Under the pieces are notes generated by a model, which had not been told where the DNA came from, searched no databases, and was given only the letters and a program-made list of their open reading frames with translations. From positions 1 through 64,000 of the forward strand of contig JAKADM010000002.1 of the NCBI GenBank assembly GCA_021820525.1: a stretch of 64,000 nucleotides of DNA. Direction: 5' to 3'. Shown one piece after another: positions 1 to 64,000 of the stretch; the first letter of the stretch is position 1; each line of letters begins with the position of its first letter. The DNA is from Thermoplasmata archaeon (GTDB lineage: Archaea > Thermoplasmatota > Thermoplasmata > Thermoplasmatales > Thermoplasmataceae). Both the position numbers and the translations under genes were made by a program.

Positions 1-308
1 CTAATCTTAAAGTCGACCTCACAGGTCAGCGAATACTGCAGCTGCCTCTCCGACTCTCACGCTACATCGTCATATAGCGTGTTCCTAAGAACTTTTTTCA
101 TTGACATCTTAAAACATTAATCAAATATCGGTCAGCATGAAGGGATTCTATTTTTGATACTATTCACTGCATTTGACAATAGACAGGATAATAAGGTCTA
201 ATTATGAACTGGCAGATATTTCCAGATGCCCCTGAATCATTTCATGAAAAATGGTGCACCCCTAATATATAGAAGAAAACTTTATACTATCAGTGACCAA
301 AGATTCAT
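1..308. other. Left-edge noncoding stretch
   Basis: I see no convincing gene here. The first 90 bases are richer in G and C and may be the tail of something outside the window, but no reading frame could be recognised. A TATA box near the right end serves the following gene pair. Confidence 0.4.
280..289 (+). promoter_or_regulatory. TATA box of the toxin-antitoxin pair
   Basis: CTTTATACTA lies about 25 nt before the ATG at 309. That spacing predicts a leaderless transcript, as for many genes in this window. Confidence 0.45.
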
Positions 309-530
309 ATGGCAGTTTCAACCATACAGGTAAAGGAAGAGACAAAGAAGAGACTACAGTCCATGAAACTGCATCCCAGAGAAACCTATGAAGAAGTAAT
401 TGAAAGGTTAATTGAGGACCTCAGCGAGCTTGATGAGAAGACAATGGTAGAAATTGAAGAATCCAGAAAAGAAATTGAATCCGGTAAATTTGTCACACAT
501 GAACAGCTGAAAAAGGATCTTGGCCTCTAA
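309..530 (+). CDS. Antitoxin of a RelBE-type pair
   Basis: This 73-aa, highly charged protein has an N-terminal strand (residues 3-9, STIQVKE) followed by helices, as in short VapB/RelB-type or ribbon-helix-helix antitoxins. The acidic C-terminal half (EEVIERLIEDL, then EKTMVEIEESRKEIE) would wrap the toxin. Its TAA stop shares one base with the ATG of the next gene, so the two are translationally coupled in the antitoxin-first order usual for such systems. Such antitoxins normally bind their own promoter; the TATA box 25 nt upstream is the likely control point. The assignment rests mainly on the partner gene, because small antitoxins diverge quickly. Confidence 0.75.
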   Translation: MAVSTIQVKEETKKRLQSMKLHPRETYEEVIERLIEDLSELDEKTMVEIEESRKEIESGKFVTHEQLKKDLGL

Positions 531-784
531 TGGTATACAAGATTGTATGGTCCATTTCTGCGGCTAGAGAACTTAAGAACCTTGACAGATCTATTGCAAA
601 GAGAATTTATGAGAAGGTGGATGCCTTATCTCATAACCCAGAACGGTATGTAGAGAAACTCGTTAGATATCCCTATTACAGGCTAAGAATTGGAGATTAT
701 AGAGTTATCCTTGACATTGAGTATGAATCTCTTAGAATATTGATCTTGAAAGTGGGTCATGGAAGCAATGTCTACGAAAGATAG
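530..784 (+). CDS. RelE/ParE-family toxin
   Basis: This 84-aa protein has the RelE/ParE fold pattern. It starts with VYKIVWS and a helix AARELKNLDRSIAKRIYEKV, and continues to the core strands around RLRIGDYRVILDIE and LRILILKVGHGSNVYER. The RxGDYRV segment and the C-terminal arginine are family hallmarks. RelE toxins cut mRNA on the ribosome, while ParE toxins poison gyrase; the sequence alone does not separate them, although the ILKVGHGSNVYER end favours RelE. The start overlaps the antitoxin stop by one base. The pair stands alone, with 537 noncoding bases after it. Length is normal and no key residue is obviously missing. Confidence 0.85.
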   Translation: MVYKIVWSISAARELKNLDRSIAKRIYEKVDALSHNPERYVEKLVRYPYYRLRIGDYRVILDIEYESLRILILKVGHGSNVYER

Positions 785-1321
785 ATCTTAATTTTGGCAT
801 TCGCTTAAATCATTATTCAAAGTCCAACCAGTTCTAACCAGGACTGCCATTCTTGAGCAGAATAAAGAAATATATATGATGGAAGTTACCAGTAGATATT
901 TCCTCTATGACCCAGGGAACTGCCAATTACAATTTTTTCACTTTCTTCAATGTGCGCATTTACCCTGTATTCAGCGATTCCAACCTGTACTCAGCCCTTC
1001 CAACAAGTCTAAAAATTACCTGTGTGAATCGGTTATCATTTTCCCTATTTTCTAAGCGACTCCAGTGACTTCAGTAAATATATGACCTGGAAGCTGGAAA
1101 AAAGATTCCTCTGAATATTCAATTTGAAATACCAATTACAGAATTATGGATAATTGAATTTATTAAGAAAATAATCTCTGGTATCAAATTGTCACAATAT
1201 GCATTTATAATATCCCATATCCATGAAATATGAAGTTTTAATTTTTTTATTATGCATTAAAAATTCATACCTATTTATAATCCGGAAAAGGTATAAATAT
1301 TTCAATATCTAATATATAATC
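785..1321. other. Intergenic region with a 20-bp tandem repeat
   Basis: No intact gene is visible. Positions 964-983 and 984-1003 form a direct tandem repeat of 20 bp with 17 identities. On the minus strand, around 895-1000, a short frame begins VGIAEYRVNAHIEESEK and is weakly reminiscent of the start of CheD deamidases. It is closed by stops and is at best a decayed fragment. The right end carries the promoter of the following ligase gene. Confidence 0.4.
1290..1300 (+). promoter_or_regulatory. TATA box of the acyl-CoA ligase gene
   Basis: GGTATAAATAT is centred about 26 nt before the ATG at 1322. This predicts transcription starting at or just before the start codon. Confidence 0.6.
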
Positions 1322-2980
1322 ATGCAGGAAAAGGTATGGCTTAAGAAATGGAATCATAATGTGACGCACTCTCTGGATTATCCCAGAATATCTGTGGACA
1401 AACTTCTTCAGAAGAGTGCCGAGTGGTATCCTGACAAGACTGCAATAATATTCTATGGAACCAGGATTGATTACACCACAGCCTGGAGATATGCCAGAGG
1501 CCTTTCAGCTTTTCTGAAAAAAATTGGAATAAGAAAGGGTGACAGGATAGGCATATCCATGCAGAATTCCCCCCACTGGATCATATCCTACTTCGGAATC
1601 ATTAATTCTGGTGCAATTGTGGTATTGCTCAACCCCATGCTTAAGGAGGAGGAACTGGAGAATATAATAAGAGACAGCGGACTGAATACCATTGTGACAA
1701 CAAATGACCTCCTTGGGAGGATTGGTGGAGTTGCCTCGAGAATGAATGTAAGGGTCATCTCAGGCAATATAAGATTCTTTCTTCCAGAGAAGGCTAATAT
1801 TTCTGTTCCACCAGGAATAGATGGGGAGTATGCAGGGGAAAGCGCCATATCCTGGGAGGAAGCGGTAAAAACAGAGCCAGTGAATGAAGATATCCATATG
1901 GGCAGTGAGGAATCTGCAATGATTGCCTATACATCAGGCACAACAGCAGTTCCAAAGGGATGTGTACATACTCACAGGTCTATAATAGCGAATGCAATGG
2001 CCTCTGCCTACTGGAGAGGTGAAACTCCTGCTGCCATTGAGCTTGGAACAGCCCCATTCTTCCATGTGACCGGACTTTCCTTCTCTGTCCTTGGTCCAAT
2101 TTATGAGAGTGGTACAGTCATACCCCTTTACAGATGGGACAGGCAGGCAGCAGTGGAAAGCATTGAAAAATTCAGGGTAACCCACTGGGTTGCAGTGCCC
2201 ACAATGATCGCAGACCTTCTTGCAATGCCTGATCTTGAAAAACATGATTTTTCATCCCTTACCTTTGTTGGTGGAGGGGGAGCGGCTGTTCCCAAAGCCC
2301 TTCTTGAAAGATTTGAGAAAATTACAGGATTGAATTTTGTGGAGGGATATGGGATGACTGAAATGATGGGGCAGAGCCATGTCAATCCAGCAGCCTGGCG
2401 TAAACCTGGGAGCATAGGAATACCTCAATTCGGTGTGGATGCAAAGATCATAGATCCTGAAACGCTTAAGGAATTGCCACCCGGTGAGACTGGAGAGATT
2501 ATATTTACGGGACCGTCTATTTTCAGCGGCTATTATGGAAAGGAGAAAGAAACTCAGGAAGCATTCATAGAAATCGATGGAAAAAGATATGTGAGGAGTG
2601 GAGACATTGGTTTCATGGATGATGATGGTTTCTTCTTTGTGGTGGATAGGCTAAAGAGGATGATCAACCGTTCAGGATTCAAAGTATGGCCCCTTGAGGT
2701 TGAAAACGTTATATACAGAATTCCAGAGGTTAAGGAATGCTGTGTGATCTCTACTAAAGACAGCAGGGTCGGAGAAGAGGTAAAGGCATATGTTGTATTG
2801 AAGCCTGGCTACGAAGGAAAGATTTCCAGGGAGTATATAATAAAATACTGCAAGGAGAATCTGGCAGATTATAAATATCCAAGAATTGTGGAGTTTGTTG
2901 ATAACATACCAAAGACAGGATCAGGAAAAATAGACTGGAGAAAACTCCAGGAAATTGAAAATCAAAGGGGGAAGCAATAA
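1322..2980 (+). CDS. AMP-forming acyl-CoA synthetase
   Basis: The protein (552 aa) belongs to the ANL superfamily, which activates a carboxylic acid to an acyl-adenylate and then to the CoA thioester. The P-loop YTSGTTAVPKG is near residue 203, GYGMTE near 342 and SGDIGFMDDDGFFF near 426. The hinge and A8 motif (DRLKRMINRSGFKVWP) is near 443, and the catalytic lysine motif GSGKIDW is near 535, so all key motifs are present. Length is typical of medium/long-chain fatty-acyl or aryl-CoA ligases; the chain length of the substrate cannot be read from the sequence. The start at 1322 is supported by the TATA box 26 nt upstream. It is transcribed alone, convergent with the flavoprotein gene that follows. 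Together with the second ligase, crotonases and the EtfD-like protein it suggests fatty-acid or organic-acid catabolism. Confidence 0.9.
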   Translation: MQEKVWLKKWNHNVTHSLDYPRISVDKLLQKSAEWYPDKTAIIFYGTRIDYTTAWRYARGLSAFLKKIGIRKGDRIGISMQNSPHWIISYFGIINSGAIVVLLNPMLKEEELENIIRDSGLNTIVTTNDLLGRIGGVASRMNVRVISGNIRFFLPEKANISVPPGIDGEYAGESAISWEEAVKTEPVNEDIHMGSEESAMIAYTSGTTAVPKGCVHTHRSIIANAMASAYWRGETPAAIELGTAPFFHVTGLSFSVLGPIYESGTVIPLYRWDRQAAVESIEKFRVTHWVAVPTMIADLLAMPDLEKHDFSSLTFVGGGGAAVPKALLERFEKITGLNFVEGYGMTEMMGQSHVNPAAWRKPGSIGIPQFGVDAKIIDPETLKELPPGETGEIIFTGPSIFSGYYGKEKETQEAFIEIDGKRYVRSGDIGFMDDDGFFFVVDRLKRMINRSGFKVWPLEVENVIYRIPEVKECCVISTKDSRVGEEVKAYVVLKPGYEGKISREYIIKYCKENLADYKYPRIVEFVDNIPKTGSGKIDWRKLQEIENQRGKQ

Positions 2981-3064
2981 AAAATAATTTTGCTTTCCTG
3001 GAAAACCTGGGGCCATCACCGATCCATACCTGCTGCTTCTTGTATGTTCCAGATTGTACTATTT

Positions 3065-4519
3065 TTATTCCAGTTTGTTGCTGACACCACTTGAGAACAG
3101 AGCAAGGTTCTTGCTTCCACTATAATCATAGCTGCGGTATAGTTCAATTATGCTTGCCTCTATGGAACCCTCGGCATGTATCATTGCGGATGTGAACAGG
3201 GCCCCATAGGACGATATTATATCTCTCACAGTTGAAATGAGTTTTATTCTCTCCTCTGTTTTTTCAGGCATTGCCCCTGCAAGATACTTCAGGAGAAGCT
3301 TACGTTCTTCTGGATTTTCAATGTCATCATTGTGTGGAAGTGTGGAAGACAGTCCGCCTGCAATGTCCACAAGATTTTTCACAGAGTTAAGGTAGTTCTC
3401 ATTGGCAAAGAGCTTTCCCACATTAGTATATATTCTGTTTGGCACATAAATGCCACTTGCAGGATCGTTCTCTGCATAATCTGATGCTCCATTGCCTGCA
3501 AGTCTCAGGGTTTCCTTATATGTTATTAAATTTACCACATTTCTCCTTATATTGGATGCTTCCGATGTTCCGTTATGTTCAGCAAGAAGTTTTCCAAGAC
3601 CAAGATAAAGATCAGCCATGGCCGCCCTGTAGGCTATGGCCGTATATCTGTGGTATGTGGGGAACATGCCCGCAAGAATACCTGCATATTTCCATTCCCC
3701 TGCAAGAAATACCCTGTTCCATGGCACAAAGACGTTTTCAAATATGGTTAATGTTTCATTTTCCGCATTGTTATTACCCATCACAGATGAAGGATCGTTC
3801 ATCGCACCTTCCACCTCGGTCATTGGCCTTGAAATCAATGTGACCCCTTTAGTATTGGGTGGAATGGCAAAGGCCACTGCATAATCCCTATCCCCTTCTG
3901 TCATATTTCTTGTGGGAATCACAATAATTTCATTGCTTGCAACTGACTGAGTTGTATGGGATTTTGCTCCGCTTACAATAATTCCATCATCCCTTCTTTC
4001 CACAATCCTCACATACATATCAGGATCGATCTGTTCTCCTGGCCTTTTTGTCCTCTGACCCTTTACGTCTGTCTGTGCAACCGAAAGCGCCAGATCCTTT
4101 TTAACCACATCTTCGTAGAATGATCTTATGCGAGAACTGTATTCTGTTCCATGCTGAGCATCCACTACCTTTGAAACAAGCATGAGGGCAAAGATTGCGT
4201 CTGAACCTATTGCCTTGACAATATTGAACATGCCCCTTCCCATTCTTGTGGTCTCATAAATAAGATTAAACCTGTCCTTTAAATCATCAATGGATTTTGG
4301 TATTCTGTAAAAGGAACTTATCTTTCCGTATTTCTGGTCATTGTAGACAAGAAGATCTTCAAATTCAGGATCATTCTGCCATCTGAAAAGGTCAGATGCA
4401 TGGTTGATCGCTACCTTCAGGGCAGGATGAACAGTTATATCTTCCACCAGTTTTCCACGATAAAATATCTTCCTTCCATCCCTGAGGCTTTCCTTAAATT
4501 CTTGAGCATTTCTTAACAT
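3065..4519 (-). CDS. HpaB / 4-hydroxybutyryl-CoA dehydratase-fold flavoprotein without cysteines
   Basis: This 484-aa protein matches the HpaB/AbfD family along its whole length. Recognisable blocks are GQRTKRPGEQIDPDMYVRI, GAKSHTTQSVASNEIIVIP and FENVFVPWNRVFLAGEW. The family includes FAD-dependent 4-hydroxyphenylacetate 3-monooxygenases and the [4Fe-4S]-FAD enzyme 4-hydroxybutyryl-CoA dehydratase/vinylacetyl-CoA isomerase. In the latter the cluster is held by three Cys and one His. Here the histidine region (YHRYTAIAY) is present but the paired Cys is Tyr, and the protein contains no cysteine at all, so a cluster of that kind is impossible. It is therefore more likely a monooxygenase or a cluster-free isomerase; the substrate is unknown. 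It sits between two acyl-CoA ligase genes, which fits a CoA-linked or aromatic acid substrate. Confidence 0.8.
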   Translation of the reverse strand: MLRNAQEFKESLRDGRKIFYRGKLVEDITVHPALKVAINHASDLFRWQNDPEFEDLLVYNDQKYGKISSFYRIPKSIDDLKDRFNLIYETTRMGRGMFNIVKAIGSDAIFALMLVSKVVDAQHGTEYSSRIRSFYEDVVKKDLALSVAQTDVKGQRTKRPGEQIDPDMYVRIVERRDDGIIVSGAKSHTTQSVASNEIIVIPTRNMTEGDRDYAVAFAIPPNTKGVTLISRPMTEVEGAMNDPSSVMGNNNAENETLTIFENVFVPWNRVFLAGEWKYAGILAGMFPTYHRYTAIAYRAAMADLYLGLGKLLAEHNGTSEASNIRRNVVNLITYKETLRLAGNGASDYAENDPASGIYVPNRIYTNVGKLFANENYLNSVKNLVDIAGGLSSTLPHNDDIENPEERKLLLKYLAGAMPEKTEERIKLISTVRDIISSYGALFTSAMIHAEGSIEASIIELYRSYDYSGSKNLALFSSGVSNKLE

Positions 4520-4658
4520 AATTTAAAAACATGAGACCTGTCTTAATAAAGATTCCCAGCCTCAAATACTTCTTTCCATAAGATGCGACGTATCAATGAT
4601 ATCCATTAAAAATAATCAGTCATTTTTATGAAAATAATCTTAAAATGTTTTTTTATGA

Positions 4659-6344
4659 TTAAGATCCTGCACCTTTTTTCCTTTCTGAAATTTTCTTTGA
4701 AATGTATTCAGTCATTTTGGCTGCCCCCCGTATATCCATATTTCTGATCCTGTATTTTTCAGTCCTCCCGGTTGGTGTCTTTGGAAGAGAATCCATGAAC
4801 ATTATGTAGTTGGGTATCCAGTAGGCAGGCATATTTTCAACGCAGTAATCAATCACATCCTCTGCCTTCAATTGGCCTGACAGAGGAACAATTGCAGCCA
4901 TAACCTCCTCATCCCCAGATTCCATTTTGACAGGAATAACTGCGACATCCCTTATTCCATTATGCTTCAGAAGGATCTGTTCCACCTCAAAGGACGATAT
5001 GTTTTCACCTCTCCTTCTTATGGCATCCTTTGCCCTGTCCACAAAATAGATGTATCCATTTTCATCGTATCTTCCAAGGTCACCAGTGTGAAACCAGAGG
5101 TCTCTGAAGGCATTCAGGGTTTCCCTTTCCATTCCATAGTATTCCTTGAAGGTAACCCATGGAAGCTTTGGCCTGATCAATATTTCTCCAGTTTCCCCTG
5201 CCCTGACCAGCCTGTCATTCTGATCAACAATGGCAACCTCAAAGGGAGGAGCAGGTTTTCCGCAGCTCCCCGGAGGATTTTTTTCCCTGATTACATCACT
5301 GTACGGTGATGTTACAGGTATGCCTGATTCAGTTCCCCCATAACCACCTGTTATGAATATATGGAATCTTTCCCTGCACATATTCCATATTTCTCCTGAA
5401 GAGTAGGCTATGGCAACAAGTTTTCCATGATTTTTCTCCTTCTCACTTTCCTTCTGTTTTAGAAGTATTTCAAATATTGGCCCTACTGCGTGAAAATGAG
5501 TTATTCCATATCTGGAAATATCTTCCCAAAAATTAACTGGATTTAGTTTTTCCACAAGTACCATGGTTGCGTTGCCCAGCAAGGATGATATTGTTGCAAG
5601 ATCGAGCGCCATAATATGAAACAAAGGGAGATAAACGTAGATCCTGCTCTGAGAGGTTATCCCTCCGGCGTCAATCATATCCATTGCCGTTGCAATGAAC
5701 TGTGCATTGGTTTCTACCACGACCTTTGATTTGCCAGTTGTTCCTGAAGTAAGGATCATTGCAGATGGATCTCCCCATTTTCCATCAAGATCGATTCTTC
5801 TATTACCTGAATTGGATATAATTTCATCATATGTCAGTACAGCCAAATTTTTATTCCTGAACTTTTCCCTGTTGTTACTTCCTATGAGCACAACAGTCCT
5901 TATTTTTTTAAGATTATCTGCAATTTGCAAGAACTGTTCTTCAAGCCTCCAGTCCAGAAAAAGAACACTGACCCCTGGGACATCCAGATTATATGCAAGA
6001 GGATCTTTTATGAATGCCGTATTTACTGTTACGGGAATTGCACCAGATTTTAGTATGGAAAAATAGGATAGGATCCATTCTGGAGAATTGTACGCAAATA
6101 TGCCTATTCTCTCTCCCTTTGATATTCCATGTTCAATGAGTGAACTGGCAATTTTATCGCTCATCTTATCAACATCAGAATAGCTGAATTTCCTTCCGTC
6201 CTGAAACTCCAGCCATATTTTATTTCCATTCTCAACTGCCTTTTGCCTTACAAGATTTCCTATCGAACCATATCTTTCCAGGGCTTCCATATACACGGAT
6301 ATGTCATAAAAACCTTCCTTTTCTGTAGGATCTGGTGGAAACAT
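4659..6344 (-). CDS. AMP-forming acyl-CoA synthetase, second copy
   Basis: This ANL-superfamily ligase has the adenylate motif LTSGTTGKSKVV near residue 196, GGYGGTES near 333, and TGDLGRYDENGYIYFVDRAKD near 420 followed by RRRGENIS. The C-terminal PTGRTEKYRI segment replaces the usual TGKI lysine motif, with K at the expected place. It differs from the ligase at 1322 and is probably for another acid; the RRRGENIS variant recalls caiC-type short/medium-chain or crotonobetaine-like ligases. The start is uncertain. The frame is open back to a TTG at 6428 and has ATGs at 6401 and 6368. I chose 6344 because GAAATATATTTA lies about 29 nt before it, matching the leaderless promoters elsewhere. It lies between the HpaB-like gene and a crotonase, all on the same strand. 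Confidence 0.85.
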   Translation of the reverse strand: MFPPDPTEKEGFYDISVYMEALERYGSIGNLVRQKAVENGNKIWLEFQDGRKFSYSDVDKMSDKIASSLIEHGISKGERIGIFAYNSPEWILSYFSILKSGAIPVTVNTAFIKDPLAYNLDVPGVSVLFLDWRLEEQFLQIADNLKKIRTVVLIGSNNREKFRNKNLAVLTYDEIISNSGNRRIDLDGKWGDPSAMILTSGTTGKSKVVVETNAQFIATAMDMIDAGGITSQSRIYVYLPLFHIMALDLATISSLLGNATMVLVEKLNPVNFWEDISRYGITHFHAVGPIFEILLKQKESEKEKNHGKLVAIAYSSGEIWNMCRERFHIFITGGYGGTESGIPVTSPYSDVIREKNPPGSCGKPAPPFEVAIVDQNDRLVRAGETGEILIRPKLPWVTFKEYYGMERETLNAFRDLWFHTGDLGRYDENGYIYFVDRAKDAIRRRGENISSFEVEQILLKHNGIRDVAVIPVKMESGDEEVMAAIVPLSGQLKAEDVIDYCVENMPAYWIPNYIMFMDSLPKTPTGRTEKYRIRNMDIRGAAKMTEYISKKISERKKGAGS

Positions 6345-6539
6345 GATATTATATGTGAAAGCCTGCATAAATATATTTCCATATGGAGATATTTCTTGCA
6401 TTCTTAATATATTAAAGTGAAGTGACAATAATTTAACTTAAATAAAGTTAAAAAATATGATTTCCGTAAGGATTTGATTCCAGTAAATCCTTAACAATGA
6501 ATTCCCATTTCTGAAACAAATCGTTGAACATTTTGAAAC

Positions 6540-7304
6540 TCATTTCCCATCAATGCTCTTTCCGCCTCTGCCCTTTCCGCCTTCAAACACTTTAGCACCC
6601 TCAAAGGGCACACCACTGTTCAGTATGTAATAGCCGTTCCTCTGCTCGTGCATGATCCCACTATCAAGATCTGTGCTGGAATAAACTGCCTCCCTGTCGC
6701 TTAAAAGGGTGTTTTGTGGATAGGAAGCAATTGTACTGGCCAGCTCCATTGCTCTTTCCATTACCTTGCCAGAAGGCACAACCTCATTTACTATGCCCAT
6801 TCTCAGTGCCTCCTTTGCATCAATGAGATTCCCTGTTGTTATTAGATACAGGGCATTTCCCAATCCAGATATAAGGGGCAATCTTTGAGTACCCCCATCT
6901 ATTAAGGGCACGCCAAACCTTCTCTCGAGAAATCCGAATTTTGCAGTTTCATCGCATATCCTGAAATCTGCCCAGAGAGCAATTTCAAATCCACCGGCAA
7001 CACAGTATCCAGAAATGGCAGCGATTACTGGCTTACCTGGTATCTTTCTTGTCATTCCAAGGGGACCTGCTGGATTCATAGATCTTCTGGAAAGGGCATC
7101 AATATCCTTCAAATCTGCCCCTGCGCAGAAATTTTCTGATGTGGAAGTGATTATGCCAACCTTCAGTGATTGATCTTTTTCAAAAATGTCCCATGCCTCC
7201 TCAAGCTCATTGGCTGTCTTTAAATTTACGGCATTTCTTACATCAGGCCTGTTTAACTTTACTTTGAAAATTCCATCTTGCTTTTCAACGATTATATTTT
7301 CCAT
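6540..7304 (-). CDS. Enoyl-CoA hydratase/isomerase (crotonase family)
   Basis: The protein is about 254 aa and has the crotonase fold. Its N-terminal KLNRPDVRNAVN block is followed by the oxyanion-hole segment ENFCAGADLKDI. The catalytic glutamates known from rat enoyl-CoA hydratase correspond here to GGFEIAL near residue 102 and FLERRFG near 122, so both acids are kept. The PGAGG loop is replaced by LIDGGTQRLP. This suggests a hydratase or isomerase with an altered substrate pocket. I placed the start at the ATG at 7304, because an AATATAT box lies about 26 nt upstream and an alternative ATG at 7328 falls inside that box. It is upstream of the second acyl-CoA ligase on the same strand, with a gap of over 100 nt, so a common transcript is possible but not shown. 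Confidence 0.88.
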   Translation of the reverse strand: MENIIVEKQDGIFKVKLNRPDVRNAVNLKTANELEEAWDIFEKDQSLKVGIITSTSENFCAGADLKDIDALSRRSMNPAGPLGMTRKIPGKPVIAAISGYCVAGGFEIALWADFRICDETAKFGFLERRFGVPLIDGGTQRLPLISGLGNALYLITTGNLIDAKEALRMGIVNEVVPSGKVMERAMELASTIASYPQNTLLSDREAVYSSTDLDSGIMHEQRNGYYILNSGVPFEGAKVFEGGKGRGGKSIDGK

Positions 7305-7836
7305 GATAATCCCATATCCTATTTGCATATATTTTTTAAATTTTATCTGTAAAAAATTGTTGCTTCAGACCACACTGAAAAAATAAAAATGCTAAGCACA
7401 TATGGATTACTTTGACCCAATTCTTCTGCACATTTCCATATTTTTTGAGGAGATATAAAATCGGAATGTTATGATTGTCAATGACTTTTATATGGTTTCT
7501 TAAAAAGGGATGAAAACAACCATAACTTGGAGAACAGATAGATGCATAGTTCAATATAATTTTAAGAAAACTCTGAAATGATTTGCCTAACTATTTGGAA
7601 TATTTTAACCGGTTCTGTCATTTATTGATAAGGTATGTGACTTATGAAAGAGAGTAAATGGGATTAAAATCAGGTCTATATGAGCCTAAAAAATATTATT
7701 CCCTGTGCAGCCTGAAACTATAATAATCTAACAGTATATCTTGAAAATTGTTTTAGTTAAAATAAACATAAAAACAATCCATATTATAAACAAAAAAACC
7801 TTTAAGCAAAAAACAATTCAATCATATGGTGCTTTA
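7305..7836. other. AT-rich intergenic region
   Basis: Two divergent promoters are expected here, for the crotonase gene on the left and the small membrane protein on the right. No conserved coding frame is visible; the short frames on both strands are rich in Phe, Ile, Lys and Asn as expected of random AT-rich DNA. Confidence 0.4.
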
Positions 7837-8286
7837 ATGGAGAGCGAAACACGCAGAAACATAATGACCAGAAGGTTAAAAATCTGGCTCATGCTTATTG
7901 CCATAGCATTTGCAGATGCTCTGGTTCTTTTTTCTGTGATGTATTTTGTACCATCCAACTCCCCATTTTATACGCCTCTTTACTATGTTGTGGATGGACT
8001 TACAACTGCAGCTGTTCTCATTGCATTTCAAACCATAAGAACAAGAGCAGGATACGGTAAGTATAAAAAAATTACTCCTTCAGGGGGAGGAACTTTCAGC
8101 CTTTTGCTTGCTGATGAAAGCCCTGAGGATTATAAACAGAGAGTAAGAGAGGCATCGGATATGTACATTCAGGGAAAAATAAACAGCGAAGATCAGTTTT
8201 TTTCCATAATTGGACAGCGCACAGAAAAGGAGGAAAAGATTTTTAGTGCATTGAAGAAAATCAAGGAGGAGATTGGGAAAATTTGA
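7837..8286 (+). CDS. Small membrane protein of unknown function
   Basis: This is a 149-aa protein with two predicted membrane segments, about residues 14-36 (IWLMLIAIAFADALVLF) and 45-66 (PLYYVVDGLTTAAVLIAF). A charged cytoplasmic tail follows, ending EKEEKIFSALKKIKEEIGKI, which could form a short amphipathic or coiled helix. The frame is open to a TTG at 7741, but the first 32 residues of that longer form look like translated AT-rich spacer. I chose the ATG at 7837, followed by the basic segment ETRRNIMTRRLK that fits a positive-inside anchor. I do not recognise the family. It stands alone between long noncoding stretches. Confidence 0.6.
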   Translation: MESETRRNIMTRRLKIWLMLIAIAFADALVLFSVMYFVPSNSPFYTPLYYVVDGLTTAAVLIAFQTIRTRAGYGKYKKITPSGGGTFSLLLADESPEDYKQRVREASDMYIQGKINSEDQFFSIIGQRTEKEEKIFSALKKIKEEIGKI

Positions 8287-8730
8287 AATCTTAACATAAA
8301 AAAACAGGGTATTTATCTTAAAAATAGTTAAGTAAGTGTTAAACAGAAATGTTTTATTGATTCTGTGTAAATGGACATTAATATAATAAAGAAACGCCAA
8401 TGCATAATTTAACATAAAAGGCATATCTGCTATGAATTTTTGAGAAAGATTTAAGGTATTATTCATAAACTCTATGGGAATCTATTACTGAATTGGCTTT
8501 TCAGTTTAACTTCCTAATTTATATGACTCTTCGTGTTAATCCAATTAACTCCTTAATTGTAAACCTCATAAATTCCACTTTTCTTTTAAAATCTCCTCCA
8601 AAGTTATTTTTCGGCAGTGTTATTCATAAGGACATCTTTTTAATGGAATTTATCCAATAATCTGGAAATAGGTAAGCGGCTCTTAACAAATTCTCAATCT
8701 TTTCTTTCAACTTTTTCTAATAAAAATTGT
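8287..8730. other. AT-rich intergenic region
   Basis: About 440 bases without a convincing gene. A minus-strand frame covers part of it and the end of the preceding gene, but its composition (runs of Phe, Tyr, Leu, Asn) is that of translated AT-rich DNA. Confidence 0.4.
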
Positions 8731-9933
8731 TTAACCTGTTTTAGAATTCCATATTGATATTTTTTTGTTTAAGATATCTATTTCTCTGTTTACAATTTCA
8801 ATTTTTTCCTTAATTCTATCATCAATCCTCCCTATTTCATCCATAAGATTTGCAATCCTTCTCCTCAGTTCCTCTTCAAACTCCTCTGAAGGAATTATAC
8901 CTGAGAAGCAATGTGAACAACCGACTTTTACATATTTTGTAACTGATCCTGTCCCTTGACAATAGGTACAGTTTGCAAAACTTAAATTCCCCTCAGATCT
9001 ATCATAATAGGAGACTTTCCCTGATCCTCCGCATCTGGGACAATATATCCTTTCTTCGGTCTGGTTAAACCCATAACCATTACAAAAGGGACATCTATTA
9101 TCTATGGTTGTGTCGGCATTTTTCAAAAGGTTAAGAAATTTTTCCTTTGCATATACAGTTTTCTCAACAAATCTTACCCGCTCATCCCCTATAATGCCAG
9201 ATTTTCTATATTTATCAGGCAAACGAAATGATAGCTTTTCGTCCAGTCTTTTTTCAAATTTATCCATATTTATAAGGATGTAATAAGGAATCACTGCCCC
9301 AGGAAATAGGAAAATATTAAGAATATTAAAACTGGCCGTTAAAATACTGAAATAAACAAAGTATATTTCAATTAAAATTGCAGTAATAAAAAGGAAAAAC
9401 TTGATGTCAACTACAATGGAAAAAATAAATAAAATTAAAATGACAGGAAAAAAAATTTCCAGTAAACCACCTGAAACATATGTAGAATAAAGCCAATTTA
9501 TAACAAAGAAAGCAATGAATAAAAAAGAGAGAAAACTCTCTGAACTGCTTAATATCTTTTTCTCTATTTTAGCGATTTTTTCTGCCCCGCCGGCTGGTTT
9601 AATCTTTTCAATTGAATTTATGTCTTCAGTCAGAAGTACCCTCATTATCTTTTTTTCATTTTTCAAATCAAATCCATTATCCCTGAGTTCCATTTGTAAA
9701 AAATCCTCTGGTTTATTCCTCTCTAAATGATTCATTTGCCGTACCCAGGAATAGATCGCTTTTAAACTGGGGCTTAACTCAATGCTGACCTTTGAGCCGC
9801 TCCTTGCTAATCTGACCTCTCTTGGACCAAGTTTTGTTACGTTTTTATAAACGTTCATTATTTCTGCATTTTCAAAAATATCTAAAATTACACTATTTCT
9901 ATCGTATGGTACGTCTGTATTTGTTGAGTCCAT
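8731..9933 (-). CDS. Membrane protein with DnaJ-type zinc-finger module
   Basis: This 400-aa protein has three parts. Residues 1-130 are soluble and of unknown fold. About residues 135-230 are very hydrophobic and hold roughly four membrane segments (for example FLSFLFIAFFVINWLYS). The C-terminal part carries four DnaJ-like CxxCxGxG elements: CPFCNGYG near 278, CPRCGGSG near 297, CTYCQGTG near 321 and a degenerate CSHCFSGI near 337. The element order matches the zinc-binding central domain of DnaJ/Hsp40, which holds two zinc ions. There is no J-domain with HPD motif, so it cannot act as a normal DnaK partner. The C-terminus (residues 350-395) is a charged helix, probably coiled coil. The zinc module would sit on the cytoplasmic face if the N-terminus does. 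Function unknown; a membrane-tethered holdase or a redox/assembly factor is possible. Confidence 0.75.
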   Translation of the reverse strand: MDSTNTDVPYDRNSVILDIFENAEIMNVYKNVTKLGPREVRLARSGSKVSIELSPSLKAIYSWVRQMNHLERNKPEDFLQMELRDNGFDLKNEKKIMRVLLTEDINSIEKIKPAGGAEKIAKIEKKILSSSESFLSFLFIAFFVINWLYSTYVSGGLLEIFFPVILILFIFSIVVDIKFFLFITAILIEIYFVYFSILTASFNILNIFLFPGAVIPYYILINMDKFEKRLDEKLSFRLPDKYRKSGIIGDERVRFVEKTVYAKEKFLNLLKNADTTIDNRCPFCNGYGFNQTEERIYCPRCGGSGKVSYYDRSEGNLSFANCTYCQGTGSVTKYVKVGCSHCFSGIIPSEEFEEELRRRIANLMDEIGRIDDRIKEKIEIVNREIDILNKKISIWNSKTG

Positions 9934-10013
9934 GGATGGGGCTCCACTCCTGTTGAGAGAATCTAATTTAGTTATATAAATTTAACAGATATTATTCGTA
10001 CTTACGGTAAATC

Positions 10014-10874
10014 TTACTTAAATTCCTGTCTTACAATACTGTAATTTGTTATTAAAATTTCCTTTACATTACCTCTCTTAGCTCCCATGGTGTTAATGTT
10101 TCTCCTGGCGTTCAGTTCAAGAAAGTCAAAACCATCGTACAGTTCTCTTATGAAACTTGAGCTGGAGTTGGATTCCATTACATAAACACCCTTTTTTGTC
10201 AGTTCTCTGAATATTCCTGCAAGCCTTTTCTGATCTTCCATGGTAAATCCTGAACTGGTATATGAGGTGAAATAGGATGTTCTGTTCAGCGGCATGTAAG
10301 GCGGATCAAAATACACAAAATCTCCACTTTCTGCATCGCTCACCGCAATTTCAAAATCAGAATTCAACAGGGTGCATGACTGGAGTATTTGGGCCATGGC
10401 AAGAATATTTTCTGCAGATGGCATGGATGGATTATTATACCTGCCAAAGGGCACATTAAACTCATTTCTGGAGTTTACTCTATAGAGGCCATTATATCCG
10501 TGTCTGTTAAGATAAATGAACAGCACTGATCTTATCAGTGGATCTTCCGTGGAATTAAAAAGATTCCTTGCCTCATAGTAATCCTCCTTCCTGTTCTTAA
10601 ATTTCAAATTGTTCAATTCATCTATAAGTTTTTGAGGATTTTCCCTTATGTTTACGTAAAGATTGAAAAGATCCCTATTTGTATCGGAAATTATACATGA
10701 TCCTATCTTTCCAAGGGAATATAAAGATGTGAGGAGTGCAGCTCCACCCAGGAAAGGCTCGTAATATCCTTTAAAATGATCAGGCATATTATTTATTAAA
10801 GCAGGCAGGAGCTGCCTTTTTCCTCCGGCCCATTTTAGCACTGGCCTGAAATGGCTTAATTTCTTTGTTTCCAT
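10014..10874 (-). CDS. Dam-family adenine-N6 DNA methyltransferase
   Basis: This roughly 286-aa protein is a class alpha N6-adenine methylase (Dam/DpnIIA family, usually GATC-specific). The SAM-binding motif I is KWAGGKRQLLP near residue 16, GYYEPFLGGAAL follows near 46, and the catalytic DPPY is in YFDPPYMPLNRTSYF near 190. All are intact. No endonuclease gene lies beside it, so it looks like an orphan methylase that could mark DNA for repair or regulation. Target GATC is inferred from family only. The start is uncertain: ATGs at 10907 and 10898 lie upstream in frame. A TTTATATAAG box centred near 10914 predicts transcription from about 10887, which favours the ATG at 10874. Confidence 0.88.
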   Translation of the reverse strand: METKKLSHFRPVLKWAGGKRQLLPALINNMPDHFKGYYEPFLGGAALLTSLYSLGKIGSCIISDTNRDLFNLYVNIRENPQKLIDELNNLKFKNRKEDYYEARNLFNSTEDPLIRSVLFIYLNRHGYNGLYRVNSRNEFNVPFGRYNNPSMPSAENILAMAQILQSCTLLNSDFEIAVSDAESGDFVYFDPPYMPLNRTSYFTSYTSSGFTMEDQKRLAGIFRELTKKGVYVMESNSSSSFIRELYDGFDFLELNARRNINTMGAKRGNVKEILITNYSIVRQEFK

Positions 10875-11131
10875 AATGGGATAACCCTGTGCAAACATTG
10901 TATGCACTTATATAAAATGCCACCGAATCGTTCCTGATCAATTCTGGATTGAAATTTCTCTCTAAAGAAAATTACATTCATATCAATCTTCTCTGTCCAT
11001 TTCATAATAGTAATTCCTGTTTATATTGAATGGCGGGAAATTCAAAGTATTTCCCTTTAATGGGAACATTCTGGACAAAGAATATACTTAATGTTTGAAA
11101 ACAGTTTAATATTTACATCCCTTATTGTACT

Positions 11132-12043
11132 ATGGTCGAAGAGAGAAAATACTGGTTAAACGGTCAGTTTATAAGCGAAAGCATGGCAAAGGTTCCCATA
11201 CTGACTCATTCCCTTCAGTACGGAAGTGGGATTTTTGAGGGTATCAGGGCATATGAGACACCAAAGGGTCCAGCCATATTCAGGCTGAGGGATCACATGA
11301 AGAGATTTGTTGACACAGCGAAAATTTACAGGATGAATCTTGGATTCACCCTTGAAGAGCTGGAGAATGGAGTGAGGGAGGTTGTGAAGATTAACAACCT
11401 GAAATCCTGTTACATAAGACCCTTTGCCTTTTATGATGATGATCATGTTGGTGTGGGAACAACGGGAAAAAAGGTAAGCACATTTATTGCGGCCATACCC
11501 TTTGGGAAATACTTTTCAGAGGCAGACAAGGGGTTGAGATGTAAGGTTTCATCCTGGCACAGGATTGATTCCACCATTCTCCCAATCCAGGCAAAGGCAA
11601 GCGGAAACTACCTGAATTCAGTCATAGCCATGCACGATGCCCATGAATCGGGATACGATGAGGCCATTCTTACAGACAGGAATGGATATGTTGCGGAAGG
11701 TCCGGGAGAGAATATTATGCTCGTGAAAAATGGGGAAATAATCACACCTGGAAGGGAGAGTTCGATCCTGCTTGGCATTACGAGATTCAGTATTCTGAAG
11801 ATGGCAAGGGACATGGGCTTTGAAGTTGTCGAAAGGCTCATCCACAGGGAAGAATTGTATACGGCAGATGAAATATTCTTTGTGGGTACAGCCGCAGAAG
11901 TAACGCCCGTAACAAATGTGGATGGGATTGAAATTGGCAGCGGAAGTGTTGGTGAAATTACTTCAAAAATAAGATCGGCATATTTTGACATTGTGCAGGG
12001 AAGGAATCCTGCCTATGAATCATGGCTGACCTATTTGAATTAA
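11132..12043 (+). CDS. ilvE: Branched-chain amino acid aminotransferase
   Basis: A 303-aa fold-type IV PLP enzyme that transfers the amino group between glutamate and the 2-oxo acids of Leu, Ile and Val, the last step of their synthesis. The N-terminal block LTHSLQYGSGIFEGIRAY and the PLP-lysine region QAKASGNYLNSV (Lys near residue 154) are present. So are the phosphate-binding EGPGENIMLV block and the LYTADEIFFVGTAAEVTPV block, all characteristic of IlvE. The start is supported by a TTTAATATT box about 24 nt upstream, giving a leaderless message. Its 3' end overlaps the convergent cbiA gene by 24 bases. No other branched-chain gene is adjacent. D-amino acid or ADC lyase relatives of the same fold are less likely given the length and motifs. 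Confidence 0.92.
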   Translation: MVEERKYWLNGQFISESMAKVPILTHSLQYGSGIFEGIRAYETPKGPAIFRLRDHMKRFVDTAKIYRMNLGFTLEELENGVREVVKINNLKSCYIRPFAFYDDDHVGVGTTGKKVSTFIAAIPFGKYFSEADKGLRCKVSSWHRIDSTILPIQAKASGNYLNSVIAMHDAHESGYDEAILTDRNGYVAEGPGENIMLVKNGEIITPGRESSILLGITRFSILKMARDMGFEVVERLIHREELYTADEIFFVGTAAEVTPVTNVDGIEIGSGSVGEITSKIRSAYFDIVQGRNPAYESWLTYLN

Positions 12044-13300
12044 ATTTTTAAAAATTTTATCCCCATAAACCATCATATCCATATGTGTGTAAAACCCAAG
12101 GGCATTTTTTGATATTATTCCATCATGGCCATTAATGCCATTTCCTCTGGAAACATTGAATGCCATCCTTTCCTCTGTCCTTATCCTGCTATAATGAAAT
12201 TCATGGCCTCTTATTGTGCTTCCCCGGGAATAAAAGGGATTTCCTGATTCACATTGCAGTTCTGTGTATGAAAGCACAGGCCTTTTCTCCATCCAGGTAC
12301 TTCCCTTAAAGACGCCTGCCATCTCATAATTATTATCTGAAACTGTCATGTTTTCAAGAAGGAACAAGGTTCCTCCGCATTCCGAATATATTTTTCCCCC
12401 TGAACGATGAAAATCCTTCAAAAACTCCTTTGTCCTATATGCCTTTTCCAGCTGTTCACCATGAAGTTCGGGGTAGCCACCTCCAAGATATACCATATGG
12501 GGATCATCAGGAACTTCATTTTTTAAGGGAGAGAAATATTGCACATCAAATCTCTTTTCAAGATATTCAAGGGCATCCCTGTAATAGAAATTAAAGGCAT
12601 CATCCATTCCTATGGCAACCTTAAAATCCTCCCTGTCTTCATATTTCTGATCAGGGCTGGCATATTCCCTGTCCTCGATTTCATCCAGGAAATCCAGGTC
12701 AATATATTCTGAAATCTTTTTTCCTATTTCCGCAGCGTTTTTCTTTCCATCATCTATGCTTATGCCCAGATGCCTTTCGCTGATCTCCAGATCCTCTCTG
12801 TAAGGTATGGATCCAATAATGTTCACCCCATGTTCATCAAATACCCTTTTGACCATATCAAGGTGCCTTTCCGTAGTATATCTGTTCAAAATGACACCAA
12901 TGCATGATCTTCTCCTGAAGCCTATGGTGCTATAATATATGGATTCCCCATATTTCATCACGTCAACCACAAGAATATAGGGTATTTTCAATCTTTCAAA
13001 GTATGCCTCTGTGGAATATCCCTTCCCTATTCCGCTGTCATAAAAACCCATGACACCTTCGTAAATTGCATATTTATTTTGCTCTCCTGCAAATTCAGGG
13101 ATTTTTTTGTATTTATTGCCCTGCAACCATCTATCCATATTATAGCCCTTCTCACCCCTTATGGACGATAATACCATGGGATCAATGAAATCGGGCCCTA
13201 TTTTTATCTGTACAGATTTATTGATCCTGTACAGCATTGCTGCAGTTACTGAGGTTTTTCCAGAACCTGTGGACATCGCAGTAATTCCAAAGGATTTCAT
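12020..13300 (-). CDS. cbiA: Cobyrinate a,c-diamide synthase
   Basis: This 426-aa protein is an ATP-dependent glutamine amidotransferase of corrin (B12) synthesis that amidates the a and c side chains of cobyrinate. The N-terminal synthetase domain has the P-loop STGSGKTSV at residues 10-18, then KIGPDFIDP, EGVMGFYDSG and the family signature GSIPYREDLEISERHLGI. The C-terminal glutaminase domain has the nucleophile in SECGGTLFL (Cys near 303) and the histidine in GHEFHYSR near 363. Both domains are complete. In methanogens close relatives (CfbB) act on Ni-sirohydrochlorin, but a non-methanogen is expected to use it for B12. It overlaps the upstream gene of unknown function by four bases (ATGA), so the two form an operon. 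No other cob/cbi gene is in the window, so it may act in salvage. Confidence 0.88.
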   Translation of the reverse strand: MKSFGITAMSTGSGKTSVTAAMLYRINKSVQIKIGPDFIDPMVLSSIRGEKGYNMDRWLQGNKYKKIPEFAGEQNKYAIYEGVMGFYDSGIGKGYSTEAYFERLKIPYILVVDVMKYGESIYYSTIGFRRRSCIGVILNRYTTERHLDMVKRVFDEHGVNIIGSIPYREDLEISERHLGISIDDGKKNAAEIGKKISEYIDLDFLDEIEDREYASPDQKYEDREDFKVAIGMDDAFNFYYRDALEYLEKRFDVQYFSPLKNEVPDDPHMVYLGGGYPELHGEQLEKAYRTKEFLKDFHRSGGKIYSECGGTLFLLENMTVSDNNYEMAGVFKGSTWMEKRPVLSYTELQCESGNPFYSRGSTIRGHEFHYSRIRTEERMAFNVSRGNGINGHDGIISKNALGFYTHMDMMVYGDKIFKNLIQIGQP

Positions 13301-14205
13301 GCAAAATTCTCCAGATTCTCTATTTCATATATGTATCCCTTCCATTCAGGAAACATTTTCATTATATTTCCATAGGTAGAAATGAATTTTGTAAGATCCC
13401 TTTCCATCAAAATATACTGAATCCAAAGGTACTTACCATCAAAATAATTAAGGTTTGAAACCGGCCTTATACCTGTCTTTTTGATTTCAGATTCCTCTGC
13501 CAAAAGAAGAGGGTTTTCAGTCTGTGCCTCATATATGCATGCATCTTTGTCTATGGGGGTAAATATCCCACCGGGATCATTGCAATCCTCTATCACATAT
13601 ACAGATTCAAGTTCCTTTGAGGAGAATGTCCTCACAACCCTTGTCCATTTAATCTGGGCGCTTCTGTCTGTCTTTATATAATTATCGGGGACCTCTGTCC
13701 TGAAAAGAATCGACCTTAAATTGAAAACATGGGAAATTGAATTAAGATCAAAGCGAAGATTTCTATATGGTCCTATATAATCAATATCCACATCGTTTTC
13801 CACAAGGGATGGACTGAGATTTGATACGTCCCGGTTAAATTTCTGGTGGTAGGATACCCTGAAATTTATATATCCATTTTCCAGATAAATATAATCCACA
13901 AGAAAGGATGGCTTCTTTAAAATTTCTGAAATCCAGCCAATATTATCATTTTCATAAAGATTCACAAAATAATAATCCCTGGTCTCCCTGTCCATTGTTC
14001 TTGCCAAAAACATTTTAAAATCTCTCTTTTCGTCATCGTTTTTTTTCAATATACCCATTATTTTGCTGCCATCAATAAAGCATATGCCTGTGATTCCAAG
14101 ATCCCTTGCCAGGCTAAATATGGATGGTGAAATCTGTACTCTGAATTTTATCATCATATAGTTTTTGGGGTTAAAGTTCCTTATCAACATAAATCTAAAT
14201 TCCAT
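13297..14205 (-). CDS. Conserved protein of unknown function, operon with cbiA
   Basis: I do not recognise this 302-aa soluble protein. It has mixed alpha/beta character with many aromatic and charged residues. Notable segments are ISPSIFSLARDLGITGICF near the N-terminus, LIEDC-like YVIEDCNDPGGIFTP near residue 208 and a C-terminal LMERDLTKFISTYG. No membrane segment, signal peptide or metal-binding Cys cluster is visible. Its stop overlaps the start of cbiA by four bases, so it is cotranslated with a corrin-pathway enzyme and may serve the same pathway; that is inference. ATGs at residues 1 and 6 and near 17 are all possible starts; a TTAAATTTATTA box lies 15-30 nt upstream of the first two. 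Confidence 0.7.
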   Translation of the reverse strand: MEFRFMLIRNFNPKNYMMIKFRVQISPSIFSLARDLGITGICFIDGSKIMGILKKNDDEKRDFKMFLARTMDRETRDYYFVNLYENDNIGWISEILKKPSFLVDYIYLENGYINFRVSYHQKFNRDVSNLSPSLVENDVDIDYIGPYRNLRFDLNSISHVFNLRSILFRTEVPDNYIKTDRSAQIKWTRVVRTFSSKELESVYVIEDCNDPGGIFTPIDKDACIYEAQTENPLLLAEESEIKKTGIRPVSNLNYFDGKYLWIQYILMERDLTKFISTYGNIMKMFPEWKGYIYEIENLENFA

Positions 14206-14404
14206 AGTTTAATAATAAATTTAATGTTTTTTTAAAAATACTCCATATTGTATGAAATAAAAACGAAGAAGATCATATGCAACATTAAATAGATGGCCAT
14301 TAATTTAAAAGGTTTATTCCCTGAACCCTGAAAGATTGGAATCCCAGATAAAACTGATCAGAATATAATAATGGTTTAATACCTGCCAATTATGCATGAT
14401 TACA

Positions 14405-14872
14405 ATGGAAGTTATTGATCCCGATGCGAGGATTGCCGATCTTGTTGGCCTGCTCTATGTACTTCACCATGTTTTCAATGAAAAGACCGATATATATGAA
14501 CTGGAAAAGGAGATGGAGGTGGATATAGATGATCTTATGCCCATTGTTTATACTGCTTCCAATCTTGGCCTGATTGACACAGATCAGGGAGATATATGGA
14601 TCACAGAAAAGGGAAAGAACTTCATATCATCAAGCCCAAAGGCAAGAAAGGAGATTCTTAAGGGATCTGTAATAAATATGGAGCCCATAGCCACTGCCCT
14701 GAAGCTCAGGGAGTTCGATCTGGAACAGATTATGGAAGCCCTGGCTGAGGAAGGGGTCCAGAAATATAACAGTCCGTCGGGATATCACAATCTTGAAGTT
14801 ACATTGATAGAATGGGGCGTTTATTCGGGAATAATAAAAAAGACTGAGGATGGCTTTGTGGCAACCCTCTGA
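14405..14872 (+). CDS. Stand-alone AAA-associated domain (ABC importer C-terminal domain)
   Basis: This 155-aa protein matches the domain normally fused to the C-terminus of nitrate/sulfonate/taurine-type ABC ATPases (AAA_assoc_C). It begins DPDARIADLVGLLYVLH, continues YELEKEMEVDIDDLMPIVYTA, then DTDQGDIWITEKGKNF, and ends with LIEWGVYSGIIKKTEDGF. It looks like a winged-helix fold. The neighbouring ABC ATPase (16533-17285) ends at about 250 aa and lacks this domain, while this gene lies convergent to that operon with only two bases between the stop codons. It is probably the detached regulatory domain of that transporter. I chose the ATG at 14405 rather than 14396, because a TTTAAT box is centred 26 nt before it. 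Confidence 0.8.
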   Translation: MEVIDPDARIADLVGLLYVLHHVFNEKTDIYELEKEMEVDIDDLMPIVYTASNLGLIDTDQGDIWITEKGKNFISSSPKARKEILKGSVINMEPIATALKLREFDLEQIMEALAEEGVQKYNSPSGYHNLEVTLIEWGVYSGIIKKTEDGFVATL

Positions 14873-14874
14873 TT

Positions 14875-16536
14875 TTATGTGCTGTAAATACCCTCTTCAG
14901 CAACGTATTTTTTCTTTGCCAGATCCATCATCTTCCTTGTAAACAGTATGGAATATACGGCAACTATTATGGCGAACAGGAATGAGCCCCAGGCCGCAAG
15001 GGCGATATTTCCGGTTGATGTTGCCACATCGATTGTTTTCATCAGACCCTGATGGACCTGCAATGTTTTGTGTCCTGCTATGTCCGGCCAGTACTCCCCT
15101 ATTTCAAGACCTCCCCACGCACTGTTTACCGTTGATGTTATTCCTGCTATGAGATAGGGAAATGTGGACGGAATTATGACATACCTCATCTTTCTGAAAA
15201 ATCCCATGTCAAGGTTTTGCATTATTTCATTATACTCAGAGGGCATGGCTTTAACACCCATCCAGAACCCGTAAAATACGTAATAGAATGTGGCAAGGAA
15301 TCCAAGGAAGAGAACAAGGGCCTCCTCTGTGTATGAGCCAAAGATTGAATCCACAAAGGGATATATGGCAAGAAATACAAAGGGGAAATAGGCAGGAACT
15401 GGATAGGCACTCAGGGTCTGTATAACAGGTATGCCGATCTTTTCAGCTCTCTTTCTATATGCAAAATAGTATCCAAGTGTAAGAGCAAGGACAAGGGATA
15501 TGAGCGTTATGGTTATAACACGAATATAATCCAGGAGGAGACCATAGAGAAGGGACGGGGTTTTGGAAAAGAGATAACTCCATTCAGATCCACTTACACT
15601 CAATACAAGCAGAGCGCTCTCATAGAGTATGTAAATGAGAATTGCCAGGGCAACCATGCCTGCTACAATATTCCACCTGCTGTTTTTTGGTTTTTTAGAA
15701 AAAATCTCCTCTGGATCTGGTGCGGGCCTCCTTTCCCTGTTATACCTCGCAAGCTTTCCAAGTGTGTTTAGAGAAGTCACGGCTGAGAATCTTGCTGTCT
15801 GCCTTATCCTTGGCTTTCCCCTTCTCATGATGGGTGTATCTGTATCCACAGTATATCTTGCCACGGCCCTCTCACTGAATATTCTCAGGGCAATCACAAT
15901 GGTGACAATTACAATGCCCATGATTATGAACGTTGCAAGAATTCCATAGTAGTTTGATTCTGCCAGAAGGGATGTGATTTCTGTTCCAATGCCAAAGGTC
16001 GCATAGGTTGTGAAACCTACAGAAAATACCTCGCTCACAGTAATATAAAAGAAACCATCAGAAACGCTTGGGAAAAGGTTTGCGGCTATTCTTGGAATGG
16101 AAAACGGGACATACACAAGGGACATTGTGTCAAGAAAGCCGTAGTTGTAGTTGTTTGCAACCTCCACCATCTCCTTAGGCACGGTTTTGAATGCCTGGTA
16201 TTCACCCATCCATATATTCCATACAACGGCGGTGAATACAAGAAAATCCGCAGCAAGTTCAACCCCAAGCTCTCCCCCAATACGATTTACAAATATGATC
16301 AAAACTACGGGGAAAAAGGTAATTACAGGAACGCTTTCAAAAATCTCAATCAATGAGATAAAAACGTTTTCAAATATCTTGCTCTTGATTGCGCCGTAGG
16401 CAAGAAGCCATCCCGAAATAATTGACAGAAAAATGAGGGCAAGAACCCTGAAACTGGTTGCCAGAACTGCAAGGGTTATGGTGAAAAAGGGTATGCCGTT
16501 AATTGATCCCAGGGAAAGAGCGTTCTGGGCAATCAT
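14875..16536 (-). CDS. ABC transporter double permease
   Basis: This 553-aa integral membrane protein contains two binding-protein-dependent permease domains in one chain, about residues 10-230 and 320-545, joined by a basic linker near residues 235-285 (rich in R, K and P, including RYNRERRPAPDPEE). Each half carries the EAA-type loop that contacts the ATPase: one near YQAFKTVPKEMVEVANNYN, the other near MGVKAMPSEYNEIMQNLD. Thus one polypeptide forms the whole channel. The start overlaps the stop of the ATPase gene by four bases. No substrate-binding protein is encoded nearby, so the substrate is unknown; family relatives carry nitrate, sulfonate, taurine or bicarbonate-like anions. Confidence 0.88.
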   Translation of the reverse strand: MIAQNALSLGSINGIPFFTITLAVLATSFRVLALIFLSIISGWLLAYGAIKSKIFENVFISLIEIFESVPVITFFPVVLIIFVNRIGGELGVELAADFLVFTAVVWNIWMGEYQAFKTVPKEMVEVANNYNYGFLDTMSLVYVPFSIPRIAANLFPSVSDGFFYITVSEVFSVGFTTYATFGIGTEITSLLAESNYYGILATFIIMGIVIVTIVIALRIFSERAVARYTVDTDTPIMRRGKPRIRQTARFSAVTSLNTLGKLARYNRERRPAPDPEEIFSKKPKNSRWNIVAGMVALAILIYILYESALLVLSVSGSEWSYLFSKTPSLLYGLLLDYIRVITITLISLVLALTLGYYFAYRKRAEKIGIPVIQTLSAYPVPAYFPFVFLAIYPFVDSIFGSYTEEALVLFLGFLATFYYVFYGFWMGVKAMPSEYNEIMQNLDMGFFRKMRYVIIPSTFPYLIAGITSTVNSAWGGLEIGEYWPDIAGHKTLQVHQGLMKTIDVATSTGNIALAAWGSFLFAIIVAVYSILFTRKMMDLAKKKYVAEEGIYST

Positions 16537-17285
16537 GCCTTCTTCCCCCCCTTAATTGTCAAATATGAGTATAGAGTATCCAGAACCCTGTCAAATTCAG
16601 GGTCCCTGGGGCTTCTTGGCCTGGGTAGATCAATGTCTACCTTTGCCACAATGGTTGCAGGGTTTCCATTGAGTATGAAAACGGTATCGGAAAGTTCAAT
16701 CACCTCAGTAAGGTTGTGGGATACCATTATGACAGTTTCCAGTGGACTTTCCTCATTGAAGAGAATATTGTAAATATCCTGCCTCAAACCCTCTGCTGTC
16801 AGTTCGTCAAGATGGGCAAAGGGCTCATCCATTAGAAGTATTTTTGGGTCAGCCGCCAGTGAACGGGCAACTGCTACCCTCTGCCTCATTCCACCGCTCA
16901 TCTCCTTTGGATAAAGATCATTAAAACCTTGGAGACCGACCATTTCAAGGGCCTTTGAACTTATCCTCTTAACCTCATCCTTTGGAAGATTCTTTGTTTT
17001 AACCGATAAGGCAACATTTTCCTCTGCGGTCATCCATGGGAATGTAACGATTGATTGATGCACCATGGATATGAGAGGTGTTGGTCTAAGGACGGGTTTT
17101 CCATGCAATAATACCCTTCCCTTTTCCGGTTTTAGAAATGCCCCAAGAAGCCTCAGAAGTGTGGACTTTCCAACGCCGGATGGCCCAACAATGGCAGTGA
17201 ACTTAGACTTTTCTGCCCTGAGGTTAATGTTCTGAAAGACTTTGTATCCATTTTCATATCTGAAATCGAGGTCCTCAACCTCCAA
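16533..17285 (-). CDS. ABC transporter ATP-binding protein (NitT/TauT type)
   Basis: This 250-aa ATPase drives the double permease that follows. Walker A is GPSGVGKSTLL near residue 33, the Q-loop lies in SMVHQSIVTFPWMTAEENV, the signature is MSGGMRQRVAVARSL near 128, Walker B is KILLMDEPFAHLD near 149, and the switch His is in VSHNLTEV near 190. All are intact. It stops where most relatives continue into a roughly 130-aa AAA-associated domain; that domain is encoded separately at 14405. The first codon is TTG. A GGTGATC site lies about 13 nt upstream and a TTTATAGTATT box further back, so this TTG is the likely start, as an in-frame TGA closes the frame just upstream. Confidence 0.9.
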   Translation of the reverse strand: MEVEDLDFRYENGYKVFQNINLRAEKSKFTAIVGPSGVGKSTLLRLLGAFLKPEKGRVLLHGKPVLRPTPLISMVHQSIVTFPWMTAEENVALSVKTKNLPKDEVKRISSKALEMVGLQGFNDLYPKEMSGGMRQRVAVARSLAADPKILLMDEPFAHLDELTAEGLRQDIYNILFNEESPLETVIMVSHNLTEVIELSDTVFILNGNPATIVAKVDIDLPRPRSPRDPEFDRVLDTLYSYLTIKGGKKA

Positions 17286-17515
17286 CGTTGTTCCAAGTGA
17301 TCACCTAACTTGGCAATATCTTAATACTATAAATTATATTTGAAAAAGATTTTGATGGGCTCTTATACATAACATCATATTCTTGATTTTACCCATTAAT
17401 ATTATGTTCCTCTAAATTCATGAATTTTCCTGGAAATTATAATGGCATAAATGCTTTTAGGCTCAATTAACTCCCTTTAATAGAAGAGAAGAGCATGCCA
17501 TAATTTCCCATGGTT

Positions 17516-18346
17516 CTAAATCTTAAAGTCATAAATGTCGAGATCACATATTCTCCTGAAACCAACCCTTTCACAGACGGGAGCAGATGTTTTTTTAACT
17601 GCATGAGTTATGAGATATTCTATACCCTCACCCTTTGCAACCTCTCTTCTTTTTTCAATCATTTTTTTATATATTCCCTTACCCCTGAACTCCTGAATTA
17701 CAGCTGCACCGTCAAGTATGGCGTATCCACCCTTTCTGTCCATCTCCATTATGGAGAAACCAACTTTTTTTCCTGTGCTTTTTTCCTTGGCCAGAAATGC
17801 CCTTATCTGCCCTCTGTAATAGTCCGTTGAATTGATCATCTTTCCTAAATTAACCATATATTGTGCCATTGAGGTGTCCATTCCCATTCCGAAGGCTTCT
17901 GCCATCATGTAAATTTCTCTTTCCAGATCTTCAAGGGTAACTTCCTCTATTTCAAAAGAATCGTTCTTAACACTTATACTGTTATCCGTCCCCATGGCAA
18001 GCCCATATTCTGAAACGTTTTCATTCAGAGCAAAACCGTGCCTCTTAAGCCTTTCCCGAAGATCCTCCGGTTTACTTGATGGCCCAACTATCCAGCTAAA
18101 TGATTTTTTCTGATTCTTGAAAAAGTCCACGACCCTTTCAATTATGGCGTCAGCATCTTCATCACCAATGTCAGCAAGGCCAACATGGTTGGCAGCCTCA
18201 GAATTAAACTGAGTCATGTATCCTTTCACACCAGGTATATGGATGGTTTCAATTCCAAGTTGGGATAAAAAATCGCTTCCAAGGCCATTTCTATCAAGCA
18301 TGGCATTTGTTCTTTCAATATTTTTTATCAGATCTTCTTCATTCAT
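17516..18346 (-). CDS. GNAT-family N-acetyltransferase
   Basis: This is a 276-aa protein whose C-terminal half is a GNAT acetyltransferase domain. The acetyl-CoA-binding motif A is in ILDGAAVIQEFRGKGIYKK (Q/RxxGxG/A pattern, near residues 212-230), followed by MIEKRREVAKGEG and the motif B region THAVKKTSAPVCERVGFRR. The N-terminal half (residues 1-120) contains a second, degenerate GNAT-like half, as in tandem GNAT proteins. The acceptor could be a small molecule or a protein and cannot be told. An in-frame TTG lies 15 nt upstream, but the ATG at 18346 has a TTTTATC box about 28 nt before it and is preferred. The gene is monocistronic. Confidence 0.78.
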   Translation of the reverse strand: MNEEDLIKNIERTNAMLDRNGLGSDFLSQLGIETIHIPGVKGYMTQFNSEAANHVGLADIGDEDADAIIERVVDFFKNQKKSFSWIVGPSSKPEDLRERLKRHGFALNENVSEYGLAMGTDNSISVKNDSFEIEEVTLEDLEREIYMMAEAFGMGMDTSMAQYMVNLGKMINSTDYYRGQIRAFLAKEKSTGKKVGFSIMEMDRKGGYAILDGAAVIQEFRGKGIYKKMIEKRREVAKGEGIEYLITHAVKKTSAPVCERVGFRRICDLDIYDFKI

Positions 18347-18477
18347 ATGGTTCGATATCAAAAAAGTTGATAAAATTTATGGAATATTACTTTATACTCA
18401 GGAAATTAATTATTATTACAGACGATTTAGTTATCAAAATCAGGTTTTTAAAGATCTGAAAAAGGATTTTTTGAAAT

Positions 18478-20403
18478 TCACTGTATCTCAAAGTTTTCTT
18501 CAGTGTATTTCCTGTTTGTTCCAAAGGGGCTGAAGGGCCTTCCGTTTCCCTTGAAGAATTTTGAAAAGAATTCCACATAGATAAGCCTCACTCCCTGGAT
18601 TCCACCTTCCACAATTGCAAGTAGAAGGGCAAATAACTGACCAAATACAAGTACGATAATTCCAATAATTATCAGGAACGGATTTGAGGTTGTGCTGAAG
18701 AAGAATCCGTTGATAAGAGATGTCAAAATTACAGATGCAAGCAGTATACCCATAATCCTTGTATACGAAAGGACATGGCTGATCACAGATGGAAGCTCTA
18801 TGAGACCGTTTCCCTTCTCTGCAACCACTATGAGAATTATGCCCACAGCCATCATGGCCACATCAATGTCTGCATATATGTTTGTTGAAAGGTTCAAATT
18901 CAGGCCATAAATGAGTGAAAGCCCATATATGACAATGCCCCATACGAAAAGAAGCCATCCGAATTTTCCGAACACATGGATTCTTTCACCATAATAGTGC
19001 TCATTGACCATTCCCAGTATGAGTCCAAAGGAAACCATGAATACGCCGAAGTACCCGCTCATCAGAAGGATTTTTGATGTATAGGTTATGGGATTGTAAT
19101 AGGTCACATGGAATGGCCCTATCTGGTTTGGCAGAATGGAAAAGCCGAAGAATCCATTGAATACTATTCCAGAAATAATGGCTGCTATGCCCCCTGGAAT
19201 CAGGGCCTTTGCAAGAACCTGCAACTGGTATGGAGTAAAAACTGACCCAACGAAGTTAGTAAGTTTCTTTGGAAGTTTTACCTTCTTTCCTGTACTTTTC
19301 AACCTCTTTACGAGCCATATGGATATTAGCAGAATTACAATTCCAAAGCCAAAATCACCAACCATGATTCCGAAGAATATGGGGAATGCAATGGCGAATA
19401 TGAGTGTCGGGTCAATCTCAATATCCTGTGGCAGAGAATAGAATCTTATGAAAGATTCAAAGAGCCTGAAGCCTCTTGGATTGTTCAGAAGGGTCGGTCC
19501 CCTTTCATCTGTTTCTATCTTTTCCACTATGCACTGGGCATTGCTGACCTTTTCTATGACCTTTTTAATATTATCATATTTGAAGGCAGGTATCCAGCCC
19601 TCCATTGCAAATATGCTTTCTGTGGACGGCAGTCTCAGTGCGGCCTCTACCTTCCTTGCTTCGATTTCAAGGGCTTCCTTAATTGAGACCACTCTTGCAT
19701 AATATTTATCGGAAAGTTCATCTATTCCACTTTCCAGTTCCTTCAGGGTGTTGTTAAGTTCACCCCTTTTCTGCTCAAGGTTTTTTCTTAACTCATCAGG
19801 CTTTCCCGACATTTTCATAATGAATATGGGCTTTGATTCTGCCGATGAAAGACTCTGGGAGAATTCCTTCTCCTTTTCCTTGGGCACACACACTATGGTT
19901 GACTGCCCGGCCCCTATGGTTATTATATCCTTTGAAGGGCTGCTGTATGGATAATTTACGATGAATGAAGATATGGAAGAATTGTTGAAATAAGAAAGAT
20001 CCACATCCATGTTGACCATATAGGACAGGACTTCCAGCCTGTTGTCTATATCCTTTAGTGTGGATTTGATATCATTGATTGATGAGTAAGCGATTCTTAA
20101 ATCCTCGCCAATGTGGATTGAATCGGCCTCACTCAAAATTTCGTCCCTGTTTTTGAACTTTATTCTGTTTTTCACCATTCTTGGATGCAGGAGGTTTTCG
20201 TAACCCCTGAATCTGTTCAATTCATCAATTATCCTTGATTTGTCCGGGAGATCAGTTCCACTATTCATAATAGATTTGACGCTGGTTGAAACCTCCTCCA
20301 GCTGTATGACCTTCATGTCATGGAGTATGGACAGTATTTCAGGTGCCCTATCCTTTGTCGCTATTACTCTGATCTTTTCCATTGGAACCGGTTTCATTCC
20401 CAT
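18478..20403 (-). CDS. atpI: A-type ATP synthase subunit I (subunit a)
   Basis: This 641-aa protein is the membrane stator subunit of the archaeal A1Ao ATP synthase. The N-terminal 330 residues form the cytoplasmic peripheral-stalk arm with coiled coils (for example near residues 215-250, NLEQKRGELNNTLKELESG). The C-terminal half has about eight membrane helices, starting at IDPTLIFAIAFPIFFGIMVG. It includes the conserved arginine region SHVLSYTRIMGILLAS (near 560), whose Arg faces the proton-binding Glu of subunit K. It is last in the operon and starts 5 bases after the stop of subunit H. Length and domain order are normal. Confidence 0.93.
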   Translation of the reverse strand: MGMKPVPMEKIRVIATKDRAPEILSILHDMKVIQLEEVSTSVKSIMNSGTDLPDKSRIIDELNRFRGYENLLHPRMVKNRIKFKNRDEILSEADSIHIGEDLRIAYSSINDIKSTLKDIDNRLEVLSYMVNMDVDLSYFNNSSISSFIVNYPYSSPSKDIITIGAGQSTIVCVPKEKEKEFSQSLSSAESKPIFIMKMSGKPDELRKNLEQKRGELNNTLKELESGIDELSDKYYARVVSIKEALEIEARKVEAALRLPSTESIFAMEGWIPAFKYDNIKKVIEKVSNAQCIVEKIETDERGPTLLNNPRGFRLFESFIRFYSLPQDIEIDPTLIFAIAFPIFFGIMVGDFGFGIVILLISIWLVKRLKSTGKKVKLPKKLTNFVGSVFTPYQLQVLAKALIPGGIAAIISGIVFNGFFGFSILPNQIGPFHVTYYNPITYTSKILLMSGYFGVFMVSFGLILGMVNEHYYGERIHVFGKFGWLLFVWGIVIYGLSLIYGLNLNLSTNIYADIDVAMMAVGIILIVVAEKGNGLIELPSVISHVLSYTRIMGILLASVILTSLINGFFFSTTSNPFLIIIGIIVLVFGQLFALLLAIVEGGIQGVRLIYVEFFSKFFKGNGRPFSPFGTNRKYTEENFEIQ

Positions 20404-20408
20404 TTATA

Positions 20409-20732
20409 TCATTCCACGCTTTCTTTCAGAAATTTAAACAGCATCTCAGCGGCTTTCTTATCAGTGAGTTTCAGTGATATGGCTTCTGCCTCTTTCCTTG
20501 CTTTTTCCCTGCTATCCTCAATCTTTTGATCAATATTTTTCTGCAGATCCTTTATCTTTTCATCATACTCCCTGCTCAGCCTTTCCTCCGTTTCTCTGAT
20601 CTCATTTTCCATTGAATGCCTTGCAGCCTCAAGCTTCTGTTTGCATTCAGCCGAGAACGCATCCAGCATAGACTGGATCTCATCCTCCTTCATCTTGATC
20701 TTTTTTATCTCTTCAATCCCATTTTCGCTCAT
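20409..20732 (-). CDS. atpH: A-type ATP synthase subunit H (peripheral stalk)
   Basis: This 107-aa protein is almost entirely a charged heptad-rich helix (SMENEIRETEERLSREYDEK, then KDLQKNIDQKIEDSREKARK). That is typical of stalk subunit H, which forms a right-handed coiled coil with subunit E. The C-terminal ADKKAAEMLFKF-like segment packs against the arm of subunit I. The frame is open another 22 codons upstream to an ATG at 20798, but I chose the ATG at 20732, because GGTGAGATT directly precedes it and because it then overlaps the stop of the small membrane ORF by ATGA. The upstream extension (MEIYVPHKD...) is the same DNA as that small ORF in another frame. Confidence 0.88.
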   Translation of the reverse strand: MSENGIEEIKKIKMKEDEIQSMLDAFSAECKQKLEAARHSMENEIRETEERLSREYDEKIKDLQKNIDQKIEDSREKARKEAEAISLKLTDKKAAEMLFKFLKESVE

Positions 20733-20830
20733 AATCTCACCAGCAGAAATATAACAAGCACTATTATCAGTATCCTTATGGGGAACATATATCTCCATAT
20801 GGCATACAGCTTTCTCTGTTCATTGTTCAT
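20729..20830 (-). CDS. Putative 33-aa membrane protein in the ATPase operon
   Basis: This short frame lies between subunits D and H. It starts at an ATG inside the end of subunit D (11-base overlap) and its TGA overlaps the ATG of subunit H by four bases. The product is 33 aa: a hydrophilic start MNNEQRKLYAIWRYMFP and then one membrane helix IRILIIVLVIFLLV, ending RL. An AGGAG sequence abuts the ATG, which is closer than usual. The overlaps at both ends and the clean topology make a real gene plausible, perhaps an accessory Ao subunit with a role like the small eukaryotic e subunit; that role is inference. Without it the 98 bases between D and H would be the only real gap in an otherwise gapless stretch of the operon. 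Confidence 0.5.
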   Translation of the reverse strand: MNNEQRKLYAIWRYMFPIRILIIVLVIFLLVRL

Positions 20831-21503
20831 CTCCTGAACTGTCAATCTCTTCAATTTCGGCCTTATCAACTTCCTCCTCCTGGGAAGTAATCTTCTTCTT
20901 CACTATTTTCAGGGTTGTAAAGGTATCCCTTTCCATTTCGTCAAGCCTCATCCTGATATATTTTGCATTTTCATTCAGCCTGGGAATCATGACGAATTCA
21001 ATTGCGTTGGACCTTCTCTTTGTCTTATCTATTTCATAGAGAAGTTTCCTCATGGACTTTTCCTTTTCCACCACAGTTATAAGTGACTGGAAAAGCCTTT
21101 CGAAGGAATCGATAGAATCATTTATGGCAGGCGGAACAGATATGGCCCTGAATCTCTCTGTGAGAACAGCCCTTTCGGAATTTATGCCGATTTCAGGAAT
21201 CCTTACACCCATCACGTTTTTTGTATTCATGGATACGCTTGATTCCCCTGCCATAAAGGCAAACCTCTCTATGGATAACTTTCCCTCAGATATCTCTGCC
21301 TTGGTAACGGTCTGAGTTGCATTTTCCACATCATTCCTCAGATTCTCTCTGAGGTTTTTCATTTCCTTTGCAAGATTGAGGAACTCCATAATAAGGGCAG
21401 AACGCTTCATTTTGAGGAGCTGGTAACCCCTTCTGGCAAGTTTGATCCTTTTCCTTATCTGGATCAGTTCAATTCTTGTGGGCTTAACATTGAGAGAGGG
21501 CGT
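20820..21503 (-). CDS. atpD: A-type ATP synthase subunit D, non-AUG start
   Basis: Subunit D is the central rotor stalk of A1Ao, two long helices inside the A3B3 hexamer. The first ATG in the frame (21410) gives only 196 aa and removes the conserved N-terminal helix. Upstream the same frame encodes NVKPTRIELIQIRKRIKLA then RRGYQLLK, which is the standard beginning of archaeal subunit D, so translation must start before it. No ATG, GTG or TTG exists between this block and the TGA of subunit B, which is in the same frame. I placed the start at an ACG (21503) because GTGATCT, a good ribosome site, lies a few bases upstream; ATT or CTG codons further in, or readthrough of the B stop, are alternatives. 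The C-terminal helix and acidic tail are normal. Confidence 0.8.
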   Translation of the reverse strand, partial: TPSLNVKPTRIELIQIRKRIKLARRGYQLLKMKRSALIMEFLNLAKEMKNLRENLRNDVENATQTVTKAEISEGKLSIERFAFMAGESSVSMNTKNVMGVRIPEIGINSERAVLTERFRAISVPPAINDSIDSFERLFQSLITVVEKEKSMRKLLYEIDKTKRRSNAIEFVMIPRLNENAKYIRMRLDEMERDTFTTLKIVKKKITSQEEEVDKAEIEEIDSSGDEQ

Positions 21504-21509
21504 TTCAGA

Positions 21510-22886
21510 TCACTTCCATTTTCCATATTTTTCTATGAAATCTTTCTTTAATCTCTTCATTTCTCCCTTTGGAAGTTCAGATAATAGTTCGTAACTCAGA
21601 TTGAATGTGTCCTCTATGCTTCTGTCCTCATAAAGACCCTGATTAACATACCTTTTCTCAAATTCGTCTGCGAACTTAAGGTAACTTCTGTCGCTTGCAC
21701 TGAGGGATTCCTCACCCACAATGGCGCTCAGTGATCTCAGATCCTTACCGTTTGCATATGCAGAATATAACTGATCTGCCACACCTCTGTGATCCTCCCT
21801 TGTGCTTCCCTTTCCAATGCCCTGGTTCATTAGCCTTGAAAGGGATGGAAGCACATCCACAGGCGGATATATTCCCTTCCTCTGGAGATCCCTGCTCATG
21901 ACGATCTGTCCTTCTGTAATGTACCCTGTGAGATCGGGGATGGGGTTTGTGATATCATCACCTGGCATTGTGAGTATGGGGATCTGGGTAATCGACCCGT
22001 TCTTTCCCCTTATCTTTCCTGCCCTCTCATAAATTGTACTCAGATCAGTGTACATATATCCCGGGAAACCTCTCCTTCCAGGAACCTCTTCCCTCGCCGA
22101 TGATATTTCTCTCAGGGATTCACAGTAGTTTGTCATGTCAGTCAATATTACCAGAACATGGTATTCCCTTTCATAGGCAAGATACTCTGCGGTTGTGAGT
22201 GCAACCCTTGGCAGAATGATCCTTTCCATGGATGGATCTGAGGAAAGGTTCAGGAATATGGCCGCCCTGTTGAGTGAACCGGTTTTCCTGAACTCGTTCA
22301 TGAAGAAGTTTGCCTCTTCGCTTGTTATACCCATTGCTCCAAATATGACGGCAAACTGGTCATCTGATTTTAATGTCTTTGCCTGCCTTGCAATCTGGGC
22401 GGCAAGCATGTTGTGGGGTAATCCTGAGCCTGAAAATATGGGCAGTTTCTGGCCCCTCACCAGTGTGTTCATCCCATCTATTGTGGATATTCCGGTCTGA
22501 ATGAATTCGGATGGCTCCTCCCTTGAATATGGGTTTATGGCATCCCCTACGATCTCAACCTTTTCTGAACTTTTTATCTGCGGACCATTATCGATGGGTT
22601 CCCCCAGACCATTGAATACTCTTCCAAGCACCTCATCGGATACTCTTATCCTTGCTGTTTCTCCCCTGAACTTTACCACGGTGTTGGTATTATCAAGACC
22701 GCTGGTTGCGCCAAATACCTGTACAACCGCTATGCCGTTGCTTGTATCCAGAACCTGCCCCGATTTGATCTGCCCGTCCGGAGTTTCTATGGATACCATC
22801 TCATTATATCCTGCATTCGTGACACCTTCAACAAACAGGAGAGGTCCACTTATCTCCCTTATACTCTTGTATCCAACCTTAGCCAT
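21510..22886 (-). CDS. atpB: A-type ATP synthase subunit B
   Basis: This 458-aa protein is the regulatory, non-catalytic nucleotide-binding subunit of the A1 head. It has the expected degenerate P-loop region ([20 protein letters not shown] near residue 150). [19 protein letters not shown] follows, then the conserved [19 protein letters not shown] and [20 protein letters not shown] blocks near 235 and 265. Length is normal. Its ATG shares one base with the stop of subunit A, so the two are translationally coupled. Its TGA is in frame with the reading frame of subunit D and only two codons before the proposed ACG start of D, an unusual arrangement. Confidence 0.96.
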
Positions 22887-24640
22887 TAATTATCACCCCT
22901 CAGTGCCTTAATATCCTTCTGGATGGATTCCATTGCATCCTTTATGTATTCGTCCAGATCGGAATCCCTGACCTCCTTTATCCTTGATATTTTTTCCTTC
23001 GATGGTATGTTCTGGAGAGAATCCATTCCCAGCCCGGCGGATATGGCATTCTCAATCTGGTCTGAATAAAACATGATTAACTTCATCATGAGGCTCTGCT
23101 TCTTTGTGGAGCAATATTGATCCACATCATCAAAGGCACTCTGCTGCAGGAAATCTTCCCTTATGATTCTTGCCACATCAAGTGTTGCTTTCTCCTTGTC
23201 AGGAAGGGCATCATATCCCACAAGCTGCACAACTTCCTGAAGCTCTGCCTCCTTCTGGAGTATTCCCATCATCTTCCCATGGGTTGCGGGCCAGTCCTTC
23301 CATACGTTGTCTGCAAACCATGGAAGGAGTTCATCCAGATATAGTGAATATGAGTTCAGCCAGTTAATGGATGGGAAATGCCTCCTGGAAGCAAGGGAAG
23401 CATCCAGTGCCCAGAATACCCTTGTCACACGGAGTGTGTTCTGGGAAACAGGCTCGGATATATCTCCTCCCGGTGGTGATACTGCACCCACAATGGTAAT
23501 TGAGCCATTTCTGTCTGGTGACCCGTCGATGATTGCATTTCCTGATCTTTCATAGAATTCGGAAAGCCTCCTTCCCAGATAGGCTGGATATCCTTCCTCT
23601 CCGGGCATCTCCTCCAGCCTGCCTGAAATCTCCCTGAGGGCCTCTGCCCATCTTGATGTGCTGTCTGCCATCAGAGCTATTCCATATCCCATGTCCCTGT
23701 AATATTCCGCTATGGAAATACCCGTGTATATGCTCGCTTCTCTTGCTGCAACAGGCATGTTTGATGTGTTTGCGATAAGAATTGTCCTTTCCATCAGTGG
23801 CTTTCCGCTCTTTGGATCCTGGAGCTCAGGGAATGTTGTCAGGATTTCTGTCATTTCATTTCCCCTTTCTCCGCATCCCACATACACAACAATATCGCTG
23901 TCAGCCCATTTTGAAAGCTGGTGCTGAACCACGGTCTTTCCTGAACCGAACGGTCCTGGAACTGCAACGGTTCCACCCTTTGCCACCGGGAAAAGAGCAT
24001 CTATCACTCTCTGCCCTGTTACAAGAGGTATGGATGGTGGAAGTTTTGATTTTACACCCCTTATGGTTCTAACAGGCCACTCCTGCCTCATGGTCAGTTT
24101 GGTTTGGCTATTCTTTCCCTTAATGTGAGCAAACACATCGGTTATCTTGAGCTTACCCTCCATTATCTCTTCCACTTCTCCATATACCCCTGAAGGAGCC
24201 ATTATTTTGTGTTCTATGAGGGATGTTTCCTGTACAGTTCCAAGAATCTGTCCAGCCTTCACACTATCTCCCTTCTTTACCACAGGAACAAAATCCCATT
24301 CTTTTTTGGTGTCAAGAGGGTTTGCCGTATATCCCCTTCTTATGAAATCCCCTGTTTTATCTCTTATGACATCGAGCGGTCTCTGAATTCCATCATATAT
24401 GGATTTTAAAAGCCCTGGACCAAGTTCCACAGAGAGGGGCCTTCCAGTGGTTTCAACCTTTTCCCCTGGCTTTATTCCACTGGTATCTTCATAAACCTGA
24501 ATGGTTGCCCTGTTTCCAGTGATTCTTATAATTTCACCCACCAGGTTCATATCTCCCACTCTAACGACGTCATACATTTTTGATCCTTTTATATCTTCAG
24601 CTGTAACAACCGGGCCTGAAACCCTGACAATTTTACCCAT
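22886..24640 (-). CDS. atpA: A-type ATP synthase catalytic subunit A
   Basis: This 584-aa catalytic subunit hydrolyses or makes ATP at the A/B interface. It has the N-terminal barrel, the bulge domain unique to A/V-type A subunits (about residues 110-190), Walker [14 protein letters not shown] near 229, the catalytic region GERGNEMTE near 255, and Walker B with [14 protein letters not shown] near 325. In Thermoplasma acidophilum the A subunit carries an intein in its P-loop region; here [11 protein letters not shown] is uninterrupted, so no intein is present. GGTGAAAAT precedes the ATG and sets the start. Confidence 0.97.
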
Positions 24641-24644
24641 ATTT

Positions 24645-24977
24645 TCACCTACCTATATCTACACCGAGTATACGCTTGGCCATGGATGAGAGCGATTCCT
24701 CATTTTCCTGGCCAGGCATTGGAATGAACATTATGAGAGGGTTCATCATACTCTCATAGTGAGTCATCAACCTTGTATCCATATACTTCTTAACGCTTTC
24801 ACTTACGAATATAACTGAATATTTTTTTGATTTTGAAAATTCTTCAAGTTTATTTAAGGCCTCTTCCCCCGTGTACTCAAAGGAATCAATTATGCCAATG
24901 AGCCTGAAGCCGAGGGCAAGGGATCTCTCGCCTATAACGCATATCTTTCCTTCTGAACCTTCAAATTTATCCATCAC
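24645..24977 (-). CDS. atpF: A-type ATP synthase subunit F
   Basis: This is a 110-aa rotor-associated subunit with a Rossmann-like CheY-type N-terminal domain. It contains KICVIGERSLALGFRLIGI, a helix with EEALNKLEEFSKSKKYSVIF, and VSESVKKYMDTRL, followed by the flexible C-terminal helix. Subunit F binds the D stalk and modulates ATP hydrolysis. The start overlaps the end of subunit C by four bases (ATGA), and subunit A begins five bases after its stop. The length is typical (100-110 aa). The PMPGQENEESLSSMAKRIL end corresponds to the usual IPGP...I segment. Confidence 0.93.
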   Translation of the reverse strand: MMDKFEGSEGKICVIGERSLALGFRLIGIIDSFEYTGEEALNKLEEFSKSKKYSVIFVSESVKKYMDTRLMTHYESMMNPLIMFIPMPGQENEESLSSMAKRILGVDIGR

Positions 24978-26032
24978 AGCACCAGCATCCTTTTAATCCT
25001 TTCCTTATCCATACCGTGGGCCTTGCCGGCAAATATCTTCCTAAGGTTGTTCCTTTCATTTTCTGCAAGTATTATACTGTAGAAAATTGAACCTATGGAA
25101 CTTGACTGGGAGGCCAGCTTGGGCATATTCTTTCTGAAGGAACTTTTCCTTATCTCTATCTCAAGATCGCCAAGGCTCATATTCCTCAACTCATCTGTTT
25201 GCTCTAAGTTGAAATATTTGATTATTTGCTCCCTCATGGCCATATGATCCCCTGAACTGTACATTTCTGTGAGCTGTTTAATTTTAATGTTTCCGTAATC
25301 AATGAGACCGGGAGATATTGAGGCGAAGTCAAGTTTCAGCTCCTTTGCCTTAATTATGGTTGTGAGGTTCTTAATATCAACCTGCTCCCTGAAGTAATAC
25401 CTTAGAGGCGCCTCGTCACCCCTGAAAAACTTCAGAGAATCCACGAGTCTTGAAAAATAAGCAATATCCAGAGCATATAACAGGATAGATATGTCCCTTT
25501 CCTTTCTGTATTCATCAATAAAGCGGAGCATGTAAACCCCATATCCTAACTTTGTAAGATATTTGGTTATGGATTCTACATCGCTCTCGTTAATCATAAG
25601 GGAATAGTCTTCCTTTGTGATGAGGTTGCTTGTCAAGCCTATGGGAAACCTGCTTGAATCAACTATAAACAGATCTTCCCTGTCTACCTTTCTTCCCAGG
25701 AACTTTGACGTGATTATACTCTTAATACTTTCAATATCCCATCTTGAAACATAACTCTTAATTACTTCCATTGCGCCTGATGGTGGTGCCTCAACCACCT
25801 TCAGTATATATGATATCATCTTCCTGGTTGATGCAAGTTCAAGCAGGTCATATCCAGAATAGAATGTGGAAAGGGCCTTAAGATGCTCCTGGTAGGTTGT
25901 ACCCTCAAGGACAGCCATTATATCGGTGGGATTTGCAGCATCAATAATTCTATTAATGGCATCTTCTGTGAGAAGCTCACTCTTTAAAATCCTTGCCTTT
26001 GCGGCTGAACCTGCATAAGTTGCATCCATCAA
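24974..26032 (-). CDS. atpC: A-type ATP synthase subunit C
   Basis: This 352-aa funnel-shaped helical subunit couples the D/F stalk to the proteolipid ring. It shows the three-fold repeated helical domain of the family: the start YAGSAAKARILKSELLTE, the block YGVYMLRFIDEYRKERDIS and the end SIFYSIILAENERNNLRKI, which is the family signature (ilkEiEvrNLR-like), then the terminal KERIKRMLVL. It overlaps subunit E by four bases at its start and subunit F by four at its end. No anomaly in length. Confidence 0.92.
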   Translation of the reverse strand: MMDATYAGSAAKARILKSELLTEDAINRIIDAANPTDIMAVLEGTTYQEHLKALSTFYSGYDLLELASTRKMISYILKVVEAPPSGAMEVIKSYVSRWDIESIKSIITSKFLGRKVDREDLFIVDSSRFPIGLTSNLITKEDYSLMINESDVESITKYLTKLGYGVYMLRFIDEYRKERDISILLYALDIAYFSRLVDSLKFFRGDEAPLRYYFREQVDIKNLTTIIKAKELKLDFASISPGLIDYGNIKIKQLTEMYSSGDHMAMREQIIKYFNLEQTDELRNMSLGDLEIEIRKSSFRKNMPKLASQSSSIGSIFYSIILAENERNNLRKIFAGKAHGMDKERIKRMLVL

Positions 26033-26598
26033 TCTGCACCCATTAGACTCACAAGTTTCTCTTCAAGATCCTCTTTTTTCTCATTGAGGACAGAATTTAA
26101 TGTTAAATCCAGAGTTCTTTTTCCATCTTTTGATGTGGCCATTATGCCAATCTGCTCATCCTTTGTTTCCTCTGTTTTAAAATCTCCGTCAATTTTTGTT
26201 ATGATCTTTTTATCCTTTGAACATACCCTGACCGTGCATTTATCTCCAAGCTCCCTGAGGCATGTTTGGACGGATTTCTCGATGAAGGATTCATATTCAG
26301 GGAGCTTTCTGATCTTTTCGCCCATTGACTGGATATTTTCCATAAACTCCCTTATGAGTGAAGATTTCCTGTCCATTATTATGCTTCTGTATTCCAGAAG
26401 GGATTCATCCTCACCCCTCTTCTCCAGATTTTTCAGATCCTCAGATGTCTTTTTTTCCCAGTTTGCCTGAATATCCTTAATCTTTCCTTCCTTAGTGGCG
26501 TTTAATTCACTTAGTTGAGCTTCGCATTGCTTCTGCAACTCTGCGAGCCTTGCCTTACCTTTGTTTTCAATTGCTGTTATTATCTCATCAGATGACAT
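26029..26598 (-). CDS. atpE: A-type ATP synthase subunit E (peripheral stalk)
   Basis: This is a 189-aa stator subunit. Residues 1-85 form a long charged helix (GKARLAELQKQCEAQLSELN and following) that pairs with subunit H. Residues 100-189 form the globular head that binds the B subunit, including the block LPEYESFIEKSVQTCLRELG and the final DLTLNSVLNEKKEDLEEKL. The start lies a few bases after the stop of subunit K, and its end overlaps subunit C by four bases. Length and architecture are typical of archaeal subunit E. Confidence 0.92.
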   Translation of the reverse strand: MSSDEIITAIENKGKARLAELQKQCEAQLSELNATKEGKIKDIQANWEKKTSEDLKNLEKRGEDESLLEYRSIIMDRKSSLIREFMENIQSMGEKIRKLPEYESFIEKSVQTCLRELGDKCTVRVCSKDKKIITKIDGDFKTEETKDEQIGIMATSKDGKRTLDLTLNSVLNEKKEDLEEKLVSLMGAD

Positions 26599-26605
26599 CT
26601 GGATC

Positions 26606-26911
26606 TCACAGAACTCCCTTCAGGAGGACAATTCCAAGAACCAAACCTATAATCCACAGGGTTTCAGGGATCACAAAGAATATAAGAACCTGACCAAATT
26701 TCTCAGGCTTCTCCGCAATTATGCCCATTCCAGACGCTCCAATACCCTGCTGAGCCATACCTGTACCTATAAGACCTCCGGCTATGGCAATGGCAGCCGC
26801 GATGGCTTCCAGTGCGTATGTATAGTTTATTGTTGTACCAGTTGTAGCCTGTGCAGGAGATGCTACCAGCACAGCAATGGCACCTATTATTGAACTTGTA
26901 TCTACAAACAT
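26606..26911 (-). CDS. atpK: A-type ATP synthase proteolipid subunit K
   Basis: This 101-aa proteolipid forms the rotor c-ring. Residues 1-25 resemble a signal-like or extra N-terminal hydrophobic segment (IIGAIAVLVASPAQA). Helix 1 of the c hairpin is ALEAIAAAIAIAGGLIGTG and the polar loop is AQQGIGASGMGIIAEKPEKF. Helix 2 is VLIFFVIPETLWIIGLVLG, with the ion-binding Glu in PET. One carboxylate per hairpin is standard for proton-coupled archaeal rings. It is the first gene of the operon, and the operon promoter lies directly upstream. The APAQAT-like site suggests that a leader peptide may be removed; that is inference. Confidence 0.93.
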   Translation of the reverse strand: MFVDTSSIIGAIAVLVASPAQATTGTTINYTYALEAIAAAIAIAGGLIGTGMAQQGIGASGMGIIAEKPEKFGQVLIFFVIPETLWIIGLVLGIVLLKGVL

Positions 26912-26939
26912 GAAAATCCTGATTGCCCAATGAAGACTT

Positions 26940-26950
26940 TTTATTTAAAT
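26940..26950 (-). promoter_or_regulatory. TATA box of the A-ATPase operon
   Basis: On the minus strand AAATTTAAATAAAAAG is centred about 34 nt before the ATG of subunit K. It would start a transcript with a leader of roughly 8 nt covering all ATPase genes. Confidence 0.5.
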
Positions 26951-27116
26951 TTAATTCTCAAAATCCTTATTTGCAATTTCAACAGGCGTTTGCTATAATT
27001 GAAATCATTTTATTTATATTTTTTCATATTTAAATCCCTTAATTTTCATAACTTCACAGCAACAATATAAGGAAAAGGGTGAAAATGGTTTTATGCCTTG
27101 TTTTTATAAGTATTGT

Positions 27117-27440
27117 ATGAATAACGATAAGGATTTTGTTGCAATTTTTTCAAATGGATCTGACATGAGGATTGCGGATGGCAAGGTTATGGGAAGATCA
27201 GATTTCGAAGGCAGAGTTGAGGATGAACTAAAATTGCATTACGTCTCCCGTGAACAGGTCAAGTTTTATCTTGAGAATAGAAATCTTCAGATTGAGGAAC
27301 TACCTTCAAGCAAAAATGGTACATGGCTTATCTCTTGGGGCAAGGTTGAAAAACTTGAGAAGGGGAAAAGATATAACGTAAACCCCGGTGATGAGATAAA
27401 CTTTTCAAAATCTGTAACTGTGAGGATAGAGGAACAATAA
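27117..27440 (+). CDS. FHA-domain protein
   Basis: This roughly 107-aa protein is essentially one forkhead-associated domain, which binds phosphothreonine peptides. The signature residues are in order: GR in KVMGRSDF, the SRxxV element in YVSREQVKFYL, and SxNGTW in PSSKNGTWLISWG, followed by LEKGKRYNVNPGDEINF. All phosphopeptide contacts expected (Arg, Ser, Arg, Asn) are present. The frame opens at 27093, but the ATG at 27117 (MNNDKDFVAIF) starts directly before the first strand and is preferred. It is divergent from the ATPase operon. The kinase partner is not adjacent. Confidence 0.8.
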   Translation: MNNDKDFVAIFSNGSDMRIADGKVMGRSDFEGRVEDELKLHYVSREQVKFYLENRNLQIEELPSSKNGTWLISWGKVEKLEKGKRYNVNPGDEINFSKSVTVRIEEQ

Positions 27441-27806
27441 AAATTTGAAAAATTTTACACAACAATATTTGGAACTTTGGAAGAACTGCATTTCAAAGAA
27501 AAGCCAAAGCGACCATATTTCTTTCACACTTTTTCATTCTAAAAATTAGAATTTCTCTTTTATAAATCCAGACATTAACAACAACGGCATCAAAGGAATC
27601 TGCCCTATCATTAAAGAACATTGATGCATTCCGATTCAGATAAACTATCATAATAATGTCCTTGCCACTCCTGACTTTAAGCATTACATTCCCATAATCT
27701 TCAGGAGTAAACAGGTCTCAGCCATAATTATTCTGCAACTCTGCAGCCTTGCCTGTTGAGTTTATAACTACAAACACATTATAGTATATCGAAGGTATAC
27801 AATTAT
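27441..27806. other. Intergenic region
   Basis: No gene is recognised. A 63-codon minus-strand frame (27493-27684) lacks a promoter and conserved features. ATTATAGTATATC at 27777-27789 is a TATA box about 24 nt before the crotonase start at 27807. Confidence 0.4.
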
Positions 27807-28550
27807 ATGAGCCTCATAGAGAGAAACATCGATGGAAATATTGGAGAGGTAATTCTAAACAGGATTGACAAAAGGAATGCCCTGAATTCAGAAATGATAG
27901 GTGAAATGAAAAATGCCTTGATTGAATTTTCCATAAATAAAAATATAAAAATAATTTCATTCAGATCCTCTGGAAAGGATTTTTCAGTTGGAGCAGACAT
28001 AAATGAACTCTATAGCATGAATGAGGAAAGTGCTTTTGCTTTCAGGCAACTTATGCGTGATCTTGTTTACGCAATTGACGGGTGCAAAAAGATAACATCC
28101 TTTTTCCTCACAGGCTTCTCTCTTGGAGGTGGATTTGAAATCTCTCAATGGGCTGACCTGAGGATTGCGGCCACCGACTCAAAGATAGGCCAGCCTGAGA
28201 TAAACATCGGAGTTAATGCTGGAGCGGGTGGAAATTCTAAACTTGTAGAAATTGTGGGTTACAGCAATGCAATGTACCTTTCACTTTCCGGCAAAATACT
28301 ATCTGCAGAGGAAGCAAAAATGCTTGGGATTGTCCAGAATGTTGTTTCAGGGTTTGATGAATATATGCAAATCCTCAGAAATATATCATTAAAGCCAGAG
28401 GAGCTGGTTAAGGGGATCAAAGGATCAATGAAAACTTATTTAAGGGAAGGGATTGACAGGTCCTTTGATGTGGAGGAGAAGATATTTATTCATAATGTTC
28501 CATCCAAAGAGAGCAAGGAACTTATGGAAAAATTTCTGAAGAAGAAATAG
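27807..28550 (+). CDS. Enoyl-CoA hydratase/isomerase (crotonase family), second copy
   Basis: This 247-aa crotonase has NRIDKRNALNSEMI, the oxyanion segment KDFSVGADINELYSM, and both catalytic glutamates: GGGFEISQWADLRI near residue 112 and KIGQPEINIGVNAGAGGNS near 134. Retention of both acids and of the AGAGG loop makes a true hydratase (trans-2-enoyl-CoA to 3-hydroxyacyl-CoA) plausible, more so than the copy at 6540. The last 30 residues (EEKIFIHNVPSKESKELMEK) match the trimer-forming C-terminal helices. A TATA box 24 nt upstream gives a leaderless transcript. It is monocistronic. Confidence 0.9.
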   Translation: MSLIERNIDGNIGEVILNRIDKRNALNSEMIGEMKNALIEFSINKNIKIISFRSSGKDFSVGADINELYSMNEESAFAFRQLMRDLVYAIDGCKKITSFFLTGFSLGGGFEISQWADLRIAATDSKIGQPEINIGVNAGAGGNSKLVEIVGYSNAMYLSLSGKILSAEEAKMLGIVQNVVSGFDEYMQILRNISLKPEELVKGIKGSMKTYLREGIDRSFDVEEKIFIHNVPSKESKELMEKFLKKK

Positions 28551-28961
28551 ATTTACATTACAAAATTTATTCTAAAAGAAAAAATCCCCATAAAGGCATG
28601 CAGGAAGTTCATTCCCCTTAAAAATTCAGGAACAATCGTGGTTATATGCTGAATTCATTTTAAGAGCAAGAGATATAAATTTTTGAGTAGATTATAACAT
28701 AGAATAAGAAGCGTCAGAGCCTCTTCATAAACATCCTGGCTGAAATAATAATGAATTGTGGCAAATCTTACATGAAACACAGGTAAAGTTGTTTCATTTC
28801 TGAAATCTGATGATAATATGAAGAAGCAAATGTAAAACAATTACATACCTTTAGGAAAACCATCTGATCTTGATAGGATTCTAAAAATGTACAATTCCAT
28901 AAAGGATTTCTTAACAATTTATAATATAAAAAAATAAATACTTAAAATTATTATATTAAGA
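28551..28961. other. AT-rich intergenic region
   Basis: No gene or RNA is recognised in about 410 bases. The last 40 bases are almost pure A and T and contain the probable promoter of the following membrane protein. Confidence 0.4.
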
Positions 28962-29477
28962 ATGAGTAATGTGAAATTATTCAAGGCTTTATTGGCTGCT
29001 GCTATTGTTCTACTTGTCATATCCATGATAGTGCCTGAAGCCCAATACAATAACTCAGGAGGGCATTCAAGTCTGGGTGCAAGCTATGATTTGAATCTTT
29101 ACTACTGGGGCGCAAACTACCACGAAATCGTAAAGGTTTTTGGTTTCCAGAAAACTTCTGCAAATACCACATTCTGGTGGAACGAGAATACAAATAACAA
29201 CATAGTTGATTATTTCCTCATATCCCTTGGGGGCGTCATAATTGGAATTATAGCTGCTTTGGGAGGAATTATTTCAGGGGATGAAAAGAAGAAAGAATCA
29301 ATGAGGAGAGCCACGGCAATTGTTTCAGGTATGGGGAGCCTTCTTGCTGTGATATTTTTCGCCATAGGCCTCAACGATTTCAATTCAAAGGCCAGTTTCA
29401 CTTCTAACCTGTATTTTGGATTCTTCCTTACCATTGGAAGCCTTATTCTCTCATTTGTTGCAGCCGCAACTTCCTGA
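28962..29477 (+). CDS. Four-helix membrane protein of unknown function
   Basis: This 171-aa protein has predicted membrane helices at residues 7-26 (FKALLAAAIVLLVISMIV), about 84-105 (DYFLISLGGVIIGIIAALGG), 118-138 (ATAIVSGMGSLLAVIFFAIG) and 148-168 (YFGFFLTIGSLILSFVAAAT). An outside loop of about 55 residues after helix 1 is rich in Tyr, Trp, Asn and Gly (SYDLNLYYWGANYHEI) with one sequon (NTT). A short basic cytoplasmic loop SGDEKKKESMRRA lies between helices 2 and 3. I do not recognise the family. The promoter is the A/T-rich stretch just upstream. It is followed closely by prs, but prs has its own TATA box. Confidence 0.65.
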   Translation: MSNVKLFKALLAAAIVLLVISMIVPEAQYNNSGGHSSLGASYDLNLYYWGANYHEIVKVFGFQKTSANTTFWWNENTNNNIVDYFLISLGGVIIGIIAALGGIISGDEKKKESMRRATAIVSGMGSLLAVIFFAIGLNDFNSKASFTSNLYFGFFLTIGSLILSFVAAATS

Positions 29478-29528
29478 TATCCTCCATGGATGTCAGATTA
29501 TATATAAAATTGATATATGTCCAATCTA

Positions 29529-30386
29529 ATGTATATAGTTTCAACTCAAAAAACCTCAGATTTCGCTGGAAAGATGGCTGCAAAATCCATGCTTCACATC
29601 AGTTATGTGGAAAAGAAAAGATTCCCAGATGGTGAGATGTATATTCGGGTTCCTGAAAATTTGAAGGGACAGGATGTGATTGCCGTTGGAAATACAAGAT
29701 CAGATGAGGAAATTCTTGAGTTACTGCTTCTTCTCAATGCCATAGAGGAGCAGAAACCTGAGAGAACAACCCTTGTGGTACCATATTTTGGATACTCAAG
29801 GCAGCATATGATATATAAGGAAGGAGAGGCCATATCCTCAAAAGTTCTGATAAGAGATCTTTCATGGTCTGTGGATCGCATAATTACTGTAGACATACAT
29901 GATGAGACCTCATTCAAATATACGGATAAGGAATGCATCGATTTTAAGGCTGCAAGATCCATAGCAAGGGCCCACAGGGGCCATGGAATAGATATGGTCA
30001 TAGCCCCGGATGATGGTGCATTGAAAAGAGCCGAGATTGTGGGAAATGAACTGAAAATACCAAGCATGTACTTGCATAAAAAAAGGATAAATTCAACCAC
30101 CGTTGAATATGAAAAGCAGGATCTGGATGTTAAGGGGAAAAACATACTGATTGTTGATGATATAATATCTACAGGAGGCACCATAATGAGATCTGCCGAA
30201 ATATTGAAGGCTTCTGGGGCAAGGAAGATATTTGTTGCCGCAACCCATGGACTTTTTATCAATGGCGCTGCCCAGAAAATCTCAAAGATAACCGATGGCC
30301 TGTCGGTAACAGATACCATAATGACAGATTTCAGCACAATCAATGTGTCTGATGACGTATCTGAATATATAGGAGGTAAAAAATGA
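29529..30386 (+). CDS. prs: Ribose-phosphate pyrophosphokinase
   Basis: This enzyme makes PRPP from ribose 5-phosphate and ATP for nucleotide, His and Trp synthesis. The roughly 285-aa protein has the start IVSTQKTSDFAGKMA, the flexible loop VVPYFGYSRQHMIYKEGEAI, the region TVDIHDETSF and the PRPP-binding motif NILIVDDIISTGGTI near residue 210. Archaeal class features (short chain, HDET in place of the usual longer loop) agree with Thermoplasma enzymes. The frame has an ATG at 29517, but the TATA box TATATATAAAA is centred 26 nt before the ATG at 29529, so I take that start. Its TGA overlaps the ATG of kptA by four bases. Confidence 0.93.
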   Translation: MYIVSTQKTSDFAGKMAAKSMLHISYVEKKRFPDGEMYIRVPENLKGQDVIAVGNTRSDEEILELLLLLNAIEEQKPERTTLVVPYFGYSRQHMIYKEGEAISSKVLIRDLSWSVDRIITVDIHDETSFKYTDKECIDFKAARSIARAHRGHGIDMVIAPDDGALKRAEIVGNELKIPSMYLHKKRINSTTVEYEKQDLDVKGKNILIVDDIISTGGTIMRSAEILKASGARKIFVAATHGLFINGAAQKISKITDGLSVTDTIMTDFSTINVSDDVSEYIGGKK

Positions 30387-31132
30387 TTCATGAGGAAAAG
30401 GAGCTGAGATTATGCCAGAATGACGGCCCCTTCAGGGGATACAGATGCCCTGTTTGCGGAGAAACAGGAAAGAGACTGATGTTTCCCGATGAGGTGGAAT
30501 CTATCGGTAGAATTCTGGCAGGCATGCTCAGACATTTTCCAGAAAACTATGGAGTTAGGCTGAACAGCCATGGATATGCAAAGATATATTCCATTGTGCC
30601 AGCCATAAAGAGCCAGAGGAGAAGATATGGGTGGCTAACACCCTTTCATATTGAGGCCCTTGGAAGGACCGATGAAAAGGGAAGATACGAGGTTAATGAA
30701 AAGGGTGAAATCAGGGCAACCTATGATCATACCATACCGGTTGACCTTTCTGACCTGCCCACTGATAATGTACCGAATATGACCTTTTACCAGACAACCC
30801 CTGAGGAGTTTGATCTTATTAAGGAAACTGGAATCAGCCCTTCGGACAAAACATATATCCACCTTTCATCCACCTTCAGGAAGGCATATATCTCAGGAAA
30901 ATTTCATGTTGATTCTCCCCTTATAATAGGCGTTGACAGTTCCAGGATGGAAAGTATGAATAAAAAAATATACAGAGCATCGGATGAAGTATTCTTAACT
31001 CTGGAGGTCCCACCTGATTGCATTGTGGAAATAGAACAGGAAAAAGTTCAACTCAGTGATGAGGAAATAAGGGATATTGAAAACGTGAGAAAAAGAAGGG
31101 AAAGAAAAATAATGGGCGATAGTGGAAATTAA
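30383..31132 (+). CDS. kptA: RNA 2'-phosphotransferase KptA/Tpt1-like
   Basis: This 249-aa protein belongs to the Tpt1/KptA family, which removes a 2'-phosphate from RNA using NAD. The family core is visible as IGRILAGMLRHFPENYGVRL, then RYGWLTPFHIEALGRTDEKG, and the C-terminal VPNMTFYQTTPEEF and IHLSSTFRKAYISGKF segments. These correspond to the usual LYHGT and HLS/H blocks. The N-terminus carries a probable zinc knuckle (LCQNDG...YRCPVCGE) typical of archaeal members. A GGAGGT site sits inside the end of prs, six bases before the ATG. Pairing with prs may simply reflect NAD/PRPP supply. Its stop overlaps the stop of the convergent flavoenzyme gene. Confidence 0.88.
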   Translation: MIHEEKELRLCQNDGPFRGYRCPVCGETGKRLMFPDEVESIGRILAGMLRHFPENYGVRLNSHGYAKIYSIVPAIKSQRRRYGWLTPFHIEALGRTDEKGRYEVNEKGEIRATYDHTIPVDLSDLPTDNVPNMTFYQTTPEEFDLIKETGISPSDKTYIHLSSTFRKAYISGKFHVDSPLIIGVDSSRMESMNKKIYRASDEVFLTLEVPPDCIVEIEQEKVQLSDEEIRDIENVRKRRERKIMGDSGN

Positions 31133-32787
31133 TAGTTTTCCCTCACATATTTCATTGCTGCCCATAATCCTCTTTTTGAAGCCTGATACATGTCGTATTG
31201 CCCTGTTTCATACCATGACGTTTTGAATCTTCCATCCCTTTCCTTAACGAATTCAATTCCGAAACTTTCCGCAATCTTCCTGTATTCCATCTGCCTGTGC
31301 CTGTCCATGGAATCAAGAGACCTTTCTGTCATGAATACCTTTGATTCTCTTGCAAGTTCAAGGGCCTGATCCAGGTGCCTGTATATGTTGGAATCTATAT
31401 AGATTTCCCTGTCCGTGGCAATATCTGGATATTCCTTCTCGGCAGCCAAGAAAAGATCAACTTCCTCCCTGTCGGCCTCACTGTTAAGGATCAAATTTAT
31501 TCCCATCTCTCCTATCCTTGATTCATAATATTTTATGAGCGTGAAAAATTCATTCCTCTTCCTTTCTTCCCTTATTTCGTTGATCTGCCCTCCAATCTTA
31601 TTGGATTTCTCAATGATTGTAACATCCAGACCGTTCTGTGCCAGATATATGGCAGCTTCCAGGCCTGAAATTCCTGCACCTGCAATTTTAACCCTTCCTG
31701 TGAGCCTGGCATGGGTTTTCAGAGTTTCATTTCCTGTCATGGGATTTACTGTGCATCTTACCTCACCAAAAGCCAGGTTTCTGCACGCCTGGTTACATCT
31801 TATGCATGGCCTCACTTTCCTGTTCCTTTTAATATTTTCAGGGAAAAAGGGATCGGCGAGGGCTGCCCTTCCGAGGGCCACAAGATCCACATGTTCCAGG
31901 GCGTTTTCCACGTCCTCAGCTGATGTTACGGAACCAACCCCTATGGTTGTCAGGCCCGGCTTCTTTGGAATTTTAGAAATTATGTGATTATGGTCGGAGT
32001 AATAGGATGCACTTGATCCGGGAGGCGCAAACCTTCCTGAGGAAAAATGCACATAATCAATATTTTTCAGATGTTCAACTATTTTCATTCCATGTTCGGG
32101 CGGATATCCATCGGGATCATCCTCATAAAGGCTCAGCCTTATTCCAACCGGTATGGATACTTCTTCCCGTATGGCATCAATAACTTCCTGCGGAAATCTG
32201 AGCATATTTTCAATTGAACCTCCATATTTATCTTCCCTTCTATTCAGGGCGGGTGACATGAACTCCTGGAGAAGGTATCCATGGGCACCATGGAGTTCAA
32301 TTCCGTCAAACTCTGACATCTCAACGATCTTTGCAGATTTCACGAAGGCATCTCTGATCTCTTCCATGTCTTTTTCGTCCAGTTCCCGTGGAACCCTTCC
32401 ATTGTATGGAACAGCAGAGGGTGCAAGAGCCTTTTCACCGGGAAGTGTTAAGGCCTTTCCTCCGGCGTGTACCAGCTGGGCAAATATCTTAGATCCGTTA
32501 CCATGGATTCTTTCCGATAATCTTCTGAATTTTCCAATCTGATCATATCGTGCAAAGGAAAGCTGGTTCCTTGAGCCTCTGCTAACAGGGGATGGCACAA
32601 AGGAATATTCTGTGATAATCAGGGAGAAACCACCCATTGCCCTTTCATTAAGATATGCAGTATGCACTGGATTTGTTGATCCGTCTGCATCTGCAAGATT
32701 GGATATCATTGGAGCCATAACAAATCTGTTCTTCAGTTTGCATCCTGCAAGATCATATTCTTCAAACGCCTTCATCTCCTCAGGCAT
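31129..32787 (-). CDS. 2,4-dienoyl-CoA reductase / enoate reductase-like flavoenzyme
   Basis: This 552-aa protein has the FadH-like architecture. Residues 1-330 form an old-yellow-enzyme barrel with FMN (FVMAPMISNLADADGSTN, FDGIELHGAHGYLLQEFMSP, then RLSLYEDDPDGYPPEHG). The [4Fe-4S] Cys set is in PCIRCNQACRNLAFGEVRC, near residues 325-345. An FAD/NAD(P)H Rossmann domain begins at VKIAGAGISGLEAAIYLAQ. It is shorter than E. coli FadH (about 670 aa), with the middle of the C-terminal dinucleotide domains reduced. It probably reduces unsaturated acyl-CoA intermediates in beta-oxidation, consistent with the ligases, hydratases and the EtfD-like protein in this window. Confidence 0.82.
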   Translation of the reverse strand: MPEEMKAFEEYDLAGCKLKNRFVMAPMISNLADADGSTNPVHTAYLNERAMGGFSLIITEYSFVPSPVSRGSRNQLSFARYDQIGKFRRLSERIHGNGSKIFAQLVHAGGKALTLPGEKALAPSAVPYNGRVPRELDEKDMEEIRDAFVKSAKIVEMSEFDGIELHGAHGYLLQEFMSPALNRREDKYGGSIENMLRFPQEVIDAIREEVSIPVGIRLSLYEDDPDGYPPEHGMKIVEHLKNIDYVHFSSGRFAPPGSSASYYSDHNHIISKIPKKPGLTTIGVGSVTSAEDVENALEHVDLVALGRAALADPFFPENIKRNRKVRPCIRCNQACRNLAFGEVRCTVNPMTGNETLKTHARLTGRVKIAGAGISGLEAAIYLAQNGLDVTIIEKSNKIGGQINEIREERKRNEFFTLIKYYESRIGEMGINLILNSEADREEVDLFLAAEKEYPDIATDREIYIDSNIYRHLDQALELARESKVFMTERSLDSMDRHRQMEYRKIAESFGIEFVKERDGRFKTSWYETGQYDMYQASKRGLWAAMKYVRENY

Positions 32788-32830
32788 TCAAGGTATATTC
32801 AAATGTTTTTTGAACATTTATTAAGGCATT

Positions 32831-34051
32831 TCATTTCTTTTCGGTATCAGCCTTTTTTCCATCGGTCTGCCTGGAAACGAAGAGACCATAAAATATCAAT
32901 CCTGCAGCAAACTGCACAATTCCACCAAGTACTTCAGGCAATGGTGTATAAAAATCAAGAAGATAGCCTGATGATCCTGAGGTTGTCTGGGCCACTCTTG
33001 CGGCACTTGCCTGTATTCCCGATCCTGCACCGTAATCGCCCTCCTTCAATCCGCCAACGTTGATTGAACTTCTTGATGGCGTCCCAAATCCGGCAATTCC
33101 CATTCTGAAAACATATATGATTCCGGCAAGCCACAGGAATGGCGAAAATGCCATGGGTATCATGAAAAGACCCTGAAACATTCTGCCATATGCCCCTATC
33201 TTTCCTGCTTTCACACCTTCCATCCTCATCCTTGAGGCAAGGAAAGACCCAAGGGCTGTGGAAAGGTAGGATGCGGTAAATACAATTCCGATTTCCGTGC
33301 TTGTTGCATAGGGATACATGACCTTGAACCACAGGGACAGTATGGGCATGGAAAGGCCTATACCTGCACCATTTGCAGCATTGGCAATTACAACCTTTCC
33401 CAGATGTTTTCTTGACGCCTTTGTTATTAATTTCTTCTTAACATTCTGCGTCTTTCTTTCAGTTACAAAAAGCAGAGAAACGAGGGAAATGAAAACAAGA
33501 ACTGCACTTATGCCGAAAAGGAAGCGGTATGAACCTGTTGAACCATACAGAAATTCCACGTACTGCCTCATTATTACCAGTACACCGCCGAAGGTGGAGA
33601 AGAATGCCCCCACAGATGTAATCATTCCTAACTTCTGGATTCTTGATGCCTGATCACCATAATTTTTTGCAACGATTGCTGTTGTTCCGGGAGAAAATGC
33701 GCCTCTGAGACCACCCGGGCCTCCTCCAATTCCGCCAATAACCGAGAGATATATGAGAGGACCGGAACTCACAAAGAATAGAACCATGAGGGAGGCAAAG
33801 GGGAAGATCTCTCCAAGAAAGAGGGTTGCCCTGTATCCTATTCTGTCTCCGATTGCACCCAGAAGGGTTGTCTGCAGGACTGTGAACAGGATAACGAGAA
33901 AGGCCATAAGGCCCACGTCCACATTGCTGAAGCCTATGGCACTTAAATATAGGGGATAGGATATGGCTGAAAAACTGAGGGCCACACTCCTTGCGGCCCT
34001 TGATATCAATAGAAAATTGAATCCCCTGCCATAATTGTCTACATTTTCCAC
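32831..34051 (-). CDS. MFS transporter
   Basis: This is a 406-aa major facilitator superfamily protein with twelve predicted helices in two halves. The first half has the loop 2-3 signature LGAIGDRIGYRATLFLGE (GxxxDRxGR type). The central cytoplasmic loop near residue 205-225 is basic (TERKTQNVKKKLITKASRK). The second half has SFLASRMRMEGVKAGKIGA, matching the repeated signature. Glycine-rich GGIGGGPGGLRGAFSPGTTA in helix 4 recalls MFS drug or sugar-phosphate efflux carriers. Substrate unknown. A TATA-like stretch lies just upstream of the ATG. It is close to, and on the same strand as, the FadH-like gene but separated by 43 bases, so cotranscription is possible. Confidence 0.85.
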   Translation of the reverse strand: MENVDNYGRGFNFLLISRAARSVALSFSAISYPLYLSAIGFSNVDVGLMAFLVILFTVLQTTLLGAIGDRIGYRATLFLGEIFPFASLMVLFFVSSGPLIYLSVIGGIGGGPGGLRGAFSPGTTAIVAKNYGDQASRIQKLGMITSVGAFFSTFGGVLVIMRQYVEFLYGSTGSYRFLFGISAVLVFISLVSLLFVTERKTQNVKKKLITKASRKHLGKVVIANAANGAGIGLSMPILSLWFKVMYPYATSTEIGIVFTASYLSTALGSFLASRMRMEGVKAGKIGAYGRMFQGLFMIPMAFSPFLWLAGIIYVFRMGIAGFGTPSRSSINVGGLKEGDYGAGSGIQASAARVAQTTSGSSGYLLDFYTPLPEVLGGIVQFAAGLIFYGLFVSRQTDGKKADTEKK

Positions 34052-34188
34052 AATAGGGGTATATAGTTAAGTTGAAAAAAGTTTATTCCTTAACTAATTG
34101 ATTTTAAAGTTAAAAATATAATGGCAGAATCGATTTTAATGGAAAGAATGACTAAGTTTTTATTTCAATTTTAATTCAGGTTGTTTAT

Positions 34189-34261
34189 GGGGCTGTGGGG
34201 TAGCTTGGTATCCTACGGGCTTTGGGAGTCTGAGACCCCGGTCCAAATCCGGGCAGCCCCA
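34189..34261 (+). tRNA. tRNA-Pro (TGG anticodon)
   Basis: The 7-bp acceptor stem GGGGCTG pairs with CAGCCCC, followed by discriminator A. The anticodon stem CGGGC/GTCTG closes the loop TTTGGGA, giving anticodon TGG. The T arm is CCCGG, TCCAAAT, CCGGG. No intron is present and the CCA end is not encoded. TATA-like A/T sequence lies upstream. Confidence 0.95.
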
Positions 34262-34389
34262 TGAACTAACAATCAGATCAAGATATTTTGATATTTTCAA
34301 TTCTCTACATTTTCCTATTAAAATATTTACTCCGTCGTGATTCTAAGCTGTTTCTATTTCCTGTTGATATAAACGTAAATAAGTGAACC

Positions 34390-34575
34390 ATGTCCATTCC
34401 GGATCTGAATGGGGCTTGTGGAAAAAATAAGGAGCTTGATGAAGTTCTTATAAAATCTGCAATGTTGAATATTTGTAAAGAACAGAGACTGATTGATGAG
34501 TATAAATTAGCGCGGCTCAAACTAAATGCAGGAATGTGGTTCATAACAACGAATCAGTACAATACGAAAAAGTAG
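34390..34575 (+). CDS. Possible small protein downstream of tRNA-Pro
   Basis: A 61-codon frame starts at an ATG that has GATATAAAC about 23 nt upstream, so it could be a leaderless gene. The product is charged and helical with CGKNKELDEVLIKSAMLN and LIDEYKLARLKLNAG, and has no recognised family. An opposite-strand frame covers the same DNA. The promoter-like spacing is the only positive evidence. Confidence 0.25.
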   Translation: MSIPDLNGACGKNKELDEVLIKSAMLNICKEQRLIDEYKLARLKLNAGMWFITTNQYNTKK

Positions 34576-34745
34576 AATTTATTAAGATTTCTGGTTTTTT
34601 AAATCTCAACCACATTTCAAAATTTTACAACGAGGACCTTTTTTATATTAAAACTCTGAACTGAAATTCTGTGACAAGTATCTAAAAATGACCATAAGGA
34701 AATGAAACTAAAGCTTGAGTTTTGGATGATTTGTGGTAAAAAAAT

Positions 34746-35130
34746 TTACCATAGGTCAGGCTTTCCTTGAATTTCCAGATTCATAGAGAAAATATTCTCT
34801 GTGTGCCTTCCAGGTGCGGGGAGATTAAGCATGATTCTCCTATCCTTCATGATGCCTCTGAATGCATGTATAATGGAGAAATCCAGCTGAAGATCCAATG
34901 CCATGTTTACCATAAAGAACCCTGAGCTGGTTATCCTCTGTATTTAATCCCAGAATATGGATAATCTGTACCGATCCATGTAATTCTGGTTATGAACAGA
35001 ACGGGGATGCCTTATTATGCATTTCTTCCTTTCCATTCTCCCTGAACTTCTTTTCAGCCTTGCGTAAAACTGCACTCAACTCCTCCCCTTCTTCTTTGCA
35101 ACCTCACGGAGAAAGGGTTTCCAGGGAAAT
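34746..35130 (-). pseudogene. Decayed coding remnant
   Basis: On the minus strand three short open pieces in different frames follow one another: WKPFLREVAKKKG, then ELSAVLRKAEKKFRENGKEE, then a 65-codon piece with MALDLQLDFSIIHAFRGIMK and ending EIQGKPDLW before a TAA at 34746. Composition is protein-like (charged, amphipathic), unlike the surrounding spacer. The set looks like one gene broken by at least two frameshifts, possibly a transposase, but I could not identify the family. Confidence 0.4.
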
Positions 35131-35241
35131 TTATATAATAAAAAAAGCACCATAGTGATTAATACAAATAAGGTAAAAGAGAACTTTATTTAGAGAATGA
35201 GGCTGAAAATAGCTTGCGGTACTGAATCTGAAAAAGTTGAA

Positions 35242-35280
35242 AAACTGGTATTTACATTGTTATTTTTAACTTACCAGTTT
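35242..35280 (-). terminator. Hairpin with T-rich tail
   Basis: AAACTGGTA (35242-35250) and TACCAGTTT (35272-35280) are perfect 9-bp inverted repeats with a 21-nt loop. Read on the minus strand they are followed by T runs. The hairpin starts about 25 nt after the stop of the surface-protein gene at 35306 and may end its transcript. Confidence 0.4.
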
Positions 35281-35305
35281 GTTTTTTCATATCCATCCGA
35301 TGCGA

Positions 35306-36334
35306 CTAATTCTGAAGAAATGATCCAGTAAGGTTTATTACCAGAGGCCCCGAGAATGCAGAGTCTGGTCCGGTTATGTATACTGTAAGGTAGAAATATC
35401 CCTTTGCCTCAGTGTTTTGGGGAAGATTTTCAACACTTACCTGTACATTTCCACTTACACCCGTCAGTTGAAAATAGGTGGTTGAACTGGAATCACCTAT
35501 TTTGAATGTTTCACTTATGACTTCGTTTGTATATATGTAAGCAATAGAACTGTTTCTGGGGGCAAAGGGATCACTTATGTTTTCAGGATCGGCATAAACT
35601 CCCTTAGCCGGGCTCCATCCCTGGATTGCAGTGTCTGTCTGATTTCCGTCAAGCATGATTTCTGGATAGTAAAAGCTATTCTCCGGGTTACTTAGAACTG
35701 AAAGATAGGATGTAACTGGAGGAATTGTTGTGGTCTGGGCGTATATAGTCTGATGATATACACTTGCATCCGCAAGATTGTTGAATAGAACTGCAGACTG
35801 AACCGTAATTGATGTTGCCGTGGCTGAACTGTTTAAACATGCCCCAATCTGGCCGCTTGCACTCTGACTGTTATTCAGATAAACAAAGGCACCATCATTG
35901 AAGAACTTCGTTATGCCGTTAAAAACAATAAGGCTGGAGTTGGCTATGCCCTGTGTGGTGTGAACCTGTATTGATGCCCATGAGAAGAATGCTGTGCCAA
36001 CACCACTGTAAGAAACAGTTATGTTGTAAAGTATCTTGGTTTTATTCACGCTTAAACCATAATTGCCCGGATTCTCTCCGGCAGACTGAAAAGCCTTTAC
36101 CATAAAGTCATCATAGGCCTGATCATTTATGGTTTTATCCACTGTTACAGTGAGAGTTCCAGGGGAAAGTTTGTTTGAGCCACTACCCGAACCACCTGGA
36201 AAATTAGAAGGATTTGTTGAAGAATGACTCCTGTCGATTATAATGATGCCTCCGGCAGCTACGGCAACCACAATTATTGCGATTATCAAAACATAGATTT
36301 TATTAATTTGCACGGGGCTAAATAAGAGAGACAT
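35306..36334 (-). CDS. Membrane-anchored surface protein, heavily sequon-bearing
   Basis: This 342-aa protein has one N-terminal membrane helix (residues 12-34, IYVLIIAIIVVAVAAGGIIII). A Ser/Gly/Asn/Pro linker (SSTNPSNFPGGSGSGSNK) and an extracellular domain rich in Ser, Thr, Tyr, Val and Asn follow. I count nine N-x-S/T sequons (NKT, NIT, NSS three times, NNS, NQT, NIS, NLT), so it is probably a glycoprotein facing the acidic medium. No catalytic motif is visible; the beta-rich pattern of the C-terminal half (YFQLTGVSGNVQVSVENLP) suggests an Ig-like or adhesive fold. Family not recognised. Thermoplasmatales lack an S-layer, so such anchored glycoproteins contribute to the cell surface; that is general knowledge of the group. 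Confidence 0.7.
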   Translation of the reverse strand: MSLLFSPVQINKIYVLIIAIIVVAVAAGGIIIIDRSHSSTNPSNFPGGSGSGSNKLSPGTLTVTVDKTINDQAYDDFMVKAFQSAGENPGNYGLSVNKTKILYNITVSYSGVGTAFFSWASIQVHTTQGIANSSLIVFNGITKFFNDGAFVYLNNSQSASGQIGACLNSSATATSITVQSAVLFNNLADASVYHQTIYAQTTTIPPVTSYLSVLSNPENSFYYPEIMLDGNQTDTAIQGWSPAKGVYADPENISDPFAPRNSSIAYIYTNEVISETFKIGDSSSTTYFQLTGVSGNVQVSVENLPQNTEAKGYFYLTVYITGPDSAFSGPLVINLTGSFLQN

Positions 36335-36585
36335 ATATCAAATTTACTATATACAATACAGATATAGATTATGTATTTCTTAATAAATATGTTAACAAAT
36401 ACAATTAAGTACAGAATTGTGAAATATTAATTTCAAACAGGAACAGCTGGTTAAAATTCATAATAAAGATTGCTAAAATGGAACTCCAAATTAACTTAAA
36501 CCTTTGCAGCTGTCCTTCTTAACTTCTGAGTAAATTAAAGATTTAAAATGTTAAACCTGGATTAATACATTTTTTAATCCCATAT

Positions 36586-37194
36586 TCATTCGCTTTTCCT
36601 TATCTCTTTCAATGCTTCCCGATCCCTGCAATACAGATAGGGTGCAAGATCAAGGGAGGGGGGTGATTTTTCCAGAGTCCTCTTATAAACATTCCTTAAA
36701 TTTTTATCCACTTCAGAGCAGTAAGATTTCCATGTGACTCCCTGCGATTCAACATACATTTTTTCGATGGATGTTGCAATTTCATGGGCGTAAGGATATT
36801 CATATCCCTCATCTGACATCCATTTTTCAGGAAGCTCATGATGAAGACCGATGGAAATGACTGCATTGATCTGTTTTCCATCTACATTTAAAATCTGAGG
36901 AAAGTGCTCATCCAGATATACTGTCTTTCCATCAAGAGAATACCCTCCAGTATATTTTATATCGTGGGAGGTGTCAGTGGCAATATCCCTTCCTCTTTTG
37001 ACAATCTGTACATCTCCAATATAATTCCCTTCAAAGAAAACCTTTACAAGGTCAGAATTCACCTTATCACCTTTTTTCAATTTTACCTGTGCTTTGAAAC
37101 TTATAAATATGGGCTCTGGAAAGGATATGGCACATATTTTTTCCTTCCTTTCATCCCTTTCCTCTATCCTTTCAACTATGTAGAACTCTTCCAT
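36586..37194 (-). CDS. Conserved protein of unknown function
   Basis: This is a soluble protein of about 202 aa. The N-terminal third is strand-rich (EEFYIVERIEERDERKEK, then SFPEPIFISFKAQVKLKKGD). The middle contains a distinctive block with YLDEHFP, VISIGLHHELPEKWM and YPYAHEIATSIEKMYVE. The clustered His and Glu residues (LHHELPE...AHEIA) suggest a metal-binding or hydrolytic site, and the pattern is also seen in viral-type proteins, but I cannot name the family. The frame is open to 37218; the ATG at 37194 is preferred because a TTAAAT box is about 25 nt upstream. Confidence 0.65.
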   Translation of the reverse strand: MEEFYIVERIEERDERKEKICAISFPEPIFISFKAQVKLKKGDKVNSDLVKVFFEGNYIGDVQIVKRGRDIATDTSHDIKYTGGYSLDGKTVYLDEHFPQILNVDGKQINAVISIGLHHELPEKWMSDEGYEYPYAHEIATSIEKMYVESQGVTWKSYCSEVDKNLRNVYKRTLEKSPPSLDLAPYLYCRDREALKEIRKSE

Positions 37195-37379
37195 TAGTGC
37201 ATATGGAAATATCAGCATTTAATTATTTTCATTATATTGAGTAAAATTAAAAATTAGGAGCAGGATAAAACTAAAATTAGAAACTTTTGGTTTTTACCCA
37301 TAATACAGTTGTGGATATTTTGAGAATAAGTTTTATATGACTGAAGTTATGGTTTTAATGTAATAACATATCTAAAATC

Positions 37380-37964
37380 CTATTCCTTTTTGAGTGACAG
37401 CTCAAAACAATATATGGTTTCAAAGAAAAATGATTCATGAGAAATCTCAAGGAAGGAAAAACATGGAAAGTTTACCTTAAGGCTTTCAATATCAGTCAGG
37501 CTTGATAGTATTATGAAAATATTCCCATCTTTCTCAATATGACCCTTTGCCTCTTTCAAAAATCTTTCAGTGACAGAGAAACCATCAGGGCCTCCATCCC
37601 ACTGTATGGATTCTTCAATGCTGTCACTGGTTGGTAGATAGGGTGGATTAAATATAATGGTGTCAAATTTCCCCTCAATATTCTGGAAAAGATCACTCTT
37701 TATACACCTTCCATTGACGCCATTCCTTTTCATATTTTTTCCTGCACATTCCACCGCCTTCTGATCAATATCGGAACATGCAACATCAAAACCTTTCTTT
37801 CCAAGATATATGGCTGTGAATCCTGAACCCGTACCAATTTCGAGACATTTTCCCCTGGCGATCACAGACCGGGCCATCAGAAAGGTATCATCAGAGGGCT
37901 CATAAACACCCGGACATATTTCAATAACAATATCCTCCTCGCCCAGCCTGTATATCCTCTCCAT
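37380..37964 (-). CDS. HemK-related release-factor/protein glutamine methyltransferase
   Basis: This 194-aa class I SAM methyltransferase is of the short archaeal/eukaryotic HemK2 (Mtq2) type. Motif I is CLEIGTGSGFTAIYLG near residue 40, the acidic loop is CSDIDQKAVE near 64, and the catalytic NPPYLPT motif is near 106, as in N5-glutamine methylases that modify the GGQ loop of release factors. EPSDDTFLMARSV near the N-terminus is also typical. The C-terminal SFFFETIYCFEL matches the last strands. The short length without the bacterial helical N-domain fits the archaeal aRF1 enzyme. Monocistronic. Confidence 0.88.
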   Translation of the reverse strand: MERIYRLGEEDIVIEICPGVYEPSDDTFLMARSVIARGKCLEIGTGSGFTAIYLGKKGFDVACSDIDQKAVECAGKNMKRNGVNGRCIKSDLFQNIEGKFDTIIFNPPYLPTSDSIEESIQWDGGPDGFSVTERFLKEAKGHIEKDGNIFIILSSLTDIESLKVNFPCFSFLEISHESFFFETIYCFELSLKKE

Positions 37965-38063
37965 CAGTTATGTATGTTAATTCATTTTAAAATATATTCA
38001 TTTTATACATTATGATTGTGAGCATAAATTTACTTAATATTCAAAATAGCCTATGAGACAATG

Positions 38064-38072
38064 TTAAATAAA
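38064..38072 (+). promoter_or_regulatory. TATA box of the EtfD-like operon
   Basis: TTAAATAAA is centred 26 nt before the ATG at 38094, predicting a leaderless message that may run on through the OCD-family, trpS and ncsA genes. Confidence 0.55.
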
Positions 38073-38093
38073 TAGCATAAATAAGCATACATA

Positions 38094-40082
38094 ATGTCAG
38101 TTGTAGTAACCAGTCCGACCCTTTTGTTCATTCCGGAAAGTGAACTTATAGCAGACTATGTACTATCCTTTGCTGTTCTCTTCTTTGTTCTTTTAGAATT
38201 TTACAGGAGATACAGAAAGGCTGGAATGGAGTTTGTTCCTGCAGTAAAATACATATTGAAGAATTTCAGGAGATTTGTTGCCCAGATACTTAATTATGGT
38301 GCACTTCACAGAAAAAACATCAAGAACAGGTACGCAGGCTTTATGCACCTGATGATCTTTTACGGCACACTCATACTTTTCATATGTACATCACTTATAT
38401 TCCTTTCCCATGATATCCTGAAAAATACAGTTGGATATGGAATTCTTGTGGGAGATTTCTACCTTAACTTCGAGGTATGGGCGAACATAGGCGGCCTGAT
38501 GCTTGTGATTGGACTTGTAATGGCCATGTGGCGCAGATTGAGAAAAAAGGTGCCACTGGATACGATCACACAGGATTTCATTCTAATCTCGGTATTCCTC
38601 TTACTTGCACTGGAAGGATTTTTCCTTGGTGCATTGAAAATAGCCCTTTACAGGCAGAGCTTTGATGTGTACAGATTTGTGGAATGGCCCCTGAGCTACA
38701 TATATGCGCCTCTGGGATTAACGGGTAACACAGGAATAGAATTTTACAGGATTCTATGGATGGCCCATGTCATAACTGCCTTTGGACTTGCAGCCTATCT
38801 TCCCTTTTCCAAGTTATCCCATATGTTCTACTCTGCAGTTGGAATAGGGGTGCATCCACAGAAGAAAAGGGGAGAAATGTCAACCCCATTCATTCTTTCA
38901 GAAGCAATGGAATCTGGAAACTTCGATTTCAAGGTTGGAGCAAGGAATGTTCTTGATCTGGACTATTTCCAGAAGACAGATGCAATTGCATGCACGGATT
39001 GCGGAAGATGTGAGAGGGCATGCCCGGCTGTTGCATCAGGAACAGATCTGGACCCAAGGGTTGTTGTGCAGAATATACAGAGGGCTCTGTGGAATGGAGA
39101 TGCTGAGATGATTGGAACAGTAATTTCTGAGAATGCAGCATGGTCATGTACTACATGCCAGGCATGCGTTGAGGAATGCCCTGTTCTCATAGACCCACAG
39201 TCATACAACCTTGAGGTCAGGAGAACCCTGGTGATGGATAATAAACTTTCGAAGGAAACATCCACCTATCTTAATAATCTGGGAAATACCCAGAATCCCT
39301 TTGGGGGAAGCAATGCAGACAGGGATAAGATGCTTGAATACGGCCCGAAGATATCTGAAGGCATGGATACGATATACTGGGTAGGCTGCATGGGTGCCTT
39401 TGATCCAAGATACAATAAGACTGCAAGGGATGTTATTGAGATCCTGAAGAAGGGCGGAGTTTCCTTCGGCCTTCTCGGTTCTGAGGAAAAATGTAATGGT
39501 GAGACTGCAAGAAGGATTGGGGAGGAGGGAAGATTCCAGGAGCTTGTGCTGCAGAATATGGAAACCTTTGAGAAATATGGAATTAAAAGGATAATAACAT
39601 CATGTCCCCACTGCATGAACACATTCAGGAACGAATATCCCAAATTTGGCCTGAAGGCTGAAGTATTACATCATTCAGAGGTTATTGAAAAACTCCTGAA
39701 GGATGGAAAAATCAAGGTCAGGAAAACTGAACAGACAGTGACGCTTCACGATCCATGCTATCTTGGAAGAATAAACGGTGAATTTGACCACACAAGGAGC
39801 ATAATAACGAGAGCCGCGAATCTCAAGGAGATGGAGAAGAGCAGGGAAAAGAGCTTCTGCTGCGGTGGTGGTGGAGGCAACTATTGGTACAAGGTGGAAA
39901 AGGAGGAATCCATAAGCAAAATAAGGATGAAACAGGCCCTTGAAACGAAGGCCAAAACACTGGCAGTTGCATGTCCATTCTGTACTGCAATGCTTGAGGA
40001 TGCCTCAAGGACAATGGATGCTGACAGGGACATAACAGTGAAAGATATTGCGGAAATTGTAAGGGAGAATATGGAGGAATAG
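38094..40082 (+). CDS. Membrane Fe-S oxidoreductase, EtfD-like ETF:quinone oxidoreductase
   Basis: This 662-aa protein combines a NarI/cytochrome-b-like membrane domain (residues 15-260, about six helices) with two [4Fe-4S] motifs (CTDCGRCERACP near 303 and CTTCQACVEECP near 351) and two CCG domains. The first CCG module is GCMGAFDPRYN, KCNGETARR and SCPHCMNTF; the second is HDPCYLGR, FCCGGGGGN and CPFCTAML. The order and details, notably LGSEEKCNGETARR and CPHCMNTFRNEYPKFG, match mycobacterial EtfD and related ETF:(methyl)menaquinone oxidoreductases, which pass electrons from acyl-CoA dehydrogenase via ETF to quinone. It is thus probably the membrane exit of beta-oxidation. ETF genes are not in the window. 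An HdrD-like role is the alternative. Confidence 0.85.
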   Translation: MSVVVTSPTLLFIPESELIADYVLSFAVLFFVLLEFYRRYRKAGMEFVPAVKYILKNFRRFVAQILNYGALHRKNIKNRYAGFMHLMIFYGTLILFICTSLIFLSHDILKNTVGYGILVGDFYLNFEVWANIGGLMLVIGLVMAMWRRLRKKVPLDTITQDFILISVFLLLALEGFFLGALKIALYRQSFDVYRFVEWPLSYIYAPLGLTGNTGIEFYRILWMAHVITAFGLAAYLPFSKLSHMFYSAVGIGVHPQKKRGEMSTPFILSEAMESGNFDFKVGARNVLDLDYFQKTDAIACTDCGRCERACPAVASGTDLDPRVVVQNIQRALWNGDAEMIGTVISENAAWSCTTCQACVEECPVLIDPQSYNLEVRRTLVMDNKLSKETSTYLNNLGNTQNPFGGSNADRDKMLEYGPKISEGMDTIYWVGCMGAFDPRYNKTARDVIEILKKGGVSFGLLGSEEKCNGETARRIGEEGRFQELVLQNMETFEKYGIKRIITSCPHCMNTFRNEYPKFGLKAEVLHHSEVIEKLLKDGKIKVRKTEQTVTLHDPCYLGRINGEFDHTRSIITRAANLKEMEKSREKSFCCGGGGGNYWYKVEKEESISKIRMKQALETKAKTLAVACPFCTAMLEDASRTMDADRDITVKDIAEIVRENMEE

Positions 40083-40089
40083 ATCTGGG

Positions 40090-40983
40090 ATGATATTTAT
40101 AAATGAAAGGGAAGTCAGGGAAAATCTAAGCATGGAGGAACTTTCATCTGATCTTGAAATTGCCTTCAGGGACTGCGGAAAGGGAGATGCAATTGCCAGC
40201 TCCAGGGACAGGATATACACAGGGTCATCCTTCCTGAACACAATGCCAGCATACTGGAAAAGATATGGCATTTCAGGCCTTAAAACATACTATGCGGGAA
40301 AAAATGGTGTAAAATTTGTTGTCATAATTTTTCAGGATAAGAATCCGGAGGATTTTTTTGTTGTGGAGGCAGACAGGCTGGGACAGATGAGGACAGGGGC
40401 CCTTCCCGGTGTTGTAACAAAGAACACAGGGATCAAAGGTGATTTCCTTCTCATAGGAAGCGGATATCAGGCCGAAACACAGATGGAGGCAATGGTTAAA
40501 ATCCTGGGTCTGGAAAAGGCATGGGTATATTCAAGAAACCCTTCCCATGCAAGGAATTTTGCCGAAAAGATGTCTTCAACTCTTAATACCGACATTGAGG
40601 TGGTTGAAAATTTGCAAAACCTGGAAAGGTTCAGCATAATTACAACCATGACCAGTTCGAAGGACCCCGTTATAAGGGAGAAAATAAAAGGAGATGAATT
40701 CCACCTCAATCTTGTGGGAGCAAATCTTATGAACAGATCTGAGGCTTCCCCGGAAGTGATGAATTCTGCCGATCTCATCATTGTGGAACATCTCGAACAG
40801 GCAATGAAAGAATCCGCAGAGATTATGAGTGTGAATGATAAAAATAAAATTGTTGAACTGAAGGCTTTCATGAATGGAAAAGAGAGTAAGGGGAAGAGAA
40901 CCATATTCAAGAGCATGGGCATTGGCCTGGAAGATATTGTTGCTGCAAGGATAGTTGCAAAGAACATGGGTTATTTGAGGTAA
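40090..40983 (+). CDS. Ornithine cyclodeaminase / mu-crystallin family protein
   Basis: This 297-aa NAD(P)-binding protein belongs to the OCD/mu-crystallin family, which includes ornithine cyclodeaminase, archaeal alanine dehydrogenase and ketimine reductases. Visible are GISGLKTYYAG and ADRLGQMRTGALPGVVTKN (the substrate-binding Arg/Lys block), and the Rossmann motif LLIGSGYQAETQMEAM near residue 120. NLVGANLMNRSEASPEV and the end SMGIGLEDIVAARIVAKN follow. Which reaction it runs cannot be told. A GGAGG site overlaps the end of the upstream gene, eight bases before its ATG, so it is cotranscribed with the EtfD-like gene. The same run continues into trpS with four bases between them. Confidence 0.87.
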   Translation: MIFINEREVRENLSMEELSSDLEIAFRDCGKGDAIASSRDRIYTGSSFLNTMPAYWKRYGISGLKTYYAGKNGVKFVVIIFQDKNPEDFFVVEADRLGQMRTGALPGVVTKNTGIKGDFLLIGSGYQAETQMEAMVKILGLEKAWVYSRNPSHARNFAEKMSSTLNTDIEVVENLQNLERFSIITTMTSSKDPVIREKIKGDEFHLNLVGANLMNRSEASPEVMNSADLIIVEHLEQAMKESAEIMSVNDKNKIVELKAFMNGKESKGKRTIFKSMGIGLEDIVAARIVAKNMGYLR

Positions 40984-40987
40984 AAAT

Positions 40988-42286
40988 ATGAATGGGATTG
41001 ATCCGTGGGGCTCCAGCCAGATAAAGGATTACGAAAAACTGAGGAGGGATTTTGGCATACCTGAATTCAACTTTGACCTTGACGACAACATATTTGCAAG
41101 AAGGCACCTGATCATAGGCCACAGGGATTTCCAGACAGTTCTTGAGGCCATGAACAGAAAGAAGAAGTTCTATGCCATGACCGGTCTCATGCCCTCAGGG
41201 GAAATGCATATAGGAAACAAAACCGTTATCGATCTGATCATATATTTCCAGAAGAAGGGCGCAGATGTGCACATTGCCGTTGCAGATCTTGAATCCTATG
41301 GCACAAGGGGTGTATCCCTTGAGAAGGCAAGGGATGTGGCCATAGAGAATTTCCTGCTAAATTACATTGCCCTTGGCCTGAAACCGTGCAACTTTTACTT
41401 CCAGTCCGAAAGCTACAGGGTTCAAAGGTTATCCTATATACTTTCAAGGGAGGTTAATTTTTCAGAGATGCGTTCAATCTATGGATTTGAAGATTCAAAG
41501 AGAATGCTTGAGATAAATTCACCTCTTGTGCAGGCATCGGATATTTTGAGTCCGCAGGTATATGGTGAGCCTGCACCCACAATTGTTCCAGTTGGAGCAG
41601 ATCAGGATCCCCATTTGAGGCTGACCAGGGATATATCTGAAAGAATGAATATCTTCAGGATAAGTATGGATAAGGGTGTGGAGATAAGTATAGGTGGATC
41701 GGAAGAACCGGAAAGAGCAATGAACATGGCTGAAACCATACTGAACGACATGGGTGCAGAAAAGGTAAGGAAGAATACAAAATACAGGACGGTAACATGT
41801 GTGGGCTCCCATATTGACCCCTATGAACTGAGGGAAAGGCTTGCAATTGAGGAGAGAAAGATCAATGGCAGATCAACAATTGCACCTTCATCCATAATAA
41901 TGAGGCTGGAAACAGGTATTAAGGGAGGAAAGATGAGCAAGTCCGTTCCTGATTCAACGATTTCACTCAATGAAAAACCGGACAATGCAAAGAAAAAGAT
42001 AATGCGTGCACTCACCGGTGGGAAGGAAAGCATCGAAGAGCAGAGGAAAACCGGTGGAAATCCATACATATGCCCTGTCTTTGAGCTTTACATGTATCAT
42101 CTTGCCCCGGATGATGATGATCTGAAAACAATAGAGAATGATTGTATCTCTGGAAAGAGGCTCTGCGGTGAATGCAAGAAGGAGGCTGCGGAAAGGATGT
42201 CCAGCTTTCTGAATGATCTTAAGGAAAAGAGAGAATCGAGCAGATCTCTTGTTAAGGAATATTTGAAGGTTGACAATGAACTGTGA
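40988..42286 (+). CDS. trpS: Tryptophanyl-tRNA synthetase
   Basis: This 432-aa class I synthetase charges tRNA-Trp. The HIGH-type motif is in MPSGEMHIGNKTVID near residue 70, and the KMSKS loop is in GGKMSKSVPDSTIS near residue 310. PAPTIVPVGADQDPHLRLTRD is the conserved Trp-binding/dimer block of archaeal TrpRS. The long archaeal/eukaryotic form is as expected. GAGGTAAAAAT before the ATG gives the ribosome site. Its 3' end overlaps ncsA by 11 bases, so translation of both genes is coupled. Confidence 0.95.
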   Translation: MNGIDPWGSSQIKDYEKLRRDFGIPEFNFDLDDNIFARRHLIIGHRDFQTVLEAMNRKKKFYAMTGLMPSGEMHIGNKTVIDLIIYFQKKGADVHIAVADLESYGTRGVSLEKARDVAIENFLLNYIALGLKPCNFYFQSESYRVQRLSYILSREVNFSEMRSIYGFEDSKRMLEINSPLVQASDILSPQVYGEPAPTIVPVGADQDPHLRLTRDISERMNIFRISMDKGVEISIGGSEEPERAMNMAETILNDMGAEKVRKNTKYRTVTCVGSHIDPYELRERLAIEERKINGRSTIAPSSIIMRLETGIKGGKMSKSVPDSTISLNEKPDNAKKKIMRALTGGKESIEEQRKTGGNPYICPVFELYMYHLAPDDDDLKTIENDCISGKRLCGECKKEAAERMSSFLNDLKEKRESSRSLVKEYLKVDNEL

Positions 42287-43184
42287 TATCTGCGGCAGGA
42301 AGGCCGTATTCGAGAATAAACCTGGAAAAATGGCCCTTTGCAAGATGCACTTTATGGAAAATATAGAGAAAAGATTCAGGCAGGAGCTGAGGAGAGAGGT
42401 AAAATTCGGGAAGGATTTTACCAGGATATCTGTTGCAATCTCAGGAGGGAAGGACAGTTCAACTCTCCTTTATCTTCTTCACAGCACTTTGAAGAGAAGA
42501 AGGGATGTGGAAATTAAGGCATTCACCATAGATGAGGGTATCCAGGGATACAGAAGTTCTGGCCTTGAATCTGCAAGGAAATTGTGCGATTCTCTTGGAA
42601 TAAGCCATAAGGTAATATCCTTCAGGGAAGCGTTCAACACAGAGATGGATATGGTGGTTAAGGGAAGATTGGAAGGATCGCCATGTTCCTATTGCGGCCC
42701 AATGAGAAGGGATCTGATGAACAGGATGTCCATTGATCTCAATGCGGATTACGTTGCCCTGGGAATTAACCTTGATGACTACGCCCAGAGCATAATGATG
42801 AATGTAATCAGGGGAGATTTTGAGAGGATGATCAGGATGGCTCCACACAAAAGAATTGTGGATGGCCTTGTTCCAAGAATAACACCCCTGAGGAAGATAT
42901 ATGAAAAGGAGGTGAAACTTTATGCAATCCTTGCAGGCATAGAGCATGATTCAAACTGGTGCCCCTATGCAATGCAGGCCCAGAGGAACAGAGCAAGGGA
43001 TCTTATCAATGAACTTGAGGAGGAAAGGCCAGGGACAAAACTGGCCATTGAGGGCTTTCTTGAAAGGCTCCAGGAGAGGATCGACCCGGTTCACGTTATA
43101 ACTCAGAAGTGCGAAATATGCGGAAACCCATCAAACGGGCGCGTGTGTAGCAGCTGTGCAAAAAAAGGATATTCAGTGGATTAA
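42276..43184 (+). CDS. tRNA 2-thiolation enzyme NcsA/TtuA family
   Basis: This 302-aa PP-loop ATPase adenylates a tRNA uridine (U34 or U54) for sulfur transfer. The N-terminal zinc knuckle is CDICGRKAVF paired with CKMHF. The PP-loop is VAISGGKDSSTLLYLL near residue 54. The conserved Cys region GSPCSYCGPMRRDLMN near 135 and HDSNWCPYAMQAQRNRARD near 225 hold the catalytic or [4Fe-4S] cysteines. A C-terminal zinc finger CEICGNPSNGRVCSSC closes the protein. This double-zinc layout is that of NcsA/Ctu1 and TtuA; which uridine is modified cannot be decided. The ATG at 42276 is preferred over a TTG six bases upstream. Confidence 0.9.
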   Translation: MNCDICGRKAVFENKPGKMALCKMHFMENIEKRFRQELRREVKFGKDFTRISVAISGGKDSSTLLYLLHSTLKRRRDVEIKAFTIDEGIQGYRSSGLESARKLCDSLGISHKVISFREAFNTEMDMVVKGRLEGSPCSYCGPMRRDLMNRMSIDLNADYVALGINLDDYAQSIMMNVIRGDFERMIRMAPHKRIVDGLVPRITPLRKIYEKEVKLYAILAGIEHDSNWCPYAMQAQRNRARDLINELEEERPGTKLAIEGFLERLQERIDPVHVITQKCEICGNPSNGRVCSSCAKKGYSVD

Positions 43185-43343
43185 GATTGTTTTCTTTCAA
43201 TTATCTCCCTATCTTCATCAATCTGGCGATTATGGCAAAACCGATTTTGTGTAGTGGATTAATGCAAATGTGAATAATAACTGCATATGGACATAGCATT
43301 ATATAAGCTTTAATAATAAATATTAATTAATCTTCGGGAAATT

Positions 43344-43934
43344 ATGAATGTTAAGGATATTAAAAGATTGATCATAAAAATGGATCCTGTGAGTAAGAAG
43401 AAGTACCTCTATTTTCCAGCAGTCATAGCCATTATTGCTGTTGTGGTAATGATCAGTGGGTTTTCGGCGGCAGCCGTTCTAAATTTAACCACCCAGACTG
43501 GAACACAGAGCGCCTACCAGTTCAATACATCCTCCAACACTGATTTTACATCCGCTCCCCTGCTCAATAACAGTTTTGTGCCCGCCAGTTTTAATTCAGC
43601 TACATATACCGAGTCCTCAACTACTACAACAGCCCAAACCATTATTTTTGCTGTTGGAGGAAGCAGTTCAGTTACACCAACAGCAGGAGATTTTGCGGAG
43701 AGGCTTAACTTCACCGGTGCATCTTCCATTACAACGGGTACAGTTAACTTTACAGTTTTTGATTCATACACAGTTACGAGCAGTGGTGCAACCACAACGT
43801 ACACAGGTCATTCGACTGTTTCTCTTGTAATTAAAAACACAGAGGCTGTTGATGTCCTGATATACATTGATTTCGGAACAACCACACCCCCAACAACGAT
43901 AAATTACATAAGTGTAATAGTCAGTGGAGCCTGA
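43344..43934 (+). CDS. Ser/Thr-rich membrane-anchored surface protein
   Basis: This 196-aa protein has a basic cytoplasmic N-terminus (DIKRLIIKMDPVSKKK) and one membrane helix at about residues 24-46 (FPAVIAIIAVVVMISGFSAA). The outside domain is dominated by Thr, Ser, Ala and Asn, with TATYTESSTTTTAQT as an example. Five sequons are present (NLT, NTS, NNS, NFT twice). The C-terminal part alternates hydrophobic and Thr residues (STVSLVIKNTEAVDVLIYID), suggesting a beta sandwich. It resembles in layout, but not in sequence, the anchored protein at 35306. Function unknown; a pilin-like or surface coat role is possible. AAATATTAATTAA about 26 nt upstream may be its promoter. Confidence 0.7.
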   Translation: MNVKDIKRLIIKMDPVSKKKYLYFPAVIAIIAVVVMISGFSAAAVLNLTTQTGTQSAYQFNTSSNTDFTSAPLLNNSFVPASFNSATYTESSTTTTAQTIIFAVGGSSSVTPTAGDFAERLNFTGASSITTGTVNFTVFDSYTVTSSGATTTYTGHSTVSLVIKNTEAVDVLIYIDFGTTTPPTTINYISVIVSGA

Positions 43935-43939
43935 TCTGA

Positions 43940-44713
43940 TTAAAATCTATAAAAATTAATAACTTTTTTATAATCATAAAAATAAAATTTTAAGAGAAAC
44001 TCTTCTCTTGAATTCATTATGGACAGGATTGCCTCACCCCCTTCCTTTTTCAGACCTCTTATATGATGTTCTATCCTTTCCATTTTCCTGTCCCTGACCT
44101 CAATGTAAATCCTCTCTTTTTCCGAACTTGCCACTGCGATGAAATTTTCAATCTCCTCACTCTTAGACTTAATTTTCTGGGTAATTTCATGGGGTTTAAT
44201 TATGAATGTCTCAAAGGCATATTTATCATCACCACTTAACCTCAAACTTAGGCTCTCCAAATCTGAAAGATATGGCCTTATGTGCTTTTCCACAATATGC
44301 TCCGGGTTGAGAGATCCAGTCTTTTTATTTGCAAGATTTAACAGTCCAGTCATTGAGGAAATTTCCCATGACATGTTTATTTCAGTGACCTCTGCCTTTC
44401 TTGACAGAGAAATGCCTGTGGTTATTTCAAGATGCTCGCCAAAATTAACTGTGCCAAGATGATATTTGATTCCCCTTTCATTATTCTCCAGAATCTTCAT
44501 CTTTCCATAATAAGATACATTTACGATCTCATCTGTATAGGGCAGGAATGCAATGTCACCTGTGCGATCCTTTTGAAAATTCAATATACATATATGAACA
44601 GTCGATGGAAAAAACATATATGGATTGGAGAAAAAATCTCTTAAAAGTGGTACTGGAAAAGTTGACCTGAATGTAAAATCCCGCTTAATATCCACATAAT
44701 CCCATATTAACAT
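43940..44713 (-). CDS. Conserved protein of unknown function
   Basis: This 257-aa soluble protein is not recognised. The N-terminal 130 residues (FTFRSTFPVPLLRDFFSNP, later FLPYTDEIVNVSYYGKMKIL) have the strand-turn-strand rhythm of START/SRPBCC ligand-binding folds. The C-terminal half is helical and charged (EITQKIKSKSEEIENFIAV, then KMERIEHHIRGLKKEGGEA). There is no membrane segment, signal or Cys cluster. It converges on the surface-protein gene with five bases between the ends. Its start is the only ATG near the first strand. Confidence 0.65.
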   Translation of the reverse strand: MLIWDYVDIKRDFTFRSTFPVPLLRDFFSNPYMFFPSTVHICILNFQKDRTGDIAFLPYTDEIVNVSYYGKMKILENNERGIKYHLGTVNFGEHLEITTGISLSRKAEVTEINMSWEISSMTGLLNLANKKTGSLNPEHIVEKHIRPYLSDLESLSLRLSGDDKYAFETFIIKPHEITQKIKSKSEEIENFIAVASSEKERIYIEVRDRKMERIEHHIRGLKKEGGEAILSIMNSREEFLLKFYFYDYKKVINFYRF

Positions 44714-44972
44714 ACATAATAAGCTTTATCAAATTAGATTTTCTGATTTTTTTATTAAAGTCCCATAAAAACTGTCGATTTCCAAATCGCTTATAATTAA
44801 GGGTGTAATATTTTCAAAAATTACTTAAATCTTGATTAAACATTTCAACTTTCACCGAATTTTGCCTGAATTTATTCAGGAATTCCATATTAAAATTCCA
44901 ATTTTCTTCCACATCTTTTATTAAATATATTTTTTTAAAAAATGTATTTTGAGAAAAAGAATATTTGAAGGA

Positions 44973-45524
44973 TCACTCCTGCATGATCATTTCAACGTGC
45001 CCAGTTATCTTTATTTTGCTCCCAACCATTACCTTTCCTGCTTCAATAACCATGTTCCAGGTCAGGCCAAAATCCTCTCTCTTGATTTCTCCCTCAACTG
45101 TAATGCCTGCCCTTGTTTTTCCATAGGGGTCCTTTATTACACCTTCAAGATATGATGTTATTTCAATTTCCTTTGTTACGTCCTTTATGGTTAGATCACC
45201 CCTGATTATGTGCTTCTCTGCATCTACCTTCTTGATTGATTTGCTTTTGAATCTGATTTCCTTGAATTTTTCCACATCAAAGAAATCCTTAGACCTGAGA
45301 TGGTTATCCCTGTCTTTTTCCCTTGTGTTTACGGATGATGGATCGATTACTACTTCAAAGCTTGCCCTTTCTGGATCATCGTGGGAACCTGTAGCCTTAA
45401 CTGTAAATTTCTCAAAGTTTCCCTTTACGGTAGATATCATCATATGTCTGGCGCTGAACTCTATCTCTGAATGGGCAGGGTCACTTATCCATACAACATT
45501 TTCCTTTTTTGCTTCCATATTCAA
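44973..45524 (-). CDS. YceI-family protein
   Basis: This 183-aa protein has the YceI lipocalin-like barrel that binds polyisoprenoid or similar amphiphilic ligands. The family start ISDPAHSEIEFSARHMMIST and FTVKATGSHDDPERASFEV are clear. DNHLRSKDFFDVEKFKEIRF and GDLTIKDVTKEIEITSYLEG follow, and the end is GLTWNMVIEAGKVMVGSKIKI. No signal peptide is present, so it stays in the cytoplasm, unlike many bacterial members. It is divergent from an HxlR-type regulator with 55 bases between, and is probably its target. Confidence 0.9.
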   Translation of the reverse strand: MNMEAKKENVVWISDPAHSEIEFSARHMMISTVKGNFEKFTVKATGSHDDPERASFEVVIDPSSVNTREKDRDNHLRSKDFFDVEKFKEIRFKSKSIKKVDAEKHIIRGDLTIKDVTKEIEITSYLEGVIKDPYGKTRAGITVEGEIKREDFGLTWNMVIEAGKVMVGSKIKITGHVEMIMQE

Positions 45525-45554
45525 GTATCATAATTACATTAATATACTATTTGT

Positions 45555-45570
45555 TACTTAGCTTAAAGTA
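45555..45570. promoter_or_regulatory. Candidate HxlR operator
   Basis: The shared 55-bp region contains TACTTAGCTTAAAGTA, a 5-bp inverted repeat (TACTT/AAGTA) with a 6-base centre, typical in size for a dimeric winged-helix repressor. It lies between the TATA-like AATATACTA and the start codon of the regulator, so binding would block its transcription. Confidence 0.4.
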
Positions 45571-45579
45571 GATATCAAC

Positions 45580-45927
45580 ATGGAAAGTAAAGGAAATTTT
45601 TGCCCGGTGATCGAAACATTAAAGATAATCGGTGGAAAATGGGAACTCAGTGTTATAAAGAGCCTTCTGGAAGGCCCAAAGAGATTCAACGAACTTCTCA
45701 GATCATGTTACGGGATAAGTTCCAGAACACTGTCAAGGATATTGAAAAATTTAGGTGAAAATGGGATAATTAAAAGGGATATAGTTTCCCTTCAACCCGT
45801 AGCAGTCATATACAAACTTACACCTATGGGTGAGGAAATGCAGCCCGTCATAGATTCCATAAGGAAGTGGGGCGAAAAGTATGTCCTGAATAATGTGAAC
45901 ATGAAAAATGTTGAAAATATTCCATAA
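45580..45927 (+). CDS. HxlR-family transcriptional regulator
   Basis: This 115-aa winged-helix protein has the HxlR signature: CPVIETLKIIGGKWELSVIK with Cys at residue 7, the block GPKRFNELLRSCYGISSRTL, and the wing region LGENGIIKRDIVSLQPVAVI with YKLTPMGEEMQPVIDSI. The N-terminal Cys is often the sensor for electrophiles or oxidants in this family. It is transcribed divergently from the YceI gene, so it most likely controls that gene and itself. Length is normal. Confidence 0.9.
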   Translation: MESKGNFCPVIETLKIIGGKWELSVIKSLLEGPKRFNELLRSCYGISSRTLSRILKNLGENGIIKRDIVSLQPVAVIYKLTPMGEEMQPVIDSIRKWGEKYVLNNVNMKNVENIP

Positions 45928-46020
45928 TTGTTGAAGTTTAAAATTAACGTTAAGTACAGAATAAGGACGATTGAAGATCATTTGATATATAATTAAGGGA
46001 TCATTTTTAATTGATAATAT

Positions 46021-46719
46021 TTAGATTTCGTTAAGTTTTTCGTAATCACCATATTTTACATATCCTGCTTCAATCTTTTCTCTGACCGTGATATAAAAAA
46101 TTCTGTCATTGATCTTAAGATTTCCCGGATTTATTACGGTGGTATCACCAACCTTTGATATGCCTGGATTTTCGTGAATGTGCCCACAAACATGAACATC
46201 TGGCTGTGCCTCCTTTATGAACCTGAGAATTCCTCTTGAACCTGCATGATTCATATATCTTGTGTAATCCTGAATTTTATAGGGTGGCACGTGGCTTATG
46301 GTTATGTTGAATTTTCCATCCTCTCTCTGAAAGGCTTTCATGGACATTGAATAAAGTTCGGATTCGGGGAGAGATAGGAATGAACCGTGATCTGTGCCTT
46401 CCTGCATTCCACCAACGCCTGAAAATATTATGTTCTCCATTTTAAAAGATTGGCCGTGAAGCATCACCATATTGGAATAATCCCTCGATATATCAAGGAA
46501 ATTCAAATAATCACTATTTCCTGGCACGCAGATAACTTTTCCATTGAATTTTGCAAGTTCTCCGAATACACCGAAAACAGATTCAGGATCTTTCCATCCT
46601 GCAAGGTCACCAGATATGATGATGGAATCAAAAAGGTATTTTTCCGCAACGTTTCTCAGAAATCTTACTACCCTATTCTGGCCATGAATATCTGAGGCCA
46701 ACAATATTTTCATTGACAC
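46021..46719 (-). CDS. Calcineurin-like metallophosphoesterase
   Basis: This 232-aa protein has the dimetal phosphoesterase motifs in order: LLASDIHGQNRVV (residues 5-17), ISGDLAGWKDP near 35, VCVPGNSDYLNF near 62, ISHVPPYKI near 140 and HVCGHIHENPG near 175. All metal ligands are present. The short form resembles YfcE/MJ0936-type phosphodiesterases acting on nucleotides or nucleic acid ends. It is the last intact core gene before the insertion sequence; 88 bases separate its start from the IS end. Confidence 0.88.
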   Translation of the reverse strand: MSMKILLASDIHGQNRVVRFLRNVAEKYLFDSIIISGDLAGWKDPESVFGVFGELAKFNGKVICVPGNSDYLNFLDISRDYSNMVMLHGQSFKMENIIFSGVGGMQEGTDHGSFLSLPESELYSMSMKAFQREDGKFNITISHVPPYKIQDYTRYMNHAGSRGILRFIKEAQPDVHVCGHIHENPGISKVGDTTVINPGNLKINDRIFYITVREKIEAGYVKYGDYEKLNEI

Positions 46720-46807
46720 TTCAATTCATAGCATAAATAAATTCTTTATGTGCAAGTTTGAGATGTTGCAATCAAAAGGAAATGCTTTTAGACCTATTTT
46801 GAACAAT

Positions 46808-46831
46808 AGAGGTTTTCCAAAAACCCTCACC
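46808..46831 (+). repeat. Left terminal inverted repeat of the IS
   Basis: It matches the right end (47907-47930) at 19 of 24 positions when that end is reverse-complemented; the outer eight bases AGAGGTTT are identical. Confidence 0.75.
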
Positions 46832-46865
46832 GAAATCCTTTTTCATGACCCTATGATCAAGCATC

Positions 46866-47792
46866 ATGAATCTGCTGCAGTCAAATTTTCCTGAATGGTA
46901 CAGGGAGATAGAGAAGCCTGGTGATCCCTTAACCGGCATATCAGATCGAATTGACTTTGAAAGGATCAGACCAATATTGAAGGATCTATTCACCAATCAT
47001 ACAGAGAAGGGAGAAAGACCAAATTATGATCCAATACTCATGATAAAGATACTTTTACTGCAGCAGTGGTACAATCTCTCTGATCCACAGATAGAAAGAG
47101 AGATCAGAGACAGGATATCATTCCTTAATTTTCTGGGATATCCTGAGAAACTACCAGACAGGAATACCATATGGTATTTCCGTGAGCGTTTATCAAAGAC
47201 TGGAAAGGGTCGTCTCGTTTTCAATGAAATAAGAGACCAGATCATGGCAAAGCGCATCAGGATAAAACCTGGAACAATGCAAGATGCCTCCTTTATAGAG
47301 GCAGATAGGGGAGAGTATGGAAAGCCAAGGGGAGATGAAGCCAGGACAAGAAGATCCAGAGATGGAACATCAGCAACAAAGAATCATGAGAGGCACTTTG
47401 GATACAAGGCTCACACACTGGTAAATGAGATCAAGATCATTGAGAAATTATCCGTAACACCTGCCAATATTCATGATTCACAGATCGATCTCAGTATTCC
47501 TGGAATCATATGCTATCGTGATAAGGGATACTTCGGATCTGAATGTAAAGGCATAAACGGAACAATGGATCGATCTGTGAGAGGACATCCCTTACCCGTT
47601 AAAAGCATAAGGAGGAATCTGAGAATATCAAGAATCCGATCAGCGGTGGAACATCCCTTTGCATTCATGAAGGGGATGTTCCACTTCTTCCATGTCATGG
47701 TAACAACTGTACAGAGGGTGAGGGTGAAGACATACTTCACCGCCATGTGTTATAATCTTGTGAGGGGAAGATTTCTTGACAGGATAGCGTAA
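46866..47792 (+). CDS. IS5-family DDE transposase
   Basis: This 308-aa transposase is intact. Its N-terminal DUF772-type helical domain (PILMIKILLLQQWYNLSDPQ, then REIRDRISFLNFLGYPEKLP) precedes the DDE catalytic core. The first Asp is in MQDASFIEADR near residue 144, the second in CYRDKGYFGSE near 220, and the Glu in SAVEHPFAFMKGMFHFFH near 275. This spacing and the YREK-like IS5 signature near the Glu place it in the IS5 group. It appears potentially active. The start ATG lies 58 bases inside the left repeat. Confidence 0.92.
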   Translation: MNLLQSNFPEWYREIEKPGDPLTGISDRIDFERIRPILKDLFTNHTEKGERPNYDPILMIKILLLQQWYNLSDPQIEREIRDRISFLNFLGYPEKLPDRNTIWYFRERLSKTGKGRLVFNEIRDQIMAKRIRIKPGTMQDASFIEADRGEYGKPRGDEARTRRSRDGTSATKNHERHFGYKAHTLVNEIKIIEKLSVTPANIHDSQIDLSIPGIICYRDKGYFGSECKGINGTMDRSVRGHPLPVKSIRRNLRISRIRSAVEHPFAFMKGMFHFFHVMVTTVQRVRVKTYFTAMCYNLVRGRFLDRIA

Positions 47793-47906
47793 GCCATCGA
47801 CATTCAGGAAAAATACAGATAAATTTCAGAGAAAATTGAACTGTTTACCCATAATTTCAATGAATTTTGAAGAAATATTAATGTTGCTAACTTAATCCAT
47901 TCTTAA

Positions 47907-47930
47907 GCTGATAGTTTTGGGGAAACCTCT
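47907..47930 (-). repeat. Right terminal inverted repeat of the IS
   Basis: Right end of the element, partner of 46808-46831. The truncated cas2 begins about 35 bases beyond it. Confidence 0.75.
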
Positions 47931-47964
47931 TTTATTTACAGTTTTTGTCATATATACAATTGCA

Positions 47965-48135
47965 ATGTACTTTGAGGGAGAAATAAGAGAGACGACTTTG
48001 GAAAACCTCACAAGAGGCTTAAAGAAAATTATAGAAAGCCATGATAGGGTTATAATTTATCAACTTAAAACAGATGCCTATCTTGAAAGGATAAAAATTG
48101 GGGATCAAAACCAGGATGTAAATAATGTAATATAA
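47965..48135 (+). pseudogene. cas2: 5'-truncated cas2
   Basis: The frame MYFEGEIRETTLENLTRG, continuing KKIIESHDRVIIYQLKTDAY, is the C-terminal half of Cas2, the nuclease-fold subunit of the Cas1-Cas2 spacer integrase. The SVFEGEIT, helix and VIIYKL strand pattern of the family is clear. The N-terminal half with the ferredoxin-fold strand and catalytic Asp (YDV/YDI) is missing. The DNA just upstream is about 35 bases of unassigned sequence and then the right end of the IS. The region before the IS does not encode the missing half, so it was deleted rather than merely split. The piece cannot act as an integrase subunit. It points toward the CRISPR array 200 bases downstream, the normal layout of a cas operon end. 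Confidence 0.75.
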
Positions 48136-48332
48136 TACCAAAAAAGGTCAGGGTATATAAGGATCATAAGAAAAATAGCTTCACCGGTAAAAATGCTATG
48201 GACAGTTCAAAATAAAGGATGCAATAAAAATTGAATAATAAATATTGAAAAAATTCCATTTAAAGCATTTTTTGATCTGGAAATAGAGATTAATTAAAAA
48301 AAATTATAATACAAAAAAGTAATACATAACGG
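48136..48332 (+). promoter_or_regulatory. Putative CRISPR leader
   Basis: About 197 bases of low-complexity A/T-rich DNA with no gene separate cas2 from the first repeat, ending AAATTATAATACAAAAAAGT with a TATA-like core 20-30 bases before the array. Position beside cas2 and composition are those of a leader. The repeat sequence alone would also allow the opposite orientation. Confidence 0.5.
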
Positions 48333-49465
48333 ATTTCAGAAAAACTAGTTAGTATGGAGGAAAATCTACAGACTCGTATGGGAGCTCAATGAAGAGCTAC
48401 CCAATTTCAGAAAAACTAGTTAGTATGGAGGACAGCGTCATGAAAAACATAATTATCTGGCAAGTCTTTTATTTCAGAAAAACTAGTTAGTATGGAGGTG
48501 GGATAGTTCATTTTGATCCACTCCTTTGAATGTCCGTGATTTCAGAAAAACTAGTTAGTATGGAGGTATAAATATATAAGATTTGTTAAAATATGCAACA
48601 TCTTTTTATTTCAGAAAAACTAGTTAGTATGGAGGATCATCGCTGTACCCGCTACCCCCCTCAAGGATGAATTTCAGAAAAACTAGTTAGTATGGAGGCC
48701 CTTATTCGAGTTTGGTCAAAAGACCAAACTCATATGGTATATTTCAGAAAAACTAGTTAGTATGGAGGTGTCTCTGCCAACGTTTCCGTTGCTCGATGAG
48801 AACATGTCCCCGAATTTCAGAAAAACTAGTTAGTATGGAGGCCCTTCCAGAATGTAATCGTTGTCAGGCTGGAATATAAAGATTTCAGAAAAACTAGTTA
48901 GTATGGAGGATCCTTATAGATGACGACGGCTTCCTCTTCCACGCTGATTTCAGAAAAACTAGTTAGTATGGAGGAATGGAGTGATTGAAATGAGTTATGG
49001 GCAAATACCGTATGATTTCAGAAAAACTAGTTAGTATGGAGGTCCAGATCAACAATTTCATAATTCTTATGCAATCTGCAATAAATTATTTCAGAAAAAC
49101 TAGTTAGTATGGAGGTCCTTCTTTTTTCATATCAAAAATCACAGACTTATCCCTGAGAATTTCAGAAAAACTAGTTAGTATGGAGGGCCAACCCGAATTT
49201 TGAGGGGCTGACAAAACCAGAAGCAAGATTTCAGAAAAACTAGTTAGTATGGAGGCTTATCTCGGAATTTAGAAAAGTTTCTGCCAAGATAATGATCATT
49301 TCAGAAAAACTAGTTAGTATGGAGGAACTCGTAGGGAATTTGAGCAAGCTCTTCCTGGCTCAATACCTATTTCAGAAAAACTAGTTAGTATGGAGGTGGT
49401 TTTACTCTCATGGAAGCAATATGAGAGTAAAAAAGGGATTTCAGAAAAACTAGTTAGTATGGAGG
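48333..49465 (+). CRISPR. CRISPR array, 17 repeats and 16 spacers
   Basis: The 28-nt repeat begins ATTTCAGAAAAACTAG and ends TTAGTATGGAGG. All 17 copies are identical, including both terminal ones. Repeat starts are at 48333, 48404, 48471, 48539, 48608, 48671, 48741, 48814, 48882, 48947, 49015, 49088, 49159, 49228, 49298, 49369 and 49438. The 16 spacers are 35-45 nt long and all different. The repeat contains the short palindrome AACTAGTT. Its reverse complement ends CTGAAAT, a little like the GAAA(C/G) tag of archaeal type I repeats, so transcription direction is not certain. The only cas gene nearby is the truncated cas2, so spacer uptake here is presumably dead; interference would need Cas proteins from elsewhere. 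Identical repeats argue that the loss is recent. Confidence 0.97.
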
Positions 49466-50072
49466 CCTGAAAGACTATGGAAGTGTTTACACACCATTTA
49501 GCATTCATTCAGATGACCATATGGGAACAGTTTCTCTTTTTTAAATTGTGCATTTTGAATGCAGACCTATATACATCCTTGCTTTATGTATCTCTTTTTC
49601 AAAATTTAATACAAGGGGAACAGCATTTTACCTGTAAGCAGGTAACGATAGGTATCGTGGGGAATAGCACGGAAACATTAGTTAACTGTTTCCCCCATTG
49701 TTCCCAACTGAAAATAGTTAGTATATTTTTTCCACCAGCACGATGTATTAGGTTTCTAAGGCTGATTTGTTCCCTTCTGTTATCCTACTGTTTCCACTGT
49801 TAAACTGTTACCTTGACAGGACTGCCTTTTTCTCTATCGTGCAATATCATGAGAGTAAATAAGTTAGAAAAACAGAGATTTTAATTTGTAGAATTAACAA
49901 AGACAAAAAAGAATTAACAAAAATAGATCTCTTTAGTGTTCTGAGAGATAACCTGTAAACACTTGTTGATTTTTGTGTATTTTCGCCGGAATAAAAGTTA
50001 GCCTTATCGCAGGTTTAATTTTGATCAATTACCTCATGCGGAAGTGGAACATTATTGTACTGGCTGGAGGTG
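49466..50072. other. Noncoding region with hairpins and CTGTT repeats
   Basis: No gene is credible here. Structures include the perfect hairpin TTACCTG-TAAG-CAGGTAA (49628-49645), directly followed by CGATA-GG-TATCG (49646-49657). The inverted repeat GGAAACA/TGTTTCC lies at 49671-49693 with GTTAAC in its loop. CTGTT occurs four times in a row at spacings of 8-11 bases (about 49777-49812). The density of short symmetric elements is unlike other spacers in the window and resembles a replication or regulatory region of a plasmid or virus. Confidence 0.45.
49708..49724 (+). repeat. Degenerate CRISPR-repeat-like sequence
   Basis: CTGAAAATAGTTAGTAT matches the inner part of the CRISPR repeat (CAGAAAAACTAGTTAGTAT) with one substitution and a two-base gap. 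It lies 242 bases past the last intact repeat and could be a decayed outlier repeat or chance. Confidence 0.35.
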
Positions 50073-50636
50073 AGGAGAATTATAAGGAATCTGAAGGAAA
50101 GTAGCATGAGCAACAGGGCTATGACAAGGAAGCTAGGTGTGTCCATAAATACAGTAAGCAAGATGCTCAGGAAGACAGGTTTGTAGGATATAAAGAGAAG
50201 GAAGAGAGGATCAAAGCCTGACTCTTACAGGCAAAGGATCTGGGCATTGATAGATGATCAGATCCTTTCTGCTGTCAGGATACTGGAGGAGATAAGGAAG
50301 ATGGGATACGATGGCGGATAAACAATACTGAAGGAATACCTCCGTAAAATCCTAAAGGACAGAGGGATACAGACAGTGACAGCTACGAAACAAAACCAGG
50401 GAAGCAGTCACAGGTTGATTTTGGGGGATTCGGTCACATAAGGGATCGACGTAAGGAGAAGGCTGCTATGTGCTTTCTCCATGATCCTGGAATAATCAAG
50501 GATACTTTACACGGAGGTTTGATTAATGTTTAAGCAAATCCCATCATTCTTCTGTATCAGTCTCCATGGAGAATAAAGTAATCCTGTATCATGTTCATAA
50601 AATATCCTATACTATGATGCCAACTAAAAACAATAG
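50073..50636 (+). pseudogene. IS21-type istA transposase remnant
   Basis: Pieces of an IS21 IstA protein appear in order but in shifting frames. The helix-turn-helix start is SNRAMTRKLGVSINTVSKML. Then come SYRQRIWALIDDQILSAV with RILEEIRKMGYDGG (stop TAA), TILKEYLRKILKDRGIQT, the catalytic Asp block PGKQSQVDFGGFGHI, CAFSMILE-SRILYTEV and a last trace near KTIE at 50636. At least three frameshifts and two nonsense changes are present. The istB gene is absent. The remnant is inactive and old compared with the intact IS5 element. Confidence 0.75.
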
Positions 50637-50717
50637 AGCGTTGCCAAAAACTTTCCCGAAGAATGTAAGCACGGCCATCGCTACGATGACAAGCACTAGA
50701 AATGTCAGCACGGACAT
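50607..50717 (-). CDS. Possible 36-aa hydrophobic protein
   Basis: A 36-codon frame starting MSVLTFLVLVIVAMAVLTFF encodes a single membrane helix followed by GKVFGN and a second hydrophobic tail. Its start overlaps the end of the 80-codon frame upstream by 13 bases, suggesting coupling. The last ten codons run into the IS21 remnant, so the original 3' end may have been replaced by that insertion. Confidence 0.3.
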   Translation of the reverse strand: MSVLTFLVLVIVAMAVLTFFGKVFGNALLFLVGIIV

Positions 50718-50947
50718 GGTAAGTTCTTTGTTATGAATTCCTCATTTCCTTCTTCCCTTTTACCAGAATTTTCTATTTTGGACTTCTGAAGATTCGACAT
50801 ATTGGTGAGCCAGAGGAAGGAAAGCTGTAAACATTGAAGGTTGCTTAGATCTGCTTGCTGGGAATTTTTTTCTCTTTGCACGCTAGAATGAGAAGAATTA
50901 TTCTCATTTCCTGAAGTTGGTTCTTGTTCATTTTCTTCCTTTGTCAT
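50705..50947 (-). CDS. Possible 80-aa low-complexity protein
   Basis: The product is very polar, rich in Glu, Asn, Ser and Gln at the start (TKEENEQEPTSGNENNSSHS), with one more hydrophobic stretch LSNLQCLQLSFLWLTNM and a CPC end. A strong TATA box (AAATATATA near 50976-50984 on the minus strand) lies about 33 nt before the ATG, the best evidence that it is transcribed. No family recognised. It may form a small operon with the hydrophobic frame that overlaps it. Confidence 0.35.
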   Translation of the reverse strand: MTKEENEQEPTSGNENNSSHSSVQREKNSQQADLSNLQCLQLSFLWLTNMSNLQKSKIENSGKREEGNEEFITKNLPCPC

Positions 50948-51000
50948 TTCTCTTTCACTGATTATGTGCTTACAGTATATATTTATCGTTTCATTTGAAT

Positions 51001-51243
51001 TCCGAACTAAGATGAGCGAAGGTGTGAGACACCACCTTGAATGGACAAGGTGAATGAAGGGTTCTTCGGAGAAGTGTGCGAGACTAAATCAAAATAAGGG
51101 TTAGAGGTGAATTTTGATTGGAGGCGAAGCATGGGATCCTGTGCTCGGCGTGAAGGCAAGCGGAGGTCACATAGTAAACAGCGAAGTCTAAAATGGGGTG
51201 GATTGGGAAGCAAGACGGGGTGAATTTGATCCTTAAAAAGTAC
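51001..51243 (+). ncRNA. Candidate structured RNA
   Basis: This 240-base stretch is clearly richer in G than its surroundings and contains compact hairpins on the plus strand: GGTG-TGAGA-CACC near 51020, CACCTTG-AATGGA-CAAGGTG near 51032, TTCT-TCGG-AGAA near 51062 with a stable-tetraloop-like loop, and a GCAYGGG/CCTGTGC-type stem near 51128-51143. In an AT-rich genome such purine-rich, hairpin-dense islands usually mark stable RNAs. It has no recognised signature of SRP RNA, RNase P RNA or rRNA. No promoter was identified with confidence. Confidence 0.3.
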
Positions 51244-51252
51244 TATCTTTAA

Positions 51253-52197
51253 TTAAGGATCGAGTTGACCAGTGAGTTGTTCATCTAACACTCTTTGAGC
51301 CTTGCTACTTAATAATGCTCTAATTCTGTTATTTGCTATATTCATGTATTCTTTATCTGTATCATACCCGATATAATGTCTTTTTAATTCAATTGCAGCA
51401 ATTGCGGTTGTTCCACTACCCATAAAAGGATCCAGCACCACTTCACCTTCGAAAGAGTATAACTTTATTAATCTCTTCGGTAGTTCTACAGGAAATGGTG
51501 CAGGATGACCAATTTTAGTTGCAGATTCAGCACCCATAGACCATACACTTTTTGTATACTCTATGAACTCTTCCTTAGTCATTGTGGACTTCATACTATC
51601 CTTGACGCCTCTGGTAAAGCTCTGCTTCGAAAAAACTAATATATATTCGTGTGAGTCTCTAAGGACTGGATTTTTTGCTGACATATATGTACCCCAGGCA
51701 ACTGAAGAACTGGCTGTATTTCCTTTATTCCATATTATCTCACCTCGCATCAGGTAACCTGCTTTAATCATATCTTCAATTATATAGGCGTGTAAGGGGA
51801 TATATGGCTTGCGACCAAGGTTTGCAATATTAATACAGGCTCTCCCTCCAGGAACTAATACTCTATAAACTTCTTTCCAAACACTGACAAGAAACTCTCT
51901 ATATTCGTCCAGAGACATATCTTTATCATAGAGTTTTCCCACGTTATATGGTGGTGATGTTATCATTATATGAACACTATTATCTGGAATTTCTTCCATA
52001 TTCTCGGAAGACTTAAGAAAGATCTTATCAAGAGTTGACTCTGGAATCTTGTTTTCTGTAAAATTGAGTGTATTGGTCTCCTTTGGTAGACCTTCGTACA
52101 GCCTGCTATTATAAAACCGGCTCGAATCATGATTGGCCCTACTGGGACTTCCAAAAGAGCTTGTGCACGAACCAGTTTTTCTATTTTCCCCTTTCAT
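51253..52197 (-). CDS. DNA methyltransferase of a restriction-modification pair
   Basis: This 314-aa class beta amino-methyltransferase has the catalytic motif IV TSPPYNVGKLYD near residue 81 and the SAM motif I DPFMGSGTTAIAAIELK near 256. TSPPY and the order (IV before I) are typical of N4-cytosine methylases, though some N6-adenine enzymes share them. GRACINIANLGRKPYIPLHA and NKGNTASSSVAWGTYMSAKN are conserved target-region blocks. It starts in a four-base overlap with the stop of the endonuclease gene. If the partner is ThaI-like, the target would be CGCG. The protein is complete with no broken motif. Confidence 0.88.
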   Translation of the reverse strand: MKGENRKTGSCTSSFGSPSRANHDSSRFYNSRLYEGLPKETNTLNFTENKIPESTLDKIFLKSSENMEEIPDNSVHIMITSPPYNVGKLYDKDMSLDEYREFLVSVWKEVYRVLVPGGRACINIANLGRKPYIPLHAYIIEDMIKAGYLMRGEIIWNKGNTASSSVAWGTYMSAKNPVLRDSHEYILVFSKQSFTRGVKDSMKSTMTKEEFIEYTKSVWSMGAESATKIGHPAPFPVELPKRLIKLYSFEGEVVLDPFMGSGTTAIAAIELKRHYIGYDTDKEYMNIANNRIRALLSSKAQRVLDEQLTGQLDP

Positions 52198-52829
52198 TTA
52201 CTATCACTCCATAGTTCTACCCATCTCTTAAATGGGTTATAATCAATCTGAGTCTTCTTCCACTCAATTGATACAGCCAGGGTTTTATCAGAATCGACTA
52301 ACATCCTCGTAGCGTCGTTTGATAGTTCAACACCTCTTGGATTTGTACCTTGTTTCGGCAACTTAATATATTTTTCTCTGCCCAATATATCAAACACATT
52401 TTCTTGAACCTCTGTCGGTATGTAATAGAGTGCACCGCTTGAGCCCCAGTTTATATGAGCTAATATCATATCATACTTAGGTCGCCATGTTTCCAGGAAT
52501 AACTTTGCTTTCTCCGGGTCAACGGTCCAAATCAGCTTCACTCCCTTTGGCTCTCGACCACTTATTGTCTTAATGGAAATTGGGTTCCCAAATAATTTTA
52601 CATCAACTTCCGGTTCCGTAATTGGGATATTAGTTTCAACATTATTTTCTCCAAATTTATAAATGAGAAGAGCACTCAATATCTCTTCGCGTTTTGATCC
52701 TACTTGCATACCAATCTTTCCGGCTCTGGAACTTTCTAGCTCCGCTAACTGAAACAAATAAGGAAGCTTATTCCTTATCTTACTTATTATAGATTCATCT
52801 GTAAATAGTAGCATTAAATTATTATCCAT
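52194..52829 (-). CDS. ThaI-like type II restriction endonuclease
   Basis: This 211-aa protein resembles the ThaI endonuclease family of Thermoplasma (target CGCG). The likely catalytic core is PEVDVKLFGNPISIKTISG near residues 70-88, a PD-(D/E)xK variant in which E/D precede the strand and Lys ends SIK. KREEILSALLIYKFGENNVE provides the upstream helix with Glu. GSSGALYYIPTEVQEN and KQGTNPRGVELSNDAT are probable DNA-recognition segments. It overlaps the methylase start by four bases, the tight coupling usual for type II systems. I recognise the family from memory of the sequence pattern, so the CGCG target is inference. Confidence 0.68.
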   Translation of the reverse strand: MDNNLMLLFTDESIISKIRNKLPYLFQLAELESSRAGKIGMQVGSKREEILSALLIYKFGENNVETNIPITEPEVDVKLFGNPISIKTISGREPKGVKLIWTVDPEKAKLFLETWRPKYDMILAHINWGSSGALYYIPTEVQENVFDILGREKYIKLPKQGTNPRGVELSNDATRMLVDSDKTLAVSIEWKKTQIDYNPFKRWVELWSDSK

Positions 52830-52841
52830 TTTTTCACCATT

Positions 52842-53200
52842 TTATACTCTCTTTCTCAGTTCTGCAGATACTATTGATTCGTCTGATAATAATATTTGTG
52901 ACTCCATGGTATAATATCTGCCAATCTTTTTCTTTATTAATGTGATTAATCCAAGATTCTGTAAATAGTTTACGCTTTGAAAGAATGTTATTACTGTTTG
53001 ACACCCAAAAATAAGCCTTATTTGTGTCCTGATTCTTTATCAGAGATACGAGAATATGTAAGTCCCTGTCTCCCAGATTTCTTAAGGTCTATCCCTCAAC
53101 TTCGATATAAGCCTGTTTTAATCCATTTTTTCCGTCCTCATCGCTCCATTTATTATTCATTTCAAGAATTTCAAGCGCCTTTAGTCTGAGTAATGGTTAA
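52842..53200 (-). pseudogene. Broken winged-helix regulator upstream of the R-M pair
   Basis: On the minus strand KALEILEMNNKWSDEDGK, a TAG stop, TLRNLGDRDLHILVSLIKNQ and then, after a frameshift, FQSVNYLQNLGLITLIKKKI with GRYYTMESQILLSDES can be read. The last part has the look of a recognition helix and wing of a small DNA-binding protein. Its end lies 12 bases before the endonuclease ATG, so it once was the first gene of that operon, perhaps a controller. One nonsense change and one frameshift have disabled it, and its original start is lost. Confidence 0.5.
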
Positions 53201-53287
53201 GATAGTTTTTGTAATAAATGCAGAGGTCTAACTGATGTGTTAATGCTGGATTTGTTCAAGACCATATCTACTGCGATTTTCCTCGAA

Positions 53288-54237
53288 CTATTTGTAAGTC
53301 TCCTTTAAACCATCCTCAAGATTCCATGATGGACTCCATCCCAATAATTTCCTCGTATAAGCTCCACTTTGGTTGAACGAAATCGGTTTTCCATTTACCA
53401 TTTCACCTGGCTCGTATTCTCCGAGGTCAATTCTCATATCTGACCCTGAGATGTCTTGTATCATATTGGCCAATTCAAAATTTGATATCACTTTATCACC
53501 CTTATTTCCCCGAGATGAAGGATCTTTCCAATAAGCTATTCTCTCATACTCGGGACTCTTTCAATAAAACTTTTATAGAATGTAATGACGTCTCCGGCAA
53601 ATGTCCATAATCTCTTAGATTCAGGGGACCTGAGATAGAATCTTTCCATATTATTTATCATCGAGAAAATGAGTTTGTGAGGCAATTCATCACTCCTCCC
53701 TCCTGGTCCAAACGAGGACGCAGTTCTTGTGATAACTATAGGAATATCAAATGAAAAGTAGTAGGTAAGATATAAGAGTTCAACTGAGGCCTTAGTCCAA
53801 CCGTAAATTGATGTTGGAAATGGAAGAGTAGCCTCACTAATAGGTCCTTCATTGTGCCCATAGGGTGCATTAAAAGATGATGGATAAACAATTACAGGTC
53901 TCTTCTCAATTTTTCTTACCTGCTCAAGAATATTTAATGATGGGAGCACGTTAGACAAGGTAGTTGTCATTGGACTCTCAGTTCCATAGAGTCTGTCAGC
54001 GTAACCAATAGCACAATCAAAAACTACATCAATATTTTCCAGGTCTCTTCTTGAGAGATCATTTTGAGATTTCCAGTAATATTTTACTTGAGACAGATGA
54101 TCAAAAATTCTCCATGCCTCTTCCTTTCTGCAGATGTCAACAACTTGAACTGAGAAACCCATATTCAAAAATAGTTTAGTTAAGGTACTCCCAAGTACTC
54201 CCGCACCCCCAGCAACCAATATCCTTATATTAAACAC
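53288..54237 (-). pseudogene. NAD-dependent sugar epimerase/dehydratase, frameshifted
   Basis: This is an extended SDR enzyme of the GalE/RmlB type. It has the Rossmann motif ILVAGGAGVLGSTLTKLF at the start, YPSSFNAPYGHNEGP, the catalytic YGWTKASVE (YxxxK) and RTASSFGPGGRSDELPH. The frame ends at a TAG near 53536. The protein continues in another frame from about 53555 as ESPEYERIAYWKDPSS and then VISNFELANMIQDISGSD up to YTRKLLGWSPSWNLEDGLK, the normal C-terminus. One base too many near 53555 explains the break. The start is likely the GTG at 54237 with GGAGG just before it, overlapping the glycosyltransferase stop. It would make a nucleotide-sugar precursor. A sequencing error is the alternative to real decay. 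Confidence 0.75.
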
Positions 54238-55070
54238 CCCTCCATATTGGATATTAGTGGGTTCAAAACACTCGGAGTACCCCATTTAGTAGCCGTTCCT
54301 ACTAATGTTTGTCGTGTAACTCCTAAACTCAGATTATCATAAAATTTTGGGTGCTTTTGCAGAACTAATTTGTCGCCCTCCCCGTATCTTTTGTATCGGG
54401 AAATAAATTTCATTAAAGACGTCTCACCATCATCATATCCATAATCATGTTTTATAATAATTTTATCCTCGGGTATAATTTTACTGCCACTATCTCTGAT
54501 TTTTAAACTAAAATCTATATCCCACCCAGCAGCAAGTGGAAACGATTCGTCAAATCTAAATCTCCTTTCAAACACACTGTTTGGCACAAAAAGAAGGCAG
54601 GTATTAGCCTAGAGAAGCGCATTTTTATTATCTTTAGAAAGGTAAACCCCATTCAATGTGCCGTCCAAATCATGAAAAATGTCGAAACAAGTATTTCCGC
54701 TGGCCTTAAATTTCGGAGATACTTTGCCTGATAAGGCCATGGCTTTAGGGGTGCCTTCATCAAGCTGATTTATGCTCGGAGCTAACACATCATCATCCAT
54801 AAATATTGTTAAATCCGTGTTATTCTCTAAGGACTTCTGAATTCCCTTATTTCTGGCCATTTCTGGGACAGAATCGTTTATCAAATTAATTACCTCTACC
54901 TTTTTGAATTTCTCTATAAGTTCCATAGCTATTTTTGGTATAGTTCCAATAACCCATACTTTTGACAGGTTGTGCCATGAACTTAAAAACTTCACTAGAT
55001 TTTTAATTCGATTGATAGCTGACAGATCAGTTTCTAATATGTGAACTGGAATAACTATCCCTGCGTTCAA
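54225..55070 (-). pseudogene. GT2-type glycosyltransferase with one amber stop
   Basis: The reading frame from a TTG at 55070 gives GIVIPVHILETDLSAINRIK, EMARNKGIQKSLENNTDLT and IFMDDDVLAPS, the GT-A fold with its DxD motif. An in-frame TAG at 54609-54611 interrupts it. The same frame goes on with NTCLLFVPNSVFERRFRFDE, then PLAAGWDIDFSLKIRDSG (the ED/WD acceptor-site motif) and IIKHDYGYDD. Apart from the one stop it is a complete enzyme of about 280 aa. It overlaps the epimerase start. The pair probably served the same surface glycan as the giant gene to the right. Confidence 0.75.
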
Positions 55071-55105
55071 GGAATTTTCTAGAATCTTACTCCGCTCCTT
55101 CTACC

Positions 55106-55525
55106 TTAAGGAATCTTCTTTACACACTTTAGTATTTTCTGTATAATGACTTTTTGATTTAGGTTGCATAAATCCGTGCCATAGAGAGATATTGCTGCAA
55201 TTATCTTGATGACAAGCGAGGGCGCAATTTGTCTTTTCTCAAATTTTTGATTCTGTAACTCGTTGATTAAAATTTGGACAGAAACTAAGAACCCGTCAAT
55301 TTCATTAGTAAACCTTAATAACGCTTTCAGTGTCTAGACTACAAGACTTAGATAAATATTTTGAAATTAAAAGAGTCTGTTCCATTAGATTTAAGTTCTT
55401 ATTCCTTAATGATGTGTTAGTAACATTAGTCATCATTTTTCCCGTCATTTGTAGTAAATGTTTTCTAAGGAATATATATTTTTGGTTATCTCTTTCCTTA
55501 CCGATACAATCACCATGAATCTGTA
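55106..55525 (-). pseudogene. Broken small gene, family unknown
   Basis: Two overlapping open pieces join by a frameshift near 55320. The first is IHGDCIGKERDNQKYIFLRK, then MEQTLLISKYLSKSCSLDTE and SVIKVY. The second is LKALLRFTNEIDGFLVSVQI, then QKFEKRQIAPSLVIKIIAAI and ending KILKCVKKIP. The joined protein (about 140 aa) is helical with no recognised family. Confidence 0.4.
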
Positions 55526-55526
55526 A

Positions 55527-55861
55527 TCACACCATGACAGTGTACTGAATTTTCATCCTTTCTTGTATAACATTTTCTAAATGTTCGCTCCTTTCAGAGT
55601 ATTTCTCAATAAATATGTTTACAAATTCTGACACCATGAATTTTTCCCTGAGTTGGTACTCTTTCAGAGACCTGAGAACAACAATTAGCAGGCCTTCCTC
55701 TACACCAGTGAATTCTGCATACCCCGTGAATCCATGTATATAAATAATTTGACGGCGCAGAGTGGCTCATGAAAGTTTTGCAGTCCAAGAATCAATGTAT
55801 CTTTTAAGGTATTATGTTTAGCGGCAGTATGCGGAGATATACCTAAAAGAACTGCCCCCAT
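55527..55861 (-). pseudogene. Broken small gene, family unknown
   Basis: The first piece MGAVLLGISPHTAAKHNTLK continues NFHEPLCAVKLFIYMDSRG and breaks near 55715. The next frame continues YAEFTGVEEGLLIVVLRSLK and EKFMVSEFVNIFIEKYSERS to a TGA at 55527. A single-base change restores a protein of about 110 aa. It begins seven bases after the stop of the 142-aa gene and ends two bases before the next remnant, so the three were one operon. Confidence 0.4.
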
Positions 55862-55867
55862 TCTTGC

Positions 55868-56296
55868 TCACCTCATGCTACTTTCTCTGACGCTAGCCTC
55901 CTTCAGTCTTTGTAATACGGTATCAGTTGACTTATTATCCAAAAACTTACCAATGATTGAGGCAACAATACCTGGAATTTCCTCAGCCGTGATTATTCCG
56001 AGATTTAGTGCCTCGATTGTTCCATTCCACTCTCCTAGAATCTGTTGTATTAGAGTTCCAATTTTTTTGAGACTGTTGCAGTATTTCGTGAGCTCAGATT
56101 CTGCTTTTGTAAAACAAATATTCTGATGGAGTTCTGAGATATTATTCGCAATAATCGTCAAAATGTCTGTTGGAAAATTAATTTCAGAGCCTTTCTGTAT
56201 GACTCTGAACTTCTCAAGCGCCTCGAAGTTTATCAGCAGGTTTCTCTCCTTTTCTAACACTATCTCATCACCTATTATTTGTAAGCGGATGATCAT
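55868..56296 (-). CDS. Conserved-looking protein of unknown function
   Basis: This 142-aa protein is intact: a strand start MIIRLQIIGDEIVLEKERN, then helices LHQNICFTKAESELTKYCNS and LKKIGTLIQQILGEWNGTIE, and a charged end LQRLKEASVRESSMR. No motif is recognised. GATAAAAC lies about 25 nt before the ATG, a leaderless promoter. Two broken genes follow directly in the same direction, so this is the surviving first gene of a small accessory operon. Confidence 0.55.
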   Translation of the reverse strand: MIIRLQIIGDEIVLEKERNLLINFEALEKFRVIQKGSEINFPTDILTIIANNISELHQNICFTKAESELTKYCNSLKKIGTLIQQILGEWNGTIEALNLGIITAEEIPGIVASIIGKFLDNKSTDTVLQRLKEASVRESSMR

Positions 56297-56598
56297 AATT
56301 CCTTCTCAAGAACGGAATCAGGTTTTATCATGGAAGGATACTTGATTGAATGGATATAAAGGTTTGGTAAATTTTAATTAAGGCATAGAAAGAAAAAAAC
56401 TCTACTAACTCCCGAAAGATTTTAGCGATGCGGAGTTTAGTGAGAATGGTCCAACAGAATCCCTAACTAATACATCAGCTGAAGAAATGAATTAATAAAA
56501 TGTTTGGCAGAAAGTTATCCATTGTTTAATATATTTTTTTGGATGTAGAATATGGATTACTAACATGCATTTAACCTTATAACTAGAAAATTGAAGTG
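56297..56598. other. Intergenic region
   Basis: No gene is recognised in these 302 bases. They separate two accessory genes on the same strand and contain the promoter for the 142-aa gene at the left end. Confidence 0.4.
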
Positions 56599-57405
56599 TT
56601 AGGATTTTTTATTTGGGTACCACTTTGGAGGCAATTCAACTTTCATTGTGAACGCAATCCAATTATATTCGTCCAGAAACTTTGCCAGTGTTTTTTCCTT
56701 AATACTAAGAAAATCGATACCCTTATTCTCCATTTCTAAGTTAATTTTGTTCTCAGCCTCACTTTTCAAAACCTTTTTATGATTTTCTTGAATATAAAGA
56801 AGATGCTTGGAAAGAAATTTTTCCTCATCTTCTCTCAACAATCTGATCTTTAAAGCTAAACATTTCATCTTTCTTAAGAATTCTATATATCCGGCAGACG
56901 TTTCATTTTCATTGTTTTTTATCCCGTAGTGTTCCGATATGGGATTGTCCCATGCGACAAACAGCTCTGGAATTAAAATATGCAAAGCCTTACCAGCGGC
57001 TACTTTACCTAATTTTCTTTTAATGGTGCCCTTATTACCTTTTATATCAGTCTGCAAATCAGATAGACTCGTGTATAATTCTTTTATTGCCTCCTTTACC
57101 TTATCATCCTCTAAGTCAACATTATCAATAGACTTTGATTTCAAGGTTTCAAGAAGTTTGTATCCAGTTTCATTATACCAATCATCTATTTTATTTTCAA
57201 ACTGATTCGGTACTCTCGTTTTCCATTTATTTAAGAACGCAACAATTGTTTTCCCGGGTTTTCCATCTATTTTATTCGCTTCCAAATCTGACAATGTATC
57301 AAAGTAAAACTCATCCGATTCCATGTTGTTGTACAGAAATACTGCCCACTCAAATTCATCTAAGCTGATCTTCACGTCATCATTCATTATAAATCTATCA
57401 TCCAT
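56599..57405 (-). CDS. Accessory protein of unknown function
   Basis: This 268-aa soluble protein is intact. After an acidic start it has an aromatic block YNNMESDEFYFDTLSDLEAN, a helical middle and a well-formed core KLGKVAAGKALHILIPELF with VAWDNPISEHYGIKN near residues 130-165. GYIEFLRKMKCLALKIRLLR follows, with a charged helical end. The core pattern (GKALHxLxPxLFVxWDxxI...YG) also occurs, from memory, in uncharacterised genes of other archaea and bacteria, often in accessory regions. I cannot name the family. Position among restriction, CRISPR and IS remnants makes a defence role possible; that is inference. No membrane segment or signal peptide. Confidence 0.6.
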   Translation of the reverse strand: MDDRFIMNDDVKISLDEFEWAVFLYNNMESDEFYFDTLSDLEANKIDGKPGKTIVAFLNKWKTRVPNQFENKIDDWYNETGYKLLETLKSKSIDNVDLEDDKVKEAIKELYTSLSDLQTDIKGNKGTIKRKLGKVAAGKALHILIPELFVAWDNPISEHYGIKNNENETSAGYIEFLRKMKCLALKIRLLREDEEKFLSKHLLYIQENHKKVLKSEAENKINLEMENKGIDFLSIKEKTLAKFLDEYNWIAFTMKVELPPKWYPNKKS

Positions 57406-57550
57406 GTGGTTTTACCTATTAGTTATTATCGCTTATTTTACTTTAGAGTTAATTCACTTTTGCCAAAGTGATCTACTTTTCTATATTCCTATTATTTGCC
57501 TCCTTAACTTAACAAAAACTTAAGTTATTTCATTTATTCCACATTTAATA

Positions 57551-57730
57551 CCAGACAAGCTGATTGCAGTAATAGGGACCTCCTCTAAGGGATCATCTCT
57601 TCGAATAACATTACCTAAAGAAGTCGCATTGAAACTGAGTATATCGGAATGTATTGGATTCTATGAGGTAAAGGGAAAGATTTGGAGATACTCTTCTGTA
57701 ATGCGTTCAATCTTGCGTAATTTTCTATAA
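57551..57730 (+). pseudogene. AbrB-like swapped-hairpin protein without start codon
   Basis: The frame reads PDKLIAVIGTSSKGSSLRIT, LPKEVALKLSISECIGFYEV and KGKIWRYSSVMRSIL to a TAA at 57730. GTSSKGxSLRITLPKEVAxKL is the signature of archaeal AbrB/SpoVT-type DNA-binding proteins, which often act as antitoxins or repressors. No ATG, GTG or TTG precedes the domain in frame; only ATA and ATT codons do. It is either a remnant that lost its start or uses an unusual one. Confidence 0.5.
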
Positions 57731-57967
57731 AAAGATTTAATCTTCACCAAAGTTTTTTAATTAAATTCCAGTTTTCTTTAGAAGTTAAAATAACCTTACT
57801 GTATCATCAGAGAAGTAAGGTTCTTTGTTCTTAAAAAAAGCTCATCATTTCTGTTAATATTTCCTTGAATCTTAAAAGATCTATTCAGTTCATCTCTGCT
57901 ATCGGTTCAACCTCTTTCTCCCAGCTCAGTTTACAATTATTTTTTCATAATTGTTGTCTAAAAATCC

Positions 57968-58285
57968 TTAGTCCTTTAATATTGACAGTACATTTTTATC
58001 ATTAAACTTTCTTTCAACAAAGAATCCAATCTTAACCCTCTCTGAAGCAGAACCACTTTTGGTTCTTTTGTTAGTTTCTGAACATTCAGCAGCCTTTAAT
58101 TTGTTGAAACTGCATGAAGTAGTTACACTTACTTCTACAGGAATCCTCTGGACTTTGTCGGCACTTCCTTTCATTCCGATAAGATTGAGATGTTTCTGAA
58201 CATTACATCTTAAGTTAGGTATTCTAAAGCAATCCTTCAGGTATCTGAAATAACTTTCCACAACTTTTTCCGAAGCTTCAATACA
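57968..58285 (-). pseudogene. Probable transposase C-terminal remnant
   Basis: The frame EASEKVVESYFRYLKDCFRI followed by PNLRCNVQKHLNLIGMKGSA resembles the last catalytic Glu helix and the conserved NLRG...H..L.. end of DDE transposases. The rest (SETNKRTKSGSASERVK) is polar. Nothing of the catalytic core is found upstream, so it is a 5'-deleted fragment. The family assignment is tentative. Confidence 0.35.
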
Positions 58286-58473
58286 AATCTATATTCAGAA
58301 CATACTTAATTTTTCCATCCAATGAGTAAAATCCCAGAATAATTGTTAATCGACTTAATTAGAAGCAGGAAAAGATACAAGATCTTCATGAAACCATTAA
58401 AAGAGCAGTGTTGAAAAATCCTGTTATGAAATTAGAATTCCTCTCACATTAAGTCCGATAACCCTTAATTATT

Positions 58474-59031
58474 TCAGTCCGGGATACGTTTGTGCCTCCT
58501 GCTGTACAGTAGTAAATAATCAGAAAGGATACTTAAAACATCATTTTCATTCCTGGCAGGAAAACACTGGTCATTTTTTATCTCAGGATATCTAATTCTG
58601 TGGTCTATGGTTTTTCCCCCCAGTCTTCCGCTCCAGCCATCAACATCAAGGCATATGATTAGCCGCTTTAATGCCCACGCATATGAGATTTCACTAAGTG
58701 TCCCTGCACCTCCACCGATCGCGATTACCGCGTCTGAATTGGCAGTTATAACGTTCCTGTATTCGTCTAAACCTGTTGCTATCTGAATGTCAGATGTATT
58801 TATAGCGATGGATGGATCAAACCCGGGCAATATTGCAATAACCGAACCGTCCACACGATTCTTAGAAGATTTGGCACCTTCATAGACTGCCCTTGCGAGA
58901 GAACCCACTCCACCTGTAACTATTCTGTAATCCCTGTCTACCAAAGCTCTTGAGATATTCCTGGCAAGATTCCATTTGATACCATTTTCCTCCACGTCTC
59001 TGTCGCCTATTATTGAAGTGAGGTGCTTCAT
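58474..59031 (-). CDS. TIGR00725/LOG-type Rossmann-fold nucleotide-binding protein
   Basis: This is a 185-aa protein of the SLOG superfamily (TIGR00725 type). The conserved elements are SIIGDRDVEENG near the start, VTGGVGSLARAVYEGAKSS near residue 38, AILPGFDPS near 65, and the signature AIGGGAGTLSEISYAWALKR near 105. LOG relatives release bases from nucleoside monophosphates, while others sense nucleotide derivatives; which applies here is unknown. Its ATG overlaps the stop of the giant gene by four bases, so the two are translated together and probably work in one process. Confidence 0.82.
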   Translation of the reverse strand: MKHLTSIIGDRDVEENGIKWNLARNISRALVDRDYRIVTGGVGSLARAVYEGAKSSKNRVDGSVIAILPGFDPSIAINTSDIQIATGLDEYRNVITANSDAVIAIGGGAGTLSEISYAWALKRLIICLDVDGWSGRLGGKTIDHRIRYPEIKNDQCFPARNENDVLSILSDYLLLYSRRHKRIPD

Positions 59032-62000
59032 TTTACTTTCCCCTTTTCATAAGGCCTTTTAGATATGATTTTTGCAATTATCTCTTCACGTCTTTTGACG
59101 TCTCTGTCTCTTTTACCAGGTGATGGCTCGTAAAAATATATCTTATCCTTTATCTGCATGGGATTTTTTGCCATTTCAGTCATTGGTATCATGTAGGCCC
59201 AGTCATCTGCATCCTCTATCCATTTTCCTTCTATTTTCAGGTCGTCTTCGTCGATTAAATCGAACAGATACTTCCTGAACGTTCTCAGATGCTGCCAGAC
59301 ATTTCCGCCCCTGCTTGTTCGAGGAGATTCAAAGTTTACATTATATTCCCTGTATTTGTCTGTCCTTAACATTGTTCCAATTGTCAGGTCGGTCCCTTCA
59401 TCATACAGTCTCATAACCTCCGACAGGGCATTCTTTCCAATTAAGGCATCATCTGAATCAACCATTACTATAATGGATTCAGAGTTTGCGCAGATTTTTT
59501 TTATTGCGATAAAAATATTCTGGGCTGATGTCAAAGGTTCAAAATTTCTGAGGAAGGTAATCCTTCCTTTAAAAAGTTCCATTCCTATATATTGGACATA
59601 TTCATCAGAACCGTTATGTGATGCTGCATCCACATAAATTATCCCGAAATCCTGAAAATCTTGATCACGCAATGATTTGAAGCATCGCCTTATTTTAGGT
59701 ATGGGTATGTCCCTCCCTTTTACAAGTACTATCATTTTCTCCTTTCTGAGTTCCAATATTTTGCCTGTATCGTTTGCAATAATTTCCACGTTGCCTTCCT
59801 GAGCTTTCCCTGGTTCATAACTTTCGCAGTACTTTAATGCATTATACCAGAAATTAATATCCTTCTTCTGACTGTTTGATATGTGAAGGAAATAAGCATT
59901 TCCCTTTGAACCCCTTAGAGATTCCAGACCCTTTTCCATTATTAATTTATCGAGTGACCTGTGCCAGGGTAGCTTAAGCTTGCCATCCCTGCATAAACTG
60001 TTTGGAAGTGGGGTTGTGTTTAAGATCTTGGTTCTATCAAGCAAGCAGTTTCTCACTTCTGTTCTCCATTTTCCTCCATCTTCTTTAGGAGAAAATGATC
60101 TTACATTGGAGTTAAACACAGGAAAGGATACCGTCAGGGCATTTGGAAAGTTCTGCAGAGACAGCATCATCTCCTTGAGATAGGAATCTCCCTCTCTCCT
60201 TCTATGTATTATGCAATCTGAATCAATCTGTAATATGTATTTCGACGATGCCTTTTCGAAACCCTCCAGCGTTAAGAGCACCGGCTGCCCGTTACTGCAT
60301 CTTGTCTCAGTCGATTGGATCCCGAACCACCTCTCTGAAAGCTCTTTTTTAAACTGTGGATCATCGCTTCCGTAAAGAATGAAATCTATAACGCCATCCC
60401 GCACAAGTTTATTTAGCTCGCTTTCAAATAGGTTAAGGTTTACCTCGTCGTATTCCCTTGCAAAGCCATCAGTTGCACGATCTGTAACTATGAATTTTTC
60501 CCTGAATCTCTCGGGACCTTCCAGTTGATTGACCAAATGCCTGATCTGGAAATCAATGCTTCTCCATTCCATAGGGGAAGCCTTGATCATGAGGCTCACA
60601 TCATAATTCAAAGGTTCATAACTCGCAGTGGCCCTGATCAAAAGAAATTCAGAACCTGGAGAAAGGTAGTCAAACGAAGCGCCTTCACTTTCAATTAAGT
60701 GAGTGGACACAAATCCCTCTTTTTTAATCGCATTTAGATACCAGCCTGCTGGTCTATGATATTCCTTCCTGATGTTGTGGGTGGCAATCATTTTCTTTTC
60801 ATATGAGAAATTTTCTCTGTAATCCTTAATCTCCCCCAATTTCTTATGGGTTGCCGTCTCTTTATTATGAATATTGAATGGGTTGCAGATTACAATTATT
60901 GCATCTCCATTTTTCCGCAAAACTCTTCTAACATCTTTTAACACTGAAAGAGCTTCACCATCGTCAATTGTGCAAAGAACCAGGCTAAGAATGACGGTAT
61001 CAAACTTCTCATTTTCTGAGGATATTCTGTCGAGTTCTTCTCTATGCAAAACCCTCGTGATACCTCCCTCTGGATGTTTTTTGTTGTATTCAGTCATATC
61101 AATATCATAAATGGAAACGTCATTATTGGTTGCAAGATGATCTGCCATAATTCCATTTCCAGAGCCATAATCAAGAATTTTACGCCCATTGATACTGCCA
61201 ATTTGACTCAAAACGAACGGCATCAATACCTGTCCGGTATTTTTTGTCTCTATAATGTCGAGGAAATAATCATAACCGAACATTTCAGGAAAGTTTTCAC
61301 CTGAGTTTGACTTTGTGAGCAATTCATGCAAGTCTTCCCTGAAATGCCATCTATATGTTAGATAGGCTCTGCGGCACATCTTATCGAAATACTCATCGGT
61401 GTATGGTTCTATGTCATTTCCCAGGTCTACAAATCTGAATTCATTACCCTCAACAACAATGTTCTTGGGTGCAAGGTTCTTTATTACCAGATTGTTAGAT
61501 TTACATTCCCTTATGAGGTCCACCATGTCATTCAGATGGCCTCCTTTGTAAGATTGACCCTTCACGTATTCCTTTTTGAATATCAAAGTGTTTTTTTCCT
61601 CATGAATGTCAATAAGATTTGCTATTTTTTGAAATTTCCTGCCCATCACATTATGTTTCAGAAAATTAATCTGATTTTCTTTGAAGAAAGAAGACCCATA
61701 ATGGAAATATTTGTAGGAATAAATTCCATCGCTTAAGACAATTCCTTCATATCCCTGTCCAATTATTCTTATTTCTGGAAGATCATAGACTTCCATGATC
61801 TTCTTCTTTACGGTCTTTAATTCCTTACTGCTGTAATAAACAGGTAATTTCCCGCTATAATTTCTCTGTGATTTATATAAGCTATTCAGGAATTCTTCCA
61901 GGTCTTTTCTATTAAAGTTTCTAATCTCTCCTATCAACGGATCGATCTTTGAAATATTATAAAGTCTTTCCACATCCTCACATACTTTCAATATCCTGTC

Positions 62001-64000
62001 TGAAGCCTCAGTGTGGATCTCCTTAGTGGCATTTCTGATGGATTGAATTAATCCCATTATCCTCCAGGCATTGAGTATTATTTGCCTTGCACGGGATTCT
62101 ATTTCTCCCTCCATGGTAATCAATATATTTTTTAAATCCTGCTCTGTGAATCGCAGAGGTGAATAGTAATCAGTCCTGTCTCTTCCTCTCCCAATCCTGT
62201 TTAAAAGATAAGAATCCATAGTGCGGACGAAGGCTGATCCCAATACATCCGCTACAAATTTTTCCCTGATCTTTTCATCGCTTTCCCTATCATTTCTATA
62301 CTGTATTAGCATCATGGGTGTGGAGATTATTTTTCTTGTTTCTTTGGTGGATTTCCTCTGACCGAGTCTCTTATTCAGTACCACCCATAAGGTGTCGCCC
62401 CTTCTGTAAGCTATTTCCCGATTCCTTGGAGATGAATTGTTGAAATCTTTTAGTGAGTCTATGTCCAGTATTATTGTGTTACCTCCCCTAACGGGCCCGT
62501 AAGAGTCATCCATTTGAAGATACTCCTTTTCCCCATTGCCATCGCCCGGGATCTGATAAAAGGCTTTCCTGAATACCGCCTTTGTAAGTATTTGTGCTGC
62601 CATATGGGAAAGGTCATCGATTTGAATTTCTTTTTCAGTTTCTAACCAAAATGGTGTCTCCAGGTTAGGTGAAGATTTATCTGGAAAATCATAAAAGTAT
62701 GCAGGTGAATCATATTCTATTTTACCTTTCAATGCTGGAAGGAATGGATGGTCCGAGACTGTTGATTCGTTTTTTATTGCTGCCCTCAGGTTGTAATACA
62801 GATCAATCATCTGTGTCCTCAAAGTGGACATAACCGGAACAGGTGGATCACCTCCAACCTTTCCTATCACAATGCTAACCCCTTCCTTCTGCCATCTATT
62901 GATTGTGCTTATCATATCTTTGGGTGATATCTCATTCTGAAACGTTCCCCAGTATATTTTCTTCAATGAGACATCGTCATCCAGAATCCATACAACTGGA
63001 TTGCCATACTCCAAACACTTCAGGTAAACATATCTGTGCAGAACAGTCCTGCCGAAAGCGATACCTGTTCTGTTGTCCTCCTCTATGTAGTATTCCCCAA
63101 AAACTCCTCTATTTGCTGCCTCATTGGCTTCCTCCATCTGGATTACAGATAGATTTATACCATATTCTTTGAGCTCATTTTCAGCTTCCTCTATTTTATC
63201 CCTTGGTAAGGCAGCATTGTCTGATACAACCACCGCAGAAATGCTTTGCGTTTCGTTATGAAATCCCAGTACATCCTGAATCAATGATGGAAATTTACTT
63301 TGATCTGATACTATCACACCAATAATTATATTGATTTTGTCATTCTCTTCGTGTGACAGAGCCAAACCCGGTGAATCATATTTTGAATCATCCAAAGATA
63401 TTACCACGTTGCACCCGAAATATTCCTTTGATCTCCTATGGAAGGATTCCTCATCCTGCCTGTCCATTAGTGGTTGATATTTGAAATAAAATCTTTTCAG
63501 TCCCTGACATTTTCTCTTAGATCCCTGGTCTGATAGTCTCCCGCTTCCGTATGCCCGGTGATGTACCATATGACGCTTTATAAATGAAATGCGTAAATCT
63601 CCAAGTGCAAGTAACCTCAGACTTACATCCCTGTCAGTTGTTGAGGGTAAATTTTCGTCATAACCACCTGCCATCAAAAGCTTGGAGAGTCTTACAAAAA
63701 GGTTTGATCCCTGTACATGAGGGTTTCCTCTCAGAAATTGCCACTCGGCGATGCTTTCAGGTATGGTGAGGTTTATCCCTGTATCGTCCTCGCTGTGCCT
63801 TACTATTCCAGATATTATCCAGTCAGAGTTTTTATTGATTGCTTCGTTGAAGCAGGACTGGAGATACTCCGGTTCCCACCAGTCATCATCATCAAGAACG
63901 GCGACGTATGTATTCTCCGGATCGAATCCATCTCCGATGATCTCATAAAGCGCTGTATTTATTGCACCTGAGAGATTCTTCTCCCTTTGATTGAGAAGGT
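59028..64000 (-). CDS. Giant glycosyltransferase-kinase-methyltransferase fusion (partial)
   Basis: The frame is open to the window edge, so over 1650 codons are visible and the true start lies outside. Numbering from the Met at 63677, the modules in order are as follows. First is the end of a GT2 domain, whose LDDDDWW motif lies before that Met near 63890. A GT-A-like domain follows with WILDDDVSLKK near 228 and a long insert to about 420. A helical linker spans 420-610. A protein-kinase-fold module has IIGQGYEGIVL near 637, NLAPKNIVV near 737 and FVDLGND near 749 in place of HRD and DFG. A SAM methyltransferase has ILDYGSGNG near 832. A GT domain has QIDSDCIIH near 1152, and a last GT2 domain has VMVDSDDALIG near 1407 and EDADDW near 1495. 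It is probably a cytoplasmic enzyme that builds and modifies a surface polysaccharide. The ATG at 63677 is not the start. Intact, unlike the sugar genes to its left. Confidence 0.85.
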   Translation of the reverse strand, partial: LLNQREKNLSGAINTALYEIIGDGFDPENTYVAVLDDDDWWEPEYLQSCFNEAINKNSDWIISGIVRHSEDDTGINLTIPESIAEWQFLRGNPHVQGSNLFVRLSKLLMAGGYDENLPSTTDRDVSLRLLALGDLRISFIKRHMVHHRAYGSGRLSDQGSKRKCQGLKRFYFKYQPLMDRQDEESFHRRSKEYFGCNVVISLDDSKYDSPGLALSHEENDKINIIIGVIVSDQSKFPSLIQDVLGFHNETQSISAVVVSDNAALPRDKIEEAENELKEYGINLSVIQMEEANEAANRGVFGEYYIEEDNRTGIAFGRTVLHRYVYLKCLEYGNPVVWILDDDVSLKKIYWGTFQNEISPKDMISTINRWQKEGVSIVIGKVGGDPPVPVMSTLRTQMIDLYYNLRAAIKNESTVSDHPFLPALKGKIEYDSPAYFYDFPDKSSPNLETPFWLETEKEIQIDDLSHMAAQILTKAVFRKAFYQIPGDGNGEKEYLQMDDSYGPVRGGNTIILDIDSLKDFNNSSPRNREIAYRRGDTLWVVLNKRLGQRKSTKETRKIISTPMMLIQYRNDRESDEKIREKFVADVLGSAFVRTMDSYLLNRIGRGRDRTDYYSPLRFTEQDLKNILITMEGEIESRARQIILNAWRIMGLIQSIRNATKEIHTEASDRILKVCEDVERLYNISKIDPLIGEIRNFNRKDLEEFLNSLYKSQRNYSGKLPVYYSSKELKTVKKKIMEVYDLPEIRIIGQGYEGIVLSDGIYSYKYFHYGSSFFKENQINFLKHNVMGRKFQKIANLIDIHEEKNTLIFKKEYVKGQSYKGGHLNDMVDLIRECKSNNLVIKNLAPKNIVVEGNEFRFVDLGNDIEPYTDEYFDKMCRRAYLTYRWHFREDLHELLTKSNSGENFPEMFGYDYFLDIIETKNTGQVLMPFVLSQIGSINGRKILDYGSGNGIMADHLATNNDVSIYDIDMTEYNKKHPEGGITRVLHREELDRISSENEKFDTVILSLVLCTIDDGEALSVLKDVRRVLRKNGDAIIVICNPFNIHNKETATHKKLGEIKDYRENFSYEKKMIATHNIRKEYHRPAGWYLNAIKKEGFVSTHLIESEGASFDYLSPGSEFLLIRATASYEPLNYDVSLMIKASPMEWRSIDFQIRHLVNQLEGPERFREKFIVTDRATDGFAREYDEVNLNLFESELNKLVRDGVIDFILYGSDDPQFKKELSERWFGIQSTETRCSNGQPVLLTLEGFEKASSKYILQIDSDCIIHRRREGDSYLKEMMLSLQNFPNALTVSFPVFNSNVRSFSPKEDGGKWRTEVRNCLLDRTKILNTTPLPNSLCRDGKLKLPWHRSLDKLIMEKGLESLRGSKGNAYFLHISNSQKKDINFWYNALKYCESYEPGKAQEGNVEIIANDTGKILELRKEKMIVLVKGRDIPIPKIRRCFKSLRDQDFQDFGIIYVDAASHNGSDEYVQYIGMELFKGRITFLRNFEPLTSAQNIFIAIKKICANSESIIVMVDSDDALIGKNALSEVMRLYDEGTDLTIGTMLRTDKYREYNVNFESPRTSRGGNVWQHLRTFRKYLFDLIDEDDLKIEGKWIEDADDWAYMIPMTEMAKNPMQIKDKIYFYEPSPGKRDRDVKRREEIIAKIISKRPYEKGKVK

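Follow-up and report, generated by a model that had tools for sequence, protein, structure and literature searches.

The window, that is, the whole stretch of DNA analysed here, covers positions 1 to 64,000 of contig C14 in genome G000. At its end lies a large gene encoding six modules (59028..64000, minus strand, stop codon at 59028-59030), which runs over the edge of the window. Extension along the contig past position 64000 places the start ATG at C14:64193, and the complete product has 1,721 amino acids. The preliminary description had reported a frame of more than 1650 codons open at the window edge; this frame is real, and its true start lies 193 bases beyond that edge. The start ATG overlaps the stop codon of the upstream gene (C14:64190-65119; overlap aaaATGacc), which encodes a sugar dehydrogenase-like protein. 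The stop codon of the large gene overlaps, at 59028-59031, the start codon of a LOG-type gene (58474..59031, minus strand) of SLOG cluster 4, similar to TIGR00725 (PF18306, 1.7e-22). As both ends of the large gene overlap its neighbours, the three genes read as one tightly coupled set.

Six modules in one polypeptide

Module models were built from 48 full-length relatives. From the N- to the C-terminus the modules are GT-A, GT-B, the kinase fold, the methylase, GT-E and GT-F, all on the minus strand. The median linkers between them, in this order, are 15, 49, 3, 5 and about 0 amino acids. Module GT-A (63399..64000 in the window, continuing to contig position 64175; residues 7-265) belongs to the GT2 family (Pfam Glycos_transf_2, 5e-14) and carries the motif DDDD at residues 101-104, where D101-D104 are conserved in at least 95% of the 48 members. 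Module GT-F (59046..59753, residues 1481-1716) is of the same family (Glycos_transf_2, 6e-9; hhalign to GT-A, 96%) and has the motif DSDD at 1579-1582. Module GT-B (61959..63341, residues 285-745) has no Pfam match and is a putative divergent glycosyltransferase, assigned by profile-profile comparison (hhalign to GT-A, 87%, E 3.8e-6). Its candidate motifs are D405/D407, RGG at 569-571 and RRxD at 597-600, with the acidic pair conserved. Module GT-E (59772..60611, residues 1195-1474) gave nothing significant in Pfam. Its AlphaFold model (pLDDT 93.3, pTM 0.92) matches enzymes of the GT-A fold in a Foldseek search, with the chondroitin polymerase K4CP first (E 1e-6), and COLGALT1 and LARGE1 among the other matches; the metal-type motif is DSD at 1324-1326.

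Thus the GT-A fold with a DxD-type motif is recognized by Pfam in two modules, by the structural model in GT-E, and by profile only in GT-B. By profile comparison, GT-A, GT-B and GT-F are related to each other as GT2 domains. GT-E has no profile link to the other glycosyltransferases, and simple internal duplication of these modules was rejected.

The methylase (60627..61235, residues 987-1189) passes the Pfam cut-offs of both Methyltransf_11 (3e-8) and Methyltransf_23. It contains the DxGxG motif of class I SAM-dependent methyltransferases, and D1008, G1010, G1012 and D1030 are conserved in the 48 members; the pair H1146-R1147 is invariant among the full-length ones. The preliminary description, which placed a kinase and a SAM methylase between four glycosyltransferase modules, is borne out in all these points. 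No curated full-length family model of the six-module protein is present in the libraries searched.

The kinase-fold domain and its catalytic position

The kinase-fold domain occupies 61242..61823 (minus strand, residues 791-984). At E<=1 the family profile finds 1,108 PDB chains, and protein kinases fill the 60 top ranks (best 6.5e-7). The AlphaFold model (pLDDT 92.7, pTM 0.86) is two-lobed and contains a Gly-rich loop GxGxEG, K828, a catalytic loop and the DxG motif. Its top Foldseek matches are the aminoglycoside phosphotransferase APH(2'')-Ia and the kinases CaMK, PAK and Aurora (E 2e-7). The kinase fold that had been suggested from the sequence is borne out. The kinase and the methylase had been placed at residues 620-800 and 820-1000; both modules exist, but this numbering fits only an internal TTG start.

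Alignment with WbdD from E. coli HS shows that D351, N356 and D369 of the latter correspond to Asn906, N911 and D923. The candidate ATP- and metal-binding residues K828, N911 and D923 are invariant in the family, and residue 906 (codon 61476..61478, minus strand) is Asn in 47 of the 48 full-length members. It had been noticed that NLAPKN stands instead of HRDxxxxN and that the metal-binding Asn and Asp are retained. The latter is correct, but it was overlooked that the catalytic Asp itself is replaced by Asn.

Asp is found at this position in proteins with the architecture kinase-GT-E-GT-F that have no methylase, in LOG-kinase-methylase proteins (G110, L019, L116, L120) and in a Poseidoniales form. 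In a quick tree of the kinase domains, which has SH-aLRT support only and several long branches and was used solely to count Asp/Asn changes, the residue changes three times, and one Asn branch of 47 proteins covers both archaea and bacteria. The N-type kinases (60) and the D-type kinases (14) also differ at the linked sites 908, 948 and 954, where Asn906 is accompanied by H/A908, R948 and D954. Such linked changes fit a retained redesign better than decay.

Judging from the conserved residues, the domain probably binds ATP and metal. Ordinary phosphotransfer is not expected, and the role of the domain may be regulatory, substrate-holding or an altered chemistry. Weak kinase activity may persist despite the Asn at the catalytic position. 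In these natural kinases Asn has been kept through long evolution, while relatives of split architecture have Asp, so that the effect of the substitution can be tested on closely comparable enzymes.

Distribution, fusions and gene partners

A scan of named genomes yielded about 50 proteins in which all six modules recur in unchanged order, at 28-52% identity; they align with the query from residue ~8 to ~1717. In all, 51 reading frames carry the six modules in order, a few near-duplicates included. The relatives are from Thermoplasmata, Methanomicrobia (including Methanoregula and Methanogenium), Planctomycetota, Chloroflexota (SAR202, Dehalococcoidia), Proteobacteria, Myxococcales, Neomarinimicrobiota, Clostridia, Bacilli, Bacteroidales, Opitutae, Rhodobacteraceae (among them the isolate Roseovarius sp. 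A-2) and some further groups. Most come from metagenome assemblies, and many lie within long contigs or complete chromosomes. The occurrence is patchy: the searched Thermoplasmatota sets yielded five close homologues, and most relatives of G000 lack the gene. Within Thermoplasmatales, G017 (52% identity) and G088 (38%) have the same protein in intact single frames, and in Ferroplasma acidarmanus Fer1 (G036) the same gene is frameshifted inside the kinase. A partial single frame in G308 covers GT-B to GT-E.

The great length of the frame and the two frames of the Ferroplasma gene could suggest that separate genes were joined by an assembly or gene-calling error. However, the gene is intact in about 50 independent genomes, complete chromosomes included, and the Ferroplasma break lies within the kinase and not at a module boundary. 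Given these frames, together with those of G017, G088 and G308, an assembly fusion is ruled out for all practical purposes. The four acidic motifs of the glycosyltransferases, the SAM motif and K828/N911/D923 are conserved across the family. Fixed module order in some 50 genomes from many phyla, together with the conserved motifs, points to a fixed assembly line under selection. The phages collection contains no relative of the six-module protein, and a phage origin was set aside. No description of this domain set was found in the literature.

Additional domains are fused to the protein at a number of loci; those not covered by a Pfam run were assigned by sequence motifs. A histidine phosphatase is a C-terminal fusion at L055, L060, L087 and L113 and a separate next gene at L046 and L102. 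A polysaccharide deacetylase is fused at L062, L069 and L070, whereas a radical SAM enzyme is fused at L093 and L095 and adjacent at other loci. An N-terminal epimerase is fused at L074 and, judging by the module layout, at L090. Dehydrogenase-GT-A fusions occur at L087 and L114.

The most constant partner is the LOG-type gene, found with 31 of 53 relatives having the kinase and the methylase: within two genes downstream in 28 cases and fused in three. C-terminal LOG fusions are seen at L075, L079 and L122, and there are LOG-kinase-methylase proteins as well (G110, L019, L116, L120). The reading frames overlap at most of the LOG-adjacent loci. Among the seven Thermoplasmatales genomes searched, a close LOG copy (56-69% identity) occurs only in carriers of the large gene, whereas a more distant paralogue (~30%) is present in most; Ferroplasma has no close copy. 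The LOG partner passes the Pfam cut-off of SLOG cluster 4 and misses that of NCBIfam TIGR00725. In a sister branch, consisting of GT-A, GT-B and sometimes the kinase, and having no methylase, GT-E or GT-F, a fusion of GTP cyclohydrolase II with a NADAR N-glycosidase (RibA-NADAR) is encoded directly downstream at 8 of 8 loci. Several of these loci, among them one on an annotated Pseudoalteromonas plasmid, also contain asparagine synthase and arylamine N-acetyltransferase genes. A Vut_1 transporter, whose family includes importers of queuosine precursors, was found at two Treponema loci. Conserved polysaccharide-export neighbours do not recur across the family loci.

Both the LOG and the NADAR families include enzymes cleaving the N-glycosidic bond of nucleotides. 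As two unrelated types of such enzymes share one glycan machine, the product may contain a nucleotide-derived part. In this family the LOG-type copies may also only bind a nucleotide. No description of LOG with glycosyltransferases, or of RibA-NADAR with asparagine synthase, was found in the literature.

Proposed function and comparison with known systems

We propose, with a probability of about 0.45, that the protein acts as an assembly line, is soluble and makes a glycoconjugate consisting of a methylated oligosaccharide and, probably, a nucleotide-derived part; its kinase domain would be a redesigned one. It would form the core of a small operon together with the truncated sugar dehydrogenase and the LOG-type protein of the phosphoribohydrolase superfamily. 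The four modules of the GT-A fold would each add one sugar, yielding a short oligosaccharide of defined length, which the methylase would decorate. The glycan would be joined to, or would carry, a nucleotide-derived base or ribose part, as suggested by the pairing of the wider family with LOG or with the GTP cyclohydrolase II-NADAR fusion, and the kinase-fold domain would act in its changed role. However, the LOG-type family has no established chemistry here, and some proteins of the LOG fold only bind ligands. The RibA-NADAR branch, having no methylase, GT-E or GT-F, may serve another pathway, and the epimerase neighbours (19 loci) and the deacetylase fusions would fit an ordinary surface glycan as well.

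Such a surface glycan is indeed possible, although we consider it doubtful. The modules would then assemble the repeat of a cell-surface lipoglycan or of a protein glycan, decorated by the methylase and by a kinase that works despite the Asn. Besides the epimerases and the deacetylases, this would be consistent with the sugar dehydrogenase at 21 loci, the similarity of GT-E to chondroitin polymerase and the patchy occurrence, which is typical of these glycans. On the other hand, no polyprenol, flippase or Wzt_C partner was seen beside the gene, the operon often consists of only two or three genes, and its most constant partner is not a glycan gene. A role in anti-phage defence, by making a nucleotide-derived metabolite or by modifying nucleic acid, seems very unlikely. 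SLOG and NADAR domains do occur in conflict systems, a type II restriction-modification system lies at 51.2-52.8 kb of the window, and a few loci have suggestive neighbours: a DrmD/BrxHI-like helicase directly upstream at L050, and LOG, a DrmD-like helicase and a DrmMI-like methylase directly downstream at L086. A DpdJ/BrxHI-like helicase at L013 and DNA methylases at L014, L052 and L053 are raw occurrences at single loci. However, many loci have no such neighbour, the PADLOC models give only a weak methylase match to the protein, and variable islands carry defence and glycan genes alike.

The preliminary description had offered another reading, a self-terminating polysaccharide synthase in which a WbdD-like pair of kinase and methylase ends the chain with a methyl phosphate cap. 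The union of four glycosyltransferases, a kinase fold and a methylase in one chain holds, and H1146-R1147 could bind phosphate like the basic residues of WbdD. Polymerase and capping functions in one chain are already known: Klebsiella O7 ORF6 (methylase-kinase-coiled coil-GT-GT) is a proven fusion of glycosyltransferases with phosphate-methyl capping, and WbbB of Klebsiella O12 both polymerizes and terminates (PMC11231755). However, WbdD-like capping by the six-module protein is unlikely. Both D351E and D351A leave WbdD inactive in vitro, and with D351A no O-antigen is made in vivo (PMC3482155); the aligned residue here is Asn in nearly all full-length members. The kinase precedes the methylase, in reverse of the order methylase-kinase-coiled coil. 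Terminators are defined by a ruler, a long coiled coil that holds the capping enzyme at its distal end (PMC11231755); judging by linker length alone, a ruler has no obvious place here. The Wzt_C domain (PF14524) was not found in four Thermoplasmatales genomes carrying the gene (G000, G017, G036, G088; completeness 83-99%), and the partners are LOG and a dehydrogenase instead of an ABC exporter. Finally, the family kinase model fails to find WbdD, and the methylase model gives it a score of only 12.8 bits.

Returning to the assembly line, a chain whose six catalytic folds keep their order across many archaeal and bacterial phyla points to a widespread glycoconjugate that has escaped description. 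If the links to LOG and NADAR hold, nucleotide cleavage would be joined to glycan assembly, a pairing of which no report was found. More speculatively, and with considerable doubt, one may envisage a pathway widely transferred between archaea and bacteria, in which LOG- or NADAR-type N-glycosidases release a base or ribose from a nucleotide and a line of six enzymes with a non-phosphotransfer kinase fold builds a methylated oligosaccharide on it, giving a new glyco-nucleobase metabolite or surface decoration.

The LOG partner resembles the LOG / TIGR00725 family in its PF18306 domain match, conserved R92 and the motif GGGAGTxxE, but scores 75 bits against the NCBIfam cut-off of 106.9, has GGG in place of PGG and is tied to the six-module protein. 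The partner dehydrogenase retains the NAD-binding and central domains of the UDP-glucose/GDP-mannose dehydrogenase family and its catalytic C260/K263, whereas the C-terminal UDP-binding domain (PF03720) is gone in most copies, which are 254-312 amino acids long. E. coli O9/O9a WbdD and WbdA likewise combine a kinase fold and a SAM methylase with multi-module glycosyltransferases, and the metal-binding Asn and the Asp of DxG align with the family kinase. However, they are separate polypeptides, WbdD has its methylase before the kinase, a coiled coil and the catalytic D351, and its sequence does not match the family kinase model. ORF6 of Klebsiella pneumoniae O7 also has glycosyltransferases, a kinase and a methylase in one chain. 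It differs in the N-terminal position of the methylase and kinase, the coiled-coil ruler, having two GT2 modules, the proposed catalytic Asp D441 and its location in an ABC-transporter O-antigen locus (PMC11231755).

Broken and variant forms of the six-module family

The six-module gene of Ferroplasma acidarmanus Fer1 is broken (loci L011, 1474-4356, and L007, 1483-3843) by a frameshift immediately past the kinase DxG motif. At the same site the frame is unbroken in G308, the genome of a relative from the same genus. The dedicated LOG gene is likewise missing from the searched genome of F. acidarmanus Fer1.

The layout of the family varies. In two Clostridia, a 645 aa protein that had no match in a Pfam search is encoded between the six-module gene and LOG (L065, 12817-14751; also L109). 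In the related loci L117, L118 and L124, the kinase is placed before or inside GT-B, unlike the six-module standard, and therefore the modules have undergone shuffling.

The GTP cyclohydrolase II-NADAR fusion of the sister branch

A gene encoding GTP cyclohydrolase II fused to NADAR N-glycosidase (L124, 11326-12426, and seven similar loci) directly follows the GT-A/GT-B (kinase) gene in all eight loci, and is itself followed in several of them by asparagine synthase and arylamine N-acetyltransferase. These loci may represent a pathway separate from the six-module one.

Split sugar genes and defence-like neighbours

Within 53288-55070 of the window, a sugar epimerase gene (53536-54285 and 53288-53491) and a GT2 gene (54609-55070 and 54225-54587) are apparently each split by a frameshift. 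These look like decaying relatives of a pathway of the six-module kind.

The window also contains a Type II restriction-modification pair, made up of a DNA methyltransferase and an endonuclease (51253-52829; PADLOC 1.8e-155 and 2.4e-100), approximately 6 kb from the LOG gene. Elsewhere, the family is adjacent to proteins similar to those of known defence systems: DrmD/BrxHI-like (L050, 4956-7856), DrmD and DrmMI-like (L086, 14522-21218), and DpdJ/BrxHI-like (L013, 1075-5115).
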